From positions 1-31,994 of the IMG/VR virus record IMGVR_UViG_3300044970_002139: a DNA stretch of 31,994 bases; one strand, 5' to 3'. Shown in pieces: positions 1 through 31,994 of this stretch. A program made the translations under genes and the position numbers. The notes under the pieces are model-generated. The model had not been told where the DNA came from. It did no database searches and saw only the letters and a program-made list of their open reading frames with translations. The stretch's first letter is position 1; the number at the start of each line of letters is the position of its first letter. The DNA is from a virus.

Positions 1-2343
1 GTGCCGTGGACTGACGGCTCCAACTTCCACCCCGAGGATCTGAACACAGCAGACCTGCAGACCCTGTACCTGGTGCAGGAGCTTGTTGATCGCAGCAGGT
101 GGGCGGCGCTGGCCGAGTCGGCCGACAACGCGAACACTGCCACCTACGCGAACACCGCAGGCCTGGCCGAGCTCGCCGCCGCAGCGGTGCGCCTGCAGAC
201 ACCACGGCTGATCAACGGCGTGCCTTTCGACGGGACGGCCAACATCAACATCGAGAAGGGCCTGGTTTCCGTCACCGACTTTGGCGCCGGCACGACAGCT
301 GACGACACTGCCGCGTTTGTCGCTGCGTCACAAGCAGATGGCAACCCGGCGATTCTTGTCCCTGCAGGGACCTACGCCTTCCCCACGACACCAGCGCTTG
401 CGGCCGACAGCGTGTTTGTGTTCGACCGCAACGCGACGATCACCGGGGCAGGCAAATGGCCCACGTCGGCCAAAAGGATCCATCTGGGTAACGCAAAATC
501 GTGGGTCTCGACAATTGCGGGCGGGATCTACACCTATCTCGATTTCAACCCGGTTCTGAACATCCGGCCGTCGATTACATCGGTTGGCATTTCCTGCGCA
601 CAACAAACGTCAGAGATCACATACGGTTTTGGCACCGGCAGCGGGGCATTGTCGTTTTCCAGCTTCATCCACAACAACAACCCAACAGCTGACACCACCG
701 CCTGGCCCTTCTATTCCACAGTGCTGCACGATACCCCGCTGGGGATTTCGCACTGCATGGAGGTGGACATCTTCAACAGAAGCGCCGTAGTTGAAGTGAC
801 ACCCCACCGCATTGCAAAGGCGGGGATGACAAATGGCCTGTGGATTGGGGCAGGCGGCGAGTACACCCAGCAGCCAACGGTCCAGCCCGAAGCCGGCATC
901 GCGTCGGTAGCCATCGCTATTGTCAGGAACGATTCGCGCCCCGTCAAGGCCGCCTGTTGGGACAAGGGGATCCTGTTCCACAGCACTGCAATACGAGGTG
1001 TTGACGGCTTTGAGGGCACCGGCGGGAACGGTTGCGCGATTGGCTTTGCGAATCGCCATTTTATGAAATGGTTTCGCAATACCGATGATGCGGTTATTGG
1101 TGAGATTGGCTCTACATCAAATGGCGTTCAGCCTACGCGGGTCACATTTACCGACATCGGGTTTCTAATTTCGTCGATTACCAACAACAACATAGCGCTT
1201 CAAGTTGAGAACCCCGCCAATGCCACAACCGGCATTCAGATCGCCCCCAACGCCAATGCCGGATCCGCTCCGCTGATCTTGGCGCGAGGTGCTGCGGCCA
1301 ACATTGATCTGATGCTCTCTGGCAAGGGCACCGGAGGCCTCGGCTTCAACGGCGGCACCAGGCTGAAATGGATCAACCCAGGCGACGGCCAGCTGCTGGC
1401 GGAAGTCATTCATTCCGGCGTTGGCGATATGCGGCCTCAGCTCAACCTGTCAAATGGCTTCGGTTTTCTGGCTGGCTCGGCAGTCAATGGCAACGTTTCC
1501 CTGCAGGTCGAAATACCCTCTGACGCTACGACGGGGGTTCAGATCATCCCCAACGCCAATGGCGGCCCCTCACCACTGATTCAAGCTAGAGGGAACGCCA
1601 CAAACATCGACCTGTTTCTTGCTGCCAAGGGAACTGGAGTTATCGGCTTTGGCGATGGCGCCTACATGAGGTGGCACAAGGCGTCAGACAACAGCGCTCT
1701 GGCGGAAATCGGCCAGACATCCACAGGCGCCATGAGGGCCAGACTGTCATTCACCGACTCGGGACTGCTTGTCAACTCGCTCGTCAACAACAACACAGCC
1801 TTCCAGGTCGAAATACCCTCTGACGCTACGACGGGGGTTCGGATCATCCCCAACGCCAATGGCGGACCCTCCCCACTGATTCAAGCTAGAGGCAGCGCCG
1901 CAAACATCGACTTGTTTCTCGCTGCCAAGGGAACTGGAGTTATCGGCTTTGGCGATGGCGCACACCTGAGATGGCACAAGGCGTCAGACAACAGCGCTCT
2001 GGCGGAAATCGGCCAGACAGCCACAGGCGCCATGAGGACCAAGCTGTCATTCACCGACTCGGGACTGCTTGTCAGCTCGCTCGTCAACAACAACACAGCC
2101 TTCCAGATCGAAAGCCCTTCTACCGCAACAACCGGAGTTCAGATCGCGCCGAACGCCAACGGCGGCGTGACACCTCTCATCCTTGCCAGGGGAGACGCCA
2201 CCAATGTTGATTTGTGGCTTGCGCCAAAAGGGGCCGGCCATCTCAGGTTTGGCGCTGTCACGGCAACCCCGGTAACCAATAACGGGTACATCACGATCCG
2301 GGACAATGCTGGTAATCTTGTAAAGCTAATGACCGCCGCCTAA
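1..2343 (+). CDS. Tail fibre/tailspike with pectate-lyase-like start and ~100-residue repeats
   Basis: Probable receptor-binding tail protein. The frame is open at the first base, so the GTG there may be internal and the true N-terminus may lie outside the window. Residues about 40-85 have alanine/asparagine-rich spacing followed by an INGVPFDGTANI-type phage-fibre repeat. Residues about 90-125 (VTDFGAGTTADDTAAF...) match the opening of pectate-lyase-3/beta-helix tailspikes. From about residue 400 to 760 the protein consists of roughly 100-residue repeats containing ATTG(I/V)xI(I/A)PNANGG, LIxARG and IDLxL..KGTG motifs. Two units are nearly identical in DNA with an exact 300-bp period. The end (YITIRDNAGNLVKLMTA) resembles short fibre tips. 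It heads a rightward fibre cluster. Enzymatic activity cannot be judged from the sequence. Confidence 0.8.
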   Translation: MPWTDGSNFHPEDLNTADLQTLYLVQELVDRSRWAALAESADNANTATYANTAGLAELAAAAVRLQTPRLINGVPFDGTANINIEKGLVSVTDFGAGTTADDTAAFVAASQADGNPAILVPAGTYAFPTTPALAADSVFVFDRNATITGAGKWPTSAKRIHLGNAKSWVSTIAGGIYTYLDFNPVLNIRPSITSVGISCAQQTSEITYGFGTGSGALSFSSFIHNNNPTADTTAWPFYSTVLHDTPLGISHCMEVDIFNRSAVVEVTPHRIAKAGMTNGLWIGAGGEYTQQPTVQPEAGIASVAIAIVRNDSRPVKAACWDKGILFHSTAIRGVDGFEGTGGNGCAIGFANRHFMKWFRNTDDAVIGEIGSTSNGVQPTRVTFTDIGFLISSITNNNIALQVENPANATTGIQIAPNANAGSAPLILARGAAANIDLMLSGKGTGGLGFNGGTRLKWINPGDGQLLAEVIHSGVGDMRPQLNLSNGFGFLAGSAVNGNVSLQVEIPSDATTGVQIIPNANGGPSPLIQARGNATNIDLFLAAKGTGVIGFGDGAYMRWHKASDNSALAEIGQTSTGAMRARLSFTDSGLLVNSLVNNNTAFQVEIPSDATTGVRIIPNANGGPSPLIQARGSAANIDLFLAAKGTGVIGFGDGAHLRWHKASDNSALAEIGQTATGAMRTKLSFTDSGLLVSSLVNNNTAFQIESPSTATTGVQIAPNANGGVTPLILARGDATNVDLWLAPKGAGHLRFGAVTATPVTNNGYITIRDNAGNLVKLMTAA
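1501..2100 (+). repeat. Tandem 300-bp repeat inside the tail-fibre gene
   Basis: Positions 1501-1800 and 1801-2100 align base for base without gaps. I count about 19 differences in 300 positions by eye, so the units are roughly 94% identical. More diverged copies of the same unit lie on either side (about 1200-1500 and 2100-2270). The period is a multiple of three, so unit gain or loss keeps the frame. Confidence 0.9.
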
Positions 2344-2345
2344 AC

Positions 2346-2528
2346 ATGGACGCAAACAGGGAAATCTCATCCGTTATTGGAGACCTGGGGCTGCAGGTTG
2401 CATTCCTCCAGGCCAACGCACGGATACTGCGGGAGGAGAACGCCGGGCTAAGGCAGCAGCTTGAAGCGCTGCAGCCGGCCGCGCCGGAGTTGCCTGGCAA
2501 TAGCAGCGGCGACACGGGGAGCCGGTGA
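2346..2528 (+). CDS. Small coiled-coil protein downstream of tail fibre
   Basis: Sixty-residue protein starting two bases after the fibre stop codon, so it is probably translated from the same mRNA. Residues about 8-45 form a strongly amphipathic helix with heptad-like leucine/isoleucine spacing (IGDLGLQVAFLQANARILREENAGLRQQLEAL), predicting a short coiled coil. The tail is a proline/glycine-rich stretch. It could be a fibre trimerisation chaperone or accessory protein, a role suggested only by its place in the fibre cluster. No family was recognised. Confidence 0.6.
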   Translation: MDANREISSVIGDLGLQVAFLQANARILREENAGLRQQLEALQPAAPELPGNSSGDTGSR

Positions 2529-2753
2529 ATGGCACGCCACTCCACCACCGCTACTGAGCCACTGGGGCTGCTGGCCCTCTATGAGGTCACGCCATTGCAG
2601 CGCCAGACGATCATGGCCGCGGCCTCCAGGCCGGTCAGCCATAGAGCCTGGTTCGTTGAGCAGTTCACGCGCAACCGCCCGGCGCCGCTGGCAGGCTGCT
2701 CTACACCCGTGCAGAATGGAGCCGTAGCGCTGCCGCAGGCTGATGGCAACTGA
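2529..2753 (+). CDS. Hypothetical protein in tail-fibre cluster
   Basis: Seventy-four residues. The ATG follows the previous TGA directly. No signal peptide, membrane segment or known motif is visible. The middle (LLALYEVTPLQRQTIMAAASRP) looks helical and residues 43-50 are aromatic-rich. Its 3' end overlaps the next start by 11 bases, supporting translation as part of a coupled series. Function is unknown; location suggests a virion or assembly accessory. Confidence 0.5.
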   Translation: MARHSTTATEPLGLLALYEVTPLQRQTIMAAASRPVSHRAWFVEQFTRNRPAPLAGCSTPVQNGAVALPQADGN

Positions 2754-2928
2754 ACCTTTCGGGCTTGCCGTTCGCGGCCTGGGGATCCCCGAGCACGACC
2801 GGGTTGAGGGCAATGCCAACGGCACGGTGTTCACCTTCAAGGCGGGCGGCGTCAGTGGCACCGTGGTCTGCACGCTGACGATCACCTATCACGCCAACGG
2901 CAACGTGGCCACCGTGCAAAAGAGCTGA
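2743..2928 (+). CDS. Small beta-rich hypothetical protein in fibre cluster
   Basis: Sixty-one residues starting at an ATG that overlaps the end of the preceding gene. The sequence is rich in glycine, valine and threonine with alternating hydrophobic residues (TVFTFKAGGVSGTVVCTLTITY), typical of a small beta-sandwich or fibre-tip domain. It ends three bases before the esterase-fibre gene. A structural or chaperone role for the fibres is inferred from neighbourhood only. Confidence 0.5.
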   Translation: MATEPFGLAVRGLGIPEHDRVEGNANGTVFTFKAGGVSGTVVCTLTITYHANGNVATVQKS

Positions 2929-2931
2929 GCC

Positions 2932-4677
2932 ATGCCATACAAGTTCAACCCATTCACCGGCACCCTGGATGTGGCCGGCGGCGATGCAACCACTTCCCTC
3001 CTGAACCTGAAAGGGACGGTTGCCAACGAGGCAGCGCTGCCGAGCAGCGGCAACACGATTGGCGATGTCTGGCAGGCCGAGGACACCGGCGAGTTTTTCG
3101 TCTGGGATGGGACTGGCTGGGATGGGCTTGGAGACTTTGGCGCCAGCACCGATAGCTTTGCTACGACCGACTCCCTTTACGAAGGAAGCTACCTCTATGC
3201 AATGACCGATCCCCAGGATCGCATTGGCTTCGCTATCAAGCCAGATGGCACTTTTGTCGTTGGCAAGGCTATTGAAACGAACATCACTGGTACCGCTGCA
3301 AGCGCGAACACGGCCTCTCGTGTTGACTTTACAGGTGGTGACACACAATCAGCAGAGCAGCTTTACGCCGAGACGATGGAATGGGCTGTCGTAGATAGCG
3401 ACAACCGCATTGCGCTTGGCATCAAAAAGTCGGGAGCGCTCGTCATTCCGTTAGTGCAGCCTTATGTGACCTTTGGCCAGGCTCATGGCATATCTGGTCT
3501 TTACTCTGTTGTCGTAGACGGGTCTGGAAGAGCGCAAATCCAGCTGGGGGGCAACAATGCGGTCGTCACGCTGACAGCCGAAGGAAATAATTGGGCGCCG
3601 GTAGTCACTGCAGAAACACCCCAGAGAATCGCTTTTCAATCCGATCGAGTGGATGGCGTTCGCTACTGGGCGATGAACTCCGACGGCACTCGACAAGCTC
3701 GCGCAATCCCAGACAAGAACGACATTACGTTCTGGGGTGACTCGATGACGCAAAGGCTGCAAGGCTATGGGCACCTTCCAGGGCTTCTGCCTGGTCGCAC
3801 CATCACTTACAACGCACTCGGTGGAACATCGGTAGAGCACATCATCGCAAGGCAGGGCGGCGAAAACGCCACCTGTACGATTCCCTCGGGCAGCGTCCCA
3901 GCCAGTGGGTCGGTGGCACTGCAGAACGTCTGGCCCAGTCTCGGCTATCACGCCGGAACGCTGACCGTTAATGCCACGTACTCTTACCTCGTCACCATTG
4001 CGGGAGTGCAAGGCACACTGACGAGCACAACAAACTCCAATAGCCAAGCGGACTACACGTTCACCAGGTCAAGCTCAGGAGCAGCTGTCTCGGTTACAGG
4101 CCCAGTCGAGATTGTTGTTCTGTCGAACATAACGCAAGGCAGCTTTGGATTTAGCAAAAGCAATACGGCTGTATTTTGGATTGGAACTAATCCGATAAGC
4201 AGGCTGCCTTCTAGCAGCTATGACCCCGGAACTGGTAATGGTATCTACTTTAAGTCTCCGGCTACCACATACGACCCATCAAGCAGCAGCGCTGTCCAAG
4301 CAAGAACCGAAGCTCTTACTCAAGCTCTGATCAACAGAGTCGAGAACCTCGATCGGCATGTGCTGATTGTCGGCGGCTTTGCTGGAGAAGGGCAAGTCTG
4401 GTCGTCGATCACTGAAAAGGCAGCGATGGACGCAGCGTTCAGTACATTCTCAAAGCACTGGTACGACCTGCGTGCCGACTTCATCAGCACTTGCAAGACT
4501 TGGCTCCAGACCAACCACCCAGCGGTCTATGCCAACTGGGCCGCCACCGATGACGCTCATGTGGCAAATGGCGCAAGTCCTCCGATCCTTCGGGAAGACG
4601 GGATTCACCTCAACACCTACGGCTCCCAGCTGGCGTCACAGCTGATCGCTAGTAGGCTGTCCTCAAAACAATGGTAA
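2932..4677 (+). CDS. Tail fibre with C-terminal SGNH/GDSL-type hydrolase domain
   Basis: A 581-residue fibre whose N-terminus (MPYKFNPFTGTLDV) resembles the attachment start of other phage fibres, followed by a glycine-rich beta region to about residue 255. From about 260 to the end it has the signature of an SGNH/GDSL esterase. The nucleophile block is FWGDSMT, with the serine at 271. The C-terminal block is DGIHLN, with catalytic-type Asp556 and His559. A GG(F)xGEGQ segment at about 480 may provide oxyanion-hole residues. Such domains in tail proteins usually deacetylate surface polysaccharide during adsorption. The substrate is unknown. It sits between small fibre-cluster genes and a LamG-like gene, so these probably form one adsorption apparatus. 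Confidence 0.75.
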   Translation: MPYKFNPFTGTLDVAGGDATTSLLNLKGTVANEAALPSSGNTIGDVWQAEDTGEFFVWDGTGWDGLGDFGASTDSFATTDSLYEGSYLYAMTDPQDRIGFAIKPDGTFVVGKAIETNITGTAASANTASRVDFTGGDTQSAEQLYAETMEWAVVDSDNRIALGIKKSGALVIPLVQPYVTFGQAHGISGLYSVVVDGSGRAQIQLGGNNAVVTLTAEGNNWAPVVTAETPQRIAFQSDRVDGVRYWAMNSDGTRQARAIPDKNDITFWGDSMTQRLQGYGHLPGLLPGRTITYNALGGTSVEHIIARQGGENATCTIPSGSVPASGSVALQNVWPSLGYHAGTLTVNATYSYLVTIAGVQGTLTSTTNSNSQADYTFTRSSSGAAVSVTGPVEIVVLSNITQGSFGFSKSNTAVFWIGTNPISRLPSSSYDPGTGNGIYFKSPATTYDPSSSSAVQARTEALTQALINRVENLDRHVLIVGGFAGEGQVWSSITEKAAMDAAFSTFSKHWYDLRADFISTCKTWLQTNHPAVYANWAATDDAHVANGASPPILREDGIHLNTYGSQLASQLIASRLSSKQW

Positions 4678-4681
4678 CTCA

Positions 4682-5497
4682 ATGACTCTCATTACCCGAC
4701 TTGCGTCATCCTTTACAGACATCACGATTCCTAAGTTGGTGAAAGATCCTGTTATCCCCAGCGCTGGCGCTCAGCTACTGGTTGACATGAAGTCCGTTGG
4801 CACCTGGCCCTCGCAAGGCTCGTCACTTACGACCGGCAGTCAGCTGTTCAGCCTCGTGGACAACAACTGGCCGGCGCTCGGCGTGCTCGGCAATCACACC
4901 TACAACGCTACGCGTGGTGGCTTGCAGTCCAGTGGCTCAGGAGACAGCGCCTCTGGACTGTGGCTGTCTAATACGTCTGTTGGCATTTTTGACAACGATA
5001 CCCACGCTTGGGCATTTACTTTTTGGTTCTACCGCGGGGCTGCAACGAGCGGGTCGTTTATGCTTTCGCGCGATCGCGCTTTTGAGTTAACATCTAACGG
5101 CTCAGGTGGTCCTTGCACGCTTAGCATCTTTGGAGCAAGCGGCACCGCTAATAACGCTTTCTTGGTCGGGGCGAACTACAGCGTTCTTCGCAGGATCGGC
5201 TTTACCGTCTACCAAGACAGCAGCAACGTATGGAAATACCGCACCGTTGAGAACAACACTATTTCCGCCGAAAGCAACCTATCCGGCGCAACCAACACGG
5301 CTGGAGGAGCTGGGCTGAGGGCTTCGGCTTCTGGCACCACTCGTCCTCGCGTGTTTCCCGTGCCTTCCGGATATGCCCCAGTCCCCACAGACTATCTGTT
5401 CTACCGCACCTACGCAGAGAACCTCACGCTGAGCGAACGCACCTACCAGCAAGTGTTTGATGCTGACTGGGCACGCGGCAATGGAAGGTACAGCTAA
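4682..5497 (+). CDS. LamG/concanavalin-like adhesin, probable tail-fibre protein
   Basis: A 271-residue protein beginning five bases after the esterase-fibre stop. The central part (residues about 75-240) has the pattern of a LamG/concanavalin A-like jelly roll: WAFTFWFYRG, followed by a strand with FMLSRDRAFEL, a hydrophobic strand around RRIGFTVYQDSSNVWKYRTV, and a closing segment with LSERTYQQVFDADWARG. These domains bind glycans. No catalytic motif is visible. As the last large gene of the fibre block, it is likely a carbohydrate-binding appendage or receptor-binding tip. Confidence 0.6.
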   Translation: MTLITRLASSFTDITIPKLVKDPVIPSAGAQLLVDMKSVGTWPSQGSSLTTGSQLFSLVDNNWPALGVLGNHTYNATRGGLQSSGSGDSASGLWLSNTSVGIFDNDTHAWAFTFWFYRGAATSGSFMLSRDRAFELTSNGSGGPCTLSIFGASGTANNAFLVGANYSVLRRIGFTVYQDSSNVWKYRTVENNTISAESNLSGATNTAGGAGLRASASGTTRPRVFPVPSGYAPVPTDYLFYRTYAENLTLSERTYQQVFDADWARGNGRYS

Positions 5498-5555
5498 TAA
5501 CCACCCTCCCGCTCTTACTCGCCACCCTAATCAACACGTTCGGAGCTGCTATCCC

Positions 5556-5657
5556 ATGACCTGGACTGATGTTGCGATGATGGCCGCAATGATGCTCCCG
5601 GCTAGCGTTGCCGTTGCGGTGCTACTGGTGGCGCTGCTACGAATTGGATGGGAGTGA
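5556..5657 (+). CDS. 33-residue single-pass membrane peptide
   Basis: Tiny ORF consisting mostly of one transmembrane helix (MLPASVAVAVLLVALL, residues about 13-28) after a short MTWTDVAMM start. Its stop overlaps the next ATG as TGATG, a typical coupled junction, and the next gene also encodes a membrane protein. Position after the fibres suggests a holin- or lysis-related role, which is inference from context. Confidence 0.5.
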   Translation: MTWTDVAMMAAMMLPASVAVAVLLVALLRIGWE

Positions 5658-5803
5658 TGGCGTACCTAATCCGCTTCACCGTGGCCGTTGCACTGGTGGC
5701 GAGCCTGCTGGTCTGGCTGCTGAATGCCGTGCCCCTACCGGTGGCGCTGTGCGTCGCAATCGTCTGCGCCTGGGTGGTGTTTGACCTGGTGCAGCCTTTC
5801 TAG
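5657..5803 (+). CDS. Small two-helix membrane protein, holin candidate
   Basis: Forty-eight residues with two hydrophobic helices (about 5-22 and 26-43) and a single Arg near the N-terminus. It is coupled through TGATG to the preceding membrane peptide. Two-helix proteins of this size between tail-fibre genes and an endolysin are often class II holins, as for T7 gp17.5. No family match was recognised, and either this or a neighbour could be the functional holin. Confidence 0.5.
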   Translation: MAYLIRFTVAVALVASLLVWLLNAVPLPVALCVAIVCAWVVFDLVQPF

Positions 5804-5838
5804 CCTGAGCCCATGGCAGCCCACCATACGCCGCGTCA

Positions 5839-6102
5839 ATGGGCCCGGCTTTGCTTGTCTGGGCCCTGTTGGCTACTCTGCAGCCATGCAGCGCAGTGCC
5901 AGTGGACCCGGGATCAGCCATAGCCCTTGGCGGGCTCGGACTGGCGGCCGTTGGAGGCCTTTGGAGCGGGGTCAAGGGGCTGTGGGCGATCGCCAAAAGC
6001 CTGGGCGCCCATGACGCTCGCATTGCCACCATCCTGGCGAACATGCAGCAAATGCTCGGTGATCACGAGGACCGCATCCGCAGACTGGAGCACGACCCAT
6101 GA
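5839..6102 (+). CDS. Membrane-anchored coiled-coil protein, possible lysis accessory
   Basis: Eighty-seven residues. The N-terminal 20 residues look like a signal peptide or signal anchor ending near a cysteine (LLATLQPCSA). A second glycine-rich hydrophobic helix covers about 25-50. The C-terminus (HDARIATILANMQQMLGDHEDRIRRLE) is an amphipathic helix suited to coiled-coil pairing. The signal-membrane-coil layout fits a spanin- or XhlA-like accessory of lysis, but the lipobox is not canonical. It overlaps the next gene by four bases (ATGA). Confidence 0.5.
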   Translation: MGPALLVWALLATLQPCSAVPVDPGSAIALGGLGLAAVGGLWSGVKGLWAIAKSLGAHDARIATILANMQQMLGDHEDRIRRLEHDP

Positions 6103-6326
6103 CCATCGAGCAGGAAGCGCTGCTGGGCTTCGCGCTGTTCGCCATCAGCGAGCTGATCGGCATGAGCAAGCTCAAGGACAACTCGCTGATCCAGCTGCTG
6201 CTGCACATGGCCAGCGAGCTGTTCCCGTATGAGCTCCAGCGCCGGGAACCAGCAGGCCGCCACAACCGCCCCAGGCGCCGCGACAGCCGCGGCCGATTCA
6301 CCGGCGACAGCAACAGCCGTGACTGA
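6099..6326 (+). CDS. Small membrane-associated protein resembling cyanophage hypothetical family
   Basis: Seventy-five residues, starting at an ATGA overlap. The N-terminal segment (EALLGFALFAISELIGMS) is hydrophobic, followed by KLKDNSLIQLLLH. From memory this SELIGMSKLK(D/S)NSxxQLLL pattern recurs in small proteins of cyanophages. The C-terminal 25 residues are very rich in Arg, Asp and Gly and lie where a second reading frame is also open, so the end may be under overlapping constraint. Function unknown. Confidence 0.55.
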   Translation: MTIEQEALLGFALFAISELIGMSKLKDNSLIQLLLHMASELFPYELQRREPAGRHNRPRRRDSRGRFTGDSNSRD

Positions 6327-6621
6327 CGACACCCGCATCGTTGCAGACATCGTGGTGGGCGGCCTGCTGGGCCGCTGGCTGGGTGCTGCGCTGCAGCTGA
6401 TCGCCCTCAAGGCTTTCATCGAGCCGGCCGCAGTGTGGGCCGGCCGCTCGCCTTACCGCTGGCTGGACCGCATGCTGGGCGGCGTGCTGCCGGGTGGGCC
6501 GGGTGGCCATTCAGCGCTCCTGAAACACCCCGATGTAGACGGTCCCCTTGCGGACCAGGGGCAGCACCTTGTCCCGCAGGTCGATGTTGTGGATGCGCAC
6601 GCATCCCAGGGTGGGATGTAG
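6229..6621 (+). CDS. Overlapping-frame hypothetical membrane protein
   Basis: A 130-residue ORF overlapping the previous gene by about 98 bases in another frame and running 111 bases into the 3' end of the opposing endolysin. The N-terminal 35 residues are Ala/Thr-rich low complexity. Residues about 40-70 (IVADIVVGGLLGRWLGAALQLIALKAFI) could be a membrane helix, followed by aromatic and arginine residues. The last 35 residues are simply the antisense of endolysin codons. The ATG and hydrophobic core argue for expression, but it may be shorter or not a gene. Confidence 0.35.
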   Translation: MSSSAGNQQAATTAPGAATAAADSPATATAVTDDTRIVADIVVGGLLGRWLGAALQLIALKAFIEPAAVWAGRSPYRWLDRMLGGVLPGGPGGHSALLKHPDVDGPLADQGQHLVPQVDVVDAHASQGGM

Positions 6622-7656
6622 GACCTGCCTTGGCGCCCAGGCGCCCGGCCAGCCGCAGGCAGTCCCGCCGCCGTGCAGCATGATGCCGCTCCGGCCGTTG
6701 CTGGACTCCTGCCCTTCCAGGTCCTCCATGTCGAAGGAGTACCACCCGTAGGACTCGGCCGTGTCCGACTGCGGCGGCTTGGGGTTCTGCTCGTAATCGG
6801 CGTAGACCTTGCCGATCTTGTAGAGGCCCGGCGGGGTGTCCGTGTTGCGCTTCCGCCACTCGTTGTCTGGCCCCTGCCCCCGCGCCAGGCACGGGATCTT
6901 CCACAGCAGCTCGCCGGTGTGGTCGTAGGCCTCCATGTCCTGGTCGCGGTCGTTCACCAGCAGGTAGCTGTCGCCTGGCTTCACCGGCGCCTTCATCTTG
7001 GGCCCCACCAGCCCGGCCTCCTCGCTGCCCCGGGGGTCCAGGCCGCCGGCCGCGGCCGGCCGCGCCGGGGCGTTGTCGTCCATCAGCTTGATCAGCTTCT
7101 TGGCGTAGTCGGGATCGGTGGCGTAGCCCTCCTTCACCAGCAGCCGTGCCGCCTCGTCGCGGCTGGCGGCGCGGTTCACGCCCTGATACTCCTTGCCGCC
7201 GGGGGCCGTGAAGTCCTTGTACCAGCGGCTGACCAGGTGCTCGACGGCAGCCTTGATCGAGGGGAAGTCCTTGAACTCGGCGTCGATGGGGACCTCGGCG
7301 CCATTGATCACCTCTGTGGTGGGTTTGACCGTGCCTTTGCCCTTCAGGCCAAAGGGGTTGTTGCGGCCGCTCATCACGGTGCCCCAGCCCGACTCCAGGG
7401 CCCACTGCGCTGCCACCAGGTCGGGGTGCCCTGCGCCGGCCCTGGCGCCCAGCTCGCGGATCGTCGCCCAGCTGTCCGGCTGCGTCCTGAAATCCTCGAC
7501 CCATTCGGCGCTGTCATGCAGCAGTCCGTGGTCCATCTGCCGGATGTGCCGCGCCAGCTTCAGCACCGCAGCCTTCTGATGCGGCAACCCCTTGTAATGC
7601 CTCCAGAAATCCAGCCACCGCTCGTCGGTGAGCGGCTTGTTGGTGGTGGGCATCAT
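6511..7656 (-). CDS. Two-domain endolysin: glucosaminidase-like plus L,D-transpeptidase (YkuD)-like
   Basis: Predicted cell-wall enzyme of 381 residues from an ATG that is the first of two tandem in-frame ATG codons; an in-frame alternative start lies 42 bases upstream. The N-terminal half carries a GH73/FlgJ-type glucosaminidase signature (AAQWALESGWG, Glu about 88, then NNPFGLKG). After a linker, the C-terminal half has a YkuD-type L,D-transpeptidase fold signature: SGIMLHGGG (His about 328) and HPTLGCVRIHN (Cys about 352), close to the family HxxxSxGCxR block with Ser replaced by Leu. T7 itself uses an amidase (gp3.5), so this is a different lysis enzyme. It is leftward, opposed to the holin-like genes, and lies downstream of terminase in the leftward transcript. 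No signal peptide is seen, so export would need a holin. Confidence 0.8.
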   Translation of the reverse strand: MMPTTNKPLTDERWLDFWRHYKGLPHQKAAVLKLARHIRQMDHGLLHDSAEWVEDFRTQPDSWATIRELGARAGAGHPDLVAAQWALESGWGTVMSGRNNPFGLKGKGTVKPTTEVINGAEVPIDAEFKDFPSIKAAVEHLVSRWYKDFTAPGGKEYQGVNRAASRDEAARLLVKEGYATDPDYAKKLIKLMDDNAPARPAAAGGLDPRGSEEAGLVGPKMKAPVKPGDSYLLVNDRDQDMEAYDHTGELLWKIPCLARGQGPDNEWRKRNTDTPPGLYKIGKVYADYEQNPKPPQSDTAESYGWYSFDMEDLEGQESSNGRSGIMLHGGGTACGWPGAWAPRQVLHPTLGCVRIHNIDLRDKVLPLVRKGTVYIGVFQER

Positions 7657-7957
7657 GGGACCAGAACTCTGCACCCATGCAACCGTGGCTGACACCAACC
7701 TGCGAGAGCTCTACGACCGTGGGCACAAGGCCGTGGTCGAGAAGCTGGTCGAGAAGATCGAGGGCGGTGACGCCGATGACGGCGAACTGCGGTTGTTCGC
7801 CCAGCTGATGAAGCAGAACAACATCAGCGCCGCACCGATCGAGGGCACTGCCACCGAGGCGATGGCCAGGATGGCGGCCAAGCTCCACACCTTCGGATCG
7901 CTGGAGGAGAAGGCCAAGGTGGTGCCGATCCGCCCGGCGCCGCCGGCTACCGCCTGA
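7655..7957 (+). CDS. Terminase small subunit (gp18-like)
   Basis: Likely DNA-recognition subunit of the packaging motor. An ATG start gives 100 residues; a GTG at 7685 would begin at ADTNLRELYDRG, where family similarity seems to begin. The helical core (LRELYDRGHKAVVEKLVEKIEGG, then ELRLFAQLMKQNNISAAP) matches the pattern of podoviral small terminases, whose second helix commonly ends in KxNNI. The gene is rightward although large terminase and endolysin on both sides are leftward. Its 5' end abuts the endolysin start and its 3' end overlaps the terminase stop by 11 bases. The terminase transcript would therefore be antisense to it. Confidence 0.6.
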   Translation: MGPELCTHATVADTNLRELYDRGHKAVVEKLVEKIEGGDADDGELRLFAQLMKQNNISAAPIEGTATEAMARMAAKLHTFGSLEEKAKVVPIRPAPPATA

Positions 7958-9710
7958 CGCCACCCACGGCCCCGCTGGCCTTCGGGATGATGCCCAGGGC
8001 CAGCGCATCGAGCTTGGCGCCGGTCTCATCGAACCAGGCCGCCAGGGAGGCCTCTACCAGCTCCTCTTGGCGGCGTGCGGCCACCCGCTGCTGGTCCTGG
8101 GCCGCGGCCTCCACGAAGTGGGCTGCAGCGATCGCCAGGGCGTCGATCCGGTCATAGAACAGCAGGCTGCCCCGGTCGGTGGTGATCCGGCTCATCTGGT
8201 ACATGAGCGAGCGAGGGTGGCCGTTGTCCGGGTCACGCTCGGCGCCTTCCCAGTCCTTCTGGATCAGCTCGCTGTTGACCACCAGCCGGTGCTGCTGCAC
8301 CAGGGGCGCGAGCACGTCGATGATCCGCCGCTCCTTCTGCCCAGCTGAGCGGGGTGCCTCCTCGATCGAGCAGGGGTAGATGCGCTGCATCACCGGCTGC
8401 AGGATCTTGCTGAACATGCCATCGCCGAAGTTGGGCTCAGGGATGACGGCATTGACCTGCCAGCGCTTGGCCACGTTCGCCAGCAGCTCCAGCACATCGT
8501 CCTCATACCCCCGGGTGGTGCCGCCGCTCTCGAGCACGAACAGGTTGCCGCTGAGCTCGGCCACCACCGCCCAGGCCAGCTCGTCACTGCCGCGGCCAGA
8601 GGGGTCGATCGCCAGCACGCTGCGCCACTTCTCCGACCTGGGCAGCCAGCCCTGCACCATCATCGGCCGGTGGTAGTAGCGATCAGCCCCCAGCCCCACG
8701 CAAGGCAGCTCATTGATCCGCTGCTCTGCGCCGGATGCCCAGCTCACCACCTCCGGCAGGGCCTTGCCGTCCAGCGCCATCACGATCAGGTCGCCCAGGC
8801 GGATGGGGAACTTGTCGAGGGTGCTCAGCCGGCAGTTGAGCATGTACTGCAACTGCCAGCTGGCCTTGGTGCTGCCGGTCTCCCGCTGGATCAGCTCCTC
8901 GTCATCAAACCGTTCCGGATCGGTTGGGCCGCCCACCAGCTGCGGGTTGCTCTCGATCTCCTCCACCATGAGCGGATCGAGGCAGCCGTCGTAGACATCG
9001 AAGGTGTCCGGCTTGGGGTAGCGGGCCGGCCACATCCGCATCTTGTACCCGCGCTCGCGCACCAGCCGCCAGTACATGGAGGTTTCCAGGTGCGGCGTGC
9101 CGCGAAAGCTGATCTGCCGGGGCAGCGGCTGGCCGGCATCCGGCAACAGGATCGACTCGAACTCGGTGGTGGCCGCCCACAGCCGCTCCTGCTTCAGCGG
9201 GGTGATCGAGTTGGTGAGGGTCTCGATGTCGTCCGGGATGATCATCGTGGCCCGCTTGCCGGTCAGCGAGGGGCTGAGGATCCCGCACGCCCGCACCGAT
9301 GGCGCACCGTCGCCGCCGATGATCGCCGGGCCCACGTCGAACGCCAGGACGGACTGCCGCTGGTTCTCCCTGGGCTGGAGGCACTGCAGCAGGTCAATCT
9401 CCCGGATGCACCGGGCCATGAAGGTGGTGATCTCCTCAGCCTTCGTTTCGGTCGCGCCAGGGATCAGGATCTTCTCCCCTTCCGGGTCGATCCGCAGGCG
9501 GTGCAATGCCCGGGCACCGCTGATGGTGGATTTGGCGATGCCACGAAAGCCCACCGTCACCGTGCGGTTGGGGCCCACCTCATCCCAGTCGCAGATGCGC
9601 AGCTGCTGCTTGGTGGGTTCATCCGCCAGACCCAGCTCGCGGAGGATGTAGCAGAAGAAGTAGGCGAACCGGCCGATGCCCAGTTCAGGGGGGATGGGGT
9701 AGACGCTCAT
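7947..9710 (-). CDS. Terminase large subunit (T7 gp19-like)
   Basis: ATPase-nuclease of the DNA packaging motor, 587 residues, almost the length of T7 gp19. The N-terminal ATPase has a deviant Walker A loop, GFRGIAKST (about residues 54-62), typical of this family, and a Walker B-like ATMIIPDDIE (about 155). The C-terminal RNase H-like nuclease is indicated by SVLAIDPSGRGSDELAW (first metal-binding Asp) and YDRIDALAIAAAHF (late Asp). The ATG sits three bases after a 13-bp hairpin, so no Shine-Dalgarno is exposed. It is the third gene of a leftward operon with the winged-helix and unknown proteins upstream and endolysin downstream. In T7 this gene is rightward at the genome's right end, so its orientation here is unusual. 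Confidence 0.92.
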   Translation of the reverse strand: MSVYPIPPELGIGRFAYFFCYILRELGLADEPTKQQLRICDWDEVGPNRTVTVGFRGIAKSTISGARALHRLRIDPEGEKILIPGATETKAEEITTFMARCIREIDLLQCLQPRENQRQSVLAFDVGPAIIGGDGAPSVRACGILSPSLTGKRATMIIPDDIETLTNSITPLKQERLWAATTEFESILLPDAGQPLPRQISFRGTPHLETSMYWRLVRERGYKMRMWPARYPKPDTFDVYDGCLDPLMVEEIESNPQLVGGPTDPERFDDEELIQRETGSTKASWQLQYMLNCRLSTLDKFPIRLGDLIVMALDGKALPEVVSWASGAEQRINELPCVGLGADRYYHRPMMVQGWLPRSEKWRSVLAIDPSGRGSDELAWAVVAELSGNLFVLESGGTTRGYEDDVLELLANVAKRWQVNAVIPEPNFGDGMFSKILQPVMQRIYPCSIEEAPRSAGQKERRIIDVLAPLVQQHRLVVNSELIQKDWEGAERDPDNGHPRSLMYQMSRITTDRGSLLFYDRIDALAIAAAHFVEAAAQDQQRVAARRQEELVEASLAAWFDETGAKLDALALGIIPKASGAVGGVRR

Positions 9711-9713
9711 GCA

Positions 9714-9745
9714 GAGAGCCCCCCTGCCGAAACAGAGGGGCCCTC
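9714..9745 (-). promoter_or_regulatory. Long hairpin immediately before the terminase start codon
   Basis: In the leftward RNA a 13-bp stem, two of whose pairs are G-U, closes on a six-base loop (UUUCGG), and the AUG follows after three bases. The stem buries the position where a ribosome-binding site would lie. Just upstream the leftward RNA reads GGUGGUGGUGUG. On the opposite strand the same DNA reads hairpin then CACACCACCACC, the layout of the three rightward leader elements of the early operon. Confidence 0.65.
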
Positions 9746-9837
9746 ACACCACCACCGAAACGCCCTCCGAGCTTTCGCTGCGGCATCGGATTCGGCGGGC
9801 TCCCAGGAACCACCCCAGAAGGTCATCTCAGGGTAGC

Positions 9838-10161
9838 TCAAGTGCCGTAGCCGAGCTCCACCCAGATCCCTTCGTAGGCCAGCACTTTCTCGACCAGCAG
9901 GTTCTTGGTGAAGTTGTCGGGGTCAACGGTCTCGCCCCAGGTGCTCTGCAGCAGTGTTGCCAATGCGGCCTTGGTCAGTGCGTTCAGCGCCGTGATGCGG
10001 GCGTTCAGTTGATCAACGATCGGGGACAGGTGGGTGGTGATGTTCAGGTCCACGATCCGCTCCCAGACCCGCCACAGCGGCACCACCGAGCCGGAGAACA
10101 GGCCGATCTCTCTGCGCTTGCAGCTGTCCAGCCAGACATTCATCGAGCGGGCCTGGGACAC
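9838..10161 (-). CDS. Hypothetical protein upstream of terminase
   Basis: Up to 107 residues from a GTG; an ATG 18 bases further in (10143) is an alternative. The sequence is mainly helical, with a central amphipathic region (LSPIVDQLNARITALNALTKAALATLLQSTWG) and an aromatic, acidic C-terminus. It has no cysteines beyond one and no membrane segment. It lies 28 bases after the winged-helix gene and 127 bases before terminase, inside the leftward operon. No family was recognised; a packaging or regulatory role is only contextual. Confidence 0.5.
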   Translation of the reverse strand: MSQARSMNVWLDSCKRREIGLFSGSVVPLWRVWERIVDLNITTHLSPIVDQLNARITALNALTKAALATLLQSTWGETVDPDNFTKNLLVEKVLAYEGIWVELGYGT

Positions 10162-10189
10162 GGCTGCACCAGTGCAGGACAGCTGCAGG

Positions 10190-10585
10190 TTACTCCGGCT
10201 CCTTGGGGATCGCTATGGCCTCATCGAACTGCTGGAACAGGTGGCCGCGGCGTTGCGTGCTGCCCACTGATGCCAGCCGGGGGTTGATCAGGAAGTAGGT
10301 GTGGCCAGAGGTCTTGTCCACAGCGCGAGCGATCAGCTTCTCCTGCCGCAGGCGCTTGATGGAGGTACAGCAGTTCGACTCAAGGATGTTCATCTGCTGG
10401 GCCAGGGCCCGCTGGGTCACGTTGACCCGACCGCTGCGCCAGTTGACGTTGGCGATCAGGCCAGTCAGGACAGCCAGGTCGCGGGGCAGCAGGCGCTTGT
10501 CGGCCATGGCACCGATGGCACAGGAAGCCAGCTCGTCGGTGAACAGCATGACGAAGTTCTCGGAACCATCCTCTCTGGGTCTCAT
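10190..10585 (-). CDS. Winged-helix DNA-binding protein, RepL/replication-initiator-like
   Basis: A 131-residue protein with a central winged helix: helices in DLAVLTGLIANVNWRSGRVNVTQRALAQQMN, a recognition helix at NCCTSIKRLRQEKLI, and a wing ending in GHTYFLINPRLA. The sequence pattern of a short wHTH followed by a YxxNP motif recalls RepL-type plasmid or phage replication proteins; MarR- or DnaD-type regulators are alternatives. It is the first gene of the leftward operon and two copies of the TAGG-N5-CCTA palindrome lie about 50 bases upstream. Because no phage replicative polymerase is visible, an initiation role deserves attention, but a transcriptional role is equally compatible. Confidence 0.55.
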   Translation of the reverse strand: MRPREDGSENFVMLFTDELASCAIGAMADKRLLPRDLAVLTGLIANVNWRSGRVNVTQRALAQQMNILESNCCTSIKRLRQEKLIARAVDKTSGHTYFLINPRLASVGSTQRRGHLFQQFDEAIAIPKEPE

Positions 10586-10636
10586 TTTAGGCGGGCAGAA
10601 GAATTGGAATAGCTGCGATGACGTACTCCTGCCGAA

Positions 10637-10660
10637 TAGGTGATGCCTAGGAGCCCCCTA
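10637..10660. promoter_or_regulatory. Double operator candidate upstream of leftward operon
   Basis: Two overlapping 13-bp palindromes, TAGGTGATGCCTA and TAGGAGCCCCCTA, share the central CCTAGG and are offset by 11 bp, one helical turn. The same TAGG-N5-CCTA form recurs before the MarR-like gene and before SSB. The spacing suggests cooperative binding of dimers on one DNA face. Position 50-75 bases upstream of the winged-helix gene fits control of the leftward promoter. Confidence 0.6.
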
Positions 10661-10722
10661 GGGAAAAGAGAATTGGGCAGGTAGTACAAATGTTCAGCCC
10701 AGTGGTGCCAAGGGATTCACCC

Positions 10723-10750
10723 TTGCCAAAAACAAGGCAGTCTGTATCTA
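10723..10750 (+). promoter_or_regulatory. Possible sigma70-type rightward promoter
   Basis: TTGCCA and TATCTA separated by 16 bases, with TG directly before the second box. It points toward the early operon but is about 650 bases from the first gene, so a long leader or another nearer promoter would be required. Confidence 0.25.
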
Positions 10751-11292
10751 GCACGTTTGCCGCCCAATCCCCCACAGGCCCACCCGAAACGCACTCTGAT
10801 CTCTTACTGGAGACCCAAAGCAGATTCACAACCGGGGGAGGAAGAAGGACAGGGGACCACTGCCACCACGCTGCCTCCCACCCCACCTCCAGCCGGGCTA
10901 CCACCCTGCCACGACCACATCCCCCTCACTACCCACGCCCGCCCTCCGGTGGGGTGGCCGCACCTCCCTGCACCCCTGCAGATCACACCCCACACACCCG
11001 GGCCGGTCCCTGCAGATCCCGCGTCATCCGCTGAGGTCCCGTTTTGGGGTCGCGTGATCTGGTGGTGTCCCCCACGCGAGGCGCAGCCGCTTCCCCCCTA
11101 TGGGGGGTCGCTCTGCTCCCCTGGGGCTGCCGCTGGGGCCCTGGGGGCTGCCCTGGTGGGCTGGCTGCTGCTGCGCTGCACCCTGGGGCCTGCCCGGCCA
11201 GTGCTGGCGGGCCACTGCTGCGGATGCGTGATCCGCTGCGCTGGGCTGGTGGGGTGAGGGCGGGCAGCTGGGGCAACTGGTCCTCTCCTCTT

Positions 11293-11319
11293 TGAGAATG
11301 GTTCCCATTCCTATTCTCA
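11293..11319. promoter_or_regulatory. Nested inverted repeat, Fur-box-like operator candidate
   Basis: TGAGAAT and ATTCTCA form an outer 7-bp inverted repeat, and inside it GAATGG-TTC-CCATTC forms a second. The GAGAATGG...CCATTC composition resembles iron-regulator (Fur/Zur) boxes of bacteria, and it stands out from its GC-rich surroundings. It lies 80 bases before the first early gene. Confidence 0.4.
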
Positions 11320-11398
11320 CTGTTACGAATTGCTACAGGTAGGCACGCCCCGCCCTCGCTAACGACACAACCACGCACCACAGGGACCACACTGGTGA

Positions 11399-11677
11399 AT
11401 GTCTGCAGCAATGCAGATCACCACCACCGAACCTGTACAACCGATGACCACGACGACCGCGCCGGCGCCCGCCCTGGGTGCTGGCGACCTTGAGCAACGG
11501 CTGGCGTTCTGCCTGTCCGCTGCAGTAGCGGCAGGCCGCTGCCACCAGTCGCGAGCCGACCGAGCGCTGAGCCAATGGCTGATGCGCCCGGTTGAGGCCT
11601 CAGGGCTGATGGAGCGGTTCGCCCACGTCAGCGCCGCTCACCGCGGGCTGGTGCTGACCCGCTGGAGGCCTTCATGA
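11399..11677 (+). CDS. Hypothetical protein, first gene of early operon
   Basis: Ninety-two residues from an ATG; a second in-frame ATG follows at codon 5. The first 30 residues are Thr/Pro/Ala-rich and probably disordered. Residues about 30-90 look helical (DLEQRLAFCLSAAVAAGRCHQSRADRALSQWLMRPVEASGLMERFAHVSAAHRGLVLTRW). No known motif. There is no Shine-Dalgarno; the leader is CAC/CCA-rich as in the rest of this operon. The end overlaps the next gene by ATGA. Confidence 0.55.
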   Translation: MSAAMQITTTEPVQPMTTTTAPAPALGAGDLEQRLAFCLSAAVAAGRCHQSRADRALSQWLMRPVEASGLMERFAHVSAAHRGLVLTRWRPS

Positions 11678-11811
11678 CTCGCACGACTGCCGCGGCCCTG
11701 GTGCTGGCGGCGCTGGGCATGGCAGCCGCCGCCCTGATGCCACCGGCGCCAGAGCTGCCCGGGACGGCCCGGCCAGCAACGCCGCACCACTGGCAGCACG
11801 CCAGCCACTGA
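11674..11811 (+). CDS. 45-residue membrane or exported peptide
   Basis: Begins at an ATGA overlap with the preceding stop, which argues for coupled translation. Residues 2-22 (TRTTAAALVLAALGMAAAALM) form a short basic N-terminus plus hydrophobic helix, a signal peptide or membrane anchor. The remainder is Pro/His-rich. Too short for the usual gene finders. A host-takeover peptide is possible but unsupported beyond location. Confidence 0.5.
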   Translation: MTRTTAAALVLAALGMAAAALMPPAPELPGTARPATPHHWQHASH

Positions 11812-11889
11812 CGACAGCCCGGAGCCCTCACCGGCTCCCTGCTGCCCTCAGCAGCACACCACCACCACCACCACCACCACCACCGACCG
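11812..11889 (+). ncRNA. Two-hairpin plus (CAC)9 leader element, copy 1
   Basis: Fills the whole gap between a stop codon and the next ATG. Hairpin A pairs GGAGCC (11821-11826) with GGCTCC (11833-11838) over a six-base loop. Hairpin B pairs CTGCTG (11839-11844) with CAGCAG (11849-11854) over CCCT. The 3' side of A abuts B with no gap. Nine uninterrupted CAC triplets (11857-11883) then run to within six bases of the ATG. The same arrangement occurs at two other places. Confidence 0.7.
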
Positions 11890-12078
11890 ATGACCACGAC
11901 ACTCACCGCACTGGTGCTCGCCCTGCTCCTGCTGCCCCTGATCGTTCTGTTCTGGGCCTGCGAGAGCCGGCAGCAACGGGCCCGCCGCTGGCGCTCCTAC
12001 GGGATGACGCAGCAGGCGATCGCAACCCGGCTGGGCTGCAGCCGGACCACAGCCCGCCGACTGCTCGCCGCGGCCTGA
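11890..12078 (+). CDS. Membrane-anchored mini helix-turn-helix protein
   Basis: Sixty-two residues. The first 23 form a hydrophobic transmembrane helix (LTALVLALLLLPLIVLFWAC), followed by a very basic junction (RQQRARRWRSYG). The C-terminal 28 residues (MTQQAIATRLGCSRTTARRLLAA) are a clean helix-turn-helix of the resolvase/Hin or sigma-like type. A membrane-tethered HTH of this size could hold DNA at the membrane or act as a tiny regulator. It follows hairpin element copy 1, and no Shine-Dalgarno is present. Confidence 0.6.
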   Translation: MTTTLTALVLALLLLPLIVLFWACESRQQRARRWRSYGMTQQAIATRLGCSRTTARRLLAAA

Positions 12079-12084
12079 TCTGAG

Positions 12085-12108
12085 CACCGCCACCACCACC
12101 GACGACCG
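12085..12108 (+). promoter_or_regulatory. CAC-rich leader without hairpins
   Basis: The short gap before the next start reads CACCGCCACCACCACC followed by GACGACCG and ATG. It has the CAC tract and the ACCGATGAC start context of the other early leaders but lacks the two hairpins. Confidence 0.5.
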
Positions 12109-12387
12109 ATGACAGCACTTCCAACCATCCACTTGAACGGCACCGGCGCCGAGACGATCGAGCGCGAATACCGAGCCGTTCGCCATGCCGTCCGGCAAGC
12201 CATCGAGACGCTCGAGCAGGCCACCTGCAACCAGCGCGACTACTACACACAGGAGCCGTTCGCCTGGCAGCAAGCCAGGGAGGAGCGACGCCAGGCCTTC
12301 ATGCGCCTAACCGAGGTGATGAACTGGGCCGAGGAGATCGAGGCACACGCGGTCGAAGCGGAAGCAAAGCGCCGCGTGCGCCGATGA
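12109..12387 (+). CDS. Helical hypothetical early protein
   Basis: Ninety-two residues, predicted almost entirely helical and charged (ETIEREYRAVRHAVRQAIETLEQ ... EERRQAFMRLTEVMNWAEEIEAHAVEAEAKRR). The pattern suggests a coiled coil or helical bundle. No catalytic motif or zinc site. It overlaps the next ORF by ATGA. No family recognised. Confidence 0.6.
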   Translation: MTALPTIHLNGTGAETIEREYRAVRHAVRQAIETLEQATCNQRDYYTQEPFAWQQAREERRQAFMRLTEVMNWAEEIEAHAVEAEAKRRVRR

Positions 12388-12560
12388 CACGCCACCGATA
12401 CCACCAGGGGGCCTTAGCGGTCCCCGCCGCACAACCCCGCGACTACAGCCCGCCAGAGCTCGAGCTTGCCGGCCCTCAACAGGGCTGGCTGGCCCTTGAC
12501 GGTGGGGCCCTGGGTCCGCTGTTCAACGACCACACCACCACCACCGAGGCCGACCGATGA
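12384..12560 (+). CDS. 58-residue hypothetical early protein
   Basis: Starts and ends with ATGA overlaps with its neighbours, the main support for it being translated. Composition is Pro/Leu/Gly-rich (SPPELELAGPQQGWLALDGGALGPLF) and near the end it encodes a HTTTT run because a CAC-rich leader for the next gene lies within its codons. No motif recognised; it could be mainly a coupling frame. Confidence 0.4.
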   Translation: MTRHRYHQGALAVPAAQPRDYSPPELELAGPQQGWLALDGGALGPLFNDHTTTTEADR

Positions 12561-12736
12561 CCCACGCCACGGCGCAACGCTGGCGACTGGTCAGCTACCA
12601 CCCGACATGGGGCAGCGACTGGCGCCACTTCGCCACCTACTACGAGGCAATCCAGGCCCGCGCCCGGCTGCTGGCCCTGCCGTCCGACGGCACCGGCTAC
12701 ACGATCGAGCCCTGCCAGCCGGAGGGGGCCCGATGA
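12557..12736 (+). CDS. 59-residue hypothetical early protein
   Basis: Compact basic/aromatic protein (QRWRLVSYHPTWGSDWRHFATYYEAIQARARLLAL) with a fold-like strand-helix-strand pattern, ending in YTIEPCQPEGAR. Coupled by ATGA on both sides. A CACACCACCACCACC tract (12531-12545) lies upstream within the previous gene. No family recognised. Confidence 0.5.
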   Translation: MTHATAQRWRLVSYHPTWGSDWRHFATYYEAIQARARLLALPSDGTGYTIEPCQPEGAR

Positions 12737-12909
12737 CCCGCACCTATCCGCAGTGGTGCCGCTCCCTGTATTGCGGGGAGACGCCATGCCCTGCTGGCTG
12801 CCCACACCTGCCCGAGCTCCAGGAGTTCAGGGCCTGGCAGCAACGCACCAACGCACGCCAGCCGGACCCGATCTGGAGCCCGACCATCTGGCGGGAGGGC
12901 GACCGATGA
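12733..12909 (+). CDS. Small cysteine-rich (zinc-ribbon-like) protein
   Basis: Fifty-eight residues, with four cysteines spaced WCRSLYCGETPCPAGC in the first 25 residues, suited to one zinc or a disulfide cluster. The remainder is Trp/Arg-rich. It is embedded in a string of ATGA-coupled small genes, and the next gene is also cysteine-rich. Likely a DNA- or protein-binding micro-protein; the target is unknown. Confidence 0.5.
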   Translation: MTRTYPQWCRSLYCGETPCPAGCPHLPELQEFRAWQQRTNARQPDPIWSPTIWREGDR

Positions 12910-13202
12910 CAGGCACCACTGACTGTCCGATCTGGCGCAGCTGCGCCGATGGCCGCCCGGACTGGTGGCGACCACTGGCGCCCAACCCATGGCCCGGGGA
13001 TGACAACGCCTACCCGTGCCCCTGGGGATGCAACGGCACCGGCCGCAAACCGGAGTTTGCGCACATCCAGGGGGGCGCCTGTTTCGGCTGCCACGGCACC
13101 GGCTGGATTCTCGGCCGCGGCCACCGCTCCGCACCGATCAAGCGGGGCAACAGCAGCCGCCGCAAGTGGCGGAAGGAAGCCGGCCGGCTGGTGCCGGTGT
13201 GA
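12906..13202 (+). CDS. DnaJ-type zinc-finger small protein
   Basis: Ninety-eight residues. Two half-motifs, CPWGCNGTG (about 38-46) and CFGCHGTG (about 59-66), resemble the CxxCxGxG repeats of DnaJ zinc domains; the first has one extra residue between cysteines. A further cysteine pair lies near the N-terminus. The tail is strongly basic (KRGNSSRRKWRKEAGR), which suggests nucleic-acid contact. There is no J domain. Coupled to the previous gene by ATGA and followed directly by hairpin element copy 2. Confidence 0.55.
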   Translation: MTGTTDCPIWRSCADGRPDWWRPLAPNPWPGDDNAYPCPWGCNGTGRKPEFAHIQGGACFGCHGTGWILGRGHRSAPIKRGNSSRRKWRKEAGRLVPV

Positions 13203-13274
13203 CGACAGCCCGGAGGGGGCGCCAGCCCTCTCCCTGCTGCCCTCAGCAGCACACCACCACCACCACCACCCCCA
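13203..13274 (+). ncRNA. Two-hairpin plus CAC leader element, copy 2
   Basis: Hairpin A pairs GGAGGGGGC (13212-13220) with GCCCTCTCC (13225-13233) through nine pairs, one G-U, over GCCA. Hairpin B is CTGCTG-CCCT-CAGCAG (13234-13249). Six CAC triplets follow (13252-13269) and the ATG is five bases later. The opening GACGACAGCCCGGAG matches copy 1. The stem of A differs from copy 1 on both sides while pairing is kept. Confidence 0.7.
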
Positions 13275-14222
13275 ATGACCAAGACCGCAACCAAGACCAA
13301 GCCCAAGGCCCGCAAGTACGACGGGCCCACCCCAGAGGAGAAGCTGGCCGCCGATCTGATCGCCCTGATGGAGCAGGGCATCAACCCATGGCGCCGGCCC
13401 TGGGTCGGGCACAACGGCGAGCACCGCAACCTGGTGACCGGCCACCAGTACCGCGGGGGCAATCCCCTGCTGTTGGAGGTTGGCAACCTGAGCCGGGGCA
13501 ACACGCTGCCGCTGTGGATGGGCGCCGGCCAGGCCAAGGCGAACGGCTGGCACCCTGCCAAGGGCAGCAAGGCCGCCCGCATCGCTCAGCCGCGGCCCGT
13601 CAAGTTCGAGGACCCCGACAAGGAGCCCGGCGAGATCAGCAGCAGGGATAAAAACTTCATCGTCTATAAGCTGGTGCCCGTGTTCAATGCCGCCGACCTG
13701 GTGGGCGTTGACGAGGACAGCGCCGCAGCCCTGGCCCGCCGCATCGACGAGGCAACCGGCAGCATCGAGCACCGGCCCGAGCCGGAGCGTCTGGCGCACG
13801 CCGAGGACGTGTTGGAGGCCTGGCCCGTGGAGGCCCGCACCGGCGGCGCCCTGGCCTGCTACAGCCCGGCCCTGGATCGGATCTCCCTGCCCGAGCCGCG
13901 AGCGTTCGACAGCCGCGAGCACTTCGCCGCCACCTGGGCCCATGAAGCGATCCACAGCACCGGCCATAAGGACCGGCTGGCGCGCGACCTGTCGGGCAAG
14001 TTCGGCACACCCTCCTACGCCCGGGAGGAGCTCATCGCCGAGATGGGCAGCGCGATCCTCTGCCGCCGGCTGCAGATCGGCTCAGAGCTCAAGGACCACG
14101 CCGACTACCTGGGCGGCTGGTGCCAGATCCTGCGCGAGGACCCGCGGGCTGTGCTCAAGGCCCTGGGCGCTGCCAAGAAGGCCGCCGATCTGATCACCCC
14201 CGAAGCGATCGAGGAGGCCTGA
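13275..14222 (+). CDS. ardC: ArdC-like antirestriction protein (ssDNA-binding plus zinc metallopeptidase-like)
   Basis: A 315-residue protein. The N-terminal half has the ArdC-N (DUF1738) pattern: LAADLIALMEQGINPWRRPW, YRGGNPLLLEV, LPLWMGAGQAKANGWHPAKGSKAARI. The C-terminal half has a zincin signature, HEAIHSTGH, with His223, Glu224 and His227, as in ArdC/TraC-type proteins. Known members protect incoming DNA against restriction and bind ssDNA. An early antirestriction gene is analogous to T7 gp0.3 but of an unrelated family that is commoner on plasmids and integrative elements. It is preceded by leader copy 2 rather than by a Shine-Dalgarno. Confidence 0.85.
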   Translation: MTKTATKTKPKARKYDGPTPEEKLAADLIALMEQGINPWRRPWVGHNGEHRNLVTGHQYRGGNPLLLEVGNLSRGNTLPLWMGAGQAKANGWHPAKGSKAARIAQPRPVKFEDPDKEPGEISSRDKNFIVYKLVPVFNAADLVGVDEDSAAALARRIDEATGSIEHRPEPERLAHAEDVLEAWPVEARTGGALACYSPALDRISLPEPRAFDSREHFAATWAHEAIHSTGHKDRLARDLSGKFGTPSYAREELIAEMGSAILCRRLQIGSELKDHADYLGGWCQILREDPRAVLKALGAAKKAADLITPEAIEEA

Positions 14223-14225
14223 TCC

Positions 14226-14423
14226 ATGCCCTGCCCCTGCTGCGATTGCATCAACACCCACGGGGACGACCCGGCCGCCTGGCTCAGCCAGTGGCCGGCC
14301 GGCGCCGCCTGGCATCCAGACCTGAAGGCCCACCTATGCGACGGCTGCGCAGAGGAGCGCCGGAGCTGGGCCGAGGAGGAGCCGGACCCCTACGACCTGC
14401 CGCCCTATGCGGACGGCTACTGA
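14226..14423 (+). CDS. Small zinc-binding protein
   Basis: Sixty-five residues starting three bases after the ArdC-like stop codon. CPCCDC at the N-terminus and CDGC at about 39-42 could bind zinc. The rest is acidic and Trp/Pro-rich (SWAEEEPDPYDLPPYADGY). Probably co-translated with ArdC. No family recognised. Confidence 0.5.
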   Translation: MPCPCCDCINTHGDDPAAWLSQWPAGAAWHPDLKAHLCDGCAEERRSWAEEEPDPYDLPPYADGY

Positions 14424-14493
14424 TCCCATCCCGGAGGGCTGCGGCCCTCCCTGCTGGGTTCACCAGCACACCACCACAACCACACCCCGAGCC
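14424..14493 (+). ncRNA. Two-hairpin plus CAC leader element, copy 3
   Basis: Hairpin A pairs GGAGGGC (14433-14439) with GCCCTCC (14444-14450) over TGCG. Hairpin B pairs TGCTGG (14452-14457) with CCAGCA (14463-14468) over GTTCA. Compared with copies 1 and 2, B has changed on both strands yet still pairs, a compensatory difference. A less regular CAC tract (CACCACCACAACCACACC) leads to the ATG. Confidence 0.7.
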
Positions 14494-14682
14494 ATGCTCA
14501 CCATCAACACCACAGAGGCGGCCCTGCTGGCTGCCCTGCTCCGTCCAAGGGTCACAGCGCTCAGCGAACTGTTGGCCGCTCAAATCCAATGCCTGCCGCC
14601 TGGCGACTCCAGCTGGGCGGACACTGAGGACCAGCTGGAGACCGCCCGGGCCGCCCTCTCCAAGGTGGAGGCGATCCGATGA
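14494..14682 (+). CDS. 62-residue hypothetical early protein
   Basis: Starts at the ATG after leader copy 3. Two helices (TEAALLAALLRPRVTALSELLAAQIQCL and WADTEDQLETARAALSKVEAI) flank a short PPGDSS turn, a helical-hairpin layout. No membrane segment and no known motif. Ends in an ATGA overlap with the next gene. Function unknown. Confidence 0.5.
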   Translation: MLTINTTEAALLAALLRPRVTALSELLAAQIQCLPPGDSSWADTEDQLETARAALSKVEAIR

Positions 14683-14825
14683 GGCGCCTACTGCGATTCG
14701 TCACGCCGCTGCGCGTGCCGCTGCTGTTCGTGGTCATCCTCGCCGGCTGGCCCCTGGTGCTGCCCCTGGCCTGGCTCGCCCTGCTGGGCTTCTGTGCGGT
14801 CGGGCTGATCAGGGGGAAGCGATGA
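14679..14825 (+). CDS. 48-residue basic membrane protein
   Basis: Two adjacent hydrophobic segments (about 13-28 and 29-43) bracketed by a basic N-terminus (MRRLLRFVTPLR) and a basic C-terminus (RGKR), so a hairpin with both ends in the cytoplasm is likely. ATGA overlaps at both ends put it in a coupled cluster with a winged-helix regulator. It might be a superinfection-exclusion peptide or a second holin, neither supported directly. Confidence 0.5.
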   Translation: MRRLLRFVTPLRVPLLFVVILAGWPLVLPLAWLALLGFCAVGLIRGKR

Positions 14826-15157
14826 CCGCCACCCCTGCAGACGTGGCAGCCATGCTGCGCGGCATCAGACACCACCATCAGGCCATCAGTGCCAGTGCAG
14901 TTGAGACGCTTTTGCACATCGCAACTGGCGCAGATTGCAGCGCCGAACTATGCCGGCGGATGGGTGTGGTGCGCCAAACCGCTAACCGGAACGTGGCCCA
15001 CCTGATCGGCCGCGGCCGGATCGGGAAGGGGCGGGCCCGGTCCCGGCTGGGGCTGGTGCAGCGGTCGAAACACCCGGACCGGACCGGGTTTCGGCTGGAA
15101 CTGACCCCAGACGGGAGAGAACTGATTACCAGTACATTTGGACTATTTGAGACATGA
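14822..15157 (+). CDS. Winged-helix regulator (MarR-like) 1
   Basis: A 111-residue protein with a MarR-type winged helix: helix SASAVETLLHIATGADCS, recognition part AELCRRMGVVRQTANRNVAHLIGRGRI, then a basic wing (GKGRARSRLGLVQRSKHPDRTGFRLELTPDGRELI). The LTPDGRELI close corresponds to the LTxxGRxLL end of MarR domains and is shared with the next gene. It lacks the long dimerisation helices of classical MarR. Lying just ahead of a second such protein and the integrase, it may help set the lysogeny decision. Confidence 0.65.
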   Translation: MTATPADVAAMLRGIRHHHQAISASAVETLLHIATGADCSAELCRRMGVVRQTANRNVAHLIGRGRIGKGRARSRLGLVQRSKHPDRTGFRLELTPDGRELITSTFGLFET

Positions 15158-15281
15158 GAGTGCGCCTGCTCGCCACCGTGGCGCTCCCTATCACAGGGCG
15201 CTGGCTTGAGTGGTCGCTGTGGCTAGAACGCCACGGCGGCCGTTGTCGGCTTGCTCTGCAACGGTGCCAAACTCCAGGGAA

Positions 15282-15294
15282 TAGGTGTCACCTA
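15282..15294. promoter_or_regulatory. Operator candidate before the second MarR-like gene
   Basis: TAGGTGTCACCTA is a 13-bp palindrome with one central unpaired base, ending five bases before the ATG. It has the TAGG-N5-CCTA form seen at two other control points. Its location over the translation start suits autoregulation. Confidence 0.6.
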
Positions 15295-15299
15295 GGCCC

Positions 15300-15617
15300 A
15301 TGGATCTCGCTTCACTGGCCCTGGCTTTAGGCACTTTTGCCACCCAGGACCCCACCCGTTTTCCGCTGCACCATGCACGCCTGTTTCTTGAGGTTGCCCT
15401 TAATGAGCCGGCCACCTTCGAGCACCTGGAGCAGGCCCTCAACCTGACCAACTCCAGCGTCTCCCGATCGGTCGCCGCCCTCAGCGATCGCAACCGCCAC
15501 GGCGACCGCGGCTATCGGCTGCTCACCGTGGAACGCGACCCCGAAGAGGGGCGCCGCTTCCTGGTCCGCTTGAGCCCCAAAGGCCGCCAGCTGCTCAAGC
15601 AGTTGGAGCGGATCTAA
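15300..15617 (+). CDS. Winged-helix regulator (MarR-like) 2, candidate lysogeny repressor
   Basis: A 105-residue protein from the ATG that directly follows the palindrome; a GTG at 15285 would lie inside the operator and is less likely. MarR core: ARLFLEVALNEPATFEHLEQALNLTNSSVSRSVAALSDRNRHG, then wing RLLTVERDPEEGRRFLVRLSPKGRQLLKQLERI. The LSPKGRQLL signature is characteristic of the family. It is immediately upstream of the integrase and separated from it by a CAC-rich leader. It is the best candidate to bind the TAGG-N5-CCTA sites, an inference from position. Confidence 0.7.
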   Translation: MDLASLALALGTFATQDPTRFPLHHARLFLEVALNEPATFEHLEQALNLTNSSVSRSVAALSDRNRHGDRGYRLLTVERDPEEGRRFLVRLSPKGRQLLKQLERI

Positions 15618-15643
15618 ACACCACCACCACCACCTGAACCACC
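15618..15643 (+). promoter_or_regulatory. CAC-rich leader of the integrase gene
   Basis: Five CAC triplets (15619-15633) follow the regulator's stop codon, then TGAACCACC and the ATG. It has no hairpins and no purine-rich ribosome-binding site. Confidence 0.5.
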
Positions 15644-16630
15644 ATGACCGGATCAGTTCGCCGCACGGCGGACGGCTGGATTGCCGATGTCACCATCGGC
15701 GGCACCCGCCGCACTGCCAAGCGCAAGACCAAGGCCGAAGCCATCGAGGCCAAGCGCCAGCTGCTGGAGCTCTTGGTAGCCCGTGGCACGGGTGAACCCC
15801 AGGGCATCACCATCACCGACGCCCGGGCCCTCTCGCTGCGGATCCGCTGGGCTCGCAAGGCCTTCGAGCGGACCGCTGCCATCTACAGCCAGGCCGCCGT
15901 GGATCACTTCGGCCCGCTCACCCAGCTGGGCACCATCACCGCCCCGGCGGTGGAGGAGTGGCGACAGCTGCTGCTGCGCCGCGGCAACCGGCCCAGCACC
16001 ATCAACGCCAAGGTCAGCTGCCTGCGGGCCATGTTCAGCGATGCCGTGCTCCATGGGCACTTGGCTGCCATCCCGGCCCTGCCCGGGCAGCTGACGAAGA
16101 AGAACAAAAAGGACCGGGTGTTCAGCCCTGCTGAAGTCGCGGGCTTCTGTGAAATCTTCCGAGGCCAAGGCGAACCCGCCGCGGCCGACCTGTTCATCTT
16201 CCTGCTCGAGAGCTGCTGCCGGTGGGGGGAAGCGGAACGTCTGCGTGGGGGTGATGTGGACGTGGATCGCAGGCGCGTCAGCTTCTGGGAAACCAAGAAC
16301 AACCGGGCCCGATCCGTGCCGCTCACAAGGCGGGCGATGGATGCCCTGCTGCCCCACCTGCCGGCGGTGCCGACGCACAGGGTCTGGCCCTACCGCTACA
16401 GGCAGTTTGCCTGGCTGTTCAGCTCAGCCAAGGAACGGCTCGGCATCGACGATCCGGCCCTGACGATCCACTGCACACGGCACACCTGCGCGAGCAAGCT
16501 GGCCACCAGCGGGATCCCCCTGCACCAATTGATGGCCTTTGGGGGCTGGACATCGCTCCAGAGCGTGCAGCGCTACTTGCACCTCCACACCGAGGCCCTG
16601 GCCAGCTGCGTGGCAGCGCTTGAGGCCTGA
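15644..16630 (+). CDS. int: Tyrosine recombinase (phage integrase)
   Basis: A 328-residue integrase. The N-terminus (SVRRTADGWIADVTIGGTRRTAKRKTKAEA) resembles an arm-binding domain, followed by a core-binding SAM-like region (about 65-150). The catalytic domain shows the first Arg in CCRWGEAERLRGGDVD (Arg193), the HxxRH box HCTRH (His276, Arg279), a GGW tract (His/Trp position) and the nucleophile in SVQRYLHL (Tyr311). All expected catalytic residues are present. It drives site-specific integration and lies next to the attP-like region, in the int-attP-RNA polymerase order I recall for cyanopodoviruses. Its start follows a CAC leader. Confidence 0.93.
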   Translation: MTGSVRRTADGWIADVTIGGTRRTAKRKTKAEAIEAKRQLLELLVARGTGEPQGITITDARALSLRIRWARKAFERTAAIYSQAAVDHFGPLTQLGTITAPAVEEWRQLLLRRGNRPSTINAKVSCLRAMFSDAVLHGHLAAIPALPGQLTKKNKKDRVFSPAEVAGFCEIFRGQGEPAAADLFIFLLESCCRWGEAERLRGGDVDVDRRRVSFWETKNNRARSVPLTRRAMDALLPHLPAVPTHRVWPYRYRQFAWLFSSAKERLGIDDPALTIHCTRHTCASKLATSGIPLHQLMAFGGWTSLQSVQRYLHLHTEALASCVAALEA

Positions 16631-16765
16631 CTGTGGATGCGTCCACCGGATCACGGAAGGATGCAAACTGGGTGCGGTTGGATGCCGAAATCGGCACCCG
16701 CCGCACCCTTCTCATTTCCCGAGAAGCCTTGCCACAACTGGCCGGGGGTCTAGCTATCTGGTGAA

Positions 16766-16787
16766 AGCAGCGGACTCATAATCCGTT
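16766..16787 (+). other. Probable attP core matching a tRNA-Met anticodon arm
   Basis: Stem GCGGA (16770-16774), loop CTCATAA (16775-16781) and stem TCCGT (16782-16786) reproduce an anticodon arm with CAT anticodon, C32-T33 and A37-A38 in canonical places. The preceding bases (AGCT...AAGC, then A) resemble a degraded D-arm. The downstream part does not form a T-arm, so it is not a complete tRNA gene. Integrases frequently use anticodon-arm sequences as core sites. Confidence 0.6.
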
Positions 16788-16866
16788 TTCGAGTTCTGCA
16801 ACCCTGCAGATGTCTGGCCTGAACTGCAGCCAGGGGCCCACTGATCAACTCTGCGGGGGTGGGGTG

Positions 16867-16872
16867 TAATAA
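16867..16872 (+). promoter_or_regulatory. Possible -10 box for the RNA polymerase gene
   Basis: TAATAA preceded by TG, in an otherwise GC-rich stretch. A -35 match is poor (TGATCA about 19 bases upstream), so an extended -10 host promoter is the most that can be suggested. Confidence 0.25.
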
Positions 16873-16898
16873 GTGCATCCCGCTACAGATGCTGCACC

Positions 16899-19298
16899 TT
16901 GTCTGCATCCTGCAATTCGTCCACACCCTCGGAGGACCGTCAGCGGCATCTGGAAACGGCAGCCCAGGAGGCCGCCACCAACCGCTCACGGATCGCCCGG
17001 GCCAAGCTCAAGCAGCAGGAGAAGGAGAGCGCCACCGAATACGGGCGGGCCCTGTTCCAGGCCCACGGCGAGCGTGTGGCGCTGGCGCTGGAGCACAAGC
17101 TGGGCAAGGCGCTGAACCGCGACGAGGTGGCCGGCCCGTATCACGCCGGCATGTGGCTCCTGTTCCAGTTGGGCGACAAGGGGCCCCGCTCGATCGCTGC
17201 GGTCGCCCTGGGGGTGGTGCTCGATCGGATCAGCAAGCCCACCAGCCACCGGGCCATGGCATCTGCCATCGGCGCAGCGATCGAGGCAGAGATCAGGGCG
17301 CTCCCGATCGAGGACCGCGGCCAGGACCTGCTCCGCATCGCCCGGCGCCGCCACGGCAAGGGGCTCACATCGAAGGCGCGGCTGGAGCAGCTGCGCATCC
17401 AGCTGGAGCCCTGGTGTGCCGCCGATCGCTTCCAGGTGGGTGCCTTCCTGCTGGAGATCATCACCACCGAAACCGAGCTACTGCGAACGACGACCAAGCC
17501 AGGGCGCCGCGGCCTGCAGCTTGAGCCGGCGCCCGTGGTGGCCGAGATCATCGCCGCCCACCCGCCGACACCCGCCAAGGCTCGCAAGCTGCCCATGCTC
17601 ACCCCGCCCAGGCCGTGGGAGGGGATGACGGGCGGCGGGCACCTGAGCAACACCGAGCCGCTGGTGCGCAGCCGCAAGGGGCATCCGATCGACTACCTGA
17701 CCACCCAGGCCCTGCAGCCGGCGCTGAAGGTGGTGAACACCCTCCAGGACCAGGGGCTGATGCTGGATCCGTGGATGGTGGGGAACCAGCGGATTGCCTG
17801 GGATGCCAACCTGCGCGGCCTGTTCCCGCTGCTGCGCGATCCGGCCGAGGCCCCGCCCAAGCCGGTTGAGCTGGTGGGCAAGGAGGCCATGGCCCGCTGG
17901 CATCGGCAGGAACAGGCCTTTCACCGTGACCGGATCGAGGGCCGGGAAGCCCGCAGCCGCATCGAGGGATCCATCCGCCAGGCCGAGCAGCTGGCCGGCG
18001 AGCCGCTCTGGTTCAGCTGGTGCATGGACATCCGGGGGCGCGTCTACACCGCGAACCGGCTCACCACCCACCAGGGCCCCGACCACGAAAAGGCGCAGAT
18101 CCTGATCGCCAACGCCAAGCCGTGCGATGACCGGGCCGCCGACTGGATCCTCAAGGCAGCGGCGATCCACTGGGGGACCAAGGGCAGCTGGGCCGACCGG
18201 CTGCAGTTCGGCAGGGATCAGATGGAGCGCATGCTGGCTGCGGCCGAGGACCCCCTGGAGCGGGTGCATCTGTGGCGTGATGCCAAGGAGCCGTGGCAAT
18301 TCCTGGCCTGCTGCCGAGCGCTGCAGCGGTGGATCGAGGACCCCAACCAGCCCATCCATCAGCCGGTGCGGTTGGATCAGACCAGCTCAGGCCCTGGGAT
18401 CATCGGCGCCCTGCTGCGGGATCGAGGCCTGGCCCGGGCGTGCAACCTGGTCGGCACCACCCGCCACGACCTCTACAGCGAGCTGGCCCAGGAGGTGATG
18501 CTGCTGCTGCGCTCTGATCTGGAGGCCGGGGATGCCAAGGAGCAGCGGCTGGCGGGCTGGTGGCTGGAGCGCGGCATCAGCCGGGCCATGGCCAAGGTGC
18601 CCGTCATGTCCACCGTCTACGGAGCGAAGCTGCTGGGGGTGACCGAGCAGCTGGTGGCCCTGCTGGATGACGCTGAGGGCACCGTGTCGCTGGGGGTGCT
18701 GGAGCGCGAGCGGCTGATACCCGCCCGCTACCTGGCGCGGAAGTTCGGCCTGGCCGTTGGCGCCCGGCTGGCTGGCGCAGTGGCATTTCAGGCCTGGCTG
18801 CGGGCGGTGGTGCGCTGCTGCAGTGCCAAGAACCAGCCGCTGCGGTGGACAACACCGATGGGGCTGCCCATCCAGCTGGGCAAGGAGCTCACCGCCAGCA
18901 GCGGCATCAAGTCGCTGCTGCATGGCACCCGCCGCTGGCAGACCCTGCTCGATGCACCACCACCGGGGAAGCTCAGCGCCGTGGAGACCGGCCGGTCGAT
19001 CACCGCCAACTTCATCCACAGCTTTGACGCTGCCTTGGTGTGGGCAATGGTCTGCGATGGTGCAGACAAAGGCCGCACGGTGCTGCCCAACCACGACTGC
19101 TTCGCGGTGCCGCCCTGCGATGCCGAGTGGCTGCACAGCACGTTGCTGTGGCGCACCGGGGAGCTCTACCGGCCGGACTGGCTGGCTGAGATCACGGCCG
19201 AAATCCAGGCCACGGCTGGGGCGAGGCTGCCGGCGCCGCCGATGGTGGGGACGCTGGAGGTGGGCGAGATCGGCGGGAACCCCTATCTGTTCTCCTAG
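16899..19298 (+). CDS. T7-like single-subunit DNA-dependent RNA polymerase
   Basis: Transcribes phage middle and late genes. With the TTG start it has 799 residues, against 883 in T7. Catalytic positions are intact: palm Asp in RLDQTSSGPGI (Asp493, T7 Asp537), Lys566 and Tyr574 in RAMAKVPVMSTVYG (T7 Lys631 and Tyr639, same spacing), and His732-Asp733 in LPNHDCFAVPP (T7 His811-Asp812). MDIRGRVYTANR matches T7 MDWRGRVYAV. Homology to the T7 N-terminal domain extends upstream of any in-frame ATG, so a non-ATG start is needed. The TTG is the only standard alternative seen, with no Shine-Dalgarno near it; a GGAGGA at about 16936 precedes only CTG. The gene begins inside the attP arm region. Confidence 0.95.
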   Translation: MSASCNSSTPSEDRQRHLETAAQEAATNRSRIARAKLKQQEKESATEYGRALFQAHGERVALALEHKLGKALNRDEVAGPYHAGMWLLFQLGDKGPRSIAAVALGVVLDRISKPTSHRAMASAIGAAIEAEIRALPIEDRGQDLLRIARRRHGKGLTSKARLEQLRIQLEPWCAADRFQVGAFLLEIITTETELLRTTTKPGRRGLQLEPAPVVAEIIAAHPPTPAKARKLPMLTPPRPWEGMTGGGHLSNTEPLVRSRKGHPIDYLTTQALQPALKVVNTLQDQGLMLDPWMVGNQRIAWDANLRGLFPLLRDPAEAPPKPVELVGKEAMARWHRQEQAFHRDRIEGREARSRIEGSIRQAEQLAGEPLWFSWCMDIRGRVYTANRLTTHQGPDHEKAQILIANAKPCDDRAADWILKAAAIHWGTKGSWADRLQFGRDQMERMLAAAEDPLERVHLWRDAKEPWQFLACCRALQRWIEDPNQPIHQPVRLDQTSSGPGIIGALLRDRGLARACNLVGTTRHDLYSELAQEVMLLLRSDLEAGDAKEQRLAGWWLERGISRAMAKVPVMSTVYGAKLLGVTEQLVALLDDAEGTVSLGVLERERLIPARYLARKFGLAVGARLAGAVAFQAWLRAVVRCCSAKNQPLRWTTPMGLPIQLGKELTASSGIKSLLHGTRRWQTLLDAPPPGKLSAVETGRSITANFIHSFDAALVWAMVCDGADKGRTVLPNHDCFAVPPCDAEWLHSTLLWRTGELYRPDWLAEITAEIQATAGARLPAPPMVGTLEVGEIGGNPYLFS

Positions 19299-19323
19299 GG
19301 GTATTGCCTAGGTGCCTCCTAGG
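19294..19323. promoter_or_regulatory. Triple CCTAGG operator candidate between RNA polymerase and SSB
   Basis: CCTAGG occurs three times (19294, 19307, 19318). The second and third form the 13-bp palindrome TAGGTGCCTCCTA (19309-19321). The first lies over the RNA polymerase stop codon and is spaced two bases wider. It sits about 40 bases before the SSB start. Confidence 0.55.
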
Positions 19324-19363
19324 TGCCATGCTGCTGCAGCAACTCTGCATCCATGCAGCACAA

Positions 19364-20014
19364 ATGGCGCGTGAACTGATCGTGACCCCCGTGGGCGATG
19401 CCTACTGGGCCAAGGTGTTTGAGCCTGAGGAGGACCGCTTCGAGGAGGACAAGCCTCGGCAGTGGTCGATCGAGTGGGGCGGACCCCAGAGCAGCAGGGA
19501 TGTGCTGGGGCTGATGCAAACCATTGAGGCCGAGTTCACCCGGATCAATGGCGACGGCGCCAAGCCCAGTAAGAACGCCTGGCCGTTCAAGGAGCAAACC
19601 GACAAGGAGGGCAGGGACACCGGCGTGCTGGTGTTCCGCTTCCGCAAGAACGAGACCACCAAGAAGGGCAAGGTGCTGCAGGCCCCGGCCGTCTACGACA
19701 GCCACAAGAACCCCTGGCCGGCCGACACCGTGATCGGCAACGGCAGCAAGGTGAGGGTGGCGTTCTCCTGCTACGGCTGGGAGGACAAGTTCGGCAAGAA
19801 GGGCATCAGCCTGAGCCTTGAAGCGGTCCAGGTGCTCGACCTGGTGCCCTACGAGCAGCGTGATCCCAGCGAGGCGTTCGGGGTGGAGAACGGCTACGTG
19901 GTGGACACCCCCGCCGATGCGTTCAGTGGTGGCGATGAACAGCTCACGCCAAGCCAGCGGCTGCAGCGCCAGGCCGAGCAGCAGCCGCTGTCCGAGGAGG
20001 AAGTCCCCTTCTGA
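19364..20014 (+). CDS. Single-stranded DNA-binding protein (T7 gp2.5-like)
   Basis: A 216-residue protein from ATG (MARELIVTPVGDAYWAKVFEPEED); a longer frame from a TTG would start inside the operator. Size and position right after RNA polymerase match T7 gp2.5 (232 residues). The body has OB-fold-like strands (GVLVFRFRKNETTK, NPWPADTVIGNGSKVRVAFSCYGWEDKFGKKGISLSLEAVQVLDL). The end is acidic with a terminal aromatic (LSEEEVPF), the hallmark of phage SSB tails that contact replication proteins. Here the usual partners, gp4 helicase and gp5 polymerase, are not visible. The stop overlaps the RusA start as TGATG. Confidence 0.85.
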   Translation: MARELIVTPVGDAYWAKVFEPEEDRFEEDKPRQWSIEWGGPQSSRDVLGLMQTIEAEFTRINGDGAKPSKNAWPFKEQTDKEGRDTGVLVFRFRKNETTKKGKVLQAPAVYDSHKNPWPADTVIGNGSKVRVAFSCYGWEDKFGKKGISLSLEAVQVLDLVPYEQRDPSEAFGVENGYVVDTPADAFSGGDEQLTPSQRLQRQAEQQPLSEEEVPF

Positions 20015-20403
20015 TGAGCACGCGATCAGCTGACTTTGAGCTGCCGCTGCCGCTCCAGCCCAAGGAGCGGCCGCGCTTCTCTGGCCATGCTTACAACAGC
20101 AAGAAGTATCGGGACTGGATGAAGCAATGCCGAGCAATTCTCGGCGAGTGGTGGACAATCCCGCCGCTCGATAAAGGTCAGCTGCTCGCTGTGCAGTTCA
20201 CGTTCCGGGGGCCTGGGACCAGCGATCTGGACAACCTCTGCGGTGCGGTGATGGATGCCGGCAAAGGCATCCTCTGGGTCGATGACCGGGTGACGATTCT
20301 GAAAAGGCTCGAAGCCGAATGGGAGCAGGCTCCCAAGAAAAAACAATCCATTCTTCTAAAGGTGATCTGGGATGAACAATCACGGCTATCCACCACTGGA
20401 TGA
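20014..20403 (+). CDS. rusA: RusA-family Holliday junction resolvase
   Basis: A 129-residue endonuclease. The RusA catalytic pattern is present: TSDLDNLCGAVMDAGKGILWVDD, with Asp71, Asp73 and Asp90/91, and the N-terminal LPLPLQPKERPRF. It replaces T7 gp3, an unrelated fold, in the position between SSB and the rest of DNA metabolism. Its probable role is debranching of replication or recombination intermediates before packaging. It overlaps the next gene by 32 bases. Confidence 0.88.
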   Translation: MSTRSADFELPLPLQPKERPRFSGHAYNSKKYRDWMKQCRAILGEWWTIPPLDKGQLLAVQFTFRGPGTSDLDNLCGAVMDAGKGILWVDDRVTILKRLEAEWEQAPKKKQSILLKVIWDEQSRLSTTG

Positions 20404-20617
20404 GCAGGAGTGCGGCAACTGCCGCTACGGAGTTTGGCACCGCCGCAGAAGCCGTGCCATCAAAAGAAGCGACGACGTACTCAGCTGCCGGCGTCATGCG
20501 CCCAAGCTGAGTGATCTCAAGCACTCCGACGATTACAAGACCGCATGGGGGTGGTGGCCGGCTGTCCGCCCTGACTTCTGGTGCGGCGAGTGGGCCCCGC
20601 AGGAGGTGACTCGATGA
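20372..20617 (+). CDS. Small zinc-finger phage protein
   Basis: Eighty-one residues with the pattern ECGNCRYG, a basic stretch, CRRHAP, WWPAVRPDFWCGEWAP. This CxxC...CxxHxP...WP...WCGEW layout recurs in small phage and prophage proteins as I recall, and predicts one zinc. It starts inside the RusA gene and overlaps the next start by ATGA. Biochemical function unknown. Confidence 0.65.
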   Translation: MNNHGYPPLDEQECGNCRYGVWHRRRSRAIKRSDDVLSCRRHAPKLSDLKHSDDYKTAWGWWPAVRPDFWCGEWAPQEVTR

Positions 20618-21183
20618 AGTGCCCCAACTGCGACCACGACGTGACCCGCGTGTTGGAGACCAGGCCCCGCGAGGACGGCGACCTGCGTTACCGGCGGTGC
20701 ATGAAATGCGCTCATCGCTTCCCCACCATGGAGCGGGTGTGCGTCAACAACCCAGGCGCCAAGGGCTACCTCGATGCGCCTGCCCTGCGGGTGGTGCCGG
20801 AGCCCCAGCAACCCGCCAAGGCGCCAGCCAAGGCCGCCCGCGCTGCTCGGTTCATGCCGGAGGAGGTGCCCGATGGCTTCGGCATCACCGCCGACGCCGC
20901 CCCCCTGCTGCTGCAGTGGTGGCGCGAATCGCGCCGCAGCAAGCACGGCTGCCGGGCCACCTGGACCGAGGCCGCCTGGCTGTCCAGCGCGAGCCGGGTG
21001 GGTGCGCTCCCGCCAGCCCGCCAGCTGGAGCTCTGCACCGCTGGGGTAGAGAACGGCTGGATGGCTCTCAAGGAGGACTACCTGGGCGCCCACAAGCCGC
21101 TCGGGTTGTCGCAGATCAGCCGCCGGCCCATGCCCAGGGACCCCGCCATGCTCGCCGCGCTGGAGGAGCCATGGCCGGCCTGA
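20614..21183 (+). CDS. NrdR-like zinc-ribbon protein with a phage-specific C-terminal domain
   Basis: A 189-residue protein with a strong Shine-Dalgarno (AGGAGGTGA) before the ATG. Residues 1-43 (CPNCDHDVTRVLETRPREDG...YRRCMKCAHRFPTMERV) closely follow the zinc ribbon of the ribonucleotide-reductase repressor NrdR (CPFC...S/TRP..DG...RRRxCxxCxxRFTTxE). The ATP-cone domain of NrdR is absent. Instead there is a Pro/Ala linker and a helical domain (LLLQWWRESRRSKHGCRATWTEAAWLSSASRVGALPPARQLELCTAGVENGWMAL) that recalls phage replication-associated proteins. It may mimic or interfere with NrdR, or be a DNA-binding replication factor. Confidence 0.65.
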   Translation: MKCPNCDHDVTRVLETRPREDGDLRYRRCMKCAHRFPTMERVCVNNPGAKGYLDAPALRVVPEPQQPAKAPAKAARAARFMPEEVPDGFGITADAAPLLLQWWRESRRSKHGCRATWTEAAWLSSASRVGALPPARQLELCTAGVENGWMALKEDYLGAHKPLGLSQISRRPMPRDPAMLAALEEPWPA

Positions 21184-21689
21184 CCCCCGAGACCTTCCTG
21201 GCGGTTGCCGAAATGGTGGCCGGCCACCTGCGGCTCAAGGAGGCCGATCGGTGGAGCCCCCATGTCTGCCGGCTCAAGCTCCACAGCTTCAAGGCTGAGT
21301 TCCCCGAGGTGAACGACCCGCAGCTGATGTGGGCCGCCGAGCAGTGGATCCAGTCCACCGACCCCCAGGCCTTCCACCGCTTCCCGGTTTGGGCTGAGCT
21401 GATGGCACCGCTGTACCGGACCGAGGGTGGGCTGGCCAACCGCAGCTGGGGCCCGAAGGAGGGCCTGCCCAAGTTCGTGCAGTTCAAGCCGGCCCAGCTG
21501 GCGCTGCTGCCCGAGGTGCCCGTCTCCATCCATGCCGCGCCCGACCCGGCCAATGCCCAGGCCTATGCACTGGTGCAGGGCAGCCAGCGGCCGGCGCTGC
21601 CGCCTGCCGACGAGGCCCAGGGCCTCACCGATGAACAGTGGCGGGCCTACCTGCAGCGGGTCAAGGAGGAGGCGACATGCAGCCCCTGA
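21171..21689 (+). CDS. Hypothetical DNA-metabolism-cluster protein, helicase-loader-like layout
   Basis: A 172-residue protein with GGAGGA just before its ATG, overlapping the previous gene. The N-terminal two-thirds is helical (TPETFLAVAEMVAGHLRLK ... CRLKLHSFKAEFPEVNDPQLMWAAEQWIQS ... FPVWAELMAPLYRTEGGLANRSWG), the sort of domain seen in phage helicase loaders and replisome organisers. I cannot assign a family. The tail is low complexity. A loader role would fit a phage that borrows host DnaB, but this is inference. Confidence 0.5.
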   Translation: MAGLTPETFLAVAEMVAGHLRLKEADRWSPHVCRLKLHSFKAEFPEVNDPQLMWAAEQWIQSTDPQAFHRFPVWAELMAPLYRTEGGLANRSWGPKEGLPKFVQFKPAQLALLPEVPVSIHAAPDPANAQAYALVQGSQRPALPPADEAQGLTDEQWRAYLQRVKEEATCSP

Positions 21690-21907
21690 TCAGCGGCGCC
21701 GCACTGCAGGGGATCCTCGAAAAGGGTCTGCTGCAGGGCTACTGGTCGATCGACCAGTTCAACCGCACCAGTCGGAAGGGCGAGCCGGTGTTGCCCACGC
21801 CTGGGTTCATCACCGAGCACCCGCAGTTCTTCGACAAGGCCCACCGCGATCTCGACGCCTACGCCCAAGGCGCGGGCAGCCGGATCCACAACCCCACCTC
21901 CCGATGA
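21677..21907 (+). CDS. Small hypothetical protein before polymerase-X-like gene
   Basis: Seventy-six residues with a good Shine-Dalgarno (AAGGAGGAGG) six bases before the ATG. The sequence (LQGILEKGLLQGYWSIDQFNRTSRKG...FITEHPQFFDKAHRDLDAYA) is mixed helical and polar with no motif. Its last codons form the first copy of a 33-bp direct repeat that contains the next gene's start codon. Confidence 0.55.
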   Translation: MQPLISGAALQGILEKGLLQGYWSIDQFNRTSRKGEPVLPTPGFITEHPQFFDKAHRDLDAYAQGAGSRIHNPTSR

Positions 21908-21912
21908 GCACC
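21880..21912 (+). repeat. 33-bp direct repeat, copy 1
   Basis: Identical over 33 bases to 22438-22470. It includes the end of the small preceding gene, the ATG of the polymerase-X-like gene and its first two further codons (Ser, Thr). Flanking bases differ immediately on both sides. Confidence 0.9.
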
Positions 21913-22422
21913 ACCACCAGTCGCATCCCCCTGGCCCAGGCCGAGGCAATCGCCGTGGGGGTGATGGAGCAGCTCGACCCGCACTGCGAGGTGATCAGCC
22001 TCGCCGGCAGCATCCGACGGCAGCGGCCCACGATCGGCGACATCGAGATCGTCTGCGTGCCGAAGCCCTACGACGCCTTGCCCCTGTTCGCCAGCGGCCT
22101 GGCCACCGTGGTGAACCAGTGGCCGAAGGTGCGGGGGGATCTCCCATGCAAGTACACGCGGCGGGTCCTGCCCGAGGGCATCAAGCTCGACCTGTTCATG
22201 GTCGAGGCCGATGGCTACGGCCTGCAGCGGGCGATCCGCACTGGCTCCGCAGAGTGGAGTCACCAGGTGCTGGCCAAGGCCTGGGTGCGTGGCGGGTTCC
22301 ACTCCGAAGGCGGTCTGCTTCGGCGCGCCGACGGATCGGTGGTGCCAGTACGCACCGAGCCAGAGCTGTTCCGCCTGATTGGCCTGGCCTGGGCGGACCC
22401 TCGTGACCGGGAGGTGGCCTGA
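21904..22422 (+). CDS. Minimal polymerase-X (pol beta-like) nucleotidyltransferase
   Basis: A 172-residue protein containing only palm and thumb elements of the DNA polymerase X family. The palm has AGSIRRQRPTIGDIEIV, with the Gly-Ser of the family and metal-binding Asp46 and Glu48, plus a third acid in IKLDLFMV (Asp96). The thumb part TGSAEWSHQVLAKAW...LFRLIGLAWADPRDRE matches the TGS...LF..lGL...P.eR pattern of pol beta. The 8-kDa lyase and fingers domains are absent. All metal ligands look present, so gap-filling synthesis or another nucleotidyl transfer is possible. Overlaps the preceding gene by ATGA. Confidence 0.82.
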   Translation: MSTTTSRIPLAQAEAIAVGVMEQLDPHCEVISLAGSIRRQRPTIGDIEIVCVPKPYDALPLFASGLATVVNQWPKVRGDLPCKYTRRVLPEGIKLDLFMVEADGYGLQRAIRTGSAEWSHQVLAKAWVRGGFHSEGGLLRRADGSVVPVRTEPELFRLIGLAWADPRDREVA

Positions 22423-22437
22423 CCTCCTCCCCAACGA

Positions 22438-22470
22438 CCGGATCCACAACCCCACCTCCCGATGAGCACC
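22438..22470 (+). repeat. 33-bp direct repeat, copy 2
   Basis: Exact second copy of the repeat, placed 15 bases after the polymerase-X-like gene. It duplicates that gene's start context, so it creates a new ATG that opens a 14-codon frame leading into the next gene. Confidence 0.9.
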
Positions 22471-22506
22471 TACACCACCCTCACCCAGCAGGCCACCAAT
22501 GACTAA
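22462..22506 (+). CDS. 14-residue coupling ORF
   Basis: MSTYTTLTQQATND, opened by the ATG in repeat copy 2. Its TAA lies eight bases inside the following gene, whose ATG overlaps its final codons. It may simply deliver ribosomes to the next start, since that start has no Shine-Dalgarno. Confidence 0.35.
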   Translation: MSTYTTLTQQATND

Positions 22507-23308
22507 CTGGACAGAGCGATTGCTTGAAGCTATCGACCGGCTGACCAGCCACGGCGACTCTCCCCATGGCCCTGGCCACAGGTTGATCCTGACAGTCGAT
22601 GTAGACGAGCTGGAGCGACTTGCGGCTGAAGCCCGCACCGCCCTGGCCCAGCCCGAGCCGGAGGGGGTGGGGCCGCCCGCCGCCCCGCCAGCGCCAGAAC
22701 CAGGGGAGGTGGCGGAGTTGGTGGATTGGTTAAACGCAAGCGCCCGTGAATGGGCGGACCTTGGCGAATACGACGAAGGTAGCAAGTGCCACCGCGCCGC
22801 TGACATCCTCACCCGCTACGCCCACCACACCATCGAGCAGCCCGCTGAGCTTCGATCTGGCCACGAACGGTTCGCCTATGGGAACGGATATGCGGATGGA
22901 TGGACGGCAGGCAGGTCTCCCCGCCCCGCCATCAAGCCGGACGGGGTGGGGCTAAGTGATGAGAAACTGCTAGACCTAGCCGATGATTGCGGCTTAGAGA
23001 AGCAGGAGATAACAACCTGGGACGGGGAAAGCAGAACTGTTGATCACGGCTGGGAATGCACAGACGCGCAGCTCGTGACGTTTGCCACTGCACTTATCAC
23101 CCGCTACGCCCGCCCCGCCATCGAGCCGGTGCCCGTGGCTGAGCGGCCATGGGAGCGCGAGAAAGGGTGGCGTGATCCTGATGGCGAATGCTGGTGGTGC
23201 CCACCAGACGGCCCGCTCTACTGGCAGATGGCCAACCCAGCACTGGTCTACGGCGGCTGGCTGCTCCCCCCCCACGCCATCCCGGTGCCCGGCGCGGAGG
23301 TGGGGTGA
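22499..23308 (+). CDS. Hypothetical 269-residue protein with Trp-rich C-terminal domain
   Basis: Residues 1-45 are helical, followed by a Pro/Ala/Glu linker and two similar central blocks (DWLNASAREWADLGEYDEGSKCHRAADILTRYA and LSDEKLLDLADDCG...ATALITRYARP), each ending in an xALITRYA/DILTRYA helix, so an internal duplication is likely. The C-terminus (RPWEREKGWRDPDGECWWCPPDGPLYWQMANP...WLLPPHAIPVP) is a Trp/Pro-rich motif that I recall as recurring in cyanophage hypothetical proteins. Function unknown. Confidence 0.6.
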   Translation: MTNWTERLLEAIDRLTSHGDSPHGPGHRLILTVDVDELERLAAEARTALAQPEPEGVGPPAAPPAPEPGEVAELVDWLNASAREWADLGEYDEGSKCHRAADILTRYAHHTIEQPAELRSGHERFAYGNGYADGWTAGRSPRPAIKPDGVGLSDEKLLDLADDCGLEKQEITTWDGESRTVDHGWECTDAQLVTFATALITRYARPAIEPVPVAERPWEREKGWRDPDGECWWCPPDGPLYWQMANPALVYGGWLLPPHAIPVPGAEVG

Positions 23309-23397
23309 TGAGATGGGACGCCTGGAGTGTGTTTTGGATTTGCTTCTTTGTTTATGAAATAGTCAACCAGCTTTATCCCCACGGAGTTCAACCATGA
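23308..23397 (+). CDS. 29-residue membrane peptide
   Basis: MRWDAWSVFWICFFVYEIVNQLY... is dominated by an aromatic hydrophobic helix. It starts at a TGATG overlap and ends at an ATGA overlap, supporting translation. It is notably less GC-rich than its neighbours. Confidence 0.45.
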   Translation: MRWDAWSVFWICFFVYEIVNQLYPHGVQP

Positions 23398-23675
23398 AAA
23401 CACCACCCCCACCTCTATCCCCCGCCGCGCAGGCTGTAAAAGACTCCGTGTTGTCGTTGTATGGCGACCAACGCGCTCGCGATATGGCGTGGCCGAGTGA
23501 GTCCCTTACCGCTGCCGCCGTGCTGGTTGCTGCAGTGAAACACGTCGCTCCACCAGAGCGCAATCCACACGGCTACACAAGTGAGCGAGAAGAGGACGTG
23601 CGTGCTGCAGTGGGCGAACTCCTGGGCGAACTCCTCGCCATCGCCGCCGAGCTGCGGCAGGACGGGCAGCCATGA
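23394..23675 (+). CDS. Helical hypothetical phage protein
   Basis: Ninety-three residues: a Pro-rich start, then helices (AAQAVKDSVLSLYGDQRARDM, SLTAAAVLVAAVKHVAP, VRAAVGELLGELLAIAAELRQ). The arrangement resembles short hypothetical proteins common in phages of freshwater bacteria. ATGA overlaps on both sides. No function assigned. Confidence 0.55.
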   Translation: MKTPPPPLSPAAQAVKDSVLSLYGDQRARDMAWPSESLTAAAVLVAAVKHVAPPERNPHGYTSEREEDVRAAVGELLGELLAIAAELRQDGQP

Positions 23676-23899
23676 CCTGGCCCACTGAGTACGAGGTCGG
23701 CCAGCCGGTGCGCGTCCACTACCAAGGCGGATGGCGCAATGGCCAGGTGGTCACCACCCGCACCCGCAGCTGCATGGTCCTGCTGGTGCGCGGCAGCAAT
23801 CAACAGACCATCAACATCCACGACCCCCGCAACATCCAGCCATGCCCAGCAACCAAGACGACCGGCTCGGCCTCGAACGATCAGCTGTCCTTCGGCTGA
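23672..23899 (+). CDS. Small SH3/Tudor-like beta-barrel protein
   Basis: Seventy-five residues; the core (YEVGQPVRVHYQGGWRNGQVVTTRTRSCMVLLV...TINIHDPRNIQP) alternates strands in the manner of a Tudor/SH3-like barrel (GQxVxV...WxxGxV). Such domains bind nucleic acid or peptide. Its 3' end overlaps the next gene by 58 bases in another frame. Confidence 0.5.
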   Translation: MTWPTEYEVGQPVRVHYQGGWRNGQVVTTRTRSCMVLLVRGSNQQTINIHDPRNIQPCPATKTTGSASNDQLSFG

Positions 23900-24015
23900 A
23901 AGCAGACGCACTGGAGAAGCTGCGCCTCGCGCAACAGAAGGAGAGCTACAGCGAACGCTGGTGGAATGGCTATGTGCAGGCGCTTGAGCACGTCCTTGCG
24001 ATGGAGCACGAATGA
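23842..24015 (+). CDS. 57-residue helical hypothetical protein
   Basis: Begins within the previous gene. Basic helix (RLGLERSAVLRLKADALEKLRLAQQKE) followed by YSERWWNGYVQALEHVLAMEHE. No motif. Overlaps the following ORF by ATGA, so it is part of the coupled chain. Confidence 0.5.
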   Translation: MPSNQDDRLGLERSAVLRLKADALEKLRLAQQKESYSERWWNGYVQALEHVLAMEHE

Positions 24016-24137
24016 ACAGTATTCACTTAATTCTAAAACCCTTTAATCCAGCCATGAAACTATTGACGATGTGCGCCTGGGCGCGGAACTTACGCCGCCG
24101 GTGCCGCAGGGCGCTGGAGATTGCGGAGCACAAATGA
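24012..24137 (+). CDS. 41-residue basic hypothetical protein
   Basis: MNSIHLILKPFNPAMKLLTMCAWARNLRRRCRRALEIAEHK: an AT-richer start then an arginine-rich helix (ARNLRRRCRRALE). Start and stop both overlap neighbouring ORFs. It may be an independent DNA-binding peptide or only a coupling frame. Confidence 0.4.
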   Translation: MNSIHLILKPFNPAMKLLTMCAWARNLRRRCRRALEIAEHK

Positions 24138-24364
24138 TGGGCTGGAGCGAACCAAAGCGCTACGCATTTGAGGACCCCAAGCCGAAGATCGGCCCCGGCC
24201 TCAGCCGTCCCAAACCCAAGGAGTCGGCCAGGCTGTACCGGCTGCAGGTCAAGCTGCCTGACAATCCTCAGATGATCATCACGATCCCTGCCCCAACCCG
24301 TGGCAAGGCGATCATGTACTGCAAAAACCGCTGGCCTGGCTGTGATGCGGAGGCGATCGAATGA
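24134..24364 (+). CDS. Basic hypothetical protein upstream of exonuclease
   Basis: Seventy-six residues from the first of two adjacent ATGs. Pro/Lys-rich N-terminus (PKRYAFEDPKPKIGPGLSRPKPKES) and a beta-helix C-terminus (ARLYRLQVKLPDNPQMIITIPAPTRGKAIMYCKNRWPGC). The second part could be a small strand-helix module. Coupled to the next gene by ATGA. Function unknown. Confidence 0.55.
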   Translation: MMGWSEPKRYAFEDPKPKIGPGLSRPKPKESARLYRLQVKLPDNPQMIITIPAPTRGKAIMYCKNRWPGCDAEAIE

Positions 24365-24597
24365 AGGTTGTCACGCTCGATCTGGGGGGCGGAATGTCCG
24401 CCAGCTGCCATAGCGTCGGGCCAACGGGTCGCTGGTTCGTGGGATACCGCAAAGGCACCAGCGCCCTGTTTGCCGATGCGCAGCGGCTGCGCCGGTTTCT
24501 CTCGCTGCCGCCAGGCACGCCAGGCCGCCAGGCCTTTGACGAATGGGCGAACAGCCTTGAACACCCCGAGCCGACCACGAATGAAAGCCCTGATTGA
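24361..24597 (+). CDS. Hypothetical protein overlapping the exonuclease start
   Basis: Seventy-eight residues with a compact strand-rich N-terminus (MKVVTLDLGGGMSASCHSVGPTGRWFVGYRKGTSALFADAQRLRRFLSLPPG). It overlaps the exonuclease gene by 17 bases. No family recognised. Confidence 0.5.
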   Translation: MKVVTLDLGGGMSASCHSVGPTGRWFVGYRKGTSALFADAQRLRRFLSLPPGTPGRQAFDEWANSLEHPEPTTNESPD

Positions 24598-25342
24598 CAC
24601 CGAGGTCTATCTGTTCCGCGCCGCTGCAGCGTGCGAAATGGAAGCCGAGTGGGCCCCTGATGACTGGACCTACATCTGCCGCCACGGCGATGCGCAGGCC
24701 CTGTTCCAGGACTCGATCGCCGAGATCCTTGACACGGTTGCGAAGGCAACTCATACCCTTGCCGCTATGCGGCCGGTGCTGGTGTTCTCCGCTGGTGTGT
24801 CGTTCCGCTATGGCGTGTGGCCCACCTACAAGGCGAACCGGAAGAAGCACCGCAAGCCGGCCGGCTACCGCAAGCTGAAGGAGTGGGCCGCCAATGCCGC
24901 TGTCTCCCGCGGGTGGGAGGTGGTCGAGCTGCCCGACATCGAGGGGGACGACGTGCTTGGCGTCCTCTACGAAGAAGGCGACGTGATCTGCTCCATCGAC
25001 AAGGACATGCTCACCCTCCCCGGCTTCCACTTCCGCAACGGGGAGGTCATCGAGGTGAGCAGGGCCGAGGCAGATCTGAACTTCTACACCCAGGTGCTGA
25101 CGGGTGACGCCAGCGACAACTACCCCGGATGCCCCACCTTCGGCCCCAAGACCGCCGAGAAGTGGCTGGCCGGGCACAGCGATGAGGCCGACTTGTGGGC
25201 CATGGTGAGACGTGCCTACGACTCCAAGGGCCTTGACGAGCGCTACGCCATCACCCAGGCCCGTTGCGCACGCATCCTCAGGCCAGGCGAATACGACCTC
25301 AGCACCCACACTGTCCGCCTGTGGGAGCCGCCGGTAACGTAG
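24581..25342 (+). CDS. 5'-3' exonuclease (T7 gp6 / FEN family)
   Basis: A 253-residue exonuclease starting MKALIDTEVYLFRAA, with the first metal-binding Asp at position 6. Family blocks follow in order: VWPTYKANRKKHRKPAGY (arch), DIEGDDVLG, SIDKDML, and the helix-3-turn-helix QVLTGDASDNYPGCPTFGPKTAEKWL. T7 gp6 degrades host DNA to supply nucleotides and removes primers and concatemer flaps. It is the last DNA-metabolism gene before the virion block, as in T7. In T7 the helicase-primase and polymerase lie upstream of this gene; here only small genes do. Confidence 0.92.
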   Translation: MKALIDTEVYLFRAAAACEMEAEWAPDDWTYICRHGDAQALFQDSIAEILDTVAKATHTLAAMRPVLVFSAGVSFRYGVWPTYKANRKKHRKPAGYRKLKEWAANAAVSRGWEVVELPDIEGDDVLGVLYEEGDVICSIDKDMLTLPGFHFRNGEVIEVSRAEADLNFYTQVLTGDASDNYPGCPTFGPKTAEKWLAGHSDEADLWAMVRRAYDSKGLDERYAITQARCARILRPGEYDLSTHTVRLWEPPVT

Positions 25343-25352
25343 CGATGTCTGC

Positions 25353-25529
25353 ATGGATGCAGTGTTTCCACTCGTCTCCGACGAACTGATTGCCAGGCTG
25401 GACGACACCTTTGGCCGAAAGCCTGATCGCTCAATGAGCCATCGGGAGATCGACCACTGGATCGGCGAGCAGTCGGTTGTGGACTGCATCAAGCGCTGGC
25501 ACGCCGAACAGCAAGGGGGCCTGGGTTGA
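25353..25529 (+). CDS. 58-residue conserved cyanophage-type small protein
   Basis: MDAVFPLVSDELIARLDDTFGRKPDRSMSHREIDHWIGEQSVVDCIKRWH. A SxREIxxxxGxxSVVxxL core of this sort recurs, from memory, in short proteins just upstream of the portal in cyanopodoviruses and some cyanomyoviruses. Its stop overlaps the next ATG as TGATG. Function unknown; the location suggests packaging or virion assembly. Confidence 0.6.
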   Translation: MDAVFPLVSDELIARLDDTFGRKPDRSMSHREIDHWIGEQSVVDCIKRWHAEQQGGLG

Positions 25530-25930
25530 TGTGCATGGGTTCATCGCCGCCGCGGGCCACGATCACCGTGCCCGACTACGAGCGCTTTGACCGCATGGCT
25601 GATCGGCAGATCGGCCTGATGCAATCGAAGATGCAAGGCAAGACGCTGATGGCGCAGGACGCCCTCAACCAGGCCCTGGCCGGCCAGCAAGCGGCGCAGA
25701 CCCAACTGCTCGCCGCGCAGGAGGCAGCCGCCAACGCGACTGCTGCAGATGCGCAGCGCATGGCCGCATTGATCGGCACACCCCCACCCGAGCCCACTGC
25801 CAAGGCGCCCGTGATTGGCGACAGCCGCCAGGGCATGGACCCCGCAGAGGGCAAGCGCAGCCTGCGCATCGACCGCAAACCCCGCCCCCGATCGTCGGCG
25901 TCAGCGGGCCTCAACATCGGAGGGTATTGA
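25529..25930 (+). CDS. Virion/tail-assembly protein, gp7.3-like copy 1
   Basis: A 133-residue protein beginning MCMGSSPP and ending in RSLRID...SASAGLNIGGY, with a Gln/Ala-rich helical centre (MQGKTLMAQDALNQALAGQQAAQTQLLAAQEAAANA). The C-terminal SLxI...G(L/I)NI motif resembles, from memory, the end of T7 gp7.3, which lies directly before the portal gene as here. A virion or tail-assembly role is therefore likely. The next gene has the same N- and C-terminal motifs. Confidence 0.55.
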   Translation: MCMGSSPPRATITVPDYERFDRMADRQIGLMQSKMQGKTLMAQDALNQALAGQQAAQTQLLAAQEAAANATAADAQRMAALIGTPPPEPTAKAPVIGDSRQGMDPAEGKRSLRIDRKPRPRSSASAGLNIGGY

Positions 25931-25932
25931 TC

Positions 25933-26319
25933 ATGTGCATGGGATCCCCCCAGCCTCCCAAGGTCGTCCAGCAAGGGCCGACCCGGCAGGAAATGAAGCA
26001 GCAGACGGCTGAGCTGAAGGAGGTCAAGCAGGACATGAACGCCCAGCAGCAGGACTTCCAGGCGCAGCTCCAGGCGCAGATCGACGCCGCGGCCGAGGCC
26101 GCTGCTGCCGCAGCCGCTGAGGCGCAGCGCATCACCGAACAGCAGCAGGCCAACGCAGCCGCTGCCAGCCAGGCCTACATGACCGATGTCAGCCAGCAAG
26201 CCAACAGCGGCGCAGCGCTGACCACGGCAACGGCGCCAACGGCACCCGCGCCCCGCCGCGCCAGCCTCACTATCAATGGCCAGAGCCGCGCAGGCGCAGG
26301 CCTGAACATCGGCGCATGA
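25933..26319 (+). CDS. Virion/tail-assembly protein, gp7.3-like copy 2
   Basis: A 128-residue protein beginning MCMGSPQPP and ending RASLTINGQSRAGAGLNIGA, so it shares both ends with the preceding gene. The middle is a long Gln/Ala/Glu coiled coil (QEMKQQTAELKEVKQDMNAQQQDFQAQLQAQIDAAAEAAAAAAAEAQ). It overlaps the portal gene by ATGA. The pair looks like a duplication with diverged centres. Confidence 0.55.
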   Translation: MCMGSPQPPKVVQQGPTRQEMKQQTAELKEVKQDMNAQQQDFQAQLQAQIDAAAEAAAAAAAEAQRITEQQQANAAAASQAYMTDVSQQANSGAALTTATAPTAPAPRRASLTINGQSRAGAGLNIGA

Positions 26320-27962
26320 CAGCAGAAGCCCGCTACAAAAAGCTCGAGCCCGCCAGGAACCACTGGATCGACCGTGGGCGGAAGGCTGGAGCGCTGACGC
26401 TGCCCTGGCTGCTGCCATCTGATGGGGAACCCCAGCCGCAGTCGATGGAGGAGATCCAGCACCCGTGGGATGGCATCGGCCAGCGGGGTGTCCACAACAT
26501 CGCCAGCCGGCTGCTGCTGGCCCTGCTGCCGCCCACCGAGAGCTTCTTCCGGTTCGTCCACGACGACATGGAGTTTGCCCGCCAGCAGGCCCAGCTGGCA
26601 GCAGAAGGGATGCCGGCTGAGCGGATCGCTGAGCTCAAGACCCAGATCGACAAGACACTGGGCCTGATGGAACGGGCGGTGCTGCGCAGCATCGAGACCA
26701 GCAGCGACCGCACCGCGCTGCATGAGGCCCTGCTGCACCTGATCGTGGCGGGCAACTGCATGGTCTACGTGCCCGAGGACGGATGCAAGACCTTCAACCT
26801 CTACCGCTACGTGCTGCGCCGCTGCCCGATGGGCAAGCCGCTGGAAGCAGTGGTGTGCGAGCGGATGGCAGCAGAGGAGTTGCCCAAGGCCGCCAAGGAG
26901 ATCCTCGACAAGGCCGACCCGCTGGAGCCCCTCACCGAAAAGCGGTACGACAACACCCTGGCGTGGCGAGACGAGGACGAGATTGAGCGGACGGTCAAGG
27001 TCTACACCCACATCCGCTGGGAGAAGGACAAGTGCCGCTGGCATCAGGAGATCAAAGGGCACCGCATCGAGGGCAGTGAGGGCCGCGCACCCCGCGACGT
27101 GGCGCCGTGGATCCCGCTGCGCATGTTCCGCATCGACGCCGAGGACTACAGCCCCGGCTATGTCGAGGCCGCGTGCATGGCGGACCTGCAGACCGCGAAC
27201 GCCCTCACCCGGGCCCTGACCGAGGGAGCGCTGGTGTCAGCCATGGTGAAGTTCCTGGCCAAGCCCGGCGCTGCCGTCACCGCCAAGCAGTTCAACGAGG
27301 CGGCCAACGGCGCCTGCCTCACCGGCAACCCGGAGGACATCGCCGCCGTGCAGGTGGGCAAGGGCAGCGACCTGGCCGTGGCCGAGCAGCGGCTGCAGCG
27401 GGTGCAGGCCCGGCTGGCGACCGCCTTCATGCTCACCGATGTGCGCGACAGCGAGCGCACCACCGCCGAGGAGGTGCGGCTGCAGGCCCAGCAGATCGAG
27501 AACAGCCTGGGCAGCGTCTACTCGATCCTCACGACCGAGTTCCAGTACCCCTACATCAGCCGCAAGCTGCACCTGCTCACCAAGGCCGGCGGCCTGCCGC
27601 CGCTGCCGGATGACTCGATCAAGCCGGTGGTGAGCGTGGGCCTAGCGGCAGTGGGTCGGGGCAACGACCTGGAGCGCCACGCCCGCTTCATGCAGATCCT
27701 GCAACAGACCCTCCCCCCAGAGGTTGTGGTGCAGATGATGTTCCCCAACGAGCTGGTCAGTCGCCTGGCCGCCGCGATGGGCATCGACACGGTTGGGCTG
27801 ATCAAGACCCAGCAGCAGATCGAGGAGGAGCAGGCCGCTGCCCAGCAGGCCGCCCAGCAGCAGGCGCTGCTGCAGTCGCCGGCGGCGGATCCGCAGAAGC
27901 TGGCCACCGCCGCGGCCACCGTTCAGGACATGCAACAACCCACTGAAGAACCCGCCCAATGA
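26316..27962 (+). CDS. Portal (head-tail connector) protein, T7 gp8-like
   Basis: A 548-residue portal, close to the 536 of T7 gp8. The start (ARYKKLEPARNHWIDRGRKAGALTLPWLLP) and the LLLALLPPTESFFRF, NCMVYVPEDG, IPLRMFRIDAEDYSPGYVEAA and TAFMLTDVRDSERTTAEEVRLQAQQIENSLGSVYSILTTEFQYPYI blocks follow the podoviral connector family. The C-terminus is a Gln/Ala-rich tail. It forms the dodecameric DNA channel and scaffold nucleation site. It sits between the gp7.3-like genes and scaffold, and couples to scaffold by ATGA. Confidence 0.93.
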   Translation: MTAEARYKKLEPARNHWIDRGRKAGALTLPWLLPSDGEPQPQSMEEIQHPWDGIGQRGVHNIASRLLLALLPPTESFFRFVHDDMEFARQQAQLAAEGMPAERIAELKTQIDKTLGLMERAVLRSIETSSDRTALHEALLHLIVAGNCMVYVPEDGCKTFNLYRYVLRRCPMGKPLEAVVCERMAAEELPKAAKEILDKADPLEPLTEKRYDNTLAWRDEDEIERTVKVYTHIRWEKDKCRWHQEIKGHRIEGSEGRAPRDVAPWIPLRMFRIDAEDYSPGYVEAACMADLQTANALTRALTEGALVSAMVKFLAKPGAAVTAKQFNEAANGACLTGNPEDIAAVQVGKGSDLAVAEQRLQRVQARLATAFMLTDVRDSERTTAEEVRLQAQQIENSLGSVYSILTTEFQYPYISRKLHLLTKAGGLPPLPDDSIKPVVSVGLAAVGRGNDLERHARFMQILQQTLPPEVVVQMMFPNELVSRLAAAMGIDTVGLIKTQQQIEEEQAAAQQAAQQQALLQSPAADPQKLATAAATVQDMQQPTEEPAQ

Positions 27963-28915
27963 CCGCCACCCCAATCCAGCCCACCCCCGACCAGCTGGCC
28001 CTGGCCGGCCCTGGCTACGACAAGGACGCCCTGGCTGGTTTCCTGCAGGAAATCGCCGAGGAGGACCGGGCCCTTGCCGCCGGCACGCTGGAGCCGCCCG
28101 CCCCGGCCGCTGCGCCTGACTTCGCCACCCTGGAGGTGCAGGGCGACGAGGTGGAGGCCGAGCAGGAGCAGGACGAGCAGCGGCCCCTGGCCGGGAAGTT
28201 CAAGTCCGCCGAGGATTTGGAGAAGGCCTACCTGGAGCTCCAGAAGAAGCTGGGCCAGCGGGCCCCCGAGCAGCCCGCAGCCGAGCCTGAGCCCGCCGAG
28301 GTGAAGCCGCTCACCCGCGAGGAGGCCGTGGCCGGCTACGGCGAGACCGTGGTGGCCGCTGCCGAGCAGGAGGGGATCGACCTGGCGCAGTGGGATGCCG
28401 CTGTGCAGCGGGGCGAGGACACCAGCGAAATGCGGCAGAAGCTGGCCGGGGCCCTGGGCCTGCCCGAGGCGCTGATCGAGCGCTACGAGTCGGCCTATCG
28501 CCCGGCCGAGGCCCAGCCCGCCACCGCCGGCCTGAGTGACGAGGACGCCGCGGCGATCCGCGTCGAGGTGGGCGGCGATGCCAAGTTCCTCCAGCTCAGC
28601 CAGTGGGCCCTGGCCAACCTGAGCGAGGCCGAGCTGGCCGACTACAACGAGGCCGTCAACACCGGCAACCCGGCTGCGGCCCGCGCTGCTGTGCGCTGGT
28701 TGCAGGGCAAGGTCGCCACAGCCGACAGGGAGCCGGCCCTGGTGATGGCCAGCGGCGGCACCGCCAACCCTGCCCTGGATGTGTTCGAGACGGAGGAGGA
28801 GGCGATGGAGGCCAAGCAGGTGCTCACCAAAGGCGGCAAGCAGCGCTACCTGGTGGACGAGAAGTACCGGCGCTACATCGACGCGAAATTTGCACGGTCT
28901 CCAATCTTCGTGTAG
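27959..28915 (+). CDS. Capsid assembly scaffold protein, T7 gp9-like
   Basis: A 318-residue, very acidic protein with Ala/Pro/Glu-rich N-terminal half, then helices (REEAVAGYGETVVAAAEQEGIDLAQWDAAVQRG, DAAAIRVEVGGDAKFLQLSQWALANLSEAELADYNEAVNTGNPAAARAAVRWLQGKV). The C-terminus (GGKQRYLVDEKYRRYIDAKFARS) is a basic helix of the type that binds coat protein. Size and place between portal and major capsid match T7 gp9. Confidence 0.9.
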   Translation: MTATPIQPTPDQLALAGPGYDKDALAGFLQEIAEEDRALAAGTLEPPAPAAAPDFATLEVQGDEVEAEQEQDEQRPLAGKFKSAEDLEKAYLELQKKLGQRAPEQPAAEPEPAEVKPLTREEAVAGYGETVVAAAEQEGIDLAQWDAAVQRGEDTSEMRQKLAGALGLPEALIERYESAYRPAEAQPATAGLSDEDAAAIRVEVGGDAKFLQLSQWALANLSEAELADYNEAVNTGNPAAARAAVRWLQGKVATADREPALVMASGGTANPALDVFETEEEAMEAKQVLTKGGKQRYLVDEKYRRYIDAKFARSPIFV

Positions 28916-28957
28916 AAGGTGTGCATGAGTACGTCTGCACTCACGCAGAGCACAGGC

Positions 28958-28969
28958 CGGCCTAGGCCG
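28958..28969. promoter_or_regulatory. 12-bp palindrome upstream of the capsid gene
   Basis: CGGCCTAGGCCG is perfectly self-complementary and contains CCTAGG, but lacks the N5 half-site spacing of the other CCTAGG sites. It lies in the 107-base gap before the capsid gene, where T7 has its strongest late promoter. I could not identify a phage promoter consensus there. Confidence 0.3.
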
Positions 28970-29022
28970 ACACCCTGACCGCGAACCCGTCGAGATAGCA
29001 GAGGCTCACCGCACACATTGCA

Positions 29023-30057
29023 GTGACCGCTATCAGCCTTTCGCGGCTTGGCCAAGTTAAGGGCAACGCCGCAGACAACTACGCCCTGTTCCTGAAACTG
29101 GGCATGTCGGAGGTGCTGACCGCCTTCGACCGCAAGACCGTTTTCACCGGCCGGGTCAAAGAGCGCTCCATTCGGGGCGGCCAAAGTGCTCGGTTCAAGG
29201 TGACTGGCCGGCGCATCGCTGGGTATCACACCCCGGGCACGCCGATCACCAACGTCCCCACGGACGCCAACAACCCCAACCCCAGCAACGCACCTTCGGA
29301 TCGCAGCGAGGAGATCATCAATCTTGATGGTCTGCTGGTGGCGCCCGACACCGTGTACGACCTGGACGACCTCATGGAGGACGTGCAGTATCGGCAGGAC
29401 ATGATGCACCAGCTGGGCGAGGCCCTGGCCCGCGAGAAGGACGCCCGGATTGCCCGGGTGCTCTATGCCGCGGCCAAGCGCACCACCGAGCCGCTGGGCA
29501 AGGCCAGCAATGCCGGCCGCACCGGCACTGCACGGACTCTCAGCGCCGGCTATGCCACCGCCTCGAAGCAGGCCAAGGGTGACGAGCTCGCTTCTGTCAT
29601 CGGTGACATCAAGGTCGCCATGCAGAAGAAGGATGTCCCCACGGATGACCTGGTGGCTGTCGTGCCCCCCGACGAGTACAACTTCCTCAACGAGGGCAGC
29701 AAGGTGATCAATGCCGACTTCAACCAAGGGTCGGCCAATGGCACCTATGGCGGCGGCACCATCGGCCGGGTGCAGGGGCTCCCGATCATGTGGAGCAACC
29801 ACGTCACCCAGGCGGCGTACACCAACACGTCCTTCGATCGCAACGCGGCCTACCAGCAGAACCTGACCAAGTGCCGGGCCCTGATCTTCCACCGTGATGC
29901 GATCGGTGTGCTCACCCTGCGCCGCCCGCAGCTGCAGATGACCGCCCCCGGCGGTGACTACAACGTGGTCTACCAGGCTCAGCTGTTCGTGGCCCGCATG
30001 GCTATCGGCATGGGGATTCTCCGCGCCGAGTGTGCCGCCGTGATCGAGGTTCCGTAG
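29023..30057 (+). CDS. Major capsid protein, T7 gp10-like
   Basis: A 344-residue protein (T7 gp10A has 345) starting at a GTG. Family blocks: ALFLKLGMSEVLTAFDRKTVF, RSIRGGQSARFKVTGRRIAGYHTPGTPI, IINLDGLLVAPDTVYDLDDLMEDVQYR, QLGEALAREKDARIARVLYAA, and AVVPPDEYNFLNEGSKVINADFNQGSANGTYGGGTIGRVQGLPIMWSNH. HK97-fold shell subunit. No Shine-Dalgarno is obvious before the GTG although this should be the most abundant protein. A strong terminator follows the gene. Confidence 0.95.
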   Translation: MTAISLSRLGQVKGNAADNYALFLKLGMSEVLTAFDRKTVFTGRVKERSIRGGQSARFKVTGRRIAGYHTPGTPITNVPTDANNPNPSNAPSDRSEEIINLDGLLVAPDTVYDLDDLMEDVQYRQDMMHQLGEALAREKDARIARVLYAAAKRTTEPLGKASNAGRTGTARTLSAGYATASKQAKGDELASVIGDIKVAMQKKDVPTDDLVAVVPPDEYNFLNEGSKVINADFNQGSANGTYGGGTIGRVQGLPIMWSNHVTQAAYTNTSFDRNAAYQQNLTKCRALIFHRDAIGVLTLRRPQLQMTAPGGDYNVVYQAQLFVARMAIGMGILRAECAAVIEVP

Positions 30058-30082
30058 ACTTCCTTCGGAGTGAGGCGCGACG

Positions 30083-30107
30083 GCCCCGCCTTCGGGTGGG
30101 GCTTTTT
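30083..30107 (+). terminator. Rho-independent terminator after the capsid gene
   Basis: An eight-pair stem, GCCCCGCC with GGTGGGGC (one G-U), closed by a TTCG tetraloop and followed by five T. It matches the position of the main T7 terminator after gene 10, which reduces but does not abolish transcription into the tail genes. Confidence 0.9.
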
Positions 30108-30147
30108 CATGGCTGCCGATAGCATTGGTCTGCATGGCTGCAGGGAC

Positions 30148-30789
30148 ATGGGCCTGACGAACCAATCGGCAACACCAGGCCGCACCACCCTGCTGGAGGC
30201 GGTGAACATCGTGCTGATGAACATCGGCGAGCAGCCGGTGTCCACGCTCGAGAACCAGCAGGTGCTGGAGGCCCGCACCGCAGAGGCCACCATCCTGGAG
30301 ATGCACAAGGAGGGGCAGACCCGCGGCTGGAGCTGGAACAGCGAGCGCGAGTACCCCTTCACCCGCAGTAGCGGCGGGGAGATCGTGCTGCCCGCCAATG
30401 TGATCAGCTGGCAGCCGGACCCCTACGAGTTCCAGCACCGCTACCAGTTGCGCGGCCAGCGGGTCTACGACAAGGAGAGCCGCAGCTACCAGATCCCGGT
30501 CGCCCAGCTCAAGGCGGATGTGGTGTGGCTGCTGCCCTGGGACGAGTGCCCCGAGGCCTACAACCGCTGGTCGCTGATCCGCGCTGCCCGGGTGTTCAGC
30601 GCCCGCACCATCGGCGATGTGAGCGGGGTGCAGTACACCCTGGCGGATGAGCAGCAGGCGCTGATTGAGCTGCTGCGGGTGGAGAACACCCAGGAGGCGC
30701 CGAACATGATCACCGGCCGCAAGCGGTTCCCCACCTTCCAGCCCGCCGAGGGTCTGACCGATCGGGCCATGGGGGGTGTGTTCCTGTGA
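30148..30789 (+). CDS. Tail tubular protein A, T7 gp11-like
   Basis: A 213-residue protein from an ATG giving MGLTNQSATPGRTTLLEAVNIVLMNIGEQPVSTLENQ; an ATG at 30109 is possible but lies within the terminator's T run. The T7 gp11 pattern is clear (LLEAVNxxLxxIGExPV, TILEMHKEGQTRGWSWNSEREYPF, WLLPWDECPEAYNRWSLIRAARVFSARTIG). It forms the ring joining portal to nozzle. Its stop overlaps the tube B start as GTGA. Confidence 0.9.
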   Translation: MGLTNQSATPGRTTLLEAVNIVLMNIGEQPVSTLENQQVLEARTAEATILEMHKEGQTRGWSWNSEREYPFTRSSGGEIVLPANVISWQPDPYEFQHRYQLRGQRVYDKESRSYQIPVAQLKADVVWLLPWDECPEAYNRWSLIRAARVFSARTIGDVSGVQYTLADEQQALIELLRVENTQEAPNMITGRKRFPTFQPAEGLTDRAMGGVFL

Positions 30790-31994
30790 GCCTGATCAGC
30801 TACCTGATCCCAAACCTGATCCAGGGTGTCAGCCAGCAGCCGGATGCTCAGCGCCAGCCCACCCAGGCCGATGAGCAGATCAATGGGGTGAGCTCACTCA
30901 GCGAGGGGCTGCGGAAGCGTGAGGGCAGCCAGGCCCTGGCCAAGATCAGCGACAACTCGCTGGGCAACGTGATGCTGCATCACATCCAGCGCGACCAGGT
31001 GGAGCAATACATGGTCGTCATCAGCCGGACGAGGGTGCAGGTGTTTGAGCAGCTCACGGGCGCCGAGCGCACCGTGGTGGCGCCGGAGGGCTATGGCTAC
31101 CTGGCGTCAGGCGCGAACGCTCGCACAGACTTGCGAGCCGCGACGATTGCGGACTTCACCTTCATCAGCAACACAAAGGTCAAGCCGGCGATGGCGTCTC
31201 CCCTGGCGCCAGCCGCGCCGCGACCCTTTCCCCATGAGTGCCTGGTGTGGGTCAAGGCGGCGAACTACGGGCAGACCTACGAGGTCAACCTGAACGGCAC
31301 GCTGGTCAGTGTGCAGACCGCCGTGCAGGCGGTGGTGGTTGATGGCAATGGCAAGGTCACTGAAAACCGGATCTCGGCCGCCGAGATTGCCAGACAGTTG
31401 CGGCAGGGTCTGTTGGGCGTCAACAACGTGGAGATCGCCCGCCGCAGCTCAGTTCTGTGGATCCGCAGCGACAGGCCTATCACGATCGAGGCGGCGGACG
31501 CCCGCTCCAACAGCGACATCACCGCGATCACCAACACGGTGCAGGCGTTCACCGACCTGCCCACCATCGCCCCCGGGGGCTACCAGGTGGAGGTGGTCGG
31601 CGACCCGAGCAACAAGTTCGATGGCTACCACGTTGCTTTTGCGCCTCGCAGTGGTGCGTTTGGCGAGGGGCAGTGGGAAGAAACCGTTGCGCCTGGGGTG
31701 CCGTACCAGATCGACCCCAGCACCATGCCCCATGTGCTGGTGCGGAGGCCCAACGGGACCTTCTTGTTTGGCCCGGCCGATGGCACGGTCACGCAAGAAG
31801 CAGAGATCCCGTCCTGGGGGCAGCGCACAGCAGGCAATCTGGACTCGTCGCCCGACCCGGGCTTCATCGGTCACCCGATTCAAGATGTGTTCGTGTTCAA
31901 GAACCGCCTGGGATTCCTGGCGGATGAGAACATCATTCTCAGCCGATCGCGGGATTTCTTTGAGTTCTTCCCAGAGACTGCGACAGCAGTTCTG
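30786..31994 (+). CDS. Tail tubular protein B (nozzle), T7 gp12-like, truncated by window end
   Basis: Starts at a GTG overlapping the previous stop and stays open to the last base, giving 403 visible residues of what is about 790 in T7. The N-terminus (LISYLIPNLIQGVSQQPDAQRQPTQADEQINGVSSLSEGLRKREG) follows T7 gp12 (NL..G.SQQPD.R...Q...N..S...GL.KR). Later blocks include GYHVAFAPRSGAFGEGQWEETVAPGVPYQID and PIQDVFVFKNRLGFLADENIILSRSRDFFEFFP, the typical FxxRLGFLAxENIxLSRSxDFFxFF nozzle motif. The C-terminal half lies beyond the window. Confidence 0.93.
   Translation, partial: MSLISYLIPNLIQGVSQQPDAQRQPTQADEQINGVSSLSEGLRKREGSQALAKISDNSLGNVMLHHIQRDQVEQYMVVISRTRVQVFEQLTGAERTVVAPEGYGYLASGANARTDLRAATIADFTFISNTKVKPAMASPLAPAAPRPFPHECLVWVKAANYGQTYEVNLNGTLVSVQTAVQAVVVDGNGKVTENRISAAEIARQLRQGLLGVNNVEIARRSSVLWIRSDRPITIEAADARSNSDITAITNTVQAFTDLPTIAPGGYQVEVVGDPSNKFDGYHVAFAPRSGAFGEGQWEETVAPGVPYQIDPSTMPHVLVRRPNGTFLFGPADGTVTQEAEIPSWGQRTAGNLDSSPDPGFIGHPIQDVFVFKNRLGFLADENIILSRSRDFFEFFPETATAVL

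Follow-up and report, generated by a model that had tools for sequence, protein, structure and literature searches.

Intercistronic elements in the early region of a cyanopodovirus

The window analysed here, the whole 31,994 nt of IMG/VR record IMGVR_UViG_3300044970_002139 (positions 1 to 31,994), is a contig of a T7-like cyanopodovirus. Three copies of a repeated structured element were found at the places given by an earlier sequence-only reading, each filling the gap between a TGA stop codon and the next ATG. The layout is TGA-N-X6-junction-[hairpin A]-junction-X′6-YUCA-X″-A/C tract-AUG, and the segments can be drawn as two alternative folds, I and II. The features, all on the + strand, are as follows.

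11809–11889 (+), copy 1, from the TGA of ORF 11674–11811 through the A/C tract to ATG 11890
11809–11811 (+), TGA of copy 1, pairing with UCA at 11848–11850
11813–11818 (+), segment X of copy 1 (GACAGC), pairing in fold I with X′ at 11841–11846 (GCTGCC), 5 of 6 positions
11821–11838 (+), hairpin A of copy 1 (GGAGCC..GGCTCC), 6 bp, common to both folds
11840–11856 (+), hairpin B of copy 1 (TGCTGC CCTCA GCAGCA), fold II only
11857–11889 (+), CAC tract of copy 1, unstructured, preceding ATG 11890 without a Shine-Dalgarno sequence
11890–12078 (+), gene after copy 1, 62-aa HTH_23 protein
13200–13274 (+), copy 2, starting at TGA 13200–13202 of ORF 12753–13202, with a CAC tract up to ATG 13275
13204–13251 (+), segments of copy 2: X 13204–13209 (GACAGC), hairpin A 13212–13233 (9 bp), X′ 13236–13241, hairpin B 13235–13251
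13275–14222 (+), gene after copy 2, ArdC
14421–14493 (+), copy 3, starting at TGA 14421–14423 of ORF 14226–14423, with an A/C tract up to ATG 14494
14425–14468 (+), segments of copy 3: X 14425–14430 (CCCATC), hairpin A 14433–14450 (7 bp), X′ 14453–14458 (GCTGGG), hairpin B 14452–14468
14494–14682 (+), gene after copy 3, 62-aa protein (corrected start, ATG 14494)

An integrase gene lies near the elements.

RNAfold returned the hairpin A lengths proposed earlier (6, 9 and 7 bp) and a hairpin B of 6 bp, with z-scores of −5.0, −3.75 and −2.9 and whole-element minimum free energies of −19.9, −27.8 and −26.1 kcal/mol for copies 1, 2 and 3. The hairpin B of copy 3, described as changed on both sides and still paired, carries one compensatory pair at the top of the stem (C-G to G-C), seen in the register TGCTG[C/G]..[G/C]CAGCA. 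None of the three starts has a Shine-Dalgarno sequence before it, as had been noted. Other parts of the earlier description needed revision: the gaps are indeed fully occupied, but each copy includes the stop codon as its first three bases instead of starting after it, and the two-hairpin layout missed the 5′ part, a segment before hairpin A that matches the 5′ arm of hairpin B by complementarity. The CAC tract is present in the copies but is not specific to them, since it also precedes early genes that lack the hairpins (12079–12108 and 15615–15643), and is found at early-gene starts in general.

A family anchored to stop codons

The carriers are viruses of freshwater Synechococcus, and the element sits between their early genes. 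A looser first grammar gave thousands of chance matches and was then tightened; the strict grammar gave 173 matches in 2.33 Mb (almost all phage DNA) and none in the reversed sequence or in three block-shuffled versions, so the matches are not due to chance. Distinct copies number 103, from 57 phage loci that include the isolate Synechococcus phage S-SRP02; its RNA polymerase (RNAP) is 47% identical and its copies have the same layout with different stems. Scans of IMG/VR by sequence pattern returned true copies together with chance matches in coding DNA, and the true ones were separated by context. A covariance model and a phage search had been suggested by the sequence-only reading, for which an absence of further covarying copies in related phages would have been adverse; relatives do carry them. 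The model, built from 10 copies, recovered 24 of them from 12 phage sources with E < 1e-6 as the cut-off. In its alignment, 8 of 15 pairs had changed on both sides and the covariation score was 0.339, against 0.117 after shuffling, strongly supporting the proposed selection on RNA structure.

When 84,980 species genomes of bacteria and archaea were scanned with a pattern, there were 18 matches, none in cyanobacteria and none satisfying the strict grammar, and all were read as chance. Blastn searches with single copies matched only S-SRP02 among phages, and nothing among plasmids. A relaxed scan of S-EIVl gave no copy, although the same scan also missed the known copy of G014, which has a 4-nt junction. 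Against Rfam release 15, the window had no match at the gathering score and the region 11780–14520 none at E <= 1, while seven relatives gave two tRNA matches only. The element is a new RNA family.

Its position relative to genes is tightly defined. In 56 of 61 copies the upstream gene stops at the element's own TGA, at a fixed offset, and in 60 of 61 the upstream ORF ends at the element or at most 10 nt before it, the exception (L010) having only a 4-codon open frame. Two contigs of a second lineage (L208 and L214) have an ORF ending at a TAA about 23 nt upstream, and there the TGA of the element is not the stop. The use of TGA is in itself weak evidence, because most stops in S-SRP02 are TGA in any case (36 of 46); the fixed offset is the stronger point. 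Hairpin A begins 12 nt (n = 58) or 13 nt (n = 45) from the T of the stop, a spacing that is part of the grammar, so that stable structure starts 9–10 nt past the stop codon, close to where the shielded edge is reported to lie in ribosome termination structures (RTSs; PMC7518266). A co-directional ORF follows every one of the 61 copies, 19–63 nt on, and the A/C tract up to the start codon measures 19–35 nt in all copies but one (L111, 63 nt). The upstream ORFs are unrelated ordinary genes, mostly of 40–330 aa.

In contigs anchored by the phage RNAP gene, all 50 same-strand copies lie 2.5–5.2 kb upstream of that gene, and no same-strand copy was found downstream of it in 241 kb. The copies separate unrelated early genes, and are associated as strongly with the upstream as with the downstream gene. 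Near-identical elements may share the upstream gene and differ in the downstream one, or the reverse (window 13200 versus L010; window 14421 versus L004). The leader module for initiation or mRNA stability envisaged in the sequence-only reading was thus partly right but incomplete: the element is anchored to the upstream stop, has two exclusive folds, and is intercistronic, not only a 5′ leader.

Two mutually exclusive folds

Segment X′ is complementary to both X and X″, and with two partners for one segment, hairpin B and an extended hairpin A exclude each other. The extended form (fold I) is one long imperfect hairpin of 3 bp, a pyrimidine mismatch, 6 bp, pyrimidine mismatches and 6–10 bp, in which the stop codon is sequestered. 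In fold II, X′ and X″ form hairpin B, directly 5′ of the single-stranded A/C tract and AUG. The AUG and any ribosome-binding site lie outside both folds, a point against the switch proposed below.

Each pairing was recovered from copies selected for the other. Of 76 copies picked solely for the two hairpins, the A/C tract and the ATG, leaving X and the stop unconstrained, 58 (at least 76%) had X and X′ matching at 5 or more of 6 positions, compared with 11.6% of cross-pairs. Conversely, among the 103 copies chosen on fold I only, hairpin B reached at least 5 of 6 pairs in 100 (97%), compared with 131 of 515 control windows. X differs from X″ in 36 of 43 distinct triples while both still pair with X′, and X is therefore not a mere copy of X″. 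The X·X′ covariation score, taken from an alignment that had been fitted to the two hairpins rather than to fold I, was 0.325, against 0.069 after shuffling and at most 0.137 when the segments were slid. Compared across the copies, both pairings have been kept while the sequence changed.

The computed energy of fold I minus that of fold II is +0.5, +0.5 and +1.4 kcal/mol for copies 1, 2 and 3 of the window, and ranges from −10.7 to +2.9 kcal/mol across 61 copies. By these calculations fold I is 3–10 kcal/mol more stable in many copies, and may simply dominate there, which also counts against a switch.

A candidate ribosome-gated switch, its rivals and known systems

We favour, with confidence evenly balanced for and against, the reading of the element as a bistable intercistronic RNA switch in a polycistronic early mRNA, gated by the terminating ribosome. 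The comparative alignments support the two folds, the anchoring to TGA and the 12–13 nt spacing; the gating is what we infer from them. Hairpin A would form in either state. In fold I, X′ would pair with X just past the upstream stop, and the stop codon with the UCA of the would-be loop. A ribosome whose A site holds the stop codon would cover X (nt 5–10 from the T of the stop) and halt at hairpin A, excluding fold I and favouring fold II; without a ribosome, fold I would be possible, and could form first during transcription. The state of the element would then signal whether the upstream gene is being translated, and would set either the start of the next gene or mRNA processing, while the hairpins would keep post-termination ribosomes from drifting into the A/C start region, which lacks a Shine-Dalgarno sequence. 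Our guess is that fold II is the expressed state, because in several relatives the first early gene has a single hairpin and A/C tract, without the X and hairpin A part.

Another role would be that of a constitutive translation insulator, a sequence-defined relative of RTSs, in which post-stop hairpins block ribosome drift, the A/C tract recruits fresh ribosomes and the second fold only adds stability. The onset of structure 9–10 nt past the stop, as in RTSs, and the setting apart of unrelated early genes agree with this, but RTSs are reported to be depleted between genes of one operon (PMC7518266), and the triple complementarity would be unneeded, yet X, X′ and X″ all co-vary; we regard an insulator as unlikely. 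An RNA processing site, as between T7 early genes, seems to us less likely still. Fold I, with about two helical turns and conserved pyrimidine mismatches, would be cut by RNase III or another RNase, giving a 3′ end formed by hairpin A and a protected 5′ end formed by hairpin B with the A/C tract; the copies occur only upstream of the phage RNAP gene, in what corresponds to the T7 early region, and the single-hairpin first genes of relatives resemble a processed mRNA. Cleavage alone leaves the conservation of X″ and the stop-codon anchoring unexplained.

Two further readings are highly improbable. The two adjacent hairpins could bind host RNA polymerase to allow terminator readthrough in the early region, like HK022 put, and the size (about 70 nt), the two stem-loops and the early location fit (PMC9378689), but the element recurs several times within a genome, always between a stop and a start and with freely varying stem sequences, whereas put sites in HK022 are described close to early promoters, with a single one in each operon. 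A recombination site acting at the DNA level (attC-like, or a homologous linker between exchangeable cassettes, with the hairpins as cruciforms) would accord with the near-identical elements that link differing gene pairs and with the integrase gene nearby. Against it, G-U pairs are present in the sense strand, stop anchoring and fixed spacing to the AUG would be unexpected, and attC boxes are absent (GTTRRRY in one of 103 copies). The repeats may themselves give rise to recombination as a side effect.

Three known signals were considered and rejected. The R boxes of integron attC sites (RYYYAAC and GTTRRRY) occur together in none of the 103 copies; an intrinsic terminator is not indicated, with no TTTT after hairpin B in the 103 copies and no terminator at the window elements; and Rho utilisation at the CAC tract was set aside because cyanobacteria, to our knowledge, lack Rho.

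Returning to the proposed switch, we suggest tentatively that it is a new class of cis-acting RNA device, embedded in a stop codon, with the terminating ribosome as ligand, repeated at early-gene junctions and modular across unrelated cyanophage lineages. If so, each junction of the phage operon would tell the next gene whether the preceding one is translated. RTSs and translational coupling are known so far mostly from folding statistics and single operons; here, roughly a hundred covarying copies make up a natural family with two competing conserved helices around a stop codon, in which ribosome-controlled folding between genes becomes testable by simple compensatory mutations. It may show how T7-like freshwater Synechococcus phages organise their early, mostly Shine-Dalgarno-less genes (e.g., ardC), and offers a genetic part that could be reused and whose mutational logic is already at hand.

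Several known systems share some of these features. The RNase III sites of the T7 early region are imperfect intercistronic hairpins, as is the element, which also lies among the early genes of a T7-like phage and for which cleavage is hypothetical; we know of no alternative partner segment or stop-codon pairing in the T7 sites. The cyanophage motifs manA, wcaG and PhotoRC-II (PMC2864571) are also structured RNAs next to genes, but are other motifs, from T4-like or marine phages. HK022 putRNA resembles the element in having two adjacent stem-loops in about 70 nt of early phage RNA; it binds the zinc-binding domain of RNA polymerase β′ so that terminators are read through, it is not tied to stop or start codons, and it is not known to contain a triple-complementary segment (PMC9378689). 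RTSs (Chemla et al. 2020; PMC7518266) likewise place stable mRNA structure just past the stop, at the edge of the terminating ribosome, but they are defined by folding energy, preferred at operon ends and depleted inside operons, and are described as reducing re-initiation on the following gene. The element, by contrast, is a family whose copies covary; it lies between genes of the same direction, has a second fold and leads into a defined start region. Ribosome-controlled attenuators and translational coupling by RNA unfolding (reviewed in PMC12548453) differ in other respects: the upstream frames of the element are ordinary genes (about 40–330 aa) rather than short leader peptides with control codons, there is no terminator hairpin with a U run as output, and the start codon is unsequestered. 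Common to both are mutually exclusive helices, one of which can be blocked by a ribosome on the upstream frame, X of the element lying within the ribosome footprint and both of its pairings being conserved.

Setting and sequence of the copies

The window, 31,994 bases long and itself a virus record of IMG/VR, encodes a head-tail adaptor/portal, a major capsid protein and tail fibres in addition to the integrase and RNA polymerase (RNAP) listed below. Its RNAP is 47% identical to that of Synechococcus phage S-SRP02, a freshwater isolate from Singapore, and the gene content together with this likeness identifies the contig as that of a cyanopodovirus and a relative of S-SRP02. About a hundred related contigs were gathered from IMG/VR by pattern scans and an RNAP-based search. 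Two relatives of the window show weak tRNA family matches (L107, 9828–9884; L123, 5576–5637).

Features of the window
11410–11444, single hairpin and A/C tract before the first early gene
11809–11889 (+), element copy 1
12079–12108, 12530–12556 and 15615–15643, CAC/ACC-rich tracts before hairpin-less genes
13200–13274 (+), element copy 2
14421–14493 (+), element copy 3
15644–16630, integrase
16899–19298, T7-like RNAP (phrog_414)

The three copies lie exactly where a sequence-only reading had placed them, and RNAfold reproduces its hairpin A of 6, 9 and 7 bp, its hairpin B of 6 bp and its unpaired CAC tract (z-scores of −5.0, −3.75 and −2.9). The compensatory change it reported in hairpin B is real and affects one pair. 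The search it proposed for further covarying copies in phages, made with a covariance model trained on ten copies, returned 24 copies at E < 1e-6; 8 of 15 pairs were changed on both sides, and the covariation score was 0.339, compared with 0.117 after shuffling and at most 0.104 with partners slid. When S-SRP02 was left out of training, the top matches in that genome included its two clear copies (E = 4e-4 and 6e-3), the stems of which are entirely different in sequence. What the reading overlooked, and what became visible when diverged copies were compared side by side, is a further segment (X): each copy begins at the TGA of the upstream gene.

Two pairings of one segment

The six bases X following TGA-N can pair with X′, which forms the 5′ arm of hairpin B. 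Since X′ also pairs with X″, the 3′ arm, it has two partners. Fold I (X with X′) extends hairpin A, while fold II (X′ with X″) is hairpin B. The base 3′ of TGA and the one that opens the loop are mostly both C or both T. UCA, complementary to UGA, comes next in the loop of 52 of 61 copies, so that fold I can take in the stop codon. The junctions flanking hairpin A (CC/CT, ACT/TCT, AC/CT or ACC/CCT) are conserved pyrimidine mismatches.

Examples of X/X′/X″ triples
Window: GACAGC/GCTGCC/AGCAGC
Window: CCCATC/GCTGGG/ACCAGC
Related locus L004: ACCAGC/GCTGGT/ACCAGC
Related locus L036: CACCAC/GTGGTG/CATCAC
S-SRP02: CACTGC/GCAGTG/CACTGC
S-SRP02: GCTTGC/GCAGGC/GCCTGC
Related locus L161: CCTCTC/GAGGGG/CCCCTT

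Comparison of the copies shows two predicted, mutually exclusive folds, both maintained, one of which would include the upstream stop codon. When copies were picked by the two hairpins, the A/C tract and the ATG, ignoring X and the stop, X paired with X′ at 5 or more of 6 positions in 58 of 76 distinct matches (cross-copy pairs, 11.6%); TGA stood at the exact offset in 48 of the 76, and several others were the same copies one base out of register. Picking on fold I only gave 103 distinct copies from 57 loci with 29 X/X′ combinations, and hairpin B was paired at 5 or more of 6 positions in 100 of these (control windows, 131/515). The strict grammar for fold I matched 173 times in 2.33 Mb of almost entirely phage DNA, and never in the same sequence reversed or block-shuffled. 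With copies aligned on the two hairpins and not on fold I, X·X′ covariation was 0.325 versus 0.069 when shuffled. X is unlike X″ in 36 of 43 triples, which argues that the two pairings are maintained separately. An earlier X/X′ shuffle is left out of the evidence because its copies had been picked on that pairing.

The energies of the two folds are nearly equal in the window (+0.5, +0.5 and +1.4 kcal/mol favouring fold II), and fold I minus fold II ranges from −10.7 to +2.9 kcal/mol across 61 copies. At L194 (1354–1440) and L213, X′ is AGGAGC and contains a Shine-Dalgarno (SD)-like sequence that either fold would hide.

Stop codons, start regions and neighbouring genes

For 56 of 61 copies the element's TGA is the stop codon of the upstream ORF; the others have a stop 4–10 nt further upstream. 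Hairpin A begins 12 nt from the T of TGA in 58 copies and 13 nt from it in 45, a spacing set by the grammar itself; across copies, this places hairpin A at about the edge expected for a ribosome that holds the stop codon in the A site. In L208 and L214 the element retains its TGA, though a TAA has already closed the upstream ORF about 23 nt before it; this suggests a role for this TGA in pairing beyond that of a stop. A variant copy in S-SRP02 (12522–12592) follows a TAG stop, with about 15 bp of continuous pairing, judged by eye, that includes TAG with CUG; an SD-like GAGGA ahead of the start replaces the CAC tract.

Downstream of hairpin B, an unstructured, G-poor stretch of 19–35 nt (63 nt in one copy) leads to the start codon, and only 6 of 102 starts have an SD. 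Of the leader as first read, two hairpins plus a CAC tract, the hairpins stand, but the tract is not specific to the element, as it also lies immediately 5′ of early-gene starts without hairpins. It is a start region without an SD, general to this phage group. S-SRP02 shows A/C-rich, SD-less starts at several early genes and an SD at many late ones. The first early gene in S-SRP02 and four other relatives (L101, L102, L107, L110) is preceded by one strong hairpin and an A/C tract (10840–10903 in S-SRP02), without the X–A part. The window ORF called from 11399 may truly start at ATG 11444.

A second lineage (GC 0.47; L195, L204, L208, L209, L210, L214), of cyanophages unrelated to that of the window, also has the element; the start region there is rich in pyrimidines and lacks a CAC tract. 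The 80-kb contig G014 of this lineage is S-EIVl-like, and its terminase shares 83% identity with the one encoded by Synechococcus phage S-EIVl. A search of five second-lineage contigs for a T7-like RNAP gave no match, nor did its positive control. S-EIVl itself has, on the minus strand at 3300–5100, two intergenic repeats starting TGATCCGTCAAAGCGGGT right at stop codons; they look structured and represent a different element.

In RNAP-carrying contigs, all 50 same-strand copies sit 2.5–5.2 kb upstream of the RNAP gene, and none was found in 241 kb downstream of it; L144 and L150 have copies on the opposite strand to RNAP. The commonest neighbour gene is ArdC. The copy at 13200 is 98% alike to one in L010 with the same upstream gene and different downstream genes, and that at 14421 is 94% alike to one in L004 with different upstream genes and the same downstream gene. 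Like elements with swapped partners mark points of early-gene exchange, and because swaps occur on either side, the element seems to serve both flanking genes.

Possible function and known systems

A terminating ribosome would cover X, excluding fold I and favouring fold II; with no ribosome at the stop, fold I would be allowed, and it could in addition be the first to form as the RNA is transcribed. A candidate for what the fold controls is how the next gene is translated. Processing of the RNA, comparable to that at early sites of T7, is another candidate, as is insulation like that by ribosome termination structures (PMC7518266). A put-like antiterminator (PMC9378689) or an attC-like recombination site is less likely.

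Rfam 15 gave no match in the window and, on seven relatives, two tRNA matches and nothing else. The words hairpin, promoter, terminator and intergenic are absent from the text of the S-SRP02 genome paper (PMC8790148), and no such element was found in the open literature, a coverage that takes in few subscription journals. A single pattern scan across 84,980 species genomes returned no cyanobacterial copy matching the pattern. Having neither leader peptide nor terminator, the element falls outside the ribosome-controlled attenuators, but it shares with them the use of competing helices.
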